Notes under the pieces: generated by a model
Databases searched by the model: none
What the model saw: only the letters and a program-made list of their open reading frames with translations
What the model was told of the DNA's origin: nothing
Assembly (NCBI GenBank): GCA_030148725.1
Contig: JASBSU010000029.1
Coordinates: 18,656 to 82,655, forward strand
Reading direction: 5' to 3'
DNA from: Hyphomicrobium sp.
GTDB lineage: Bacteria > Pseudomonadota > Alphaproteobacteria > Rhizobiales > Hyphomicrobiaceae
DNA length: 64,000 nucleotides
Translations under genes and position numbers: made by a program
Part shown: positions 1-64,000 of the stretch, in pieces
Numbering within the stretch: position 1 is the stretch's first letter
Layout: each line of letters begins with the position of its first letter

Positions 1-152
1 TCTTTGCTCATGACGACGGCCGGCGGAGCGGCCCCAAGCTGCTGCGGAGAACGCTTGGCGGGCTCGGCTGCAAACGCGTTCGCGCCAGCCACAGCCCACG
101 CGGCGATGGCGATCCGCAAACACACAGCAGCCAGGGCGCGATTGCCCGCCAT
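1..152 (-). CDS. N-terminal fragment of a secreted protein, possibly MltA-type lytic transglycosylase (runs off the window start)
   Basis: Minus-strand ATG at 152 reads MAGNRALAAVCLRIAIAAWAVAGANAFAAEPAKRSPQQ..., a signal-peptide-like start open to the window edge; MltA assignment rests only on usual synteny next to the Tim44-like gene. Confidence 0.4.
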   Translation of the reverse strand, partial: MAGNRALAAVCLRIAIAAWAVAGANAFAAEPAKRSPQQLGAAPPAVVMSK

Positions 153-242
153 GGTCGCCCACCCCCTTCAACAGCCGCACGTCTGACGGCAGCGTGCATC
201 TTCTCCCTTCGCACGCCCCCCAGGCGTGCGCTGCTGATGAGA

Positions 243-986
243 TCAGGCGGGCGATTGTGTGGCGATCAGCAGCCAGTTCGGATTAGAGCGCGCCTTCGCA
301 GTCGAGATGTCACGACTGAACGTCCAGATGTCGGTCACTTCCTTGATCTTCTGCGGGTCGCCGCCAATGATCGCACCGGCCTTATCGCGCGTCGCTGAGA
401 TGAGCTCGCTGACGAACCGCACCGTGATCGACGCCTTACCGCTCTTCACTTCCGATTCGAGGATGTCGGCCTTCTCGATGCCGACGAAACTCTGGTCCAC
501 CTGCTCGCCGCGTGTCTCGCGCTCGCTGATGGCACGCGTGAAGCCCTCATAGACCGGACGGTCGAGCAGGTCGCGCAGCAGCTTGCGGTTGCCCTCGGCA
601 AACGCGGTGACGATCATCTCGTACGCCTGCTTGGCGCCGCGGATGAACGTGTCCGGATCGAACGCCGGGTCGAGACGCGCGATCTCGATCAGGCCGGCAC
701 GGGCGGCTGGCTCAACGCTCGGATACGACTTGATCCGCTCCTCGGCGTCAGCTTCCGTGACCTCGGCGGCGGGCTGCGCCGCAGCGGCATCCCGCTCGCG
801 ACGCGGCATCGCCACGACATTGTCACCCGAGGCAGCAGCCGCCTCCTGGCGCGCCCTCTCGGTACGATAACGCTCGACGCGCGCTTCCTCGTCACCCGTG
901 CGGCGTCCGAGGACGCTCCTCAGCTTCAAAATCACGACCACCGCGACTATGAGCGAGATGAGGGTGAAGAGATCGATCTTCTCCAT
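243..986 (-). CDS. Tim44-like domain protein (TimA family)
   Basis: ORF 243..1007; start trimmed to MEKIDLFTLISLIVAVVVILKLRSVLGRRTGDEE; Tim44-like C-terminal domain; next to secB. Confidence 0.8.
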   Translation of the reverse strand: MEKIDLFTLISLIVAVVVILKLRSVLGRRTGDEEARVERYRTERARQEAAAASGDNVVAMPRRERDAAAAQPAAEVTEADAEERIKSYPSVEPAARAGLIEIARLDPAFDPDTFIRGAKQAYEMIVTAFAEGNRKLLRDLLDRPVYEGFTRAISERETRGEQVDQSFVGIEKADILESEVKSGKASITVRFVSELISATRDKAGAIIGGDPQKIKEVTDIWTFSRDISTAKARSNPNWLLIATQSPA

Positions 987-1235
987 GGACGGCTGCCTTC
1001 CTGGCAATCAACAGCGTGACTGGATACGACAGCAATATATGATCGCGTCTTAATCTGGGCCCAAGCATTCGACGGGGCCGCTGATCCGATCCGCTATCAA
1101 GAGGTTACTATTGTGCTTACCTCAAGGTAAGGCACAAATGCTGCAATGCCAACCCGCTTGCCTGCGAGCCGCGGCGCTTGTCTCACGGTGTGAAGGCCGG
1201 CACGGCGACCTGTTGGCAAGGATGAACGGTCGAAA

Positions 1236-1718
1236 ATGATGGCGCCTCTGCGCATTGCCGCTCTGTTCTTCCTTCTGGGCTTTCCCGTGCTCGAGCTTGC
1301 GGTGCTCATCGCGGTGGGCAAGGCGATCGGCTTCTGGCCGACTTTCGGCCTTCTGGTTGCAGCCGCTGTCGCTGGCATGCTCGTCATCCGGGCGCAGGGC
1401 GTGTCCATGGTCGGCCGCATGTTCGACACAATCGGACGCGGCGGCGTGGCCTTTGCGACGATGGTGGACAGCTACTTCGTCATCCTCGCGGGCTTTTTGC
1501 TCATAGTGCCCGGATTCATCACCGACGCGCTGGGGATTGCTTTGCTGATCCCACCCCTGCGCCGGCTGCTGCTCGGCATCGTCCTGCCCGGCTTCGCGGA
1601 TGCCCGGCGCAATGACCCGCAAGGTCCCCGGCGCACCGAACGGCCATCCGAGGCCAGTCGGCCGGTCATCATCGAAGGCACATACGAGCGGATCGACGAA
1701 AACGATCCGCGGCATTAG
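1236..1718 (+). CDS. FxsA family membrane protein
   Basis: LRIAALFFLLGFPVLELAVLIAVGKAIGFWPTFGLL...GVSMVGRMFDT is typical of FxsA. Confidence 0.85.
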   Translation: MMAPLRIAALFFLLGFPVLELAVLIAVGKAIGFWPTFGLLVAAAVAGMLVIRAQGVSMVGRMFDTIGRGGVAFATMVDSYFVILAGFLLIVPGFITDALGIALLIPPLRRLLLGIVLPGFADARRNDPQGPRRTERPSEASRPVIIEGTYERIDENDPRH

Positions 1719-1802
1719 GTGCAATTTGCCCTAACCAGGACAAGCGAGATTGTCGCAGCCCGGTCCGCGTGTTAGCTAGCCGCCTCTGACGCAACTCTTT
1801 GC

Positions 1803-2330
1803 ATGGACCGAAAAGCAATGGCCTCTTCCAGCAACGGCAATGGTAACGGCAAACCCGGCGAAGCCGCGCAGGCAGCTATGCCGCCCGTGCAAGTGAAGGT
1901 GGTCGCTCAGTACGTCAAAGACCTGTCGTTCGAGAACCCCAACATCGAGAAGATCATCAAGGATCCGGGCGACCAGCCGAACCTGCAGCTGTCGATCAAC
2001 GTCGGCGCCAAGTCGGTCGGCCCCTCGCTGTATGAGAGCGTCATCGAGTTCAACGCCCACGCAACCAACAAGCTCGGCGAGATTTACCAGCTGGAACTGA
2101 TCTACGGTGGCCTCTTCCGGATCGAGAACATCCCCGAGCAGGCGCTCGAGCCGTTCCTGCTCGTCAACTGCCCATCGATTCTGTTTCCGTTCGTGCGCCG
2201 CCTCGCAGCCGATCTGACGCGCGAAGGTGGCTTCCCGCCGCTGCTGCTCGATCCGTTCGACTTCGCCTCGCTCTACATTCGTCGCCAGCAAGAGATGCGC
2301 GCCCAGGCCGAGGCCGAGCTGAAGAACTGA
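1803..2330 (+). CDS. secB: Protein-export chaperone SecB
   Basis: VVAQYVKDLSFENPN...NCPSILFPFVRRLAADLTREGGFPPLLLDPFDFASLY is a SecB signature. Confidence 0.95.
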   Translation: MDRKAMASSSNGNGNGKPGEAAQAAMPPVQVKVVAQYVKDLSFENPNIEKIIKDPGDQPNLQLSINVGAKSVGPSLYESVIEFNAHATNKLGEIYQLELIYGGLFRIENIPEQALEPFLLVNCPSILFPFVRRLAADLTREGGFPPLLLDPFDFASLYIRRQQEMRAQAEAELKN

Positions 2331-2333
2331 CGC

Positions 2334-2439
2334 GCTCCGATCGCCCGAGTACCTATCAGCGACGGCGTGAATCGGCAGCGTCCAAAGCTCCGATCGCCCG
2401 AGCGCCTATCAGCGAGGGCGTGAATCGGCAGCGCCAAAA
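2334..2439. repeat. Two-copy imperfect direct tandem repeat, 53-bp unit
   Basis: gctccgatcgcccgagtacctatcagcgacggcgtgaatcggcagcgtccaaa followed directly by a copy differing at about 5 positions. Confidence 0.85.
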
Positions 2440-2484
2440 ACAGCACCCGACGCTTGCCGCGCTCAAAGCTGCCAGCGGCTCGCG

Positions 2485-3195
2485 TCAGCCCGAAACGAGA
2501 AATCTATTCCAGACGGCCTTCTCGCCGAGCGAGGCGACGAACTCTGCGTGCGCCTGCTCGAGCGCGCTGGAAAGCCGCGACGGCAGCGGCTGCGGGCGTC
2601 GAAGCGCATTGCCCCGTTGCATCGCTGAGATCTCGCCGCCCGCCGCCCCGGCCGGCCCGGCGGTGAGTTCGACGAACGCCGCCTGACGCACACCGAGCAG
2701 CTCGATGTAAACTTCCGCCAACAGCAGCGAGTCGACGAGCGCGCCGTGCTTTGTGCGCTTCGTATTATCGATGCCGTAGCGCTTGCACAGGGCATCGAGG
2801 TTGTTCGGACCCGCCGGATGCCGCCGCTTCGCGAGCTGCAGTGTGCACGTGACGCGATCCATCGCGATCGGCCCGAGCGATAGCCGCCCGAGCTCGAAGT
2901 TCAAGAATCCGATGTCGAACTGCGCATTGTGAATGACGAGCGCGTCGCCGGCGATGAAGTCCATGAAGTCACGCGCCACCTGCGCGAACTTCGGCTTGTC
3001 CTTCAGAAAATCGGTCGAGATGCCGTGCACGCGCTCGGCTTCTGCCGGCACGTCACGCTCCGGATTGATGAAGCAGTGATACTCGCGCCCGGTGGGAATG
3101 CGATTGATCAGCTCGATGCAGCCGATCTCGATCAGCCGGTCGCCCCGCAGCGGGTCGAGACCGGTCGTTTCCGTATCGAGAATGATTTCGCGCAT
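2485..3195 (-). CDS. dnaQ: DNA polymerase III epsilon subunit
   Basis: MREIILDTETTGLDPLRGDRLIEIGCIELINR exonuclease I motif. Confidence 0.95.
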   Translation of the reverse strand: MREIILDTETTGLDPLRGDRLIEIGCIELINRIPTGREYHCFINPERDVPAEAERVHGISTDFLKDKPKFAQVARDFMDFIAGDALVIHNAQFDIGFLNFELGRLSLGPIAMDRVTCTLQLAKRRHPAGPNNLDALCKRYGIDNTKRTKHGALVDSLLLAEVYIELLGVRQAAFVELTAGPAGAAGGEISAMQRGNALRRPQPLPSRLSSALEQAHAEFVASLGEKAVWNRFLVSG

Positions 3196-3228
3196 ATTCT
3201 ATTGCAGGCCGCGATTCGGTATATCCGG

Positions 3229-3846
3229 TCAAGCCCACTCGCGAGCGAACGCCTGTCCCGACCAGGTTTCGAGCTCTGACAGTATCTTGTCGAGATGCGC
3301 TTCGCTCTGCTCGGTCCCTCCGCTGGTGTCGACGACGAAGTCCGCACGCGCGCGTTTTTCCGCATCCGGCATCTGCCGCGCCAGCAGACTGTCCAGCTTC
3401 TCCGCGGTCATCCCCGGCCGGCGCAGGATGCGCTCGCGCTGAACCGCTTCCGGCGCCGACAGCACGATGACCGTATCGACGAGCTTGTCGGCGTTCGCTT
3501 CGAACAGTAGCGGAATTTCCAGAACGGCGATCGGCGTGCCCTTGCGTGCCTCGGCGCGCAGAAATGAGCGCTCCGCCTCGCGCACCAAAGGATGAACGAT
3601 GGCTTCCAGCTCACGCAGCCGCGCCGGATGCGCGATGAGAGCCGCGCTCAACCGTGCACGATCGACACCTGTCTGTGTGGTCGTGCCCGGAAACGCCCGC
3701 TCGATCTTCTCCACGACCTTTCCACCGGCATAGAGGCGATGCACTTCCGCATCGGCATCGAACACCGGAACGCCGCGCCCGCGCAAATACGTAGCGGCTG
3801 TGGATTTGCCCATCCCGATCGATCCAGTGAGACCGACGATCAGCAT
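3229..3846 (-). CDS. coaE: Dephospho-CoA kinase
   Basis: MLIVGLTGSIGMGKSTAATYLRGRGVPVFDADAEVH. Confidence 0.95.
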   Translation of the reverse strand: MLIVGLTGSIGMGKSTAATYLRGRGVPVFDADAEVHRLYAGGKVVEKIERAFPGTTTQTGVDRARLSAALIAHPARLRELEAIVHPLVREAERSFLRAEARKGTPIAVLEIPLLFEANADKLVDTVIVLSAPEAVQRERILRRPGMTAEKLDSLLARQMPDAEKRARADFVVDTSGGTEQSEAHLDKILSELETWSGQAFAREWA

Positions 3847-4676
3847 TTCTGTCCCTCGATGTCAGCGACGAGAAGCGCGCGCAACTCCGGGGTAACCTGT
3901 GGACGCTGGCCAAACCATTTCTCGAAGCCAGGCACAGCTTGATGAAGCAGCATCCCCAGACCATCCACGATCCTGAGATCGTGAGCTTTGGCGCCCGCCA
4001 GCAGCTCGGTTTCGAGCGGCACATAGACGATATCGGCCACCACGCAATCGGCATTGAATCCGGCAAAATCCATCCCGAGCGACCCAGCGCCTTTCAACCC
4101 CGCAGCCGTCGTGTTGACGAGTACGCAGGCTTCGCGCGATCCGTCGCTGCGCACGTTCCAGTCGAACGCCTTCACCCGCGGACCGAACGCTTCGGCAAGC
4201 TGCTCGGCGCGCGACCTGGTCCTGTTGAAAACACGCACCTCTTCGACGCCGGCCTCCAGGAACCCATGCACGACCGCCCGCGCCGCACCCCCAGCGCCGA
4301 GGATAGCCACCGGACCGTCATGCGCTTTCCAGTCCGGCACCACATGATCGAGGTACGTCATGAAGCCATAGGTATCGGTGTTGGCAGCGTGCAGCTTTCC
4401 ACCTTCGAGCCACAACGTATTCGCAGCCTGTACCGCGCGCGCCGACGCATCGCGCTCATCCGCGATGGCGTATGCAGTCTCCTTGTGCGGGACAGTGACG
4501 TTGCAACCGGCGAGCCCCTGCGCTTCGAGCGAGCGCAGAAAGCCTGCAACCTCCTCCGGACGCACCGCCTGCTTGATATAGCTGCCGTCGATTCCGTACT
4601 GGCGCAGCCAATAGCCGTGAATGAGCGGCGAACGCGAATGTTCGATCGGCCATCCGATCACCGCGGCGCGTTTCAT
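3840..4676 (-). CDS. aroE: Shikimate dehydrogenase
   Basis: AVIGWPIEHSRSPLIHGYWL...GCNVTVPHKE; overlaps coaE. Confidence 0.95.
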   Translation of the reverse strand: MKRAAVIGWPIEHSRSPLIHGYWLRQYGIDGSYIKQAVRPEEVAGFLRSLEAQGLAGCNVTVPHKETAYAIADERDASARAVQAANTLWLEGGKLHAANTDTYGFMTYLDHVVPDWKAHDGPVAILGAGGAARAVVHGFLEAGVEEVRVFNRTRSRAEQLAEAFGPRVKAFDWNVRSDGSREACVLVNTTAAGLKGAGSLGMDFAGFNADCVVADIVYVPLETELLAGAKAHDLRIVDGLGMLLHQAVPGFEKWFGQRPQVTPELRALLVADIEGQKC

Positions 4677-5287
4677 ATGGAAAGGACCCCGCGCCAGCGC
4701 AGCTCAGTCAGCACCGCCATCAGCGGCATCCCGAGAATCGTGAAATAGTCGCCCTCGATCTTGTCGAACAGCTGGATGCCCAGCCCCTCGAGCTCATAGG
4801 CGCCGACCGTCTGTGTCACGCGGTCCGCGGCGCGGTTGAGATAGTCATCGAGGAAGGCATCCGAGAAATCGCGCATCGTCAGACGAGCCGTGCCGACATG
4901 CGTGAAATTCACTTTGCCATTCTCGGCGAGAACCACCGCCGAATGCAGCTCGTGCGTGCGCCCACGCAGCCGTTTCAACGCTTCGCCCGCCGCCTTGATG
5001 TCCGGCGCCTTGCTCAGAAGCACATTGTCCAGCGCCAGAACCTGATCGGCGCCGATGACCATCGAGCCCGGCCGCTTGCTGCTGACCTCCTCGGCTTTTG
5101 CAATCGCCAGCACCTCGGCGATTTTTGTCGGCGCGATATTCTTGTCCTGTGCGAACAGCTGCGCGCGGATCGCCGGCTCATCGACATCCGCGGCCTGCAC
5201 CGTGAAGTGCACGCCGGCCGCCGCCAGCATCTCACGTCGCGCCTTGCTTCCCGACGCCAGCACGATTTCGACGGAACCGGTGGTCAT
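4673..5287 (-). CDS. Maf family nucleotide pyrophosphatase
   Basis: IVLASGSKARREMLAAAGVHF...VIGADQVL; 4-bp overlap with aroE. Confidence 0.92.
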   Translation of the reverse strand: MTTGSVEIVLASGSKARREMLAAAGVHFTVQAADVDEPAIRAQLFAQDKNIAPTKIAEVLAIAKAEEVSSKRPGSMVIGADQVLALDNVLLSKAPDIKAAGEALKRLRGRTHELHSAVVLAENGKVNFTHVGTARLTMRDFSDAFLDDYLNRAADRVTQTVGAYELEGLGIQLFDKIEGDYFTILGMPLMAVLTELRWRGVLSI

Positions 5288-5321
5288 TCATTATCTCTCG
5301 TGTGACTTCTGTCGCGAAAGA

Positions 5322-6179
5322 CTAGCCCTCGCTGACATCCTGCGCTGCTTCGTTCGCCGCATCCCGATCGTGCATCAGCTTCAGGATTTGCGCGGCGGAT
5401 TCTTCCACCGAACGACGCGTGACGTCGATCACCGGCCAGCGATTCTGGGCACAGATCTTACGTGAGTACGCAAGCTCCGCATTGATCCTGTCGCGATCGA
5501 CGTAATCGCCGAGGTTTTTGTCGGCGAGCATCATGGCGCGGTGACGCCGCACCTCCGCCAGACGATCCGGGCTCGCAACAAGGCAAACGACGAAGGCGCG
5601 ATGCGGCTTCGTCAAGCGTTCCGGCAGCGGGATCGTCGGTACAAGCGGCAGGTTCGTCGTCTTGTATCCGCGCTGGGCGAGATAGATGCTCGTCGGCGTC
5701 TTCGACGTTCGCGAGATTCCGAGCACGATGATGTCGGCATCGTTGAGGTCCTCGGGCAGATGCCCGTCATCGTGCGCCATCGTGAAGTTCAAGGCATCGA
5801 TGCGGCGGAAGTAGTCTGCATCGAGAACGTGCTGGCCGGCCACCGTCGGCGTACGCGGCGCGCCGAGATACCCTTCCAGCACCTGCATGATCGGCTGCAG
5901 CACGGCGAGGCACGGAATTTTCAGCTCCGCGCAGCGCCGTTCCAGCTCCTCCGCGAGATCATGATTGGTGATCGTGTAGAGCACGATCCCCGGTGCCTGC
6001 TCGATCTCCTGCAGCACGCGCTTCATCTGCCGCGCCGTTCGCACCAGCGGATGCACGTGCTCGATCGGACGCACCAGCGCGTACTGCACCGACGCGGCCT
6101 TCGCGATCGTGGTCAGCGTCTCGCCGGTCGAGTCCGACACGAGATGCAGATGAAAGAAACTCGGCAGATCGCTGGCCAT
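5322..6179 (-). CDS. Pyruvate, phosphate dikinase regulatory protein (PPSR, DUF299)
   Basis: HLHLVSDSTGETLTTIAKAASVQY...VLGISRTSKTPTSIYLAQRGYKTTNLPLVP. Confidence 0.93.
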   Translation of the reverse strand: MASDLPSFFHLHLVSDSTGETLTTIAKAASVQYALVRPIEHVHPLVRTARQMKRVLQEIEQAPGIVLYTITNHDLAEELERRCAELKIPCLAVLQPIMQVLEGYLGAPRTPTVAGQHVLDADYFRRIDALNFTMAHDDGHLPEDLNDADIIVLGISRTSKTPTSIYLAQRGYKTTNLPLVPTIPLPERLTKPHRAFVVCLVASPDRLAEVRRHRAMMLADKNLGDYVDRDRINAELAYSRKICAQNRWPVIDVTRRSVEESAAQILKLMHDRDAANEAAQDVSEG

Positions 6180-6609
6180 GACGCTCGCTAAATCCGGCGG
6201 ACGGTATGTTGATAACCGCCCAAGTTATCCAGAGGGCCCCTGCAACGCGCCAGCTTGATGCCAGAACCCTGTCCACTCGTCCACGATACTGCCCACAGTC
6301 GGGCCCTTCTGGCATAGCCCAACCTGATACCCGTCTCTCCTTGAGGATACCTGCCTTCTTGAACCTTGCTCCAGCGTCTCTCAACACCGAAGCCGTCGCA
6401 TTGCAGCGCCATCCGCACTGCTAGACCGTTGATCCCTTAAGGGTTCGCTTCCCCTAGTGCCTTGCGCCCGCGCAACACCACCACATAGCCTCCCATATCT
6501 CTGCCCCTGTGCGCGACCTCAGGATTAGGGTAGGACAACCGAGTAATCCTCAGAACCCCCTGGGGTAAGAGAAGTAAAAATAAGAGTCTTAGATTCTAGA
6601 TTGGTTTAA
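6180..6609. other. oriC: Probable chromosomal replication origin (oriC)
   Basis: 430-bp non-coding divergent gap between PPSR and hemE, the syntenic oriC position in Caulobacter and Rickettsia; near-consensus DnaA boxes at 6207-6215 (TTATCAACA, minus) and 6225-6233 (TTATCCAGA, plus); AT-rich stretch 6565-6610; gene polarity switches here. Confidence 0.7.
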
Positions 6610-7686
6610 GTGCTCATGGGCGCACCCGCACAAGTCTCCCCCTCCTCGACCGAAGGGCGCAAGCTGCTCAGCGTCCTCGCCGGCGAGGCTATCTGGCCAC
6701 CTCCCGTCTGGCTGATGCGCCAGGCTGGCCGATACCTCCCCGAGTACCGCGAGGTGCGCGCCACCGCCGGAGGCTTCCTCGACCTGTGCTACAACCCGGC
6801 CCTCGCCGCCGAAGTCACGCTGCAGCCGATCCGGCGCTACGCCTTCGACGCCGCGATCCTGTTCTCCGACATCCTCGTCGTCCCCGACGCTCTCGGCCAG
6901 GCCGTCCGCTTTGCCGAAGGCGAAGGCCCGCGCCTCGACCCCATCACCGACGCCGCCGGCCTCTCCCGGCTCGACCTCGGCGCCACCGACGAAAAATTCT
7001 CCCGCGTCTGCGAAACCGTGCAACGCCTGCGGCAAGACCTGCCCTCCGAGGTCACGCTCATCGGCTTCTGCGGCGCCCCATGGACCGTCGCGACCTACAT
7101 GGTCGGCGGCCAGGGCTCCTCCGACCAGGCGGCGGCCCGCACCCTCGCCTACCGCGACCGCGCCACGTTCACCCGCCTCATCGACATCGTCACCGAAGCC
7201 TCGATCGACTACCTCGACCGCCAGGTGCGGGCCGGTGCCGACTGCCTGCAGATCTTCGACAGTTGGGCCGGCAACCTCCCCGATGGAGAATTCGACGCCT
7301 GGGTAGTGGCGCCGACCCGTAGAATCGCCGCAGAACTCAAGCGCCGCCACCCGAGCGTTCCGATCATCGGCTTCCCACGGGGGGCCGGCACCAATGCGGA
7401 ACGCTACGTGCAACAGACGGCTGTCGAGGGATTGGGATGCGATACGGCAATGCCATTGCAGCAAATGCGGGCGCTTTCAGAAGCGACCAGCGTCGCCGTC
7501 CAGGGCAATCTCGATCCGCTGCTGCTCGCGACCGGCGGTCCGGCGCTCGAAGCCCGAGCGCGTGAAAATCTTGAAGCGCTCAAGGGCGTTCCGTTTATTT
7601 TCAACCTTGGCCACGGGATCATTCCGCAGACACCGCCTGACAACGTCGCCCGGTTGATCGACCTCATCCGAGCGGAAGGCAACTGA
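6610..7686 (+). CDS. hemE: Uroporphyrinogen decarboxylase
   Basis: PPVWLMRQAGRYLPEYREVR...GFCGAPWTVATYM; any start slightly downstream of the ORF start is possible. Confidence 0.95.
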   Translation: MLMGAPAQVSPSSTEGRKLLSVLAGEAIWPPPVWLMRQAGRYLPEYREVRATAGGFLDLCYNPALAAEVTLQPIRRYAFDAAILFSDILVVPDALGQAVRFAEGEGPRLDPITDAAGLSRLDLGATDEKFSRVCETVQRLRQDLPSEVTLIGFCGAPWTVATYMVGGQGSSDQAAARTLAYRDRATFTRLIDIVTEASIDYLDRQVRAGADCLQIFDSWAGNLPDGEFDAWVVAPTRRIAAELKRRHPSVPIIGFPRGAGTNAERYVQQTAVEGLGCDTAMPLQQMRALSEATSVAVQGNLDPLLLATGGPALEARARENLEALKGVPFIFNLGHGIIPQTPPDNVARLIDLIRAEGN

Positions 7687-7689
7687 CCG

Positions 7690-8109
7690 ATGCTGTGGAT
7701 CAAAGCGTTCCACATCATGGCCTTCGTCGCCTGGTTTGCCGGCCTCTTCTATCTGCCGCGGCTGTTCGTCTACCACGCCGATGCGCCCAAGGGTTCCGAG
7801 CTGTCCGAGACCTTCAAGGTGATGGAACGGCGCCTCTACCACGCCATCATGGTGCCCGCGATGATCGCGGTTTGGATCACCGGCCCACTGCTCGCCTACA
7901 TGATGGGAGCCTTCTCCGACCCCTGGCTGCACGCCAAGTTGCTGCTCGTCTTTATACTCAGTGGCTTCCAGGGCGCCCTCGGCAAGTGGGTCCGCGTGTT
8001 CGCCGAAGACGGCAACACCCGCTCAGCGAAGTTCTACCGTGTTGTCAACGAGATCCCGACCCTCTTCCTGATCGCCATCGTCCTGCTCGTGGTTCTGAAG
8101 CCGTTCTGA
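7690..8109 (+). CDS. hemJ: Protoporphyrinogen oxidase HemJ (CopD-like membrane protein)
   Basis: MLWIKAFHIMAFVAWFAGLFYLPRLFVYHAD. Confidence 0.92.
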   Translation: MLWIKAFHIMAFVAWFAGLFYLPRLFVYHADAPKGSELSETFKVMERRLYHAIMVPAMIAVWITGPLLAYMMGAFSDPWLHAKLLLVFILSGFQGALGKWVRVFAEDGNTRSAKFYRVVNEIPTLFLIAIVLLVVLKPF

Positions 8110-8338
8110 CTTAAATCTTGCGTCAGCCGCTTTTCTGTTGCTTTTCCATCTGCTATACCTGTGTTGAATTCCGCAACGACTCGGGGCCGCTCTGGCCTGT
8201 GAGTTGGTCGCCGACACTCCACCTCGAGGAGTAAGGCCGGCCACACGTGGCATTTGCCCACACACCGCGAAACCCCCCACTTTCCTGCCGCGGCTTCCGC
8301 ATCCCGCCTCAACCGCCGTGGCCCCTCCGGAGCATTCC

Positions 8339-9604
8339 ATGAAGGAAATGAAGCTCGAAGACCTGAAGCTCAAAACTCCGACGGAGCTTTTGAGCTTTGC
8401 GGAAGAGCACGGCGTCGAAAACGGCTCCACCATGCGCAAGCAGGAGCTGATGTTCGCCACGCTGAAGCAGCTCGCCGCGAAAGAGGTCGAAATCGTCGGC
8501 ACGGGTGTCGTCGAGGTTCTGCAGGACGGCTTCGGCTTCCTGCGCTCGCCGGACGCCAACTATTTGCCCGGCCCGGACGACATCTACGTCTCGCCCTCCC
8601 AGATCCGCCGCTTTGCCCTGCGCACCGGCGATACGGTCGAGGGCCAGATCCGCAGCCCCAAGGAAGGCGAGCGCTACTTCGCCCTCCTCAAGGTCTCGAA
8701 GATCAACTTCGAAGACCCTGAAGCCACCAAGCACAAGATCAACTTCGACAACCTGACGCCGCTTTATCCCACCAAGTGGCTGAAGCTCGAGACCGAGGAT
8801 CCGACGGTCAAGGATTTCTCGCCGCGCGTCATCGACATCGTCGCCCCGATCGGCAAGGGCCAGCGCGGCCTCATCGTCGCACCGCCGCGCACCGGCAAAA
8901 CCGTGCTGCTGCAGAACATCGCCCACTCGATCTCCACCAATCACCCCGAGTGCTACCTCATAGTGCTGCTCATCGACGAGCGCCCTGAGGAAGTCACCGA
9001 CATGCAGCGCTCCGTGAAGGGCGAGGTGATCTCCTCCACCTTCGACGAGCCGCCGTCCCGCCACGTGCAGGTCTCCGAAATGGTGATCGAGAAGGCCAAG
9101 CGCCTCGTCGAGCACAAGCGTGACGTGGTGATCCTGCTGGATTCCATCACCCGCCTCGGTCGCGCTTACAACACGGTCGTTCCTTCTTCCGGCAAGGTGC
9201 TCACCGGCGGCGTCGACTCCAACGCCCTCCAGCGCCCCAAGCGCTTCTTCGGCGCGGCCCGCAACATCGAGGAAGGCGGCTCGCTGACCATCATCGCCAC
9301 CGCGTTGGTCGACACCGGCTCGCGCATGGACGAGGTGATCTTCGAAGAGTTCAAGGGCACCGGTAACTCGGAAATCATTCTCGACCGCAAGGTCTCCGAC
9401 AAGCGCGTCTTCCCCGCCATCGACGTGGCGCGGTCCGGCACCCGCAAGGAGGACCTGCTGGTTCCGAAGGATCAGCTCAAGAAGGTCTACGTCCTGCGCC
9501 GCATCCTCAACCCGATGGGCACCATGGACGGCATCGAGTTCCTCATCGACAAGCTGCGCTCGACCAAGACCAACGGCGAGTTCTTCCAGTCGATGAATAC
9601 CTAG
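8339..9604 (+). CDS. rho: Transcription termination factor Rho
   Basis: Start trimmed to [51 protein letters not shown]. Confidence 0.97.
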
Positions 9605-9655
9605 ATGTCGAAAGAAGCTAACCCCAGCCACGAATCGGACTGCGCGATACACGAT

Positions 9656-9680
9656 GCCCCGGCGTTTCCGCCGGGGCCTT
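9656..9680 (+). terminator. Hairpin downstream of rho
   Basis: GCCCCGGCG-TTTC-CGCCGGGGC; weak T tract. Confidence 0.6.
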
Positions 9681-9695
9681 GCACCTGCAGAGCGT

Positions 9696-10019
9696 CTAAA
9701 GCTCAGCGATGATGCCGCGTTTCATCGCCTTGTCGCCGCGTTTGTATTCCGCACGAGGCCCATCGAACTGGCTGCCCGTCGGAGCGAGACTGCTAATCCG
9801 ATCGAGCCGGAAGAGCTTCCAGTTAATGTGTTCGCCGGACGCGCTTGCGCCTTCGATCTGAAACGCTCGAAGTAGTATTTGGCCACTCGAGCCATAGCCC
9901 AAAGCATGCGGCTCTATTATCCGCAGCCCCGGCTCGTACGACAGCCCAATTAGGTTCCGTCCAGTAATCGCCGCGGCGATTACAGCAATTTCGCGTTGCA
10001 TTTCTGCCCTGCTTTCCAA
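9696..10019 (-). CDS. Small stand-alone WYL-domain-like protein
   Basis: AITGRNLIGLSYEPGLRIIEPHALGYGSSGQILLRAFQIEG...WKLFRLDRIS resembles the WYL core; no HTH. Confidence 0.65.
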   Translation of the reverse strand: MESRAEMQREIAVIAAAITGRNLIGLSYEPGLRIIEPHALGYGSSGQILLRAFQIEGASASGEHINWKLFRLDRISSLAPTGSQFDGPRAEYKRGDKAMKRGIIAEL

Positions 10020-10123
10020 AACAGGACGATCCCGGCACTTGACCGTGGAACGCTAACGCGCGACTCATACTTGTTGTGATTTGGTTCCCGCACCGGGATC
10101 GTCGGTTTCCGGGAACGCTTCTA

Positions 10124-10156
10124 CGAAAGGGCAGGCGTGGTGCGCCTGCCCTTTCG
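10124..10156. terminator. Perfect 14-bp stem hairpin, possible terminator
   Basis: CGAAAGGGCAGGCG-TGGTG-CGCCTGCCCTTTCG. Confidence 0.4.
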
Positions 10157-10285
10157 CATGTACACAATGCGTTCTCTAGAGTCCAGACGCGGTAATCTGT
10201 CTGCAACGAATGCCTGCTGTTGAGTGGAGAGGAAACCACCGCTCCACAGCCGCCCATTTGTTGGCTCGACAGTCTGCGATCCGGC

Positions 10286-10636
10286 TCAAGCCTTGATCAC
10301 GTATTCCTTGCGCGTCGTCTCGAGCACTTCCCACGTCCCCTTGAAGCCGGGGCGGATGATGAAGCTATCGCCGGCCTTCACGGTTCGCGCCTCGCCACCT
10401 TCCTCGGTGATCACCGACACACCGGCGAGTACGTGGACGTACTCCCATTCGTCATAGGCGATGCGCCACTTCCCCGGCGTCGCCTCCCAGACTCCCGCGA
10501 AAAGGTTGCCGCCCTGATCCTCCAGATTCCAGCAACGGAATTTGGGATCGCCCGAGATGAGCCGATCGGCGCCCGGGGCATCGTGCTCGGGTTCTACCGT
10601 GGCGATGTCAAAAATCGAAAACTTGGGCGCGGTCAT
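10286..10636 (-). CDS. Cupin domain protein (EutQ/DUF861-like)
   Basis: VWEATPGKWRIAYDEWEYVHVLAGVSVITEEGGEARTVKAGDSFIIRPGFKGTWEV. Confidence 0.8.
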   Translation of the reverse strand: MTAPKFSIFDIATVEPEHDAPGADRLISGDPKFRCWNLEDQGGNLFAGVWEATPGKWRIAYDEWEYVHVLAGVSVITEEGGEARTVKAGDSFIIRPGFKGTWEVLETTRKEYVIKA

Positions 10637-10705
10637 TCATCCTCGAATGGCCGGCAGGGGTTTCATCCCGAGCCGGCCGGTGTGAGCCAAAAGTTGTCGT
10701 GATTT

Positions 10706-11689
10706 TTACTCTGCCGCGTCGACGATGCGACGCGCTTCCTGCGCTGGGGTGAGCGGCGTTGCCGCCGCCGCAGACACCTTCTTGTAGCGCTCCGGCTCGC
10801 CCTGCCCGGGCTTGTAATGCAGTGGCAGCAGGAACTGCTCGATATAGCTCTTGGGGAAGTTCGGGATCTCATCCACGCCGAGGTCCTTCGCCGTGATTTC
10901 GCGCGGCGGCTTCTCGTGGAACGTACCGAGCATCCGATCCCAGCACGTGAGCAGCAGGCCGAAATTGCAGTCGCCTTCCGTACCCCAGTTCACATGATGC
11001 AGGTGATGCACCCGGCCGATCGACAAGTGCTTCTGGAGCGGCCCAAGCCGCGCGTCGACGTTCGAATGCTGCACGATCAGCGTCACCGAGATCGCGAAGC
11101 CGAGCAGCACAGCGACTGGAATGGGCATACCCATCAGAACCAGCGGCAAGCTGCCGACGACCATGTCGAGCACCTGATGCAGCGGATGCCGCATCACGCC
11201 ATTGAACCCGTAAAGCCGTCCGACCCCGTGATGCACGGCATGCAGCCGCCACAGCGGCGCAAACCGATGGCTCAGGTAGTGCATCATCATGAACACGAAG
11301 TCGGAGACGATATAGGCAACGAGGAACTGCGCCCAGAGCGGCCACTGCGTCGGCCACACACCGATGTCGAACGGGAAGAGCCACACGATCAGAGGGATCA
11401 GCAGCACGCCGTTGATGCTCTGCATCTCGTAGATGAGCAGATGCAGAAGGTTCGTGGGGTTGTCGCCATGTGCCTCATGATCGTTCCACTCGTCGAAAAA
11501 TGGCGCGATGCGTTCGGCAGCAAACGCGGTTGCGTACGCCAAGCCAAGCAGCGGCGCGAGAAGCAGGTACGCCCAGGGATTATCGCGCGCCACGGCGAGT
11601 TCAGCGACGACCCAATATGCGGCAGCCATCAGCGCCAGCATCATGAAGGGAGCGTATCCGTACCGCACGATCGTGCGTAGTGCTGACAT
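10706..11689 (-). CDS. Sterol desaturase / fatty acid hydroxylase family protein
   Basis: HYLSHRFAPLWRLHAVHH...HHLHHVNW histidine clusters. Confidence 0.9.
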   Translation of the reverse strand: MSALRTIVRYGYAPFMMLALMAAAYWVVAELAVARDNPWAYLLLAPLLGLAYATAFAAERIAPFFDEWNDHEAHGDNPTNLLHLLIYEMQSINGVLLIPLIVWLFPFDIGVWPTQWPLWAQFLVAYIVSDFVFMMMHYLSHRFAPLWRLHAVHHGVGRLYGFNGVMRHPLHQVLDMVVGSLPLVLMGMPIPVAVLLGFAISVTLIVQHSNVDARLGPLQKHLSIGRVHHLHHVNWGTEGDCNFGLLLTCWDRMLGTFHEKPPREITAKDLGVDEIPNFPKSYIEQFLLPLHYKPGQGEPERYKKVSAAAATPLTPAQEARRIVDAAE

Positions 11690-11836
11690 CAGGCGTTCTC
11701 CGATTGAGGGCTGCGCGGAACCAAGAGCAACTCACACATCCATACGTCTGCAGTTGGTTGTCGAACTCGACGCCACCGTCACCATGGGCGATGCAAGACC
11801 TGCATCAGGATGGCACCTCACGCGTATTGAGCTTGT

Positions 11837-13894
<2,058 letters not shown>

Positions 13895-13945
13895 AAGGCT
13901 CTGGGTTAAGATGGGAGCTTAACGCGCCATCTGCTAGTTCAGGCC

Positions 13946-15277
13946 ATGGCTGAACCAACGACAATCTTTGCACTTTCCACCGCTCCAGGAAGGGCGGGTG
14001 TAGCGGTCGTGCGCATCAGTGGACCCCGCGCTGGGGATGTCCTCGATGCAATGGCACCACCCCGCCCCACCAACCGCCACGCCTCCTTGAGGCGGATTAA
14101 AGAACCTCAAGACGGGCGGGCAATCGACGACGCCCTGATTCTCTGGCTCCAGGGGCCGAAAACCGAGACCGGCGAAGACATGGCCGAGCTGCATCTCCAC
14201 GGCAGCCCCGCCGTCGTCAAAGCCGTCCTCGCGGCGCTGGGACGCTTCCCCGAATGCCGCCTGGCGGGGCCCGGAGAGTTTGCCCGGCGCGCATTCGCCA
14301 ACGGAAAGCTCGACCTGGCGCAGGTCGAGGGTCTCGCAGACCTCATCGATTCCGAAACCGAGGCGCAGCGCCACCAGGCCCTCGCCCAGATGCGTGGCGC
14401 ATTGTCGAACCTCTACGAGGGCTGGCGCCGCAGTATCTTGGAGGCAAGCGCCCTCATGGAGGCGGCGATCGACTTCTCGGACGAGAGCGACGTCGCCGGC
14501 GATGCCGCGGAGCGGGCACTGGCCATCGTCAGAGAACTTCGCCACCAGATCTTGGCCCACCTGGATGATGGACACCGCGGAGAAATCTTGCGCGATGGCT
14601 TCCGCGTCGTGCTGGCAGGCCCGCCGAATGCAGGCAAATCAAGCCTTCTGAATGCTCTGGCGCGACGCGACGCGGCCATCGTGCACGAGGAAGCTGGTAC
14701 CACGCGCGACGTCCTGGAGGTACGCCTCGACCTTGAGGGGCTTCCGGTGATCGTCACTGATACGGCGGGCATCCGCGAGGCCACAGGCGCGGTCGAGACA
14801 GAGGGCATCCGCCGCGCCATGACCCATGTCCGAGAGGCAGACCTCGTCCTCTGGCTGAATGATTCGACGGGCGACGCGGTGCCGCCACCACCCGAACTGC
14901 TATCGCGCGGACCTGAGTTCTTCGCGGCTGTGGCGACGAAAATCGACCTCGCCGGCGCGCCGCCACCACCCGATGCCGTGCCGATCTCCGTGAAGACGAG
15001 GGAAGGACTGGCGCGGTTGACCGCCACCATCGCCTCTCTCGCCGCGGACCGGGTAGGCAGCACTGAAACGCCGGCAATCACCCGCGAACGCTACCGAAGC
15101 CACCTCGAGACCTGCCTTGAGGCGCTTGAAGGCTTCCTCGGCGGCAATACCGCGGACTACGAGCTTCGGGCCGAGGAGCTGCGCCAAGCCGCCCAGGCGC
15201 TGGGCCGCATCACGGGGCGCATCGACGTGGAGGAGGTGCTCGGCGAGATCTTTGGGCGCTTCTGCATCGGCAAATAA
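13946..15277 (+). CDS. mnmE: tRNA uridine-5-carboxymethylaminomethyl(34) synthesis GTPase MnmE
   Basis: TIFALSTAPGRAGVAVVRISGP...AGPPNAGKSSLLNALARRDAAIV; ends CIGK. Confidence 0.96.
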   Translation: MAEPTTIFALSTAPGRAGVAVVRISGPRAGDVLDAMAPPRPTNRHASLRRIKEPQDGRAIDDALILWLQGPKTETGEDMAELHLHGSPAVVKAVLAALGRFPECRLAGPGEFARRAFANGKLDLAQVEGLADLIDSETEAQRHQALAQMRGALSNLYEGWRRSILEASALMEAAIDFSDESDVAGDAAERALAIVRELRHQILAHLDDGHRGEILRDGFRVVLAGPPNAGKSSLLNALARRDAAIVHEEAGTTRDVLEVRLDLEGLPVIVTDTAGIREATGAVETEGIRRAMTHVREADLVLWLNDSTGDAVPPPPELLSRGPEFFAAVATKIDLAGAPPPPDAVPISVKTREGLARLTATIASLAADRVGSTETPAITRERYRSHLETCLEALEGFLGGNTADYELRAEELRQAAQALGRITGRIDVEEVLGEIFGRFCIGK

Positions 15278-15281
15278 GCCC

Positions 15282-15297
15282 TGATTCACGTGAAACA
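15282..15297. promoter_or_regulatory. parS: parS-like site 1
   Basis: TGATTCACGTGAAACA, 15/16 match to the classic TGTTTCACGTGAAACA. Confidence 0.85.
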
Positions 15298-15344
15298 CTT
15301 TGTTAACCGACGCTTGGTGATTCGGCGCCTTAGGCGCCGCGCAG

Positions 15345-15360
15345 GGATTCACGTGAAACA
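15345..15360. promoter_or_regulatory. parS: parS-like site 2
   Basis: GGATTCACGTGAAACA, 14/16. Confidence 0.8.
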
Positions 15361-15391
15361 ACTCGTTAACCAAGGCAGCACACGCGCTTGA

Positions 15392-15407
15392 TGATTCACG
15401 TGAAACA
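15392..15407. promoter_or_regulatory. parS: parS-like site 3
   Basis: TGATTCACGTGAAACA, 15/16. Confidence 0.85.
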
Positions 15408-15463
15408 TTCCGTTAACCATCTGCCTTCGAAGGCCGTCGAAAGTACTTGCCAATAGGTGCCCG

Positions 15464-15479
15464 TGTTTCACGTGAAACG
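15464..15479. promoter_or_regulatory. parS: parS site 4 (14-bp perfect palindrome)
   Basis: TGTTTCACGTGAAACG, 15/16; perfect GTTTCACGTGAAAC core. Confidence 0.92.
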
Positions 15480-15526
15480 ATTCGTTAGGACGAGTCCGGC
15501 TGGCCTCGCCGCCTGGGCAACAGCGC

Positions 15527-15542
15527 TGATTCACGTGAAACA
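15527..15542. promoter_or_regulatory. parS: parS-like site 5
   Basis: TGATTCACGTGAAACA, 15/16. Confidence 0.85.
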
Positions 15543-15620
15543 TTTCGTTAACCACTTCAGCGCCCTTTGATTCGACGCCCCGCTGTCGCTAGGTTGCCGC
15601 CTCACATTCAGGTTCCAGAT

Positions 15621-17485
<1,865 letters not shown>

Positions 17486-17486
<1 letters not shown>

Positions 17487-18160
17487 TGCGCGATGCGTCC
17501 CACGATGAGGTGCGAACCCCGGCCGATTTCGCTCGGGCCTTCGCGGTTTCACGTGAAACCATTGAGAAACTCGAGGTTTACGAGATCCTGCTTCGTCAGT
17601 GGCAGAAGACGATCAACCTCGTAGCCCCCAGCACTCTGGACCACATCTGGTCCCGCCATTTTGCCGATTCCGCTCAGCTGTTCGCCCTTGCGCCGGAGGA
17701 TGCAAAGCGATGGCTCGACCTTGGGTCCGGCGCCGGTTTCCCGGGTCTCGTGCTCGCAATTATGCTCGCCGGCCGCGACGGAGCTAAGGTCACCCTGGTC
17801 GAAAGCGATACCCGAAAGGCTGCCTTCCTTCGCGAAGTCGCCCGGCGGACGGGCGCAGTTGTGGACATCCAACCCGAGCGAATCGAAAAGGTCGCGACTC
17901 AAACTAAGCTAGGAGCGGTCGACGTGATCACCGCACGCGCGTTGGCACCCTTGCCGCGTCTCCTCGAGCTCGCTGCTCCGGCCTTCTCGTCCCACACCAC
18001 GGGGCTGTTTCTGAAAGGCCGCGAAGCCGAGACCGAGGTCGATGCGGCCAGGGAGCGGTGGACATTCGACAGCCGTCTGCAGCCGAGCCTGTCAGATTCC
18101 GGTGGCAGAATCGTCGTAGTCCGCGGGTTGCAGGCTAAAATGGAGGGTCAACGGCGATGA
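17486..18160 (+). CDS. rsmG: 16S rRNA (guanine(527)-N(7))-methyltransferase RsmG
   Basis: FAVSRETIEKLEVYEILLRQWQKTINLVAPSTLDHIWSRHFADSAQL. Confidence 0.95.
17545..17560. promoter_or_regulatory. parS: parS site 6, inside rsmG coding sequence
   Basis: GGTTTCACGTGAAACC, perfect 16-bp palindrome with the GTTTCACGTGAAAC core. Confidence 0.92.
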
Positions 18161-18981
18161 GCGCGACGAGACCCGGGGAAGCCCGGACGCTGGCGATTGC
18201 CAACCAGAAGGGCGGCGTCGGCAAGACGACCACCGCTATCAATCTCGGCACGGCGCTCGCCTCGATTGGCGAGCGCGTGCTTGTTATCGACCTCGATCCG
18301 CAGGGCAACGCCTCGACCGGTCTTGGCATCGACATCGAGGCGCGCCCCCGCACCACGTACGACGTCCTGGCTGGAGGCGCCGGCCTCGTCGAATGCGCGT
18401 TGCCAACCGCCGTTCCCGGGCTCTACGTCGTTCCCGCGAACAACGACCTCGTCGGCATCGAATCCGAGATCACCGACACCAATCGCCCGTTCCGGCTGCG
18501 CGATGCCGTTGCGGCACTCGCCGCTCGCCAGCGCAGTTTGCCCGAAGATCAGCGCTTCAATTACTTGCTGATCGACTGCCCGCCATCGCTCAATCTCCTG
18601 ACGCTGAACGCGCTCTCGGCCGCTAACGCCGTTCTGGTGCCGGTGCAGTGCGAGTTCTTCGCGCTCGAAGGTATTTCGCAGCTGAAGGACTCGATCGATC
18701 AGATCCGCGCGACCCTCAATCCAACGCTCGAAATCCAGGGCGTCGTCCTGACCATGCACGATGCGCGAACGTCGCTGTCCCGCGAAGTCGCCGAGAACGT
18801 CCGCGCGTTTTTCGGGCCCAAGGTCTACGAGACGATCATCCCGCGCAACACGCGCGTTGCCGAGGCGCCGTCGCACGGCAAGCCCATTCTGCTCTACGAT
18901 TTCGACTGCGCCGGCAGCCAAGCCTACATCAAGCTCGCGACCGAGATCATCGAGCGCGAACGTCGTAATCAGGCGGCCTGA
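18157..18981 (+). CDS. parA: Chromosome partitioning ATPase ParA (Soj)
   Basis: RTLAIANQKGGVGKTTTAINLGTALASIG; 4-bp overlap with rsmG. Confidence 0.96.
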   Translation: MSATRPGEARTLAIANQKGGVGKTTTAINLGTALASIGERVLVIDLDPQGNASTGLGIDIEARPRTTYDVLAGGAGLVECALPTAVPGLYVVPANNDLVGIESEITDTNRPFRLRDAVAALAARQRSLPEDQRFNYLLIDCPPSLNLLTLNALSAANAVLVPVQCEFFALEGISQLKDSIDQIRATLNPTLEIQGVVLTMHDARTSLSREVAENVRAFFGPKVYETIIPRNTRVAEAPSHGKPILLYDFDCAGSQAYIKLATEIIERERRNQAA

Positions 18982-19003
18982 GATCTAACGCCCCAGAGGG
19001 ACC

Positions 19004-19876
19004 ATGAACGCACCTTTGCAGAAGAGCCGCCTCGGACGCGGACTTGCCTCGCTGATCGGAGAGCCGATGCAGAGCGGTCGTCCGCAGCTCCCGCCGGAGG
19101 GCGAGCAGCGCATGGTGTCGATCGCCGACGTCCGCCCCAGCCGGCTCAACCCGCGCAAGGATTTCCGCGACGAGGATCTGACGGAGCTCGCCGAGTCGAT
19201 CCGCGCCAAGGGCCTCGTGCAGCCGATCGTCGTGCGCCCCGCTGAAAACGGCTACGAGATCGTTGCCGGCGAACGCCGCTGGCGCGCCGCACAGAAGGCC
19301 GGCCTGCACACTGTGCCGGTCATTGCCCGTGATCTCGACGACAAGGAAGTCCTCGAGCTGGCGATCATCGAGAACGTCCAGCGTTCCGATTTGAACGCCA
19401 TCGAAGAGGCCGGCGGTTACCGCGAGCTGATCGAGCGCTTCGACTACAGCCAGGAGCAGCTGTCGGAGATCATCGGCAAGTCGCGCAGCCACGTCGCCAA
19501 CACGCTCCGTCTTCTGAAGCTGCCCGAGGGCGTCCAGGTGATGGTGCAGGACGGCCGTCTCACGGCCGGCCACGCGCGCGCTCTGATCGGCCGCGACGAT
19601 GCCGAAACTCTCGCCCAGCACATTCTCGCCCAGAGCCTCAACGTCCGCGAGGTCGAAGCCCTGGTGCAAGGTGGTCAGACCGCGCCTCCGGGCGGCCCTG
19701 TCTCGCGCACGCCGCGCGAAAAGGATCCGGACACCAAGGCATTCGAGAAAGAGCTTTCGAACCTCCTGGACCTGAAGGTCGAGATCAAGCGTGGCTCCGG
19801 CGAGAGCGGCAATCTGGTTATCAAGTTCGGCAATTTCGACCAGCTCGATTACATCCGCCAGAGGCTCGGCGGCTGA
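19004..19876 (+). CDS. parB: Chromosome partitioning protein ParB
   Basis: SRLGRGLASLIGEP...LNPRKDFRDEDLTELAESIRAKGLVQPIVVRP...YEIVAGERRWRAAQ. Confidence 0.96.
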   Translation: MNAPLQKSRLGRGLASLIGEPMQSGRPQLPPEGEQRMVSIADVRPSRLNPRKDFRDEDLTELAESIRAKGLVQPIVVRPAENGYEIVAGERRWRAAQKAGLHTVPVIARDLDDKEVLELAIIENVQRSDLNAIEEAGGYRELIERFDYSQEQLSEIIGKSRSHVANTLRLLKLPEGVQVMVQDGRLTAGHARALIGRDDAETLAQHILAQSLNVREVEALVQGGQTAPPGGPVSRTPREKDPDTKAFEKELSNLLDLKVEIKRGSGESGNLVIKFGNFDQLDYIRQRLGG

Positions 19877-19965
19877 GCCGCGGCTTGACGCCGGGGACCT
19901 GTTGCTGCATCAGCCGGACGCATTGAAGCCCTTGCGTCCGTTGAGGTCTGGCCCATGAGCCCACT

Positions 19966-20286
19966 ATGAGCGACGTGTTGCTGCAACTTGCAGCCACCAT
20001 CCGCAGCCGTCGTGAAGCTGCGGCTGACAGCTCCTATACTCGGCAGTTGCTCGATGCCGGCCCCGCCCGCTGCGCCAAGAAGTTCGGCGAGGAGGCCGTT
20101 GAGACGGTCATCGCCGCAATGGGCGAAAGCGATGATGCGTTGAAGGCCGAGGCCGCCGACGTGCTTTACCATCTGCTCGTCTTGCTGGAGAGCCGCCAGG
20201 TCGCCTTGGGTGACGTATTGGACGTTCTCGCTAAGCGTGTTGGGACATCCGGCCTGAAAGAGAAGGCCGAGCGCCCTAACCGGTGA
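19966..20286 (+). CDS. hisE: Phosphoribosyl-ATP pyrophosphatase
   Basis: SYTRQLLDAGPARCAKKFGEEAVETVIAAM...EAADVLYHLLVLL. Confidence 0.9.
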   Translation: MSDVLLQLAATIRSRREAAADSSYTRQLLDAGPARCAKKFGEEAVETVIAAMGESDDALKAEAADVLYHLLVLLESRQVALGDVLDVLAKRVGTSGLKEKAERPNR

Positions 20287-20319
20287 TAGAATAAAAAGAA
20301 AGCCGACGCGCAGGCTTCG

Positions 20320-21273
20320 ATGTCGAACCGGGCAAACTTGCAGTTTTCACCCTATCGCGTCTTCGATCGCGAGGAGTGGGCACGCCTGCGCGCCGACACG
20401 CCGATGACTCTCAAGGAGAGCGAGCTTGAACAGCTCTCCGGTCTCATCGAAGAGCTTTCGGTCGAAGAGGTGGAGCAGATCTACCTCCCCATGTCGCGGT
20501 TGCTCAATCTCTACGTCGCGGCGGCACAGCAGCTCGATTCCGTCTCATCGAAATTCCTCGGCCGTTCGGACGGCAAAGTTCCGTTCATCATCGGCGTTGG
20601 CGGCTCGGTTGCCGTCGGCAAGAGCACCACGGCGCGCGTTCTGAAGGCGCTGCTCGCCCGCTGGCCGGACCATCCGCGCGTCGAAATGATCACCACCGAC
20701 GGCTTCCTGTTGCCGAACGCCGAGCTAGAGCGCCGGGAGATCATGAACCGCAAGGGTTTCCCCGAGAGCTTCGACACGGCCCGCCTGCTCAACTTTCTCG
20801 CCAGCGTGAAGTCCGGCGTGAAATACGTTGAAGCGCCGGTCTATTCGCACTTCCACTACGACATCCTCCCCGACCAGAAGGTCGTCGTCCAGAACCCGGA
20901 CATTCTCATCGTCGAAGGTCTCAACGTCTTGCAGCCCGCGCGTTTGCCGCGCGATGGCGAGGCGATCCCGTTCGTGTCCGACTTCTTCGATTTCTCGATC
21001 TACCTCGACGCGGACCCGGAGGTCATCGGCGAATGGTACGTGGCGCGCTTCATGCGTCTGCGCACGACGGCATTCCGCGATCCTGCGGCCTACTTCCACC
21101 AGTATGCGAACCTCACGCCCGAGGCCGCCGTCGCGCGTGCCCGCGAGATCTGGAGTTCCATCAACTTGAAGAACCTGGAGGAGAATATCCTCCCAACGCG
21201 TCCGCGTGCCCGGCTCATCCTCCGCAAGGCCGCCGACCATCACGTCGAGCAGGTCGCGTTGCGCAAGCTTTGA
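20320..21273 (+). CDS. coaA: Type I pantothenate kinase
   Basis: [23 protein letters not shown]...[23 protein letters not shown]. Confidence 0.95.
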
Positions 21274-21278
21274 CGCGC

Positions 21279-21309
21279 AAAAAAAAGGGCCGCCTTGGGG
21301 AGGCGGCCC
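21279..21309 (-). terminator. Terminator for the minus-strand gene, possibly bidirectional
   Basis: GGGCCGCCT-TGGGG-AGGCGGCCC with an adjacent A-run (T-run on minus). Confidence 0.75.
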
Positions 21310-21357
21310 GTCAGTGACGTGCTCTTGCTCTAGGTTCTCAGGTGCAGGAAGGGCCGC

Positions 21358-21948
21358 TCAACGGATGCGCGGCGTAAGCGGTTTTCGCGGAGCAAATGCC
21401 GCGACCAGGAAGGCACCAACGGCGAGTTGACCTCGCACGGTGCCATCGACCGCTGGGTGTTGCAGCAAGTGCCGGGCCAGCACCGTCTGCTGCGCTATCG
21501 CTGCCGTCATCGCCCAAAGCCCAAGGTCGAACATGATTGCGAGCAGCGGCGGCTGCATCGCCACGTGGGCGGGTTCGGCAGTGATATGGGTGTCCGGCGC
21601 CCATTCGGGCTGTGCCGGCAAAATGGTTTGCACGCTCGCGATCTGGCGTCGCCGCGCGTTGTGCAGCGGACCTGAACGGCCGAGCGAATATCCGGTGTGT
21701 CCGCCTCGGTGGAAGCTGCGGCGCGCATTCGCCATCAGCCGCGCCTGATCCACGCGAAACTTGTCGCGCAAGCGCCGAATGACCGACGGGTTTTCGACCC
21801 CGAGCGAGCGGATGGCAGTGGTCGTCTTCAATCCGGGATTGGCGGCAAGCAGAGCGGCGATGCTCTCGAGTTGGCGGCTGTCGTCGAGGCCGGTGCCCTT
21901 CGGACGTCCGTAACGCGGCTGCATGGTCGGCATGCACTCGGTCCCCAT
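21358..21948 (-). CDS. Hypothetical protein with AT-hook-like GRPKG motif and HTH-like N-terminus
   Basis: QPRYGRPKGTGLDDSRQLESIAALLAANPGLKTTTAIRSLGVENPSVIRRLRDKFRV; hydrophobic C-terminal half. Confidence 0.6.
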   Translation of the reverse strand: MGTECMPTMQPRYGRPKGTGLDDSRQLESIAALLAANPGLKTTTAIRSLGVENPSVIRRLRDKFRVDQARLMANARRSFHRGGHTGYSLGRSGPLHNARRRQIASVQTILPAQPEWAPDTHITAEPAHVAMQPPLLAIMFDLGLWAMTAAIAQQTVLARHLLQHPAVDGTVRGQLAVGAFLVAAFAPRKPLTPRIR

Positions 21949-22120
21949 GACCCCTCAATCGACCCGAATCGGTTCGAATCTCTGAGTGGATTATGTTGGG
22001 GAGTCAGTGCCTTGCCAGGGAGAATAAATGCCTTGTAGGAGCTAGACGGTGCAATCGACAGTTATTGTGTCTCAATTGCACTTGAGATTGACGCTGCAAC
22101 ACCTGCAGCGCCGTATGACC

Positions 22121-23176
22121 TCAGCGCGCCAGGAGACCTTCACGCTGTGCAATGGCCGAAAGCGGGCGCTCAGGCCGGGCGCCGATGTGGCTGATGACTT
22201 CCGCTGCCGCAAGACTGCCGAGCCGCCCGCAATCCGCAAGGTTGAGGTTGCGCGTATAGCCGTAGAGGAAACCGGCGGCATAAAGGTCCCCGGCGCCCGT
22301 AGCGTCGACGACCTTATCGACCCGCACCGGCCGAACCTGCACCGTCTCGTTGGCGGTGACGATCAGCGAACCGGCCTCCGACCGCGTGAGCACGGCAAGC
22401 TCGCACTCCCCGCGCACGGCGGAAACGGCTTCATCGAAGCTGTTCACTTCGTAAAGCGCGGTGATCTCCTTCTCGTTGGCGAAAAGGATGTCCGTCCCGT
22501 TCTTCACCAGTGTGCGGAAGTCTGCGCGATGGCGATCGACACAGAACGCATCCGACAGCGAGAGCGCCGTTTTGCGCCCTGCCTTGGTCGCGATCTCAGC
22601 CGCCGCGTAATAGGCCGCCTTCGCCTCCGGCTTGTCGAAGAGATAGCCTTCCAGATAGGTGATCTTTGCCGCGGAGATCATCGCCGCGTCGACTTCGCCG
22701 GTGCCAAGCTCGGTGCTGGCGCCGAGAAACGTATTCATCGTCCGCTCGCCATCTGGCGTGACGAGGATCAGGCAGACTGCCGTCGGCAATCCCGTCGTGG
22801 CCGCGCCCGTTTCATACGCGACGCCGGCAGCGCGAATGTCGTGCCAGAACACCTTGCCGAACTGATCGTCGGCGACGCGGCCGATGAAGGCGCCTCGCCC
22901 CCCGAATGATGCAAGGCCCGCGATCGTGTTCGCGGCCGATCCGCCCGAGCGCTCGATCGACGGACCCATGAGGCCGTAGAGGCGATCGGCTTCGCCGGCA
23001 TCGATGAGCCGCATGAAACCCTTGGCGAGGTCGAGCTTCGACAGGAATGCGTCGTCGCATCTCCCGATGATGTCGACGATGGCATTGCCGATCCCGACCA
23101 CGTCGTAGCGCGTGTCTTGCCCTGTCACCTGCATTATGCCCCCGATGTCCGGATTCGCGCGCACTATAGGCACCAC
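22121..23176 (-). CDS. Adenosine kinase (PfkB family)
   Basis: YDVVGIGNAIVDIIGRCDDAFL...VDKVVDATGAGDLYAAGFLYG. Confidence 0.92.
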   Translation of the reverse strand: MVPIVRANPDIGGIMQVTGQDTRYDVVGIGNAIVDIIGRCDDAFLSKLDLAKGFMRLIDAGEADRLYGLMGPSIERSGGSAANTIAGLASFGGRGAFIGRVADDQFGKVFWHDIRAAGVAYETGAATTGLPTAVCLILVTPDGERTMNTFLGASTELGTGEVDAAMISAAKITYLEGYLFDKPEAKAAYYAAAEIATKAGRKTALSLSDAFCVDRHRADFRTLVKNGTDILFANEKEITALYEVNSFDEAVSAVRGECELAVLTRSEAGSLIVTANETVQVRPVRVDKVVDATGAGDLYAAGFLYGYTRNLNLADCGRLGSLAAAEVISHIGARPERPLSAIAQREGLLAR

Positions 23177-23230
23177 GACGTCTTCGACAAGTCGCGAGGC
23201 GGTAGCGCGAAAGTACGCCGCCCCGCGAGG

Positions 23231-24268
23231 TTAACCCGCAGCGCGCCTGGTGGTGGGTCGAGCAGCTGTCGCGACTGCGATCAGCAGCTCTTCAGCGATG
23301 GCTTCCTCGAGGTTCGAATTGAGACGCGCGGCCTTAGCGGCCTCTGCCGCTTTGGCCAGCGCTTCCGCCAGCCGCGGTGACGTCCACATCCGGCATTGCA
23401 GACCGATGGCGTCCTTCGCCTTGAAGTGCACCGGCGGCCGCTGCTGGCGAATGACGTCCTCGAACGAACTGCCCGCATCGAGTTCGCCCCTGATCCGGTG
23501 CAGGCGTTGCAAAGCGCGCTGCAGTGCTAAAATGATCATCTGCGCGCTCTCGCCTGAGGCGATGGCGCGCGAAAACTCGGCAACGGCACGGACTGCATCG
23601 CCCGACGCCGCCGCATTGAGCGTGCGGTCGATCGCGAGTTCCGAAGCATCGCCGACGATCGCATCGATGTCCGCGGCCTCGATCTGCCCTTTGCCGGACG
23701 CATAAAGCGCCAGCTTTTCGATTTCTCCTCGAGACATCGCGCGGTCCGCACCCATGCGTGCGACCAGCATTTCACGGGCATCCGATGCGATTGTCAGTCC
23801 ATGCGCCGTGAGCACCTCGCGAATGAGAGCTTCGATGTCGACCGCCTCGTCACCGTAGCAAGCGACCGCCGCCGCCTGCGCCGACTTCTCGAACAGCGCG
23901 CGCATGGAATCGCTTGGCTTGAGGTTTGCGGCCTCGACGATCAGCGTCGCCGCCAGTGTCCCGCCCTCGAGCAGCGGCTGCAAAGCCGCGGCGTTGATCC
24001 GCCGGCCGGCTGTGGCCCGCACGACCTTGGAGCCACCGAACATCGGTATCGTCTGCAGCTCGACGGCAAGCCGGTCAGGATCGTTATCGAGGTCGCTGTC
24101 ATCGATGCGCACGATCTCGCCGGCCTCTCGCGCTGCGACGAGGGCCGCCAGCTTCTGAGCCCGCTCCGCGACGAGCCCCGCGTCTGTTCCGTAGAACAAG
24201 ACGGCCGCGTACTTCGGGCCGGGCGGATTGAGAAACGAATTCGCCTGATGTGCCTTGATGGCTACCAT
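23231..24268 (-). CDS. holA: DNA polymerase III delta subunit
   Basis: Start trimmed to MVAIKAHQANSFLNPPGPKYAAVLFYGTDAGLVAERAQKL. Confidence 0.88.
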   Translation of the reverse strand: MVAIKAHQANSFLNPPGPKYAAVLFYGTDAGLVAERAQKLAALVAAREAGEIVRIDDSDLDNDPDRLAVELQTIPMFGGSKVVRATAGRRINAAALQPLLEGGTLAATLIVEAANLKPSDSMRALFEKSAQAAAVACYGDEAVDIEALIREVLTAHGLTIASDAREMLVARMGADRAMSRGEIEKLALYASGKGQIEAADIDAIVGDASELAIDRTLNAAASGDAVRAVAEFSRAIASGESAQMIILALQRALQRLHRIRGELDAGSSFEDVIRQQRPPVHFKAKDAIGLQCRMWTSPRLAEALAKAAEAAKAARLNSNLEEAIAEELLIAVATAARPTTRRAAG

Positions 24269-24320
24269 GATCGCGCGCCCGCTGCTGATCAGCGCCTTAT
24301 AGCACGGCGCGTCGCAACGC

Positions 24321-24857
24321 TCAGGCAGCCCCTGACAGATAGGCGGCGATACGGCCTTTGACCTCTTCGCCCACCGTCTTGGCGGCGCGGTCCTCGGCTT
24401 CCTGGCGCGCGCGTACGTTGGCGAACACGCTGTCGAAGCGCTGGAAGGCGATACGACCGTTGCTTTCGCCCTGTAGCGCCACCGAGTGATCGGCGAGCCG
24501 CACCAGGCGGAAGCTGGTCCGAAGGTTATAGACGCTGCCCGAGGAGTTGCCGTCTTCCTGCACGAGCGTCGGCGTGATCGACTCGCGAATGACGATTTCC
24601 AGGCGATAGACGGGCTGCTCGGCGAGACCGCCACCCGTCGACTGATAGATGAGCTCGTTGCGCAGACGCTGGCCGACGCGGCCCGGTATGGGCGCGATCT
24701 CCATCTGCTTCAGCTTTTCGTTGACGTCCGGGCCGCCTATGATGGCGCTCGAAGCGTACATCGGACGGAAGCCGGAATCGCCGCAGCCTGCCACAAGCAC
24801 GGATGCCATGGCACACGCCAACAAAACCTGGATCGTCCCTCGGCGGCTAGCGTTCAA
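24321..24857 (-). CDS. lptE: LPS assembly lipoprotein LptE
   Basis: LLACAMASVLVAGCGDSGFRPMYASS lipobox; between leuS and holA. Confidence 0.85.
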   Translation of the reverse strand: MNASRRGTIQVLLACAMASVLVAGCGDSGFRPMYASSAIIGGPDVNEKLKQMEIAPIPGRVGQRLRNELIYQSTGGGLAEQPVYRLEIVIRESITPTLVQEDGNSSGSVYNLRTSFRLVRLADHSVALQGESNGRIAFQRFDSVFANVRARQEAEDRAAKTVGEEVKGRIAAYLSGAA

Positions 24858-24878
24858 GCGCCGTCCCCCGTGCTCGGC

Positions 24879-27503
24879 CTACACGACGACATTCACAATC
24901 TTCTGCGGCACGACAATGACCTTCTTGACTGGTCGCCCTTCGAGGGCCCGCTGCACCGGCTCTAGTTCCAGCGCCGCCGCCTCGATTTCCCCGCGATCAG
25001 CCGTTCGGGCAATCGTCAATTCATCCCGCCGCTTACCATTCACCTGTACGGCAATGGTAATCGTATCGTCAACGAGCAACGCCGGATCGACCTCAGGCCA
25101 GGCCTGATTGGCCAATAGTGTGTTGTATCCGAGCCGCGCCCAGCTTTCCTCGGCCAGATGCGGCACCATCGGCCCGATCATCTGCACCAGGAACTCCAGC
25201 GCTTCCCGCTGCGCCCAGGCGAAATCCGTCCCCGTTTTCCCCAACGAGCCGCTGAGAACATTTGCGAACTCATAGACCTGGGCAACCGCCACGTTGAAGC
25301 GCAGCGCTTCGATGGAGCGGGCGACGTGGTCGAGCGCCTTGTGGGCAGCCCGGCGCAACGCGGTCGCTTCTGGCCCGAAGGTGTCCGGCTTCGGCGTACC
25401 GATGTCCGCCGCCCCTTCCGCACCCTGGTCCACAAGCCGCCATACGCGCTGCACGAAGCGGCGGGCGCCCTCGACGCCAACGTCCGTGTAGATGACGTCG
25501 CGTTCCGGCGGGCTGTCCGACAGCACGAACCAGCGCGCCACGTCGGCCCCGTAGCGGGAGACGAAGTCGTCGAGGTCGACGGTGTTCTTGCGCGACTTCG
25601 ACATCTTCTCGATCGCACCGATGACGGCCGGCTCACCGGTCGAGATCTCGAACGCCTTGCGCGCTGCGCCTTCACCTTCGACACGCACCTGCGTCGGCTG
25701 CAGCCAGCCGCCGTGGCGGGACTTGTAGGTCTCGTGGGTGACCATGCCTTGCGTGAACAGGGCCGCGAAGGGTTCGCGCACGTTCGACGAGAGCTTCAGG
25801 TTTCCGGTGTCGCACATGGCGCGCGTGAAGAAGCGCGAGTAGAGCAGATGCAGAATCGCATGCTCGATGCCGCCGATGTATTGGTCGACCGACAGCCAGT
25901 AGGCAGCCGCGTCCTTGTCGACCGGCGTCTCGGCATGCGGCGACGTAAAGCGCGCGAAATACCAGGACGAATCGACGAACGTGTCCATGGTGTCGGTCTC
26001 GCGACGCGCTTCGCCACCGCAGCTGGGGCACTTCACGTGCTTCCACGTCGGATGCCGGTCCAGCGGGTTGCCGGGCTTGTCGAAGGTCGCATCCGGTGGC
26101 AGTTCCACCGGCAGGTCGGCTTCCGGCACCGGAACCATGCCGCAGCTCTCGCAATGGCTCACCGGGATCGGGCAGCCCCAATACCGCTGCCGCGAGACGC
26201 CCCAGTCGCGCAGGCGATAATTGATCTTGCGCTGGCCGACCGGCTTTTTGCTGAGCTTGGCCTTTTCGAGCCGCGTTGCCGCTTCTTCGAAGGCTTCCGC
26301 CGTCGTCATGCCGTCGAGGAACGACGAGTTGATCATCGTGCCGTCGCCATCGTGCGCCTTGTCCTTGACGGCGAACGTCGCCGGGTCCTCGCCTTGCGGC
26401 AGGATCACGGGCTTGAACGGCAGATTGTATTTGCGCGCGAAATCAAGGTCGCGCTGGTCGCCCGACGGGCAGCCGAAGATGGCGCCCGTGCCGTAGTCCA
26501 TGAGGATGAAGTTCGCGACGTAGACCGGCAGCGTCCAGTTCTTGTCGAACGGATGCACGGCGCGAATGCCGGTGTCGAAGCCCTGCTTCTCGGCCGTTTC
26601 GAGCTCCGCGACCGAAGTGCCCATATGGCGGCACTCCTCGCAGAATTTGGCGAGCGCCGGGTTCTTCTCGGCCGCTGCCTTCGCGAGCGGGTGATCGGGC
26701 GCGAGCGCCACGAAGGCCGCGCCGAACAGCGTGTCGGGCCGCGTCGTATAGACCTCGACTTCGCTTTCGCCCTCGGGCGCCGTCTTCTTGTCGAGCGCGA
26801 ACCGCACGAGCAGGCCGTCCGACCGCCCGATCCAGTTCGCCTGCATCAGGCGCACCTTCTCCGGCCACTTGTCGAGAGTCTGCAGCGCTTCCAGTAGCTC
26901 GTCCGCGTATTCGGTGATCCGGAAGAACCACTGCGTCAGCTCACGCTGCTCGACGAGCGCGCCCGAGCGCCATCCGCGGCCATCGATCACCTGCTCGTTG
27001 GCGAGCACGGTGTGATCGACCGGATCCCAGTTGACCTTCGAGGACTTGCGGTACGCGAGGCCCTTCTTGAGGAAATCGAGGAACAGCTTCTGCTGGTGCC
27101 GGTAGTACTCCGGCGAGCAGGTGGCAATCTCGCGCGACCAATCGAGCGAAAAGCCCATCGACTTGAGCTGCCGCCGCATCGTGTCGATGTTCTGGTACGT
27201 CCACTCCGCCGGATGCACCTTCCGCTCCATGGCGGCGTTCTCGGCCGGCATGCCGAACGCGTCCCAGCCCATGGGGTGCAACACATTGAAACCCTTGGCA
27301 CGCTTATAGCGTGCGAAGACGTCGCCCATGGTGTAGTTGCGGGAATGGCCAACGTGGATGCGCCCTGACGGATAAGGGAACATCTCGAGCACGTAGCACT
27401 TGGGACCGGCGCCCTCGTTTGAGGCGCGGAAGATGTCGGCCTTGTTCCAGGCCTCCTGCCAGTGCTTTTCGCGTGCAGGCGCGTCGTAGCTTTGATTGGC
27501 CAT
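24879..27503 (-). CDS. leuS: Leucyl-tRNA synthetase
   Basis: [28 protein letters not shown]...[11 protein letters not shown]. Confidence 0.98.
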
Positions 27504-27583
27504 ACGGCGTCGAACTTTCAGGATTTAGTGGCTAAGAGCGGGCGTAATGAGCCTTAAAGCACCTTTGGGGTCAAGGCGGTCGG

Positions 27584-28276
27584 ATGACACCGGACACTGA
27601 GAACACCACCGGAGCCGTGGAACGGCTGGCTGAAACCCAGGCGGACATCGCCGCGGAGGCCGCTGAGGCGCGGCGCCCAGCATCCGACGTCCGGCTGATC
27701 GCCGTGTCGAAAACCTTCGACGCGCCAGAGATTCTCCCCGTTCTTAAGGCCGGCCAACGCCAGTTCGGCGAAAACCGCGTGCAAGAGGCCAAGGGCAAAT
27801 GGCCGGCTCTCAAGGCGGACTTCCCCGACGTGCGCCTGCACCTCATCGGCCCCTTGCAGTCGAACAAGGCCAAGGAGGCGGTCGAGTTGTTCGACGCCAT
27901 CCACTCCATCGACCGCGAGAAGATCGCCCGCGCCATCGCCCATGAGATGGCAAAGCAGGGCAAGCATCTCGAGCTGTTTATCCAGGTCAACACCGGCGAG
28001 GAGCCGCAGAAGGCGGGCATCCCCCCGCGCGAGCTCCCGGCGTTCGCTCGCCTGTGCCGCGATGAGCTGCAGCTCGATATCGCCGGCCTGATGTGCATTC
28101 CGCCCGTCGACGAGGAGCCGGCGATCCACTTCGCCTTCCTCGCCAAGCTCGCCGCGGAGAACGGTTTCAGCGCCCTCTCCATGGGCATGAGCGACGACTA
28201 CGCGACAGCCGTGGCCTTCGGCGCCACCTATGTCCGTGTCGGCAGTGCCATTTTCGGCTCGCGCCCGAAGCCCTGA
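27584..28276 (+). CDS. YggS family PLP-binding protein
   Basis: VRLIAVSKTFDAPEILPVLKAGQRQFGENRVQEAKGKW...GMSDDYATAVAFGATYVRVGSAIFG. Confidence 0.95.
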   Translation: MTPDTENTTGAVERLAETQADIAAEAAEARRPASDVRLIAVSKTFDAPEILPVLKAGQRQFGENRVQEAKGKWPALKADFPDVRLHLIGPLQSNKAKEAVELFDAIHSIDREKIARAIAHEMAKQGKHLELFIQVNTGEEPQKAGIPPRELPAFARLCRDELQLDIAGLMCIPPVDEEPAIHFAFLAKLAAENGFSALSMGMSDDYATAVAFGATYVRVGSAIFGSRPKP

Positions 28277-28371
28277 GGGTTTTCCAAAGGCAAATCAGCC
28301 CCGTCCGATTTGTGCCGGCAACCCGGTGCTAGGCTTCAGCCAATGATTCGCATGAAGCTGGAGGCACGAGG

Positions 28372-29259
28372 ATGACCACAGCCGCCGCTCGGGTTGAAGC
28401 GCGAGCCGATGCCGCCGCTGCAGATGCAGCGAACGACGCCCGCGCCGAGGTGACGAAGATCCCCGGTGTATCGAAGGCTACGGCAGCCAAGGCCGTGAAG
28501 AACGGCTACTACCACTTCGTCGTCGACATCTGGATCACCAACTTCAACTCCATCGAGTTCGGCATCTACAAACACTCGCGCAATCGCGCCAAGTCGCGCC
28601 AGTTCACCGCCGACATGGACATCTTCGCCGAGATTTTGGAGGGCGGTGAGCGCACCGGCCTCATCGGCTACCGAGAGGATCTCTGGAAGAACAAGGACAC
28701 GAAGGACAAGCGCCTCGTCTTCAAGATCTTCAACGACTCGCTGAATTGGCGCGCGACGATGGATCTGATGCTGGGCCGCTCACTGCAGCAGACGATCGCC
28801 TCGCGCGGCCTTCCGGTGATGGTCTATTCGATCAACACCGACGAGGACGCCTTCGTCGTCTATCTCGAGCGCTCGGCCAACAAGTGGCCGTTCATGCCGG
28901 AGAACTTCGGTTTCTTCATCACCGGCAAGGACGGGCAGCCGATCTTCTATCGGATCAAGCGCGACTTCATCAATCTCGGCGGCGACTACACGGTCTACGA
29001 CCAGCAGGGCAAGAAGATCGGTCACCTCGACGGAAAGATCTTCTCCATCGGCGGCAAATGGCGAGGCAAGGTGAAGGTCGAGCATGCCGACCGCCGCTTG
29101 CTGAGCGTGCTGCAGCTCTTCTCAGCCTTGCAGGTCTTCAACGGTGATTGCCGCCGCCATATGCGTCGCCTCTGGCGCGACGTGGTCAACGGCAAGCTCA
29201 AGCCGACGATCGATGCGCAGGAGTTCGACCTCTACAAGAACCCACGCCGCGTGCGCTAA
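28372..29259 (+). CDS. Conserved hypothetical protein, C-terminal tubby/LURP-one-like beta-barrel candidate
   Basis: DYTVYDQQGKKIGHLDGKIFSIGGKWRGKVKVEHADRRLLSVLQLFSALQVF; fold assignment tentative. Confidence 0.5.
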   Translation: MTTAAARVEARADAAAADAANDARAEVTKIPGVSKATAAKAVKNGYYHFVVDIWITNFNSIEFGIYKHSRNRAKSRQFTADMDIFAEILEGGERTGLIGYREDLWKNKDTKDKRLVFKIFNDSLNWRATMDLMLGRSLQQTIASRGLPVMVYSINTDEDAFVVYLERSANKWPFMPENFGFFITGKDGQPIFYRIKRDFINLGGDYTVYDQQGKKIGHLDGKIFSIGGKWRGKVKVEHADRRLLSVLQLFSALQVFNGDCRRHMRRLWRDVVNGKLKPTIDAQEFDLYKNPRRVR

Positions 29260-29280
29260 CGCCGCCTGCGCGGCTGCCTT

Positions 29281-30627
29281 TCAGGCCGGCCGCGCAGCCT
29301 TCGGCTTTGAAACTTTGCGCCCCTTGTCGGGCGCCGGTTTTATTCTCGCCGGCGCCGCCTCGGGCTCGGCGCCCTGTTCGTCCGACAGCCCCGACATCAG
29401 AGCGCGTGCGCGCCTCTCGATGGCGGTCGTCACCGTCTCGATGAGCGGATGACCGCCCGCCGGCATCGCCGCAACATCCGCCCCGGCTTTGCGCGTTTCG
29501 ACCAGCGCGCCTTTTGCCAGCGTCTCGACGCGCGCGATGAGGCGTGTCGCATTGAGCCCGACGTCGGCGGCAAAGCGCTGCCAGTGGCGCCGCTTCAAAT
29601 GCTCGCCGCGGTTCTTGCCGGCGATCTTCTGCGCCATGTTGCGTGTCACGTGCTCCCACGCTTCCCCGCACATGATGTCGTAGATCGGTGCCAGCCGAAA
29701 ACCTTTGCCGGAAATCATCATGGAATAGTTCTTCGCGTGCGCGTCGGTGTTGCACGCGATGACGTTGAAGATCACGTAGTCGAGAAGATTGACGACATCC
29801 GGCGCCTGCATGGCGTTGCGCGTCGTCGCGAAGATGTCGGCGAGCGACGGCCCTGCGATGCCGGTCTGATTCGATTCGTATTTCGCCGACGGCGGCTTGC
29901 CGAGCGCCTGGCAGAAATCCTCTTGGTGCAGGCGCCGCCAGCGCCCCTGCTGCTCGACGCGATCGTAGCGCTTCACCATCAGGTAGCTGCGTTGGCCCGC
30001 CTTCCCCGTCGTCACCTCCGGTGCGTTGAGACCAAGGCGCTTCGCCAGCACCAGGCACAGCGCTTCATTCTGCACGCCGCCGAACAGGCGCTCTGCATCC
30101 GGCTTCAGGATCCACGTCGACGGCGCCCCGTTGATCGGCACGCAGATGCGACCCTTCTCGTCGATGGCGACACCGAGCTTGGTCTGCACACCGGCCAGCG
30201 ACATCGAAACCCCGTCCTCGCCGACGAGAAACGGCTTCGACGGCAGCTCGTTCAGAATCTTTTCGAGCGTCTTGCCGTCGGGGATCGGACGCCAATCCTG
30301 CGTGCTGGTCGTCCCCGGCTTGCCGATCGACAGCGCGCCCGCGGTATCGCGTCCGAGCTCGGAGAGGATGCCGATGACGTCTTCGGGCGCTGCGCCCAGT
30401 TGCAGGCCGATGGCGCGCAGCTGCGTCGATTCCGGCAACAGGTTTGCCGCCCACGGCAGGAACAGCCGCGCCGGCACGCGGCTTGGCGACAGCGGCATCA
30501 GGAGCGAGATCGGGAACGCTCCGCGCATCGTCAGCCACTCAGGCGCATAGGTGAAGCTCGGACCGTCGCTCTGCACCTCGATGGTGCCGACGACGCGGCT
30601 CTCATAGTAGACGGCGAGCTTAGCCAC
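29281..30627 (-). CDS. hipA: HipA family toxin kinase
   Basis: VIACNTDAHAKNYSMMI catalytic motif; overlaps hipB by 8 bp. Confidence 0.93.
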   Translation of the reverse strand: MAKLAVYYESRVVGTIEVQSDGPSFTYAPEWLTMRGAFPISLLMPLSPSRVPARLFLPWAANLLPESTQLRAIGLQLGAAPEDVIGILSELGRDTAGALSIGKPGTTSTQDWRPIPDGKTLEKILNELPSKPFLVGEDGVSMSLAGVQTKLGVAIDEKGRICVPINGAPSTWILKPDAERLFGGVQNEALCLVLAKRLGLNAPEVTTGKAGQRSYLMVKRYDRVEQQGRWRRLHQEDFCQALGKPPSAKYESNQTGIAGPSLADIFATTRNAMQAPDVVNLLDYVIFNVIACNTDAHAKNYSMMISGKGFRLAPIYDIMCGEAWEHVTRNMAQKIAGKNRGEHLKRRHWQRFAADVGLNATRLIARVETLAKGALVETRKAGADVAAMPAGGHPLIETVTTAIERRARALMSGLSDEQGAEPEAAPARIKPAPDKGRKVSKPKAARPA

Positions 30628-30970
30628 GCGGGTCGTCCTCCGCGTCCGGCATGTCGTCGATGAGATCCGGCAGCAGCGGGTTGTCAGCGTTGCTGTTGGC
30701 CGACATCAGATCGAACGTCCTGAGGCCGACCGCAGCCGCCACCACCAGCGCGCGGCCGAGCTGGCAGCTTGGCTTTCCGGCTTCGAGCTCCAGGATGAAA
30801 CGGCGGCCGACGCCCGTGGCCAGCGCCAGATCGTCCTGCCGCATTTTCAGCGCTTCGCGGTGTTCGCGCACCATGGCCCCGAACTGCTGCGCGTGGGTCC
30901 GCGTCGCGTTTTCGAGCTCTGATACGGGTCGATCTGTTGTCGGCCGATTTGTTGCGGCTCTGTCTGCCAT
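30620..30970 (-). CDS. hipB: HipB-like HTH antitoxin
   Basis: FGAMVREHREALKMRQDDLALATGVGRRFILELEAGKPSCQLGRALVVAAAVGL HTH; N-terminal extension. Confidence 0.9.
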   Translation of the reverse strand: MADRAATNRPTTDRPVSELENATRTHAQQFGAMVREHREALKMRQDDLALATGVGRRFILELEAGKPSCQLGRALVVAAAVGLRTFDLMSANSNADNPLLPDLIDDMPDAEDDPRG

Positions 30971-30983
30971 GCCTGCCTCCGAT

Positions 30984-30999
30984 GTTCCCGTTCGGGAAC
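30984..30999. promoter_or_regulatory. Candidate HipB operator O1
   Basis: GTTCCCGTTCGGGAAC, 14 bp upstream of the hipB start. Confidence 0.85.
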
Positions 31000-31033
31000 C
31001 TTCGGGCCTGCGACTGGCTCCGACCGCTCGTAT

Positions 31034-31049
31034 GTTCCCGTTCGGGAAC
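31034..31049. promoter_or_regulatory. Candidate HipB operator O2
   Basis: GTTCCCGTTCGGGAAC, +50 bp from O1. Confidence 0.85.
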
Positions 31050-31083
31050 TTTTACCGGGATTCGCCCCTCAGCGCGACCCCAT

Positions 31084-31099
31084 GTTCCCGATCAGGAAC
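31084..31099. promoter_or_regulatory. Candidate HipB operator O3
   Basis: GTTCCCGATCAGGAAC, +50 bp from O2. Confidence 0.82.
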
Positions 31100-31133
31100 A
31101 TAAGCACCTGTGGACAGCCCTTCAACCCAATTT

Positions 31134-31149
31134 GTTCCCGGTCGGGAAC
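31134..31149. promoter_or_regulatory. Candidate HipB operator O4
   Basis: GTTCCCGGTCGGGAAC, +50 bp from O3. Confidence 0.85.
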
Positions 31150-31183
31150 ATTTAAGCGGCTAAACCGCCAATTGGTCCAAAAA

Positions 31184-31199
31184 GTTCCCGTTCGGGAAC
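31184..31199. promoter_or_regulatory. Candidate HipB operator O5
   Basis: GTTCCCGTTCGGGAAC, +50 bp from O4; ends 5 bp from the SemiSWEET stop codon. Confidence 0.85.
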
Positions 31200-31204
31200 A
31201 CGGC

Positions 31205-31453
31205 CTACCCGTTCCGGATCTTCATCACGAGGATCGAGCCGGCAAGGATGAACGTCACGGTGTTGGCGACGATGATCGGCAGATCCTCGATCAGGATGCC
31301 GTACATCAGCCACGCGAATACGCCCGCCGTGAAGATCGCGAACATCGCCAAGGAGATGTCCTGCGTCGAGTGCGAGCGCCACGTCTTTATGACCTGCGGA
31401 ACGAAGGCGACCGTCGTCAGAATGCCGGCGACGAGGCCGAGAATGGTCACCAT
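31205..31453 (-). CDS. SemiSWEET family transporter
   Basis: MVTILGLVAGILTTVAFVPQVIKTWRSHSTQDISLAMFAIFTAGVFAWLMYGI PQ-loop signature. Confidence 0.88.
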   Translation of the reverse strand: MVTILGLVAGILTTVAFVPQVIKTWRSHSTQDISLAMFAIFTAGVFAWLMYGILIEDLPIIVANTVTFILAGSILVMKIRNG

Positions 31454-31555
31454 CGATCGATTTCCTTCGCTCCGGATAGGTGCAACGCACATACACGACC
31501 CATGCGAAAAGCATAAGCCGTCCGGGCGGTTGCCGTGCGGGAGGTCCCTATCGGA

Positions 31556-32080
31556 TCAGCGTATGCCGAACTCGGAGAAGCACTGCCGCATGTATTCGCA
31601 GCGGTGCGAGCCGGAGAAATGCATGGCATCGCCCTTGGCCGGCGAGATGAACTGGCAGATCTCGTCGATGCCGCCCGGCGACAGCCAGCCCTGGCGCCGT
31701 CCGCGCTGCACGGCGAAGCAGTCGGCGGTCTCCTCGTCAGGGCCACGGAACTGGTGGCCGCACTCATGCGAGTAGATCCACAGCTTCACCGGCGTCGTCA
31801 GGCGCGAAAGCAGGCGCATGTTCATGATCAGGAAGCCGGGATAGGCGGCGCCGTAGTCGTCGAGGTTGTTGTCGATCACGGTCGGCCGTGTGCCGCAGAA
31901 CATCTTGATTCCGTCGAGCTTGAACTCGCCCTGCGGAACGAGCGTCGCCTCGCCGTTCGTGTGCGCGATGTATTCTTCCGGCGTCGGCGTCTTGGGATCC
32001 TGCGCAAGCGCAAGCGCCGGCAGCAACAGAAGTGCAACAAAACCCCTGGCCAGGCGGCGAATACCGCGGCGGATGATCAT
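31556..32080 (-). CDS. Exported hypothetical protein with HExxH zinc-protease-like motif
   Basis: Signal peptide MIIRRGIRRLARGFVALLLLPALALAQ; WIYSHECGHQFRGPDEETADCFAV. Confidence 0.6.
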   Translation of the reverse strand: MIIRRGIRRLARGFVALLLLPALALAQDPKTPTPEEYIAHTNGEATLVPQGEFKLDGIKMFCGTRPTVIDNNLDDYGAAYPGFLIMNMRLLSRLTTPVKLWIYSHECGHQFRGPDEETADCFAVQRGRRQGWLSPGGIDEICQFISPAKGDAMHFSGSHRCEYMRQCFSEFGIR

Positions 32081-32194
32081 CGGCGACTCTTGGAATCCCA
32101 AACTACCCTAGCCCAGTTTGGCCCTGATCCGTTCCGGTTACAAGCCGGCTGCTGACCTTGATCCCAAAGAGGGTTTCCCGCCGCCTTGCGGCCT

Positions 32195-32611
32195 TCAGCC
32201 GCCCGCCGCCGCCTCGATTCGCTCCATATCCTCGTCCGAGAAGCCGAAGTGGTGGCCCACCTCGTGGATGAGCACGTTGGCGATGAGATCTCCCAGCGTT
32301 TCGCCGGAATTCGCCCACTCGTCGAGCAGCGGACGCCGGAACAGGAACACGATGTCGGGCTGTTGCGACACGTCGAGCACGCTCTTCTTGTCGAGGCTCA
32401 CGCCCTGGTAGAGGCCGAGCAAGTCGAACGGGTCCTCTATGCCAAGTGCATCCAGTGCCTCGTCCGTGCCGAACTCCTCGACACGCACCAGAAGATCACC
32501 GGCCGGTTTGCGAAATTCCTCCGGCAGACGCAGCCAAACCTCCTGCGCCATCTGCTCGAACGTCTCGAGGTCAGGGGCGCTGATCCCCTCCCAGTCGATC
32601 TTATTTGTCAT
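32195..32611 (-). CDS. Metallopeptidase family protein (zincin-like)
   Basis: NVLIHEVGHHFGFSDEDMERIEA. Confidence 0.88.
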   Translation of the reverse strand: MTNKIDWEGISAPDLETFEQMAQEVWLRLPEEFRKPAGDLLVRVEEFGTDEALDALGIEDPFDLLGLYQGVSLDKKSVLDVSQQPDIVFLFRRPLLDEWANSGETLGDLIANVLIHEVGHHFGFSDEDMERIEAAAGG

Positions 32612-33417
32612 GCCTGGCCCGACGGCTTCCTCGCAACGATGATGGCCTCCTGCAGCGTGAAGATCGGCGCACCGTTTTCCTCGCGCGGACGCAGAAACGC
32701 AGAGAGGAGATGGTCACTGGTCAGGTGTCTTTTCAACACCTCGACGGTCGCCGGGCTGCAGCGCATGCGCTCGGCCCAAGGACCGAACGCGATGTCCTGA
32801 TCGAGCACCTCCGTAGAGGCGACGCTGAACCCTGCGCCCTCCATCAACGAATGCCATTCGCAAACCGCCAGCGCACGGGCGTGGCTGGGATCGCGGGTCC
32901 TTTCAAAAGCATTGAAGGAACGCGCCGCGTTCATGAGCTCAGCCGGCGTGGCGAGCGGCAGCATGGAAGCGTCCGGGCTGACGTTGTCGACCAGCGCCAG
33001 TGTGCCGCCCGGCCGCAGCACGCGATAGCTTTCAGCAACGAACGCCGCAGGATCGGGAAAATGATGCGCTGCCAAGCGGCAGGTGACGAGGTCGAAGCTG
33101 TCGTCGCCAAACGGCAGGGCGCCCGCTTCCGCCTTCGCGGTCTCGAAATTCTTCAGATCGAGCGCGGCTGCCAGTTTCGCCGCCTCTGCCAGCATCTCGT
33201 CGGTGATGTCGGAGGCGACGACGCGCGCCACATGCGGGGCAAGAACGTGCGCCGTATGCCCGGCACCCGTGGCGATATCGAGCGCTTCCCAGGTCGGCTG
33301 CGGCGCCACCGCTGCGACGAGCCGAGCAAGACTCGGCCCCTTTGCATGCACGCTCGAGGCGGCATAGTCGGATGCCGCGGCGCCGAACTGTTTCTGCACC
33401 AGCGTCTGGTTCGCCAT
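32608..33417 (-). CDS. Class I SAM-dependent methyltransferase
   Basis: Start trimmed to MANQTLVQKQFGAAASDYAASSVHAKG; EALDIATGAGHTAHVLAPHV. Confidence 0.88.
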   Translation of the reverse strand: MANQTLVQKQFGAAASDYAASSVHAKGPSLARLVAAVAPQPTWEALDIATGAGHTAHVLAPHVARVVASDITDEMLAEAAKLAAALDLKNFETAKAEAGALPFGDDSFDLVTCRLAAHHFPDPAAFVAESYRVLRPGGTLALVDNVSPDASMLPLATPAELMNAARSFNAFERTRDPSHARALAVCEWHSLMEGAGFSVASTEVLDQDIAFGPWAERMRCSPATVEVLKRHLTSDHLLSAFLRPREENGAPIFTLQEAIIVARKPSGQA

Positions 33418-33446
33418 GTCGGCCCTGCTTGAGTCGGCGGGCAGCC

Positions 33447-34862
33447 TTAGGCCGCGCCGCCATTCCACGACCGGATGTCGACGAAGTGGCCTTCGAGAGC
33501 CGCCGCGGCCGCCATCACCGGCGACAGCAAGTGCGTGCGCCCGAGGCGCCCCTGCCGGCCCTCGAAGTTGCGGTTCGAGGTCGAAGCGCAACGCTGGCCC
33601 GGCTTGAGCTGGTCCGGATTCATGCCGAGGCACATCGAGCATCCCGGCTCACGCCACTCGAAACCGGCATCCTTGAAGATCTTGTCGAGACCCTCGGCCT
33701 CGGCCTGAGCTTTCACCAGGCCCGAGCCCGGCACGATCATCGCGTACGCCAGATTGCCCGAGATCTTCTTGCCATCGACAATCTTCGCCACCGCGCGCAG
33801 GTCTTCGATGCGCCCGTTGGTGCACGATCCGATCCACACCACGTCGAGCGGAATATCGGTGATCTTGGTGCCCGGCTTCAGGCCCATGTATTCCAGCGCG
33901 CGCTGCATCGAGGCGCGCTTGTTCTCGTTGTCGACCTTGGATGGATCCGGCACCGTGCCGGCGATCGAAACGACGTCCTCCGGGCTCGTGCCCCAGGTGA
34001 CGATTGGCGGCAGCTTCGCCGCATCGAGCTTCACGACGGCATCGAAATGCGCGCCCTCGTCGGTGTGCAGCGTCTCCCAGTAGCGCATCGCGGCGTCCCA
34101 GGCGGCGCCCTTCGGAGCCTTCGGACGGCCATTGATGAACGCATAGGTCTTCTCGTCCGGCGCGATCATGCCGGCGCGTGCACCGCCTTCGATGGACATG
34201 TTGCAGACCGTCATGCGGCCTTCCATCGACAGCGAGCGGATGGCTTCGCCGGCATACTCGATGACATGGCCGGTGCCGCCGGCCGTGCCGATCTCGCCGA
34301 TGATCGCGAGGATGATGTCCTTGGCGCCAACGCCGGCCGGCAGCTTGCCGTCCACCGACACCAGCATGTTCTTTGCCTTGCGCTGGATCAGCGTTTGGGT
34401 CGCGAGCACGTGCTCGACCTCGGACGTGCCGATGCCGTGCGCCAGCGCACCGAAAGCGCCATGCGTCGAGGTGTGGCTGTCGCCGCAAACGATCGTCGTG
34501 CCGGGCAGCGTGAAGCCCTGCTCGGGACCGACGACGTGGACGATGCCCTGCCGCTTGTCGAGCTCGTTGAAGTACTCGACGCCGAAGTCGCGCGCGTTCG
34601 TCGCCAGCGTCTCGACCTGGATGCGGCTGTCGTCGTCGTCGATACCCTTGGTGCGATCCGTCGTCGGCACGTTGTGGTCGACCACGGCGAGCGTCTTCTC
34701 CGGCGCCCTCACCTTGCGGCCCGACATCCGAAGACCCTCGAAAGCCTGCGGGCTCGTCACCTCGTGGACGAGATGGCGGTCGATGTAGAGAAGGCAGGTG
34801 CCGTCGTCCTGGCGCTCGACCACGTGATCGTCGAAGATCTTGTCGTAGAGTGTCTTGGCCAT
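33447..34862 (-). CDS. leuC: 3-isopropylmalate dehydratase large subunit
   Basis: [45 protein letters not shown]. Confidence 0.97.
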
Positions 34863-35091
34863 GCCGTGTCTCTTTAATCTCTATGGGGCCGATGGATCGT
34901 AGCGGCGACGCAGCCGCACCGCACGAATTTCGCCCTCCCCGCTCGCCCATTGGCCCGCGCAAAGGCTGAAATTGAGGTGCTTCTGAGCCGCCGAATGCTG
35001 AGAAACTGCCGGTTAGATAGCGTCTTGCCGCGCCGTCTGCAAACCCCCCCTCAAAGGCCCGGGGCGTGAACCATTGGCCTCGGCATACCGG

Positions 35092-35982
35092 CTAAAACTT
35101 CCACTGCCTGGCCTGGGCGACCAGGAAGTCGCGCAGTACCTGCACCTTCTTGGAGGATTTGAGCTCCTCCGGGTAGACGAACAGGATCGGCAGCGTCGGC
35201 GGGTCGATCTCGGTCAGCACCGGCACGAGGTCGGCCTCATGGTCGTTCATGTAATCGGGGATCATGCCGATCCCGATGCCCGCCCGGATGGCGTTGCGCA
35301 GCGCTATGACGCTATTGGCCGAGAACGCCGGCTCGCGCGGCGGCTTCCCATCGCGCCCCGCCGTCTCGATCCAGGAAATGGCTGAGAGATGCTGCGCCGG
35401 TTGGCCGCTGTAGGAGACGATGGAATGTCCGTCGAGTTCGTCCAGGGTCTTCGGCGCCCCGAACCGCCGCACGTATTGCGTTGATGCGAAAGCCCGCACG
35501 CGGCTCGTGAAAAGCATGCGCCTGATGAGATCCGATTGTGGCGGCTCGCGCGTCCATATCGCGACGTCGGCGGCACGCATGCCGATGTCGAGCTGGTCGT
35601 CGTTGAGCTGCAGCTCGATGCGGATTTCCGGATAGAGATCGTGGAATTCGCGCATCCGCTGCGTCAGCCACAAGGTTCCGAACCCGACCGGGGCCGTGAT
35701 GCGGAGTTCGCCCGATGGCTTCGAGGTCGTGTCGGAAAGCAGCGTCTCGGCCGTGTGCAGCTTGTTCATCACGTCCGAAGTGGTTCGATGCAGAAGCTCG
35801 CCCTGCTCCGTCAGCACGAGGCCGCGCGCGTGCCGATGGAACAGCGTAACCCTGAGGTCCCGCTCCAGCGCCGAGACTTGACGGCTCACGGCTGACTGGC
35901 TAATGTGCAGCGCATACCCCGCATGCGTGAAGCTTCCCGCCTCAGCCGCTGCATGGAAGATCCTGAGCTTGTCCCAGTCCAT
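35092..35982 (-). CDS. LysR family transcriptional regulator
   Basis: MDWDKLRIFHAAAEAGSFTHAGYALHISQSAVSRQVSALERDL. Confidence 0.93.
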   Translation of the reverse strand: MDWDKLRIFHAAAEAGSFTHAGYALHISQSAVSRQVSALERDLRVTLFHRHARGLVLTEQGELLHRTTSDVMNKLHTAETLLSDTTSKPSGELRITAPVGFGTLWLTQRMREFHDLYPEIRIELQLNDDQLDIGMRAADVAIWTREPPQSDLIRRMLFTSRVRAFASTQYVRRFGAPKTLDELDGHSIVSYSGQPAQHLSAISWIETAGRDGKPPREPAFSANSVIALRNAIRAGIGIGMIPDYMNDHEADLVPVLTEIDPPTLPILFVYPEELKSSKKVQVLRDFLVAQARQWKF

Positions 35983-36127
35983 AGATCCCTTATCGCTTAA
36001 GCCCGAGCCGCTCCGATAGGCGAATTGCTGCGGCGCAACTTAGACCACCATCGAACACAAGAATAGGGCGATGCGCCGACGCAGCCCATATAGGTCGTGC
36101 AACCCGAACAAAAATTGGAGTTAGATT

Positions 36128-36994
36128 ATGAGATCTGTCATCGCAGCCCTGTCGCTGATCCTGGCGGGCGGCCTGCAGTCAGCCGCGCACGCCGAGCCAG
36201 CCAAGCTTTGGGAGGCGAGTGGGTTCAAGACGCCGGAATCCGTGCTGCCGGTCGCCGCCGAGGGCTTCGCTTACGTCAGCAATGTCGCCGGCCAGCCGAC
36301 CGACAAGGATGGCAACGGCTTCATCTCCAAGATCTCGCTCGCTGACGGCAAGGCGATCGCGCTCGAATGGGCAAAGGGGCTGGACGCGCCGAAGGGCATG
36401 GCGCTCGCCGGCGGCAAACTCTACGTCTCCGATATCGACAAGCTCGTCGAGATTGACCCCAAGAGCGGTGAAATCCTCGCAAAGCACGAGGCTCCCGGCG
36501 CGACGTTCCTCAACGACGTCGCCGTCGACGGTAAGGGCGATGTTTACGTCTCCGATTCCAACACCAGCACCATTTGGCGCCTGACGGGCGGCAAGCTCGA
36601 GAAGTGGCTGGAAGGACCGGAGCTGAAGTTCCCCAACGGCCTTCACGTTGAGGGCGATAAGCTCATTGTTGCGGCGTGGGGCGCGCCCGGCACCTCGGCG
36701 CAGAAGTCTGAGGCGGCAAACCTGCTCGAGATCGGCATCGCCGACAAAAAGGTGAGCAACCTCGGCGACGGCGCGCCGGTTGGGAACCTCGATGGCATCG
36801 AGCCCGACGGCGATGATTTCATCGTGTCCGACTGGGTCGCCGGCAAGGTGTTCCGCATCGCCAAGTCCGGCAAGGCAAAGGAGCTGCTGTCGCTCGGTCA
36901 AGGCACGGCCGACATCGGCTATGTCGCGGCTGACAAGCTGCTGCTCATCCCCATGATGAAGGACGACAAGGTCGTCGCCTACAGCCTCAAGTAA
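36128..36994 (+). CDS. Exported SMP-30/gluconolactonase-like beta-propeller protein
   Basis: Signal peptide; repeated NDVAVDGKGDVYVSDSNTSTIWRL and FPNGLHVEGDKLIVAAWG. Confidence 0.75.
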   Translation: MRSVIAALSLILAGGLQSAAHAEPAKLWEASGFKTPESVLPVAAEGFAYVSNVAGQPTDKDGNGFISKISLADGKAIALEWAKGLDAPKGMALAGGKLYVSDIDKLVEIDPKSGEILAKHEAPGATFLNDVAVDGKGDVYVSDSNTSTIWRLTGGKLEKWLEGPELKFPNGLHVEGDKLIVAAWGAPGTSAQKSEAANLLEIGIADKKVSNLGDGAPVGNLDGIEPDGDDFIVSDWVAGKVFRIAKSGKAKELLSLGQGTADIGYVAADKLLLIPMMKDDKVVAYSLK

Positions 36995-36999
36995 AAGCA

Positions 37000-37030
37000 A
37001 AGGCGCGGCCCACCAAGCGAGCCGCGCCTT
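37000..37030. terminator. Bidirectional terminator between convergent genes
   Basis: AAGGCGCGGC ... GCCGCGCCTT with flanking A/T. Confidence 0.7.
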
Positions 37031-37054
37031 CAAAAATTGATCGTGACAGCAGCG

Positions 37055-37300
37055 CTATTTCATTTCGTCCAGGGCATCAGCCGCCAATCCCTGCAGCATC
37101 GGCCCGACGACTGGATCGGCCGCGGCTGAACCCGGGCTCGGCTCCGCGCATTCTTTCGTGCTTGCATCGAACAATCCGCCCCTGGAGGCGCACTGTGCGG
37201 CGAGATCGTGCACCGATGCCTCGTCATCGTTGGCCCACGCGCCACTCGATAGAAGCGCAATCGTGATGGACGCAGCGGCGGCGGATTTCAGGAAAGTCAT
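37055..37300 (-). CDS. Small exported hypothetical protein
   Basis: MTFLKSAAAASITIALLSSGAWANDDEASVHDLAAQCASRGGLFDASTKECAEP. Confidence 0.5.
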   Translation of the reverse strand: MTFLKSAAAASITIALLSSGAWANDDEASVHDLAAQCASRGGLFDASTKECAEPSPGSAAADPVVGPMLQGLAADALDEMK

Positions 37301-37393
37301 GGTCCCCCCGTGAATGATATTTCGAGGGCGGTTCTATTCACGCCGTTGACGACATTCTTGTGACCGAGCGGCCGCACTGACTCGGCGTGAGCC

Positions 37394-38428
<1,035 letters not shown>

Positions 38429-38620
38429 TTAGACCCCGGCAAGCCCCAAGGTCAATGTGGCGCCCAGGCGTGACGGGGGAGAATCCGCGAACCATCTACA
38501 ATCCGCCCAGACCGTGTTGAACCGACGCCCCGTTAAAGCTGCCAGCGGTTGCCACATGTTGTCCGGATCGGTCGTGCTACGCTAGCCTCCGCTGGGGAGC
38601 TTAGGGACGGGGTCTGCGTC

Positions 38621-39718
38621 ATGGCGGAAGTACGGGAGCGCTTTGTCACTCGCTTGTTCGGAGCGTTCGACAAGGCTTGGACCAGCATTTGCTGGCCGCT
38701 CATTGGGTTCCTGAACTTCATCTTCCGGCCCGATCCCCAGACCGGAGACGTCGCGGTCTGGCGGGTTTTCGTCTGGCTGGCGGCCAACACGGCCGTTCTC
38801 TACTTCGCCGTAACCGGACTACAGACGCAGCCCCTGTTCTGGTGGCTGGCCGGCTTCCTCATCGCCCACATCCTCGTCATCGCCTCCAGCCTGCGCATCA
38901 TGTACGAGGAAAAGCGCGTGATGGAGGGTTCGCTCGCCGCCGACAAAATGACGTTCTCGGCGCTCGATGCGGTCAACAACGTCCCGATCCTCGCCTCCTC
39001 GACGGTCTTCTACATCCTCGGCCTCGCGGCCATGATCCAGACGGTGGAGCACACCGGCCTCGCTCAGATCCTCCGTCATCGCCCGTCGCTCAACCACGAA
39101 TATGGCGAGTATCTCGCCTGCGTCCTCAACGAGATCCCGATCGTCAATACGCTGTTGAATGCGTGGGCGAACGTCGTGAAGTATTCGGACAATCTCAGCG
39201 CCCAGATCGTCTACAACGGTGTGACCGGCAATGCGGTGCGCGTCGCCATCGTTGTCACCCTTTCGATCATCGTCGTGCGCGCCCTCCTGCTGCGTCTCCA
39301 GCAGTGGAGCCATCAGGTTTCGATGGCCCATGCGCTGGAGAACGGGACGGTCAGCCCCGATGCGGTGAAGAAACGCCTCGTGCGCGTACCGACGACGCTC
39401 AACAGCCGCCTGATGCGATCCGCCCTGACGCATCCCGATTCCGCCGTGCGCCGTCGTGCGCTCGCTGCCATGGCGCGCCTCGAAGTGCCGAACTTCGCGC
39501 GCGAGTTCCTCGAAAGCCTCGGCCAGCACATCGAGCGGGACCTCGGCCTCGCACATATCCGCGAGACGCTGGCGTCGATGAATGCCTCGGCGCGCGAGAG
39601 CATGGCCGGCGAGCTCACGAGCGTCATCGAAAAACAGATGATGACCATCAAGGACGCGATCGATATGCAGACCAAGCAGCGGCTAGATGAGCTGCGCTCA
39701 ATGCTGAAGCGGGCCTGA
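38621..39718 (+). CDS. Multi-spanning membrane protein of unknown function
   Basis: MAEVRERFVTRLFGAFDKAWTSICWPLIGFLNFIFRP; several hydrophobic segments. Confidence 0.6.
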   Translation: MAEVRERFVTRLFGAFDKAWTSICWPLIGFLNFIFRPDPQTGDVAVWRVFVWLAANTAVLYFAVTGLQTQPLFWWLAGFLIAHILVIASSLRIMYEEKRVMEGSLAADKMTFSALDAVNNVPILASSTVFYILGLAAMIQTVEHTGLAQILRHRPSLNHEYGEYLACVLNEIPIVNTLLNAWANVVKYSDNLSAQIVYNGVTGNAVRVAIVVTLSIIVVRALLLRLQQWSHQVSMAHALENGTVSPDAVKKRLVRVPTTLNSRLMRSALTHPDSAVRRRALAAMARLEVPNFAREFLESLGQHIERDLGLAHIRETLASMNASARESMAGELTSVIEKQMMTIKDAIDMQTKQRLDELRSMLKRA

Positions 39719-39721
39719 CGC

Positions 39722-41089
39722 GTGTCTCATGAGGGGGAAGCGGGCGAAATGAAAGATCAGGCGCCCGTGACGGCCGACAAAGCGACGGAACCCCCGCCCG
39801 AAACGTCGCTCGCCGACACCACACGCCGCCTCAAGGCGATCTTCGTCGGCTCGGCCGGCAATCTCGTCGAATGGTTTGACTTCTACGCTTATTCAGCCTT
39901 CGCGCTATACTTCGCGAGATCATTCTTCCCGACCGAAAGCCCAACGGCGCAGCTGCTCAACGCCGCCGCCATTTTCGCTGTCGGATTTCTGATGCGTCCG
40001 TTCGGTGGCTGGATGTTTGGTCATATCGCCGACCGTCACGGGCGCCGCCTCTCGCTCACCATCTCGGTGCTGATGATGTGTTTCGGCTCGCTCATCATCG
40101 CGCTGACGCCGACTTACGCGACCATCGGACTCGCCGCCCCATTCGTGCTGCTGTTTGCGCGTCTCATTCAGGGTCTCAGCCTCGGCGGCGAGTACGGAAC
40201 GAGCGCCACATATCTATCTGAGGTCGCTCATCCCGATCACCGCGGTTTCTATTCGAGCTTCCAGTACGTGACCCTGATCGGTGGCCAGCTGCTTGCGATG
40301 CTGACGCTGCTGTCGCTGCAGCTGGTGTTCCTCACGTCCGAGCAGCTCGAAGCCTGGGGCTGGCGCATTCCGTTCTTCATCGGCGCCGGTCTCGCGGTCG
40401 TCATTTATTTCATGCGCCGCGACATGCATGAAAGCGAAGCGTTCGTGGAGGCGCGAGCGCTCGGCGTGCGCGAGAGCCCTCTCAGGGGCCTCATGAAGCA
40501 CCCGCGAGAGGTCGCGATCGTGATCGGGCTGACGCTCGGCGGCACCGTCGCGTTCTACACGTACACGACCTACATGCAGAAGTTCCTCGTCAACTCCGTC
40601 GGGCTGACGAAGGAAACGTCCACCATCGTCGCCGCCTCGACGCTGTTCCTCTACATGCTGCTGCAGCCCGTGGTGGGCGCCATCTCGGACATCGTCGGCC
40701 GGCGCCCCGTGTTGCTGACGTTCGGCATCCTTGGCACGCTGATGACCGTGCCCATCCTGACCACGCTGCAGAACACCGACAGCGCGTGGGTCGCATTCGC
40801 GCTCATCATGTGCGCGCTGGTGATCGTGTCCGGATACACCGCGATCAATGCGGTCGTGAAGGCCGAGCTCTTTCCTACGGGAGTCCGCGCGATGGGCGTC
40901 GGCTTCCCATATGCGATCACCGTCGCGCTGTTCGGCGGCACCGCCGAATACGTCGCGCTCTACCTCAAGTCGATCGGCTACGAGCACGCGTTCTATTGGT
41001 ACGTGACGGGCTGCATCGCGGTCTCGCTCATCGTCTACGCCTTCATGCGAGACACGCGAAATGAGTCAGCCATGCACCGTCACGTCTAA
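39722..41089 (+). CDS. MFS transporter (metabolite:H+ symporter, KgtP/ShiA-like)
   Basis: GNLVEWFDFYAYSAFALYFARSFFP...RPFGGWMFGHIADRHGRR. Confidence 0.92.
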   Translation: MSHEGEAGEMKDQAPVTADKATEPPPETSLADTTRRLKAIFVGSAGNLVEWFDFYAYSAFALYFARSFFPTESPTAQLLNAAAIFAVGFLMRPFGGWMFGHIADRHGRRLSLTISVLMMCFGSLIIALTPTYATIGLAAPFVLLFARLIQGLSLGGEYGTSATYLSEVAHPDHRGFYSSFQYVTLIGGQLLAMLTLLSLQLVFLTSEQLEAWGWRIPFFIGAGLAVVIYFMRRDMHESEAFVEARALGVRESPLRGLMKHPREVAIVIGLTLGGTVAFYTYTTYMQKFLVNSVGLTKETSTIVAASTLFLYMLLQPVVGAISDIVGRRPVLLTFGILGTLMTVPILTTLQNTDSAWVAFALIMCALVIVSGYTAINAVVKAELFPTGVRAMGVGFPYAITVALFGGTAEYVALYLKSIGYEHAFYWYVTGCIAVSLIVYAFMRDTRNESAMHRHV

Positions 41090-41184
41090 CAGCGAGCTGC
41101 TCGCACACACGGCGATGCGGCCGGCGTTTCTTCGCCTCAATTGTTGGACATGCCTGACGCTCCACCTCAGGGAGCCCAGCCGCG

Positions 41185-41943
41185 ATGACCCGCACCTCGC
41201 TCGACCGCACGCTCCGCCGCGCTTATGTGGTGCTCGGCTTCATTCTCGCGATTTCGATTGCCGCCAAGCTGGCGCCGCGCGTGCCCGGGCTCGACGGCAC
41301 GCCTTTGGCGAGGATCGCCACCGACGTCTACGACTATCTCAAGGACATGTCCCTGGTGCTGGTGACGGTCGTTGCGGCCTACCTCGCCAACGTCTTCCAG
41401 AAGCGGTCGAAATTCATCGAGCGGCTTGAAGAGGAATGGCGCGGCATCGTGCGCACCAAGTCGGCGCTCTATCAGTTCTGCGAACTGCCGAACCCCGCTG
41501 CTGATGATTACCTCTCGGCCTTCTGCCGGATCAGCGAAACCATTGACAACATGCGGGTCGTCTACGCGAACGTCGGCGAGACTGACCAGCTCATCGGCCT
41601 TTATCCCTACGCGCCTTTGCACGACATGCGCCGTGCCCTCCAGTCGATCGACCCGCGCAAGCGCTCCGACGTGACCCTCGAGCAGCGCAAGCTCGTCCGC
41701 GACGCCGTCCTGCAGGCCTTCTACGCGCTGCGTGAGAGCTTCCTGGTTGAGCTGGACATTGCCGAGCCGGACCACCCTATCGTTCCGGCAGCGGCGCGAC
41801 GCCGCAAGCAGCCCGGAGCGACACGGTCCGCCAAGCGGTTGAAAGACCAGCAGATCGCCGCATATAGGGAGCACGCCGCCCCCGGTCGCGCCGACATCGA
41901 CGCCTTGCTGGATCGTCTCCGGACGCAGGAGGAAGCGGCCTAG
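41185..41943 (+). CDS. Hypothetical membrane-anchored protein
   Basis: N-terminal hydrophobic segments, C-terminal charged domain. Confidence 0.5.
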   Translation: MTRTSLDRTLRRAYVVLGFILAISIAAKLAPRVPGLDGTPLARIATDVYDYLKDMSLVLVTVVAAYLANVFQKRSKFIERLEEEWRGIVRTKSALYQFCELPNPAADDYLSAFCRISETIDNMRVVYANVGETDQLIGLYPYAPLHDMRRALQSIDPRKRSDVTLEQRKLVRDAVLQAFYALRESFLVELDIAEPDHPIVPAAARRRKQPGATRSAKRLKDQQIAAYREHAAPGRADIDALLDRLRTQEEAA

Positions 41944-42038
41944 TTGCCTGCCCGAAAGGCAGGATTTTCGCGGCCCCTATCGGTTTTCAAGCCGATATGG
42001 TAGGTCCCCGCATCCTTTTGCAGCGCACAAAGCTCCTG

Positions 42039-43865
42039 ATGAACCTCAGAAACATCGCCATTATTGCACACGTCGACCACGGTAAGACCACCCTCGTCGA
42101 CGAGTTGCTCAAGCAGTCCGGCTCCTTCCGCGAGAACCAGAAAGTCGCGGAACGCGCGATGGATTCCAACGACTTGGAGCGCGAGCGCGGTATCACCATT
42201 CTCGCCAAATGCACGTCCGTCGTCTGGAAGGACACGCGCATCAACATCATTGATACGCCTGGCCACGCCGACTTCGGCGGCGAGGTCGAGCGCATTCTGA
42301 ACATGGTCGATGGCGTGGTCGTCCTCGTCGACGCCTCCGAGGGCCCGCTCCCTCAGACCAAGTTCGTGGTTTCCAAGGCGCTGAAGCGCGGCATCCGCCC
42401 GATCGTCGCGATCAACAAGATCGACCGTCCGGACGAGCGCCACCAGGACGTGCTGAACGAGATTTTCGACCTCTTCGCCAACCTCGACGCCACCGACGAG
42501 CAACTCGACTTCCCCGTCCTGTACGGGTCCGGCCGCAATGGCTGGATGGCACTCGATCCCGCCGGGCCGCAGGTGGACCTCGCGCCGATGTTCGACCTCA
42601 TCGTGCGGCACGTGCCGCCGCCGGCCGTCGAGCCGGGTCCCGCCCGCATCCTCGCGACGACGCTCGAAGCCGACAGCTTTCTGGGCCGCATTCTGACGGG
42701 TCGTATCTCGTCGGGCACCGTGCGCCCCAACCAGCAGCTCAAGGCCCTGACGCGTGACGGCAAGCTGATCGAAAACTTCCGCGTTTCCAAGGTTCTGGCC
42801 TTCCGCGGCCTGGAGCGCGTGCCGGTCGAAGAGGCTGGCGCCGGTGAGATCGTTGCGCTCGCGGGCATGAGCGAGGCAACCGTCTCCGATACACTCTGCG
42901 ACCCCTCGGTCGAGACGCCGATCGAAGCGCCGCCGGTCGACCCGCCGACCCTGTCGATGACCTTCCGCATCAACGACGGCCCATTCGCCGGCCAGGAAGG
43001 CGACAAGGTCCAGAGCCGCGTCATCCGCGACCGGCTCATGAAGGAAGCCGAGCGCAACATCGCGATCAAGGTCACGGATTCCAAGGAAAGCGGCGAAGCA
43101 TTCGATGTCGCCGGTCGCGGCGAGTTGCAGCTGGCGATCCTGCTCGAGAACATGCGCCGCGAAGGCTTCGAGCTGACGGTGTCGCGCCCGAAGGTGGTCT
43201 ACATCACCGACGAGTCCGGCCAGCGGCTTGAGCCGATCGAAGAGGTCATCATCGACGTCGATGACGGCCACACCGGCATCGTCGTGCAGAAGCTCTCGGA
43301 ACGTAAGGGCGCGCTTCTCGAGATGCGTCCCTCCGGCGGTGGACGCACGCGTCTCGTGTTCAACGTCCCGACCCGCTCCCTGCTCGGCTATCAGTCGGAG
43401 CTTTTGTCCGACACGCGCGGCACTGCCGTGATGAACAAGCTGTTCCACGCCTACGAGCCCTACAAGGGCGAAATCGCCGGCCGCCACACCGGCGTGCTGA
43501 TTTCAAATTCTGACGGCGAAGCAGCGGCCTACGCGATCTTCAACTTGCAGGATCGCGGACCGTTCTTCATCGGTGCGCAGACGCGCGTCTACGTCGGAAT
43601 GATCGTCGGCGAGCACACGCGCGACAACGATCTCGAAGTCAACGTCGTGAAGGGCAAGAAGCTCACCAACGTCCGCGCCTCCGGCAAGGACGACGCTGTC
43701 CTGCTGACGACGCCGATCAAGCTCACGCTCGAAAAAGCCATGAGCTACATCACCGATGACGAGCTTGTGGAGGTGACTCCCGAATCGATTCGCCTGCGCA
43801 AGCGCTGGCTCGATCCCAACGAGCGCAAGAAGAACGAGCGCGCGCGCGATCGTGATGTTGCCTAG
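42039..43865 (+). CDS. typA: Translational GTPase TypA/BipA
   Basis: [33 protein letters not shown]. Confidence 0.97.
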
Positions 43866-43945
43866 TCGGAGGTGATGTTGCCACGCAACACGCACGTGTT
43901 ATAGCGTTGCGGGCAAGTGTGGCATACTTTCGAGGAGGATATTCC

Positions 43946-44203
43946 ATGAAGAAGTTCGCAATCGCGGCCGTCGCCATCGCTCTTTTCAGCGCTCCGTCGT
44001 TCGCCGACTCTAAGCCTGCTGAAGACGAGGCCGGCAAGATCAAGCAGACGCTCACCGACTGGGGCTGCACCGGCGGCACCTTCGAAAAGGAAACCGAGGC
44101 TTCGAGCTACTTCGAGGCTGACGACGTCAAGTGCAAGGATGGCAACCAGTACGACGTGAAGCTCGACGGCAGCTTCAAGGTGATCTCGATCACGCGTGAC
44201 TGA
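43946..44203 (+). CDS. Exported PepSY-like small protein
   Basis: MKKFAIAAVAIALFSAPSFADSKPAEDEAGKIKQTLTDWGCTGGTFEKE...DGNQYDVKLDGSFKVISITRD. Confidence 0.65.
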   Translation: MKKFAIAAVAIALFSAPSFADSKPAEDEAGKIKQTLTDWGCTGGTFEKETEASSYFEADDVKCKDGNQYDVKLDGSFKVISITRD

Positions 44204-44231
44204 TCCGCGGGTCGATATCTGAAAGTTATCC

Positions 44232-44269
44232 GCGCCGGCCGATGGACTATCGGCCGGCGCGATTGTTTT
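44232..44269 (+). terminator. Rho-independent terminator
   Basis: GCGCCGGCCGAT-GGACT-ATCGGCCGGCGC then gattgtttt. Confidence 0.85.
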
Positions 44270-44317
44270 CTGGTCGGCGACTTGATTCTAAAGTCGCGGT
44301 GACGCGAGCGAGGTGAC

Positions 44318-45664
44318 GTGTCGGGTGGCAAGCTAACCGAGTTGCGGCGGCACGGTGAGACGCCGGTCGTGTGGCCCGCCGGCGTCACGCCGCCACAGGA
44401 GTTCGAGCGCGCGGTCGATTTCGCACGCAACGACGACGGCCACCTGTTTGTCACCGGCCGTGCCGGCACCGGCAAGTCGACGCTGCTGCGCACCCTGCGC
44501 GATCACATCACCGACGAGGCCGTCGTCCTGGCACCGACCGGTCTTGCCGCGGTGAACGTCGGCGGCCAGACGATCCATTCGTTTTTCGGCTTTCCGCCGC
44601 GCCTCGTGCGGTCCGAAGACATTAAACGCAGCCGCAACGGCCGCGTCATGCGCAAACTGAAGCTGATCATCATCGACGAGGTGTCGATGGTGCGCTCCGA
44701 TCTCATGTGGGCCATCGACCAGTCGCTGCGCGTCAACCGCGGCCGTCCGCGCGAAGCTTTCGGCGGCGTCCGCCTGATGCTGTTCGGCGACTTGCATCAG
44801 CTGCCCCCCGTCATCCAGGGGGATGTCGCGCAGCACCTCGAAAGCGAACACGGGGGGCCGTTCTTCTTTCACGTGTCGGCGCTGCAGGAGGGTGCCGGCG
44901 TCTCGCTGCTGGAGCTCGACAAGGTCTTCCGCCAGAGCGACGAGACCTTCCTGCACGTGCTCAACAGCATCCGCGACGGCGAGGTGACCGAAGAGGATCT
45001 GCAGGTGCTGAACGAGCGTACGCATCCGATAAGAACGCTTGGCGAGGGGGATCCGTACGTGATCCTCACGCCGACGAATGCCGCTGCGCAGCGCATCAAC
45101 ATGGCTTTCCTCGACGCGCTACGCACGACGGAGCGGACCTATGAGGCCGGCATCACCGGCGAATACTCGGACGCCTCACACCCCACCGATGCCAGCCTGC
45201 TGCTAAAGGAAGGCGCCAAGGTCATTCTTCTGCGCAACGACCCCGACAAGCGCTGGGTGAACGGCACCATCGCGCGGATTGCCCGGCTGGACGAGAAGCG
45301 CGTCTGGATCGAGTTGGACGGCAAAACGCACGAAATCGAGCCGGTCTCATGGGAGGCCCGCCGCTATGCGTTCGACCAGACGGCCGAGAAGATCGTCGAG
45401 AACGTCACCGGCACATTCCGCCAGTTTCCAGTCCGCCTGGCCTGGGCACTGACAATTCACAAGTCGCAGGGTTTGACCCTCGACAAGGTCTACATCGACT
45501 TGGGACGCGGCACCTTCGCGCATGGCCAGGCCTACGTGGCGCTGTCACGCTGTCGATCGCTGGAGGGGCTGGCCCTGGCGCGACCGCTTCGGCCTGCCGA
45601 TATCATCTTCGACCGTTCGGTTATGGGCTACCGCGACAGATTCACGCCCTTGGGCTTGCGGTAG
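44318..45664 (+). CDS. PIF1/RecD-like AAA helicase
   Basis: VTGRAGTGKSTLLRTLRDH; IIDEVSMVRSDLM; AYVALSRCRSLEGL. Confidence 0.9.
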   Translation: MSGGKLTELRRHGETPVVWPAGVTPPQEFERAVDFARNDDGHLFVTGRAGTGKSTLLRTLRDHITDEAVVLAPTGLAAVNVGGQTIHSFFGFPPRLVRSEDIKRSRNGRVMRKLKLIIIDEVSMVRSDLMWAIDQSLRVNRGRPREAFGGVRLMLFGDLHQLPPVIQGDVAQHLESEHGGPFFFHVSALQEGAGVSLLELDKVFRQSDETFLHVLNSIRDGEVTEEDLQVLNERTHPIRTLGEGDPYVILTPTNAAAQRINMAFLDALRTTERTYEAGITGEYSDASHPTDASLLLKEGAKVILLRNDPDKRWVNGTIARIARLDEKRVWIELDGKTHEIEPVSWEARRYAFDQTAEKIVENVTGTFRQFPVRLAWALTIHKSQGLTLDKVYIDLGRGTFAHGQAYVALSRCRSLEGLALARPLRPADIIFDRSVMGYRDRFTPLGLR

Positions 45665-45865
45665 CTCAAGCGCCGAACCGTCCCGCGGCGTTAGCGTTAT
45701 GCTCCGTCGGCTGCCTTTGGTGCGCCGCAAAAGATTTATGTTGCACTGCACAAAAAACCCTGTAGATTGAAACTTAGCGAGACATTGCGGTTAACGCAGC
45801 TCGCGCCCCGGTTTCAGAGCCGCCCATTTGGCGGCCGCATTGCCATAAGTGGAATGGAGAGAAGA

Positions 45866-46318
45866 ATGAACGATTTCACCCGCCAGGCCCAAGACATGTT
45901 CGCTGCCGCCAAGGAAGCGCGTATCCCCGAGAACGTCCAGGCGTTCGCCGAGGAGAGCGTGGCCAAGACGCGCGATGCCTACGCCAAGATGAACGCCGCC
46001 ACGCATGACAGCGTGAAGGCCGTCGAGGAAATCGTCCTCGCAGCCCAGGCCGGCGCCAAGTCTTTCGGCGAGAAGTTCCTGCACACCGCCTCCGTTAACG
46101 CCGAAGCTGCTTTCGACGCCGCCGAGGCCATTGCGAAGGCCAAGACGCTTCCGGAGGTTGCCCGCCTGCAGGCCGACTTCTTCAAGCAGCAGATGGCTGC
46201 CGCCAGCTCGCAGACCAAGGAGTTCTTCGAGCTGTCGAGCAAGATCAGCCGCCAGACGCTCGAGAGCCTCAACTCGGCCGCGACCAAGACCTTCGACCAG
46301 ATGAAGAAGGTCGGCTAA
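45866..46318 (+). CDS. Phasin family protein
   Basis: MNDFTRQAQDMFAAAKEARIPENVQAFAEESVAKTRDAYAKM. Confidence 0.9.
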   Translation: MNDFTRQAQDMFAAAKEARIPENVQAFAEESVAKTRDAYAKMNAATHDSVKAVEEIVLAAQAGAKSFGEKFLHTASVNAEAAFDAAEAIAKAKTLPEVARLQADFFKQQMAAASSQTKEFFELSSKISRQTLESLNSAATKTFDQMKKVG

Positions 46319-46346
46319 TCGCCCGACGCGACCCGCCTTTGAATTG

Positions 46347-46374
46347 GGGCCATGGATCCGTCCATGGCCCTTTT
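46347..46374 (+). terminator. Rho-independent terminator after phasin gene
   Basis: GGGCCATGGA-TCCG-TCCATGGCCC-TTTT. Confidence 0.85.
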
Positions 46375-46459
46375 CGCATCCGGCGCGTCCAACTTTCAGC
46401 AAACTGCTGGGCGAGCTTCGGACGTAGCTGAATGGCGTGTTCCGATGTAAAGTCTCAGA

Positions 46460-46969
46460 ATGCTTGGTGAAAGTTCACAATACGAGATTAGGCCCGGCGA
46501 GCCTTCCGACGCCCCTGCGCTGAGCGAAGTGTTCGCGGCCAGTTGGACCGGCGCCTACCGAGGCATCATTCCCCATCTGCACCTCGACCGCATGATCCGA
46601 CGCCGCTCATCGGACTGGTGGAGCGCGACCTTGCGGTCGGGCAGCGACATTCTCGTTCTGCAGGTGAGCGACGCAGTCGTAGGCTATGCAACACTCGGTC
46701 CTGCCCGCGGCCGTTCCCGCTACGAGGGCGAGATCTACGAGATCTATATTTCTCCCGATTACCAGGGCCTGGGCTTCGGCGAGTGCCTGTTCGAAGGGTG
46801 TCGGAACCACCTCGACGGCCGCCAGTTGAACGGCCTGCTGGTTTGGGCGCTGGCCGACAATACCATCGCGTCGGATTTTTATTGGCGCCGCGGCGGTCGG
46901 CCCGTCGGCGCGACCATCGAAGCCTTTGGCGCGGCACAATTGAAGAAAGTCGCATTCGCCTGGGACTGA
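46460..46969 (+). CDS. GNAT family N-acetyltransferase
   Basis: YEIRPGEPSDAPALSEVFAASWTGAYRGIIP...GEIYEIYISPDYQGLGFGECLF. Confidence 0.88.
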   Translation: MLGESSQYEIRPGEPSDAPALSEVFAASWTGAYRGIIPHLHLDRMIRRRSSDWWSATLRSGSDILVLQVSDAVVGYATLGPARGRSRYEGEIYEIYISPDYQGLGFGECLFEGCRNHLDGRQLNGLLVWALADNTIASDFYWRRGGRPVGATIEAFGAAQLKKVAFAWD

Positions 46970-47172
46970 TCTCATCTCCATCAGATGAAATAACCGAAAC
47001 GCTCGACGTTGAACTTCTCCCATCCAATGACCGCTTATCGTAAGGGCCGTTACCAGGCGCCCCGCGGCTTGCCTGGCCCGCGTAAAGGCGCCGCTGAGAG
47101 GGTCGCTTTCCTCAAGGCCGCGACTGCTGCTATACCGCGCCGCATTCCTTCGCTGGACCTTGAGGTTGCCGA

Positions 47173-47967
47173 ATGAAAGTCGCCGTGATGGGCGTTGGGG
47201 GGCGCATGGGCCAGGAGCTTCTCCGGGCAGCCCACGCCGCCGGTTGCACCATCGTCGGTGCCGTGGAACGCCAGGGGTCGCCTCTCATCGGGACCGACGC
47301 GGGCGAGGTCGCCGGCATCAAGGCTCTCGGCATCCCGGTGACGTCAGATGCGCTCGACGTCATCTCGCGCTGCGATGGCATCCTCGACTTCACGTCCCCC
47401 AAAGCCACAGTCGAATTCGCCGGGCTCGCTGCCAACGCGCGCGCCGTTCACGTTATCGGCACCACCGGCCTTTCCGCTGAGGATGAAGCCCATATCGCTG
47501 CCGCAGCCCGCCACGCGCCCATCATCAAGGCCGGCAACATGAGCCTCGGCGTGAACCTCCTCGTCGCCCTGACGCGCCGCGTTGCCGAGGCGCTGGACGA
47601 GGATTACGACATCGAGATCGTCGAGATGCACCACCGCGATAAGGTCGACGCGCCCTCCGGCACCGCGCTGATGCTGGGCGCTGCTGCGGCCGAGGGTCGC
47701 GGAATCGATCTGGAGCCCCACGCCGTCAGGGCCCGCGATGGTCATACCGGGCCTCGCAATCGCGGCGACATAGGCTTTGCAACATTGCGCGGCGGCAGCG
47801 TCGTCGGCGACCACCGGGTCATCCTGGCTGGCCCCGGCGAGCGCATCGAGCTGGCCCACATAGCGGGCGACCGATCGATTTTCGCACGCGGAGCCGTGAA
47901 GGCTCTGCTCTGGGGCAAGGGCAAAGCCCCTGGCCTCTACTCGATGTCTGACGTGTTGGGTCTTTAA
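47173..47967 (+). CDS. dapB: 4-hydroxy-tetrahydrodipicolinate reductase
   Basis: [21 protein letters not shown]...[19 protein letters not shown]. Confidence 0.97.
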
Positions 47968-47970
47968 GAC

Positions 47971-48660
47971 GTGGAAGCTCGCCCCATCGCACCTGCCGCT
48001 CAAGCCAATAGAACGCTCGTGCTCATCCGCCACGGAGAGAGCGAGTGGAACCGCCGCAACCTGTTCACCGGCTGGTGCAATCCCGACCTGACGGAGAAGG
48101 GTCTCATCGAGGCGATGGTTGCCGCCCGCATGCTGCGATCGAGCGGCATCCGCTTCGATGTCGCCTACACCAGCAAGCTGAAGCGCGCGCAGCGCACGCT
48201 CGACATCATCCTGTCTGAGCTCGGCGAGAAGAATATGCCGATCCATTTCGAGGAAGCTTTGAACGAGCGCCATTACGGCGACTTGTGCGGTCTCAACAAG
48301 GACGAGGCGAAGGAGCGCTGGGGCGAGGAGCAGGTTCGCATCTGGCGCCGCAGCTACGACATCCCTCCGCCCGGCGGCGAAAGCCTCAGGGACACCGAGG
48401 ATCGGGTGATGCCGTATTATCGCTCGCACATCTGGCCCGATCTTGAGGCCGGCAAATCGGTGCTGGTGGTCGCGCACGGCAACTCGCTGCGTGCCCTTAT
48501 CATGAACCTCGAGAACCTCACCGGCGAGGAGATCCTCAGCCGCGAACTCGCGACGGGCGCGCCGATCGTCTACAGCCTCGGCAGCGATGGCGTGCCTCTG
48601 GAGCGCACTGATCTGCTGCCGTCCCGCAGCGTCAACGCTCCGCCCGAAGACATGGTCTGA
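47971..48660 (+). CDS. gpmA: 2,3-bisphosphoglycerate-dependent phosphoglycerate mutase
   Basis: [29 protein letters not shown]. Confidence 0.95.
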
Positions 48661-48683
48661 CGTAACTGCGAGGGGGGGCGAGC

Positions 48684-49283
48684 ATGGCACTGCAGGATGT
48701 GGCCGACGCCATGGAAGGCGACGACGGCAAGAAACAACGTGACCGGCTGATCGCCGTCTACATCGGCATTCTCGCCGTCATTCTCGCGGTGGCCGGCGTT
48801 GGCGGCGGCAATGCCACCAAGGACGCCACCGCCCGCAACATCGAGGCCGCGAATACCTGGGCCTTCTTCCAGGCCAAGAACATTCGCCGCCACGAGATCC
48901 GCTTGCAGATTTCCGAGTTCGAGGTGCTGCTCGCGTCCCAGCCGGGCATGCCCGAGGCTGCGCGCACGATGATCGACGAGCGCCTTGCCAAGCTCCGTCA
49001 GGACGAAGCGCGCTACACCTCCGAGCCTGAAACCGGCGAAGGGACGAAGGAGCTGTCCGTCAAGGCGCACGACCTCGAGCAGCAGCGCGACGTAGCGATG
49101 TCGAAAGATCCCTACTTCGATTACGGCCAGGCCATGCTGCAGATCGCCATCGTGCTTGCGTCAGTTTCGATCATCACGGGTGGCAGTGCCTTGCTTTTCC
49201 TCAGTGGTGCCCTGGCCGTCCTCGGCACCCTCCTGACGGTAAACGGGTTCTTCCTGCTGGTTCAGATCCCCTACGTCGGCTGA
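48684..49283 (+). CDS. DUF4337-like membrane protein
   Basis: [29 protein letters not shown] with terminal hydrophobic segments. Confidence 0.8.
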
Positions 49284-49380
49284 TCCAAGCCGCCCCTGCA
49301 GCGCCTCTTGCTCCCACGGGGCCGAGCCGCTAGCACTACCGCGCTTTCCATCATCCTCACGCAGCTTAGGCCCCAGGCGA

Positions 49381-50493
49381 ATGACCACCTATAACCTGCT
49401 CCTGCTCCCCGGCGACGGCATCGGCGTCGAGACAATCGCTGAGGTCGAGCGGATCATCGACTTTTTGAACACGGCTGGGCGCGTGAAGTTCGCCACCGAC
49501 ACCGATCTCGTCGGAGGCGCGGCCTACGACAAGCACGGCGTCGCCATCTCCGACGCAGCGATGGAGAAGGCGCAGAAAGCCGACGCGGTGATCTTCGGAG
49601 CCGTCGGCGGACCCAAGTGGGACGGCGTGCCCTACGCGGTGCGCCCCGAGGCCGGGCTTCTGCGCCTGCGCAAGGACCTTGGGCTCTTCGCAAATCTGCG
49701 ACCGGCTATCTGCTATCCGGCACTTGCCGACGCCTCTTCACTGAAGCGCGAGCTGGTCGAAGGCCTCGACATCATGATTGTCCGAGAGCTGACGGGCGGC
49801 GTGTATTTCGGCGAACCCAAGGAGATCGTGACGCTCGAGAACGGCGAGAAGCGCGCCGTCGATACGCAGGTCTATACGACGAGCGAGATCGAGCGCATCG
49901 CCAAGGTGGCCTTCGATCTGGCGCGCAAGCGTGGCAACAAGGTGCACTCGGCCGAGAAGCGCAACGTCATGAAGACCGGCGTGCTGTGGAATGAGGTTGT
50001 CACGGCCACCCACAAGGCCTACGCACCGGACGTGAAGCTCGAGCACATCCTGGCCGACAACTGCGCCATGCAGCTCGTCCGCAACCCCAAGCAGTTCGAC
50101 GTCATCGTCACCGACAACCTGTTCGGAGACGTCTTGTCGGACGAGGCCGCGATGGCGACGGGCTCGCTCGGCATGTTGCCGTCCGCGTCGCTCGGCGCAC
50201 CGGACGCCAAGACCGGCAAGCGCAAGGCGCTGTACGAGCCGGTGCATGGTTCCGCGCCCGACATCGCCGGCCAGGGTCTCGCCAACCCGATCGCCACCAT
50301 CGCCTCGTTCGGCATGGCGCTGCGCTATTCCTTCGACATGGGCAGCGAAGCTGACCTGCTCGACAAGGCAATCGCCGGTGTTCTCGCCGCGGGCCTGCGC
50401 ACGGGCGACATCATGCAGCCGGGAATGACCAAGGTCGGCACCTCGGAGATGGGCAGCGCCATCCTCGGCGAACTCAAGAAGCTCGCGGGCTGA
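49381..50493 (+). CDS. leuB: 3-isopropylmalate dehydrogenase
   Basis: [22 protein letters not shown]...[32 protein letters not shown]. Confidence 0.97.
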
Positions 50494-50680
50494 TCCGTCG
50501 CCCTGGCAGCGAAGCCCGCGTCGGCTTTGCGAACGCGTCGACGCGGCAAGCCCGACGCAGGTCAGATGGGCCAGACTTTGGCGGGGCGCTCCCTCGCCCC
50601 TTGCGCGGGGCGGCGACGGCGCGTAAGTGACGCCCGATGGATGCGGCAATGGCGCCGCATTGGAAAATTCGGGTCATACC

Positions 50681-51709
50681 ATGGGTTACAAGGTCGCCGT
50701 GGTCGGCGCCACGGGCAACGTGGGCCGCGAAATGCTGAAGGTGCTTGCTGAGCGCAAGTTTCCGGTGGACGAGGTTTACGCCATCGCCTCCCGGCGCCCG
50801 CTCGGTACGGAGGTCACGTTCGGCGACCGACCACTGAAATGCCAGGATATCGAGCAGTTCGACTTCTCGAAGGTCGACGTCTGCCTCATGTCGGCGGGCT
50901 CTAGCGTGTCGAAGGAATGGTCGCCGCGCATCGGCGCCAAGGGCTGCATCGTCATCGATAACTCGTCGTGCTGGCGCTATGACCTCGACGTGCCGCTCAT
51001 CGTGCCCGAAGTGAACGCGGACGCCATCGCGGGCTACACCAAGAAGAACATCATCGCCAACCCCAACTGCTCGACGGCGCAGCTCGTCGTCGTGCTGAAG
51101 CCGCTGCATGACGCCGCGAAGATCAAGCGCGTCGTGGTCTCGACCTATCAGTCCGTCTCCGGCGCCGGCAAGGAGGCGATGGACGAGTTGTGGTCGCAGA
51201 CCAAGGGCAAATACGTGCCCGGCCAGGAAGTTGCGCCGAATAAGTTTCCCAAGCAGATCGCCTTCAATTGCATTCCTCACATCGACGTCTTCATGGAGGA
51301 CGGCTACACGAAAGAGGAATGGAAGATGCTGGCCGAGACCAAGAAGATTCTCGACCCGGCCATCAAGCTGACGGCAACCTGCGTGCGCGTGCCGGTGTTC
51401 GTCGGTCACTCGGAAGCGGTCACCATCGAGTTCGAGAACCCGATCTCGCCGGAAGAAGCGCGAGCGATTCTGCGCGACGCACCGGGCGTGGTGGTCGTCG
51501 ATAAGCGTGAGCCGGGCGGCTACGTCACGCCGGTCGAGGCTGCCGGCGAGTTCGGAACCTATGTGTCGCGCATTCGCGAGGACGCGACCGTCGAGAACGG
51601 TCTGTCGTTGTGGGTGGTGTCGGACAATCTTCTGAAGGGCGCTGCCCTGAATACGGTGCAGATCGCCGAGACGATCATCGCCCGCAAGCTTCTGCCGAAC
51701 GCCGCCTGA
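50681..51709 (+). CDS. asd: Aspartate-semialdehyde dehydrogenase
   Basis: Start trimmed to MGYKVAVVGATGNVGREMLKVL; NCSTAQLVV. Confidence 0.96.
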   Translation: MGYKVAVVGATGNVGREMLKVLAERKFPVDEVYAIASRRPLGTEVTFGDRPLKCQDIEQFDFSKVDVCLMSAGSSVSKEWSPRIGAKGCIVIDNSSCWRYDLDVPLIVPEVNADAIAGYTKKNIIANPNCSTAQLVVVLKPLHDAAKIKRVVVSTYQSVSGAGKEAMDELWSQTKGKYVPGQEVAPNKFPKQIAFNCIPHIDVFMEDGYTKEEWKMLAETKKILDPAIKLTATCVRVPVFVGHSEAVTIEFENPISPEEARAILRDAPGVVVVDKREPGGYVTPVEAAGEFGTYVSRIREDATVENGLSLWVVSDNLLKGAALNTVQIAETIIARKLLPNAA

Positions 51710-51734
51710 GGCCGTTTGCGAGCGCCGACAGATG

Positions 51735-51769
51735 ACGCCGAGCAATCGTCTTGCTCGGCGTTTTCTTTT
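51735..51769 (+). terminator. Rho-independent terminator after asd
   Basis: ACGCCGAGCAA-TCGTC-TTGCTCGGCGT then TTTCTTTTC. Confidence 0.9.
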
Positions 51770-52258
51770 CTACTCGCCGCTGTCGGCGCCGTTTCCGGCC
51801 TGCAGCTTTCCGAGCGCTTTCACGATCAGGTTGAGATCCTGCAGGAAGCGTTCGCGTTGCTGACCTGGAAGAACCCCGAGTATCCGATCGTCGACGCGCT
51901 TCGCCAGTGGGTCTGTCGACTTCAGTACCCGCCAGCCCTCTTCGGTCAGCTTGACCGCGTAGGCCCGCGCATCTTCCTTCGTCCGGCGTCGCTGCAGGAG
52001 GCCCTTTTTGAGCATCCGTCGCACGATGTCCGCCAGCGTCGATCGGTCGACCCCGGTTTTCTCGACGAGCAGCGTCTGGCTGACGCCTTCGTTTTGGGCG
52101 ACGGCAACCAACACCGCGTATTGGCGCGGTGTGAGATCGCCGTCCGCCATCTCACCCTGAAAGATGTCGCTGGCGCATTGGCCCGCGCGATGCAGCAGGT
52201 GGATGGGAGATCTCTCGAGTCTGCCCCCCACCGAGTCTCGTGGTTTCTGACGTGTCAT
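51770..52258 (-). CDS. MarR family transcriptional regulator
   Basis: LTPRQYAVLVAVAQNEGVSQTLLVEKTGVDRSTLADIVRRMLKKGLLQRRR. Confidence 0.93.
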   Translation of the reverse strand: MTRQKPRDSVGGRLERSPIHLLHRAGQCASDIFQGEMADGDLTPRQYAVLVAVAQNEGVSQTLLVEKTGVDRSTLADIVRRMLKKGLLQRRRTKEDARAYAVKLTEEGWRVLKSTDPLAKRVDDRILGVLPGQQRERFLQDLNLIVKALGKLQAGNGADSGE

Positions 52259-52487
52259 GTGTTCTTAGGTCACGCGGGCACGAACCGGAGCCGCGCAAGC
52301 GATCTCCGACCCCCCATGCCCACCTTTGCCTGCGTGGAATAGGATGCGGTACGGATTGGAGAAAATACCAGTTTCGCAAATTCGTCCAGAGCAAAACCAC
52401 ACTCTTCGCGTACTAAAAGCGTAATAATACGCGGCGATAAGAGTGACAGCAGAAAGTCAGCACAAAGAACGTCTGCCGGCGCAACGC

Positions 52488-53075
52488 TCAGTCGGCTGGT
52501 ATTTCATGCGCCTTAAGTAGGCCGATCTGCGAAATGGCGAACGCCATCGTCAACGGCATGATCGCAAATACTTTAAAGCTCACCCACGTGTCGGTGGAGA
52601 CTGTCCGCCAAACCACTTCGTTGAGCACCGCCAGCACCGTGAAGAAGCACGCCCACCGCAGCGTCAGCTTGCGCCAGCCTTCCTCGTTCAGCCGGAACAC
52701 TTCCCCGAACACCACCTTCAGCAGCGAGTGACCGGCGAGCAGGCCGCCGAATAGAGCCGCAGCGAAGAGCCCGTTGACGATCGTAGGCTTGATCTTGATG
52801 AAATGGTCGTCCTGCAGCCACAGCGTCAGGCCGCCGAACACGACCACGCAGGCGCCTGACACGAGTGGCATGACGGGAATGCGGCCGAATATGAAGCGCG
52901 AGGCGATCAGCGACACGATCGTCGCGACCATGAAAACGCCCGTTCCCCAGTAAATGCCGGCCTTTGAATTGACGACGAAGAAGACGATCAGCGGCCCGAC
53001 CTCGACGGCGAGCTTCAGGAGTTGCGAGCGCGTCGCCGACGCCTCCTCCGGCTTTGTCGCTGTCTGCTCGCCCAT
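52488..53075 (-). CDS. YciB/IspZ inner-membrane septation protein A family, copy 1
   Basis: LAVEVGPLIVFFVVNSKAGIYWGTGVFMVATIVSLI...LNEVVWRTVSTDTWVSFKVFAIMP. Confidence 0.9.
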   Translation of the reverse strand: MGEQTATKPEEASATRSQLLKLAVEVGPLIVFFVVNSKAGIYWGTGVFMVATIVSLIASRFIFGRIPVMPLVSGACVVVFGGLTLWLQDDHFIKIKPTIVNGLFAAALFGGLLAGHSLLKVVFGEVFRLNEEGWRKLTLRWACFFTVLAVLNEVVWRTVSTDTWVSFKVFAIMPLTMAFAISQIGLLKAHEIPAD

Positions 53076-53130
53076 CTGACGTCCTTCCCTGCTCTAGATG
53101 CTTGTTGTTAGCTGGCCGGACGGCGCTCGC

Positions 53131-53883
53131 CTACCGCAAATTCGCCTCGTGCTCGCTGGGCGTGCGCGCAGTCGCCGTTGGCTTGGCCGCAGCCGGCCGC
53201 GCGGACCCAGGGGTTTCCTGTGGGGCTGCAGGCTCCTGAGCCTCAGCGATAGCCTCGAGCTCGACATGCCCTTCCGGGACCCGGTACCGCTGCATCAGGC
53301 GCGTCAGGTACCAGGCGTACAGCCCCGAAAGTGGCATGATGATCGCCACTTTGAAGGCGATCCAGATCCCGACGCCGTCCATTTGCATCCCGAGGATGTT
53401 GTAGATGGACTCGTCCTTGAAGGTCAGCCGGACGGCCTCGTTGGCGACCGCCGTGAACACGAAGAACCAGGCGAAGTTCCACGTGAACTTGTCCCAGCCG
53501 CGCTTCGTGTAGTGGAACGTCTTCTCGAACACGTACTTGAAGAAATTCCGATCCAGCCACAGCCCACCGAACAGAAACGCCGCGAACATGGCGTTGAAGA
53601 TCGTAACCTTGATCTGCACCCACATCGGGTCGTGGGTGATGATCGTTAAGGCGCCGAACACCACGGTGACGGTCGACGCGATGAGCGGAAAGATCGGCAG
53701 TCGCCCTATGACGACGTACATGCCGACGATCGCGACCACCGTCGAGATGATGAGCGCCCATGTTCCGGCTTCGATGCCGTACATGGCGTTGACGATGAAC
53801 ATCAACACCAACGGCCCGAACTCACCGAGAATGTTCACGGTCTGCTCGGCGTTGAAAGGCATCAATCGCTTCAGCGCTCTCAT
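53131..53883 (-). CDS. YciB/IspZ-like membrane protein, copy 2
   Basis: LGEFGPLVLMFIVNAMYGIEAGTWALIISTVVAIV...ANEAVRLTFKDE...WIAFKVAIIMPLSGLYA. Confidence 0.85.
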   Translation of the reverse strand: MRALKRLMPFNAEQTVNILGEFGPLVLMFIVNAMYGIEAGTWALIISTVVAIVGMYVVIGRLPIFPLIASTVTVVFGALTIITHDPMWVQIKVTIFNAMFAAFLFGGLWLDRNFFKYVFEKTFHYTKRGWDKFTWNFAWFFVFTAVANEAVRLTFKDESIYNILGMQMDGVGIWIAFKVAIIMPLSGLYAWYLTRLMQRYRVPEGHVELEAIAEAQEPAAPQETPGSARPAAAKPTATARTPSEHEANLR

Positions 53884-53953
53884 CTGCCGGACATCACCCT
53901 CATCTGCTTAAGAATTCCTGCTCGCCGTATTTAGGTTGCGCCCGCCGGTGAGA

Positions 53954-55021
53954 CTAGCTCCCGGCGATGGCTTGTGCGAACTCGCCGGCATCGAATGGCT
54001 GAAGGTCGTCGATACTCTCGCCAACGCCGATGGCATGGACGGGAAGGCCATGTTTGGCGGAGATTGCGACAAGAATGCCGCCCCGGGCCGTCCCATCGAG
54101 CTTGGTCATCACGAGGCCCGTCACGCCCGCGCGCTCCTTGAAGACGTCAACCTGCGACAAAGCGTTCTGCCCCGTCGTGGCATCGAGCACCAGAAGCACG
54201 TCGTGCGGCGCCGAGGGGTCCATCTTGCGCAGGACGCGGACGACCTTCGCCAGCTCGTCCATGAGGCCTTCCTTGTTCTGGAGGCGCCCGGCCGTATCGA
54301 CCAGCAGCACGTCGACGCCCTCTTCGCGGGCCCGCGCGAATGCATCGTAGACGAGCCCGGCGGCGTCGGCCCCTGCGGACCCGGAAACAACGTGTGCGCC
54401 TGTGCGCTCGCCCCAGATCTTCAATTGCTCGATCGCCGCCGCGCGGAAGGTATCGCCGGCCGCCATCATCACGCTCTTGCCCTGCGCGCGAAACTGCGCG
54501 GCGAGCTTGCCGATCGTCGTGGTCTTGCCTGTGCCGTTGACGCCGACCATGAGGATCACGTGCGGCTTGTGGGTGGCGTCGACGACCAGCGGTTGTGCGA
54601 CGGGAGCGAGCACCTGCTCGACTTCGGTCTTGAGAACCGTGCGCACGTCGTCGGCGCTGATGTCCTTTTCGAAGCGGCCCTTGCGCAGCGTCGTGATGAT
54701 CTTCTCTGCCGTCGCGACACCGAGATCCGACTCGATGAGCAAGTCCTCGAGGTCGTCGAGCGTTGCAGCTTCGAGCTTCTTCTTGGTGAACAGCCCCGTG
54801 ATGCCGTCGGTGAGCTTGGCGGACGTTTTGCCCAGCCCCTGCTTCAGGCGGCTGAACCAGCTTGTCTTCGTGGCCGCCTCTTCCAGAGGCTGAATAGGTT
54901 CGATCGTCGCGTCGGGCGCCGCCGTCGCATCGGCATCGCTTGTTGGCGCGGTGTCGGCCGCTGGCGTTTCGGTGCGCTTGCCCCACAGCCGTCCGAATGT
55001 GCTTTGTACTTTGCCGCTCAC
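53954..55021 (-). CDS. ftsY: Signal recognition particle receptor FtsY
   Basis: VILMVGVNGTGKTTTIGKLAAQFRAQGKSVMMAAGDTFRAAA. Confidence 0.97.
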   Translation of the reverse strand: MSGKVQSTFGRLWGKRTETPAADTAPTSDADATAAPDATIEPIQPLEEAATKTSWFSRLKQGLGKTSAKLTDGITGLFTKKKLEAATLDDLEDLLIESDLGVATAEKIITTLRKGRFEKDISADDVRTVLKTEVEQVLAPVAQPLVVDATHKPHVILMVGVNGTGKTTTIGKLAAQFRAQGKSVMMAAGDTFRAAAIEQLKIWGERTGAHVVSGSAGADAAGLVYDAFARAREEGVDVLLVDTAGRLQNKEGLMDELAKVVRVLRKMDPSAPHDVLLVLDATTGQNALSQVDVFKERAGVTGLVMTKLDGTARGGILVAISAKHGLPVHAIGVGESIDDLQPFDAGEFAQAIAGS

Positions 55022-56274
55022 GCCATGACCTCACCGGATAGCCGCTGACCATCATGGCCACTGACGCGCGCCCGCACCATCGCACCGGCCGCAATCGACG
55101 GCGGCATGCGCATCTCGGCGAACTGGCGCGTACGGCCGATGCAGCCGTTCTCGACCAGCACCTCGACCTCCGAGCCAGTGTGCTGCTCGAGGAAGCGATG
55201 CAGCGTTGCAGCCCCCTTTTCGCGTAGGCGCGCCGCACGCTCCTTCACCACGGATCGCTCCAGTTGCGGCATGCGTGCCGCTGGCGTTCCCTTGCGAGCC
55301 GAGAACGGAAACACATGCAGATAGGTGAGCGCACAATCGTCGACGACGCTCATCGAAGCTTCGAACATCTCGTCGCTTTCGGTAGGAAAGCCCGCGATCA
55401 GGTCGGCGCCGAAAACCGTTTCGGGCCTGAGGCGTCGCACCTTGTTGCAGAAGCTGACGGCATCGGCACGTCTGTGCCGGCGCTTCATGCGCTTCAAGAT
55501 CATGTCGTGACCCGATTGCAGGGAGAGGTGCAGGTGCGGCATCAGCCGCTCCTCCTCGGCGATGGCACGCATGAGATGCTCGTCGGTCTCCACCTGATCG
55601 ATCGACGACAGGCGAAGGCGCTCGAGCTCGGGCACCAGCTTCAGGATCTGACGCACCAGCACGCCGAGGCTGGGCTTTCCCGGCAGGTCCGCGCCGTACG
55701 CCGTGATGTCGACACCCGTGAGCACGACTTCGCGACAGCCCTTCGCCGCAAGCCGGCGGATCTGATTGACGATCTCACCCGCCGGCACAGAGCGCGATGG
55801 TCCGCGCCCGAATGGGATGATGCAGAAGGTGCAGCGATGATCGCAGCCATTCTGCACTTGCACGTAAGCGCGCGTGCGTGACCCGAAGCCATCGATGAGA
55901 TGGCCCGCCGTCTCGCGCACGCTCATGATGTCGTCGACTTGAACGCGCTCCGATGCGGACGTCGCCAGTCCGATGAACGTCTCCGGCTTCATCTTCTCCG
56001 CGTTGCCGATGACGTGGTCGACCTCGTCCAGCGCCGCGAAACGCTCTGGCTCCGTCTGCGCGGCGCAGCCCGTCACGATGATACGTGCCGAAGGGTTCTC
56101 GCGACGCAGCTTGCGGATGGTCTGCGTAGCCCGGCGCACCGCCTCGCCTGTCACCGCGCACGTATTGACGATGATGGCGTCGTCCAATCCCGCCGCCACC
56201 GCGTTCCGGCGCACGACCTCGGACTCATAAGCATTGAGCCTGCAGCCGAGCGTTATGACGAAAGGATCGGCCAT
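55018..56274 (-). CDS. mtaB: tRNA t6A37 methylthiotransferase MtaB
   Basis: VITLGCRLNAYESEVVRRNA...QNGCDHRCTFCIIPFGRG radical SAM motif. Confidence 0.94.
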   Translation of the reverse strand: MADPFVITLGCRLNAYESEVVRRNAVAAGLDDAIIVNTCAVTGEAVRRATQTIRKLRRENPSARIIVTGCAAQTEPERFAALDEVDHVIGNAEKMKPETFIGLATSASERVQVDDIMSVRETAGHLIDGFGSRTRAYVQVQNGCDHRCTFCIIPFGRGPSRSVPAGEIVNQIRRLAAKGCREVVLTGVDITAYGADLPGKPSLGVLVRQILKLVPELERLRLSSIDQVETDEHLMRAIAEEERLMPHLHLSLQSGHDMILKRMKRRHRRADAVSFCNKVRRLRPETVFGADLIAGFPTESDEMFEASMSVVDDCALTYLHVFPFSARKGTPAARMPQLERSVVKERAARLREKGAATLHRFLEQHTGSEVEVLVENGCIGRTRQFAEMRMPPSIAAGAMVRARVSGHDGQRLSGEVMA

Positions 56275-56406
56275 GTCAGCTCAGGTGACCTCGGTTGCTG
56301 TCGCGCGGGGTGATGGGGAGCCGATCCGCGCGTGAGGACCCTGGCGCAAACGGGATATTCGGCAGGTTAACTTACGGGCGGTCATAATGGACAACTTTGA
56401 CGATCG

Positions 56407-57273
56407 CTAGACAGGTGCGCGCGACAGAGTATCAGGCTCGAGCGTGCCCTCGAACTCCAGCTCGGCCGGCCCTCGCATCAGGATGTGATCGTTTTCGGTC
56501 CATTCGATGAACAGCGTCCCTCCGGGCAGCTCGACGGCGACCTGGCGCTCGGTGAGCCCCTTGCGCGCTGCAGCAATGGCGGCGGCACATGCGGCGGTGC
56601 CGCAGGCCCGCGTGAGCCCGGCCCCCCGCTCCCAAGTCCGCAGCTTCAGGCTGTTCGGCGATGTCACCTGGGCGAGCGAGATGTTCGCGCGCTCGGGAAA
56701 GATCGGGTGGTTTTCAAGCAGGGGTCCAGCGCGCCCGAGGTCATGCGCGTTGACGTCATCGACCCAGAAGATGGCATGCGGATTGCCGACGTTGACGACC
56801 GACGGCGTATGCAGCGTCGGAGCATCGATGGGGCCGATCTGTAATTCGATGCCGGTCGTGTCCTCGAACGGCTCGGCGAGCGGGATTTCGTTCCACGCAA
56901 AGCGCGGACGTCCCATGTCGATGGTGATGCTGCCGGCGCTTTCCACCTTCGCCTTGAGCAGGCCGGCGCTCGTCTCGACGCTGACGTCGGGACGGCCGAT
57001 CTCTTCCGAGGCGAGCAGCGCAATGCAGCGCGTGGCGTTGCCGCAGGCGCTCACCTCCGAGCCATCAGCGTTGAAGATGCGCATGAACACGTCGGCTTTA
57101 TCTGACGGCTCGATGACAATGACTTGATCGCAGCCGACGCCCGACTTGCGATCGCCGATGCGCCGCGCCTCCTCGGCTCCGAGCACGAAGGGGCGCTGAC
57201 GGGCATCGAGCACGACAAAATCGTTACCGAGGCCGTTCATCTTTCGGAAGGGGATGCTGGCAGTGTCCGTCAT
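56407..57273 (-). CDS. dapF: Diaminopimelate epimerase
   Basis: FRKMNGLGNDFVVLDAR...DGSEVSACGNATRC; start trimmed to MTDTASIPF. Confidence 0.96.
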   Translation of the reverse strand: MTDTASIPFRKMNGLGNDFVVLDARQRPFVLGAEEARRIGDRKSGVGCDQVIVIEPSDKADVFMRIFNADGSEVSACGNATRCIALLASEEIGRPDVSVETSAGLLKAKVESAGSITIDMGRPRFAWNEIPLAEPFEDTTGIELQIGPIDAPTLHTPSVVNVGNPHAIFWVDDVNAHDLGRAGPLLENHPIFPERANISLAQVTSPNSLKLRTWERGAGLTRACGTAACAAAIAAARKGLTERQVAVELPGGTLFIEWTENDHILMRGPAELEFEGTLEPDTLSRAPV

Positions 57274-57327
57274 AGAGCCCATATATGGTCTGAAGGCCAA
57301 AAAAGACAATCGATTGGAGGTCCGTTG

Positions 57328-58485
57328 ATGATGCGCTCAAGACTTCGGTGTGCCACCCTTTTTTCGATCGCGGCACTGATGGGGGCGACACCGGCTTCAG
57401 CCGTCACAACGGACGCACCTGCTCCCGCAACCCCAAGTAAAGTCAAGGTCGAGACGTTTGCGGCAGGTCTCGAACACCCTTGGGGCATGCAATTCCTCCC
57501 CGATGGCCGCTTGCTGGTCACGGAGCGTCCTGGCCGACTTCGCATTGTTGGTAAGGACGGAAAGCTATCGCCGCCGATCACCGAAGGCGTTCCCGAGGTC
57601 GCAGCGGTCGGTCAGGGCGGTCTTCTCGACGTTCTCCTCGCGCCCGACTTCGAGAAAACGGGCATCATCTACATTTCCTACGGCGAGCCGCTTGAGGAGG
57701 GCAAGAACCGCACTGCGGTCGCGCGCGCCAAGCTCGTGTTCCAGGGTGACAGCGCTCGCCTGGACGATTTGAAGGTCATCTTCCGCCAGGAGCCGGCGAT
57801 CAAGAGCGGCCACCATTTCGGCTCGCGCCTCGTGTGGGCCAAGGACGGCACGTTGTTCATCACGACCGGCGATCGCAACAGCCTCCGCAAGGAAGCTCAG
57901 AATCCCGCCAACACCATTGGCAAGATCGTGCGCATCAACACGGACGGGACGCCGGCTGCTGACAACCCGAAGTTGCCCGGCTGGGCGCCGGAGGTCTGGT
58001 CGATCGGCCATCGCAGTGTGCAGGGCGCGGCGCTGCGCCCCGGTTCCGACCAGCTCTATACGCTGGAGCACGGCCCCCAAGGCGGCGACGAACTCAACCA
58101 CACCCAGGCCGGCAAGAACTACGGCTGGCCAATCATCACCTACGGAGCCGAGTATGGCACCGGGGCAAAAATCGGCGAGGGCACCGAGAAGGAAGGGCTC
58201 GAGCAGCCGGTCTACTATTGGGTTCCGTCCATTGCGGTATCGCAGCTGGCGTTCTACGACGCAGATCTCTTCCCGGAATGGAAAGGCAACGCGATAGTGG
58301 GCGCTCTCGCCGGGACTCAGCTTCAGCGCCTCGTTTTAAATGGCGGTGACGTCGTCACTGCCGAGACGCTGCTCGAGGACCAGGGCAAGCGCATCCGCGA
58401 TGTCCGCATCGGTCCTGACGGCGCTGTCTGGCTGCTGACCGACGACAGCACCGGCGAGGTGCTGCGCGTCACGCCGGCCGAGTGA
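57328..58485 (+). CDS. Exported PQQ-dependent sugar dehydrogenase family protein
   Basis: LEHPWGMQFLPDGRLLVTERPGRLRIVGKDGKLSPP; start trimmed to the signal peptide MMRSRLRCATLFSIAALMG. Confidence 0.92.
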   Translation: MMRSRLRCATLFSIAALMGATPASAVTTDAPAPATPSKVKVETFAAGLEHPWGMQFLPDGRLLVTERPGRLRIVGKDGKLSPPITEGVPEVAAVGQGGLLDVLLAPDFEKTGIIYISYGEPLEEGKNRTAVARAKLVFQGDSARLDDLKVIFRQEPAIKSGHHFGSRLVWAKDGTLFITTGDRNSLRKEAQNPANTIGKIVRINTDGTPAADNPKLPGWAPEVWSIGHRSVQGAALRPGSDQLYTLEHGPQGGDELNHTQAGKNYGWPIITYGAEYGTGAKIGEGTEKEGLEQPVYYWVPSIAVSQLAFYDADLFPEWKGNAIVGALAGTQLQRLVLNGGDVVTAETLLEDQGKRIRDVRIGPDGAVWLLTDDSTGEVLRVTPAE

Positions 58486-58492
58486 GGGCTCT

Positions 58493-59305
58493 CTAAGGTG
58501 TAGGCTGCGTGCTTTCGCTTTGCCGCAGCCCTTCCTGGAGGCCGCGGGCGCGATCAAGGCCCTTCGCGCCCGTGAACTCGGCACCGTCGAGCACCGCTCC
58601 GGTGAAGTCCGCGCCCGTGACGTCTGCGCCGCTGAAATCCGCGCCCTTCAGATTCGCCTGACCGAGGTTCGCATCGCGGAGGTCGGCTGCAATGAACTTG
58701 GCATATTGCGCGCCCGAGCCGCTGAGATTGGTTCCCCGCATATTTGCCCCGGAAAAATCGCACCCCTTTAGACCGACTCTGCCGGTCACCAAACCTTCGC
58801 TTCGGGGATCCTTAGGTCCGATGCGAGCGCCCGATAGGTCCGCCGCGCGGAAACTCGTCAGGTCGAAATGTCCGCTGAGCTGCGCGCCGGCGAGTTTGGC
58901 GTCCGAGAAGTCCGGCACCTCGCTGCGCACGGCGTCGAGCGTCGAGAATACGTTGGGGCGCAGGATGGAAGCGCCGGCGAGGTCCGCGCCTGAGAAGTTC
59001 GTGCCGGTAATGGTGGCGCGATCCAGCATCGCGCCTGAGAGGTCCGTCTTCGCCATGTTCGCGCGGGCAAGATCCGCGCCGAACAGATCCGCCTTCGCAA
59101 GCTTGGCGCCTTTGAAGTCGACGCCCGCCAGATCGAGCCTTTTGAGGTCCTTGCCGGATAGGTCGGGTGTCGCTCCTGGCGTCGCTTTGAATAAGGCGCC
59201 AACCACGTCGCGTGCCGAGAGTTCGCCGGCAACGGCCTCACCCGCCATGAATGCCAGCATCAGAGCCGCCGTGCACCGCACTAGCCCCCAGTTACTTACC
59301 CGCAT
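58493..59305 (-). CDS. Exported pentapeptide-repeat protein
   Basis: Tandem A(D/N)LxG-type repeats: LAKADLFGADLARANMAKTDLSGAMLDRA; start trimmed to MRVSNWGLVRC. Confidence 0.9.
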   Translation of the reverse strand: MRVSNWGLVRCTAALMLAFMAGEAVAGELSARDVVGALFKATPGATPDLSGKDLKRLDLAGVDFKGAKLAKADLFGADLARANMAKTDLSGAMLDRATITGTNFSGADLAGASILRPNVFSTLDAVRSEVPDFSDAKLAGAQLSGHFDLTSFRAADLSGARIGPKDPRSEGLVTGRVGLKGCDFSGANMRGTNLSGSGAQYAKFIAADLRDANLGQANLKGADFSGADVTGADFTGAVLDGAEFTGAKGLDRARGLQEGLRQSESTQPTP

Positions 59306-59484
59306 CGGCCGTCTCCAATAACTATCGGAACCGAGCATCGCCCGCCCCCTCGGCCCTGGCAACCGCTCCCACGGACGACCCCCTGGCCGAGGCGAACGCA
59401 CGCACTTCGGCGATGGAACCCTGGCGGATGTTTGCCAATTGAGGATAATTGCGGGAGCCGTCCCGCGGCCACCGGAGACCCACG

Positions 59485-59733
59485 ATGCCTGATCAGCCGT
59501 CGCACCACGCTCCGATCTCGCGGGCCAGTCGCAGACTGCTGCAACTATCCCTGATAACGCCCCGGCCCTGCCCGCGCTGTGGCGCCTGCATCTGCCTCAC
59601 CCGGGCGGAGCGCCAATCCATGCGGCGCGTCACCAAAATCGCCCGCCAGTGGCGCCGCCGCGTCCGTCGCGAAGCCAGGGAGCAGGCCAAGGCGCGTGCC
59701 GAAGCCCGCAATCTGGGCGATATTTCCCGGTAA
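59485..59733 (+). CDS. Small basic hypothetical protein with clustered cysteines
   Basis: ITPRPCPRCGACICLTRAERQSMRRV; short ORF. Confidence 0.3.
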   Translation: MPDQPSHHAPISRASRRLLQLSLITPRPCPRCGACICLTRAERQSMRRVTKIARQWRRRVRREAREQAKARAEARNLGDISR

Positions 59734-59951
59734 ATCGGCCGATGTTGACAGGAAAGGCGCCCTGAGGGCATTGTCCGCGCCAATCACGACGGCCCTGTTC
59801 TCAGAGCCGCCGCCCTGTCCGCTCACCATCGTCATTGACCGGTGAATGAGGCAGGGGGGTCAACACCCGCCAGCGCGTTGCGCCCGCGGGTGCGATTTTC
59901 GTTTGCGCTTTGGCATCTCATGCGCCCGGGCGCTCAGGTCGAAGGACGAGC

Positions 59952-61526
59952 ATGTTCCAATCGCTGTCAGATCGCCTATCCGGCATTCTCGACAAGCTGA
60001 CGCGCCGCGGTGCTCTCACCGAGAGCGACGTCGCCGAGGCGATGCGCGAGGTGCGCCGCGCGCTGCTCGAGGCCGACGTCGCCCTGGATGTCGTCCGCGA
60101 CTTCACCGAGAAGGTGAAGGCCAAGGCGGTCGGTCAGGAAGTCCTGCGCTCCGTCACGCCGGGCCAGATGGTGGTCAAGATCGTCAACGACGAGCTTGTC
60201 GCCATGCTCGGTTCGGAATCCTCGACGATCGATCTGCACGCCGCGCCGCCCGTCGCCATCATGATGGTCGGCCTGCAGGGCTCCGGTAAGACGACCACCA
60301 CCGCGAAGATCGCCAAGCGCCTCACCGACCGCGACAAGAAAAAAGTGCTGATGGCCTCGCTCGACGTGCGGCGGCCTGCAGCCCAGGAGCAGCTCCGCGT
60401 CCTCGGTGATCAGACGGGCGTCGACACGTTGCCCATCGTCGCCGGCCAGACCCCGCAGCAGATCGCCAAGCGCGCCCTCGATGCCGGCCGGCTTGGCGGC
60501 TACGATGTCGTCATCCTCGACACTGCGGGCCGCATCCACATCGACGAAGAGCTGATGCGCGAGTCCGCGGAAGTGCGCGACATCGCCCGTCCGCACGAGA
60601 CGTTGCTTGTCGCCGACAGCCTCACCGGTCAGGACGCGGTCAACGTCGCCAAATCGTTCGACGAGCGAGTCGGCATCACCGGCATCGTCCTGACGCGCGC
60701 TGACGGCGATGCGCGCGGCGGTGCGGCTCTGTCGATGCGCGCCGTCACCGGAAAGCCTATCAAGCTGCTCGGTGTCGGCGAGCGCTGGGACGAACTGGAA
60801 GACTTCCACCCCGCGCGTGTCGCTTCGCGCATCCTCGGCATGGGTGACGTCGTCTCGCTGGTCGAGAAGGCGGCCCAGACCATCGACGCCGAGAAGGCGA
60901 CGAAGATCGCCGAGAAGATGAAGAAGGGCGTCTTCGATCTCGACGACATGGCCGAGCAGCTGAAGCAGATGCAGCGTATCGGCGGCATGTCTGGCGTGCT
61001 CGGAATGTTGCCCGGTATGGGCAAGATCAAGTCTCAGATTGCCGAGGCGAACCTCGACGACAGCATCCTGAAGCGTCAGCACGCCATCATCACCTCGATG
61101 ACGCCGCACGAGCGACGCAACCCAAAGGTGCTCGACGCCAAGCGCAAGCGCCGCATCGCGGCGGGCTCCGGCACCAAGGTCGAGGACGTCAACAAGCTCG
61201 TCAAAATGCACCGCCAGATGGCCGACATGATGAAGTCGCTCGGCCGCAACAAGGGCATGCTCAACCGCCTCGTGGGCGGTGGTGGCCGCGGCGCAGCGCC
61301 TTCCGAAGCCGAGATGGCGGCGATGCAGGAGGAGCTGGGCAAGCTCGACCCCAAGGCGCTTGAGCAGCTCCCGCAGGAATTGAAGGACGCCATCCCCACG
61401 GGGATGCCGAAGGGCCTTCCTGGCCTCTCGGGCGGTATGCCGAAGCTCCCCGGCCTTGGCGCCGGTTTGCCGGGCCTCGGCGGCGGCTTTCCAAAATTCC
61501 CCGGCCTTCCGGGAAAGAAGAAGTAG
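59952..61526 (+). CDS. ffh: Signal recognition particle protein Ffh
   Basis: [27 protein letters not shown]...[21 protein letters not shown]; start trimmed. Confidence 0.97.
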
Positions 61527-61582
61527 ATCTCAACACCAACGCATCATTCAAACCCAACACCAGACACACGAAGGAAAAGACA

Positions 61583-61957
61583 ATGTCCGTGAAGATCCGT
61601 CTCGCCCGTGGCGGCGCCAAGAAGCGCCCCTACTACTACATCGTCGTCGCCAACACCGCCTCGCCCCGCGACGGCCGCTACATCGAGCAGATCGGCACCT
61701 TCAACCCGATGCTCAAGAAGGACGACGAAGCCCGCGTGAAGCTCGATCTCGACCGCGCCAAGTACTGGGTCGGCGTCGGCGCCCAGCCGACCGACCGCGT
61801 CGCCCGCTTCCTGGATGCCGCCGGCCTCATGAAGCGCACGCCGTCGAACAACCCTGACAAGGCCAAGCCGAAGAAGAAGCGCCTTGAGCGCGAGGCCGCA
61901 CAGGCTGAGAAGGCCGCCAAGGCTGCGGAAGCCGCCGCTGCCGGCGCCGAGGGCTGA
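61583..61957 (+). CDS. rpsP: 30S ribosomal protein S16
   Basis: [42 protein letters not shown]. Confidence 0.97.
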
Positions 61958-61984
61958 GCGTTAGCAGACGGCCGCCGCTAACGC
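61958..61984 (+). terminator. Hairpin after rpsP
   Basis: GCGTTAGC ... GCTAACGC; no T tract. Confidence 0.4.
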
Positions 61985-62047
61985 ACAATTCAACCTTGGC
62001 GTGCATTGTTTCCTTGCGCGGGGCGGGCCCCGCCAAGGGGGTAAGGG

Positions 62048-62407
62048 ATGCTTCGGGACGGTTTGTACGCGTTGAAGTTTGCGGCGACGCACGATGGCGA
62101 GCCGGAGGAAGGTAGTGGCCTCGCGGTCCTCCGCTCCGGCACCGTCATCGGCTCCGATCCGATGGGCGCGGTCTTCACCGGCGCTTATGAGTATGACGAC
62201 AGGCGCAATCTCAACCGGGTGCGCCTGCGTCTCGAAATTCCCCCCGACGGCGTTCTGGTGACAGGTTTCGCCGCTGGCCCTGCGGGCGCCTCGCTCGACG
62301 TTGTCGGCGCCTTCTCGGACACCCCGACCGATACGGCCGCCTTCATCCAGATAGCCGGTGCTTCGCTGGGCGTGCAGATCAGGTACCTTGGTCCGCCTCC
62401 GACCTAG
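62048..62407 (+). CDS. GrlR-like domain hypothetical protein
   Basis: MLRDGLYALKFAATHDGEPEEGSGLAVLRSGTVIGSDPMGAVFTGAYEYD resembles GrlR-type barrel starts. Confidence 0.5.
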   Translation: MLRDGLYALKFAATHDGEPEEGSGLAVLRSGTVIGSDPMGAVFTGAYEYDDRRNLNRVRLRLEIPPDGVLVTGFAAGPAGASLDVVGAFSDTPTDTAAFIQIAGASLGVQIRYLGPPPT

Positions 62408-62425
62408 CTTCTCCATCAAGGGCCG

Positions 62426-62983
62426 ATGACCGACAAAGCTCCCCGCCTTCTGCTCGGCCGCATCGTCACCGCGCACGGCATCCGCGGCGATGTCGTCATC
62501 GACAGCTTCGCAGCCGATCCCGCTGACATCGCCGCCTACGGGCCTTTGCGTTCGAAAGACGATACGAAGGAATTTCGGCTGAAGGTCGTGCGTGTGACGC
62601 CGAAGGGCGTGATCGCGCATGTTGCCGGCATCGATGACCGCAACGGCGCCGAGGCGCTGCGCGGTACGGAACTCTACGTCTCGCGCGACAAGCTCCCTCC
62701 CGCCGAGGAAGGTGAGTTCTACTACGCCGACCTGATCGGACTGAAAGCGCTCAACGAAGCCGGTGAGACAGTCGGCGCCGTTGTCTCCGTGCAGAATTTC
62801 GGTGCCGGCGACCTGATCGAGGTGCGCCTCGACGGTCAGCAGCAGACGGAGTTCATTCCGTTCACCGATGCGTTCGTGCCGGTCGTCGATGTTCCGGCAG
62901 GCCACGTCGTCGTGGTCATGCCCGCGAGCAGCCCGGACGACGAAGGCCCGGGCGAAGCGGACGACGACAGCGCCTGGCAATAG
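62426..62983 (+). CDS. rimM: Ribosome maturation factor RimM
   Basis: LLLGRIVTAHGIRGDVVIDSFAADP. Confidence 0.93.
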   Translation: MTDKAPRLLLGRIVTAHGIRGDVVIDSFAADPADIAAYGPLRSKDDTKEFRLKVVRVTPKGVIAHVAGIDDRNGAEALRGTELYVSRDKLPPAEEGEFYYADLIGLKALNEAGETVGAVVSVQNFGAGDLIEVRLDGQQQTEFIPFTDAFVPVVDVPAGHVVVVMPASSPDDEGPGEADDDSAWQ

Positions 62984-63005
62984 CCCTCGCGCTTGTCTAC
63001 GCGAC

Positions 63006-64000
63006 CTAGACCGGCTCGCCCCGCAGCAGCCGCGGCAGCTCGCCGGTCAGCCCGGCCGCCTCGGCAACGAAGAACCGTTTCAGCATCGGCACGCGGTCGA
63101 CGATCCCGAGCCCCACCTCACGCACCGACCGCACCAGCGAAGCATCGCTCGAGAACAGCCGGTTGATGGCGTCGAAGGTCGCCGCCGAGATGGCGGAATC
63201 GAACCGCCGCCAGCGCTCGTACCGCGACAGTGCCTCCCCGTTGCCGGCGTCGAAGCCGAGACGCACGTTTTCCGCGATCACCTCCGTCAGTGCCGCGACA
63301 TCCCGGAAGGCGAGGTTCAGCCCCTGTCCCGCCAGCGGGTGTACGCCGTGCGCCGCGTCGCCGACCAGCGCGAAGCGCGACCCGACGTAGCGCCGCGCCA
63401 GATGCAATTCGAGCGGCCACGACTGGCGCGGGCCGTCGAGCGTGACGGCACCCAGCTTGCCGCCAAACCGTTTCTCGACCTCGGCAAGGAAGGCGGCATC
63501 GTCGAGCGCCAGAATGCGCTTCGCCTCCCGAGCATCTTCCGTCCAGGTGATGCACGCGCGATTGCTCGTCAGCGGCAGGATCGCGAACGGCCCCGCCGGC
63601 AGGAAATGTTGGACCGCCCGGCCACCGTGCGGCCGGTCATGCCGCACCGTCGTGACGATTCCCGTCTGCGGATAGCTCCAGCCGATCACTTTGATGCCGG
63701 CCGCCTCGCGCAACGCCGACTTGCGTCCATCGGCGGCGACGACCAGCGACGCAACGATTTCGCGCCCATCCGCCAGCTTGACGCGCGCGCCTGTCTCCTC
63801 GGCCGCGAAGCCGATCGCATCGACCGGCGCGAGGAGGGAGATCGAGGCCCGACGCGACACAGCCTCCCGCAGAGCTTCGGAGAGCGGACCCACCGGCACA
63901 ATGTGCGTGGCGGCCTCGCCGGCATCGGTGACGTTGTCGTAAGCGAGGAGCACCGGGCGCACGCCAGCTTGCAGGCTGGAATCTGTGATGTCGATCCCTT
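63006..64000 (-). CDS. UbiH/UbiF-family FAD-dependent monooxygenase (N-terminus beyond the window)
   Basis: RFALVGDAAHGVHPLAGQGLNLAFRDVAALTEVI; frame stays open toward the window edge. Confidence 0.88.
   Translation of the reverse strand, partial: GIDITDSSLQAGVRPVLLAYDNVTDAGEAATHIVPVGPLSEALREAVSRRASISLLAPVDAIGFAAEETGARVKLADGREIVASLVVAADGRKSALREAAGIKVIGWSYPQTGIVTTVRHDRPHGGRAVQHFLPAGPFAILPLTSNRACITWTEDAREAKRILALDDAAFLAEVEKRFGGKLGAVTLDGPRQSWPLELHLARRYVGSRFALVGDAAHGVHPLAGQGLNLAFRDVAALTEVIAENVRLGFDAGNGEALSRYERWRRFDSAISAATFDAINRLFSSDASLVRSVREVGLGIVDRVPMLKRFFVAEAAGLTGELPRLLRGEPV

Follow-up and report, generated by a model that had tools for sequence, protein, structure and literature searches.

An array of five near-perfect 16-bp palindromes of the GTTCCCG-N2-CGGGAAC type lies between hipB and a SemiSWEET gene in Hyphomicrobium sp., and each of its four centre-to-centre steps measures exactly 50 bp. 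The array is genuine and strongly conserved, it regulates a system of an established type, and its palindromes are, judging from the sequence, almost certainly operators for HipB (HipBA). Across hip loci, operator steps of about 28, 39 and 50 bp form a ladder with rungs of about 11 bp, one helical turn, and the data suggest that what is fixed between neighbouring HipBA complexes is their rotational phase more than one distance. We consider it likely that the array is the autoregulatory operator of the hipBA operon, at which autorepression is cooperative and rotational phase is set between neighbours.

The hipBA locus and its probable operator array

The window (the whole stretch of DNA analysed, 64,000 nucleotides) contains the following features of the locus, with operators 2 to 4 located by both sequence search and PWM scan.

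29281 to 30627, minus strand: hipA, 448-aa Ser/Thr kinase toxin (Pfam HipA_C, 171.6 bits; Couple_hipA, 71.2 bits)
30620 to 30970, minus strand: hipB, 116-aa antitoxin/repressor with a helix-turn-helix domain (Pfam HTH_3, slightly above cut-off)
30984 to 30999, no strand: operator 1 (hipB-proximal), GTTCCCGTTCGGGAAC (sequence search; PWM score 23.0)
31034 to 31049, no strand: operator 2, GTTCCCGTTCGGGAAC
31084 to 31099, no strand: operator 3, GTTCCCGATCAGGAAC, with 1 mismatch to the palindrome; overlaps the proposed -10
31097 to 31102, minus strand: putative -10, TATGTT, fused to the edge of operator 3 and 17 nt from the -35 (from sequence)
31120 to 31125, minus strand: putative hipBA -35, TTGAAG, beginning 26 bp 5' of operator 3, positioned as in 50-bp-class relatives
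31134 to 31149, no strand: operator 4, GTTCCCGGTCGGGAAC
31184 to 31199, no strand: operator 5 (distal), GTTCCCGTTCGGGAAC (sequence search; terminator-like match)
31205 to 31492, minus strand: SemiSWEET sugar transporter gene (NCBIfam SemiSWEET_2, 118.8 bits), upstream of the array; context outside the system

The initial annotation of this region, which had placed the palindromes at 30984, 31034, 31084, 31134 and 31184 with 50-bp steps, was exact in every position and step. Its view that the array fills the intergenic gap also holds, with the start of hipB at 30970 and the stop of the SemiSWEET gene at 31205 (both on the minus strand) as the bounds. When up to three mismatches to the palindrome were allowed, the window held 28 matches, compared with 8.8 (sd 3.0) in shuffled sequence, and none of 100 shuffles reached 28. 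The genome-wide motif search that the annotation had called for returned no exact match in the 3.84-Mb genome outside the five array sites. The four 34-bp spacers are, as had also been claimed, unrelated in sequence: pairwise identity is 9-14 of 34 positions, near the level of shuffled spacers (sum of best identities 80 versus 73 shuffled, p 0.04), which argues that the operators are not recent tandem copies. A recent tandem duplication is thus unlikely by spacer identity.

Two further observations concern sites of this kind in the same genome. On the minus strand a TTTTT run comes after operator 5, which, from its sequence, could double as the terminator of the SemiSWEET gene. Elsewhere, at C50:36434-36499 (L001:2935-3000), a second pair of related, weaker sites, again with a step of exactly 50 bp, lies upstream of a 136-aa ORF that adjoins a phage terminase gene; a PHROGs search gave no match for this ORF and no viral relative of it was found.

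The two genes downstream of the array are arranged with hipB first and the start of hipA overlapping the end of hipB. Both the N-terminal Couple_hipA and the C-terminal HipA_C domains of HipA exceed their Pfam cut-offs, and alignment with E. coli HipA (34% identity) shows the kinase motifs to be intact, namely the SxAGxQ loop with its phosphoserine, TDxHAKN and YDI. No second hipA was found in a search of the same genome. HipB scores 57.8 bits against NCBIfam couple_hipB, under the cut-off of 71.65, and its pairwise comparison with E. coli HipB gave no significant similarity. Its AlphaFold model has Shewanella HipB (4pu7) as the nearest PDB match (rmsd 1.0 Å over 58 columns, E 0.004), so that the modelled protein is close in fold to that repressor.

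Spacing classes in relatives and distant bacteria

A close HipB is present in 9 of 149 genomes of relatives, the Hyphomicrobium genome itself included. In most of these, 3-6 palindromes lie upstream of hipB at steps of 49-50 bp, a spacing that extends to a second genus (G020). The departures are individual: weak sites in G019, an irregular and partly masked array in G047, and one exceptional 67-bp step in G005. In G003 (L019) an insert of about 1.2 kb, which holds a 216-aa ORF, splits the array, and the 50-bp spacing is retained on either side of it. A search of all 149 genomes for palindrome pairs at any spacing of 35-65 bp recovered 15 distinct pairs. All of these are spaced by 49 or 50 bp, and 14 of them lie at hipBA or in the split hipBA array; a relaxed pair search at 50 bp agrees with this result, and a control with the pattern written backwards gave zero pairs. 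An orphan pair with a 50-bp step in G032 (L012:1500-1565) lies some 150 bp in front of an ORF to which we assign a Fic domain by eye, from its motif. No close hipB was found in that genome, and the pair is possibly the remnant of a lost hipBA.

The wider survey covered Alphaproteobacteria and a few bacteria of other groups, with 117 hipB loci in all, 106 of which remained after redundancy was removed. An unsupervised scan for palindrome pairs, made on the 117 loci with no motif supplied, found spacings of 50 bp (46 loci), 39 bp (24 loci) and 49 bp (19 loci), while shuffled controls gave almost no pairs. A PWM scan of the 106 loci found the palindrome, which takes the form TT(C/A)CCG-NN-CGG(G/T)AA and varies at its outer bases, in front of hipB in most cases; the loci with no site (11) or one site (9) mostly belong to the most distant HipB-like proteins. 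Among the 170 adjacent steps of 20-75 bp, 101 measure 48-51 bp, 63 measure 38-40 bp and 3 measure 41-47 bp, the off-ladder values being 46 and 47 bp in two Bradyrhizobium and 42 bp in L031. When loci were collapsed to 36 independent groups, the median step was 48-51 bp in 31 and 38-39 bp in 4. Spacers of the same rank are 30% identical between groups, compared with 25% when shuffled, and distant lineages, including Planctomycetota and Verrucomicrobiota bins, keep 49-50 bp with unrelated spacers.

The 39-bp class has at least two origins on the HipA tree, a quick FastTree tree with several long branches and unsure deep placements. One origin is a large clade, mostly Rhizobiaceae, and the other is a single Hyphomonadaceae locus (L031) nested among 50-bp loci.

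A phylum-wide search of 359 genomes at spacings of 34-64 bp found pairs in 9 genomes. No pair departed from 49 or 50 bp, and for 8 of these genomes comparison with the positions of HipB and HipA puts the pair beside hipBA. Here a HipA_C search was used in place of couple_hipB, which had returned mainly other helix-turn-helix proteins. An orphan pair with a 49-bp step in G503 (L410, C3:14362-14424) is close to an ORF resembling short-chain dehydrogenases and lies apart from the hipA detected in that genome. The association of the motif with hipB on which the initial annotation depended is therefore borne out by unbiased whole-genome searches, in which pairs are nearly confined to hipBA; in a bacterial genome, a pair with this geometry comes close to marking a hipBA locus.

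Operators of other sequence extend the series. The operator centres of E. coli hipBA are 28, 39 and 28 bp apart, and other hipA loci with TATCC- or TATACGC-type sites have steps of 27-28 bp. Mean steps of 27.5, 38.8 and 49.7 bp, together with about 71.8 bp for viral pairs, are linear at about 11 bp per rung, in a fit that is illustrative, the values 27.5 and 71.8 having been entered by hand. Six HipA-domain loci (L185, L233, L248, L264, L267 and L274) have palindrome pairs at 31 bp, off the 28/39/50 ladder, and possibly represent another HipA subtype.

These comparisons refine the proposal, made from the window array, that selection acts on operator spacing. Selection on spacing is well supported, since spacing is conserved in relatives despite diverged spacers. 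Two of the results that the annotation had named as refuting, variable spacing in relatives and a widespread motif unrelated to hipB, were sought and not found. On the other hand, 50 bp is the commonest distance (48-51 bp) and not the universal one: the class at 38-40 bp and the 28/39/28 arrangement of E. coli rule out a single universal 50-bp distance. What is conserved is spacing modulo one helical turn.

Matching palindrome pairs on viral contigs

The two-site pattern was also scanned by spacing over IMG/VR. At least 120 contigs carry the pair at 49-50 bp (including L284-L363 and L404-L457) and 27 carry it at 51 bp, with single contigs at 52, 60 and 66 bp, 6 at 38-39 bp and 6 at 18-37 bp; no contig had the pair at 40-48 or 53-58 bp. 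A further 8 fall at 71-73 bp, two of them being sums of shorter steps in three-site loci. Neither hipA nor hipB was found near the 49-50-bp pair in 79 of the 80 contigs examined, so HipB may not be the sole ligand of these sites. Neighbouring genes differ from contig to contig, some pairs lying between convergent genes and others inside long ORFs. In some groups the palindrome-spacer-palindrome unit is nearly identical between unrelated flanks, suggesting that the pair with its spacer is a small mobile cassette. A search for named phages akin to three of the contigs gave no useful match.

In two low-GC contigs, L286 (positions 5560-5720) and L340, a stretch of about 100 bp matches the operator region of hipBA in the alphaproteobacterium L121. 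The L286 contig has 33% GC and is without hipBA; the genes on L286 and L340 look bacterial, so these contigs may not be viral.

One speculative reading is that the phased pair is a recognition unit with a role beyond hipBA, in which many phages would use a small mobile cassette, two palindromes with about 34 bp between them, to sequester or exploit a HipBA-type complex of the host under the same phase rule. We consider this idea rather unlikely.

Rotational phase and proposed cooperative repression

The analysis establishes where the sites lie, that they belong with hipBA, that their spacing is quantised and that the promoter position is conserved, and it is on these points that the proposed mechanism builds. 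HipB dimers, alone or as HipA2B2, would bind each 16-bp palindrome. With one operator over the -10 and its neighbour just upstream of the -35, bound complexes would block RNA polymerase and so repress the operon. Adjacent complexes would cooperate, most likely through HipA by analogy with E. coli, for which cooperative operator binding and HipA-mediated contacts are cited in PMC7029023 and PMC10653801. A HipA-type interaction would need a set rotational phase between adjacent sites, and such a need would hold steps to about 28, 39 or 50 bp while the spacer sequence drifts; additional sites would increase occupancy and cooperativity.

With 10.5 bp to the turn, a step of 50 bp amounts to 4.76 turns, which leaves neighbours about 86 degrees apart. 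The earlier expectation that successive sites are rotated thus agrees with the calculation, at about a quarter turn per step. A filament or DNA wrapping at the array is plausible, and a superhelical rather than one-faced arrangement is possible. Neighbours at 50 bp are about 165 Å apart, compared with 93 Å for the 28-bp pairs of E. coli, so the E. coli HipA-HipA contact is not simply transferable.

The promoter itself offers another account of the spacing, in which the layout of an operator on the -10 and the next just upstream of the -35, and not contact between proteins, sets the distance. In about 20 of the 31 independent 50-bp groups a TTG does occur 26-29 bp 5' of the last operator (simple arithmetic gives an expectation of about 0.5 per position), which places a -35 at this point in most of them. 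In the window, a sigma-70 consensus scan found no promoter at threshold and the proposed -35 is of weak consensus; we infer the promoter there solely from positional conservation. Its place at operator 3 leaves two operators in the leader. A promoter layout could account for no more than the step in which the promoter lies, but the other steps are as strict, among them the two that lie beyond the proposed start in the window, and entire arrays exist at 39 bp. We therefore regard it as unlikely.

The constant period could instead be a relic of tandem duplication of a 50-bp unit that has had no time to drift. Such an origin would suit the uniformity of steps inside arrays and the behaviour of L031, whose steps have all shifted together to about 39 bp. 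Nevertheless, spacers within an array are little more alike than expected, and the spacing is retained where spacers are saturated with substitutions, as it is with unrelated spacers in the Planctomycetota and Verrucomicrobiota bins, where indels would be expected; a relic is most improbable. That the palindromes serve another DNA-binding protein and that hipBA is a mere neighbour is an explanation we find very unlikely. It draws on the viral contigs that have pairs of the same spacing without hipBA and on the rare bacterial orphan pairs (G032 and G503), but it sits poorly with the near confinement of the pair to hipBA in whole bacterial genomes and with sites that stop just 5' of the hipB start in distant lineages. 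Cooperative autorepression with a set phase between neighbouring complexes remains our preferred reading.

Several elements of this arrangement have precedents. E. coli K-12 hipBA likewise has several palindromic operators (O1-O4) upstream of hipB, with spacings on the same ladder; it differs in its motif (TATCC-N8-GGATA, against TTCCCG-N2-CGGGAA in the window) and in having four sites at 28/39/28 bp rather than five at 50 bp, and the window array is accordingly not of the E. coli type. In Caulobacter crescentus, hipBA1 and hipBA2 resemble the window in having multiple palindromic operators per promoter, three each according to PMC8545095, and PMC7029023 calls the intervals between the Caulobacter hipBA repeats consistent with the E. 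coli higher-order complex. Rhizobiaceae hipBA shares the palindrome family, with three sites, but at steps of 38-39 bp as against 50 bp. In nearly all Legionella species HipBST has three evenly spaced sites separated by uniform gaps of 53 bp, and EMSA shows HipB binding to each of them (PMC10653801); with 18-nt sites we calculate about 71 bp centre to centre, two rungs up. Unlike the window, HipBST has another motif with imperfect repeats, and HipS and HipT replace full-length HipA; the single, full-length HipA of the window (448 aa) sets it apart from such split kinases.

Multiple HipBA operators, the triple sites of Caulobacter and the even spacing of HipBST were thus already known, whereas the 50-bp class and the ladder appear to be new: we found no description of either in the literature covered, which took in few subscription papers. 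The ladder supplies a testable spacing rule for HipBA repression, in which 28, 39 and 50 bp are used and half-turn distances avoided in very distant bacteria, and the natural arrays of 3-6 sites are substrates for structural work. The matching viral pairs suggest an unexplored link between phages and the geometry of the HipBA repressor. How HipBA assembles on promoter DNA bears on the silencing of the HipA toxin and on the level of persister formation.
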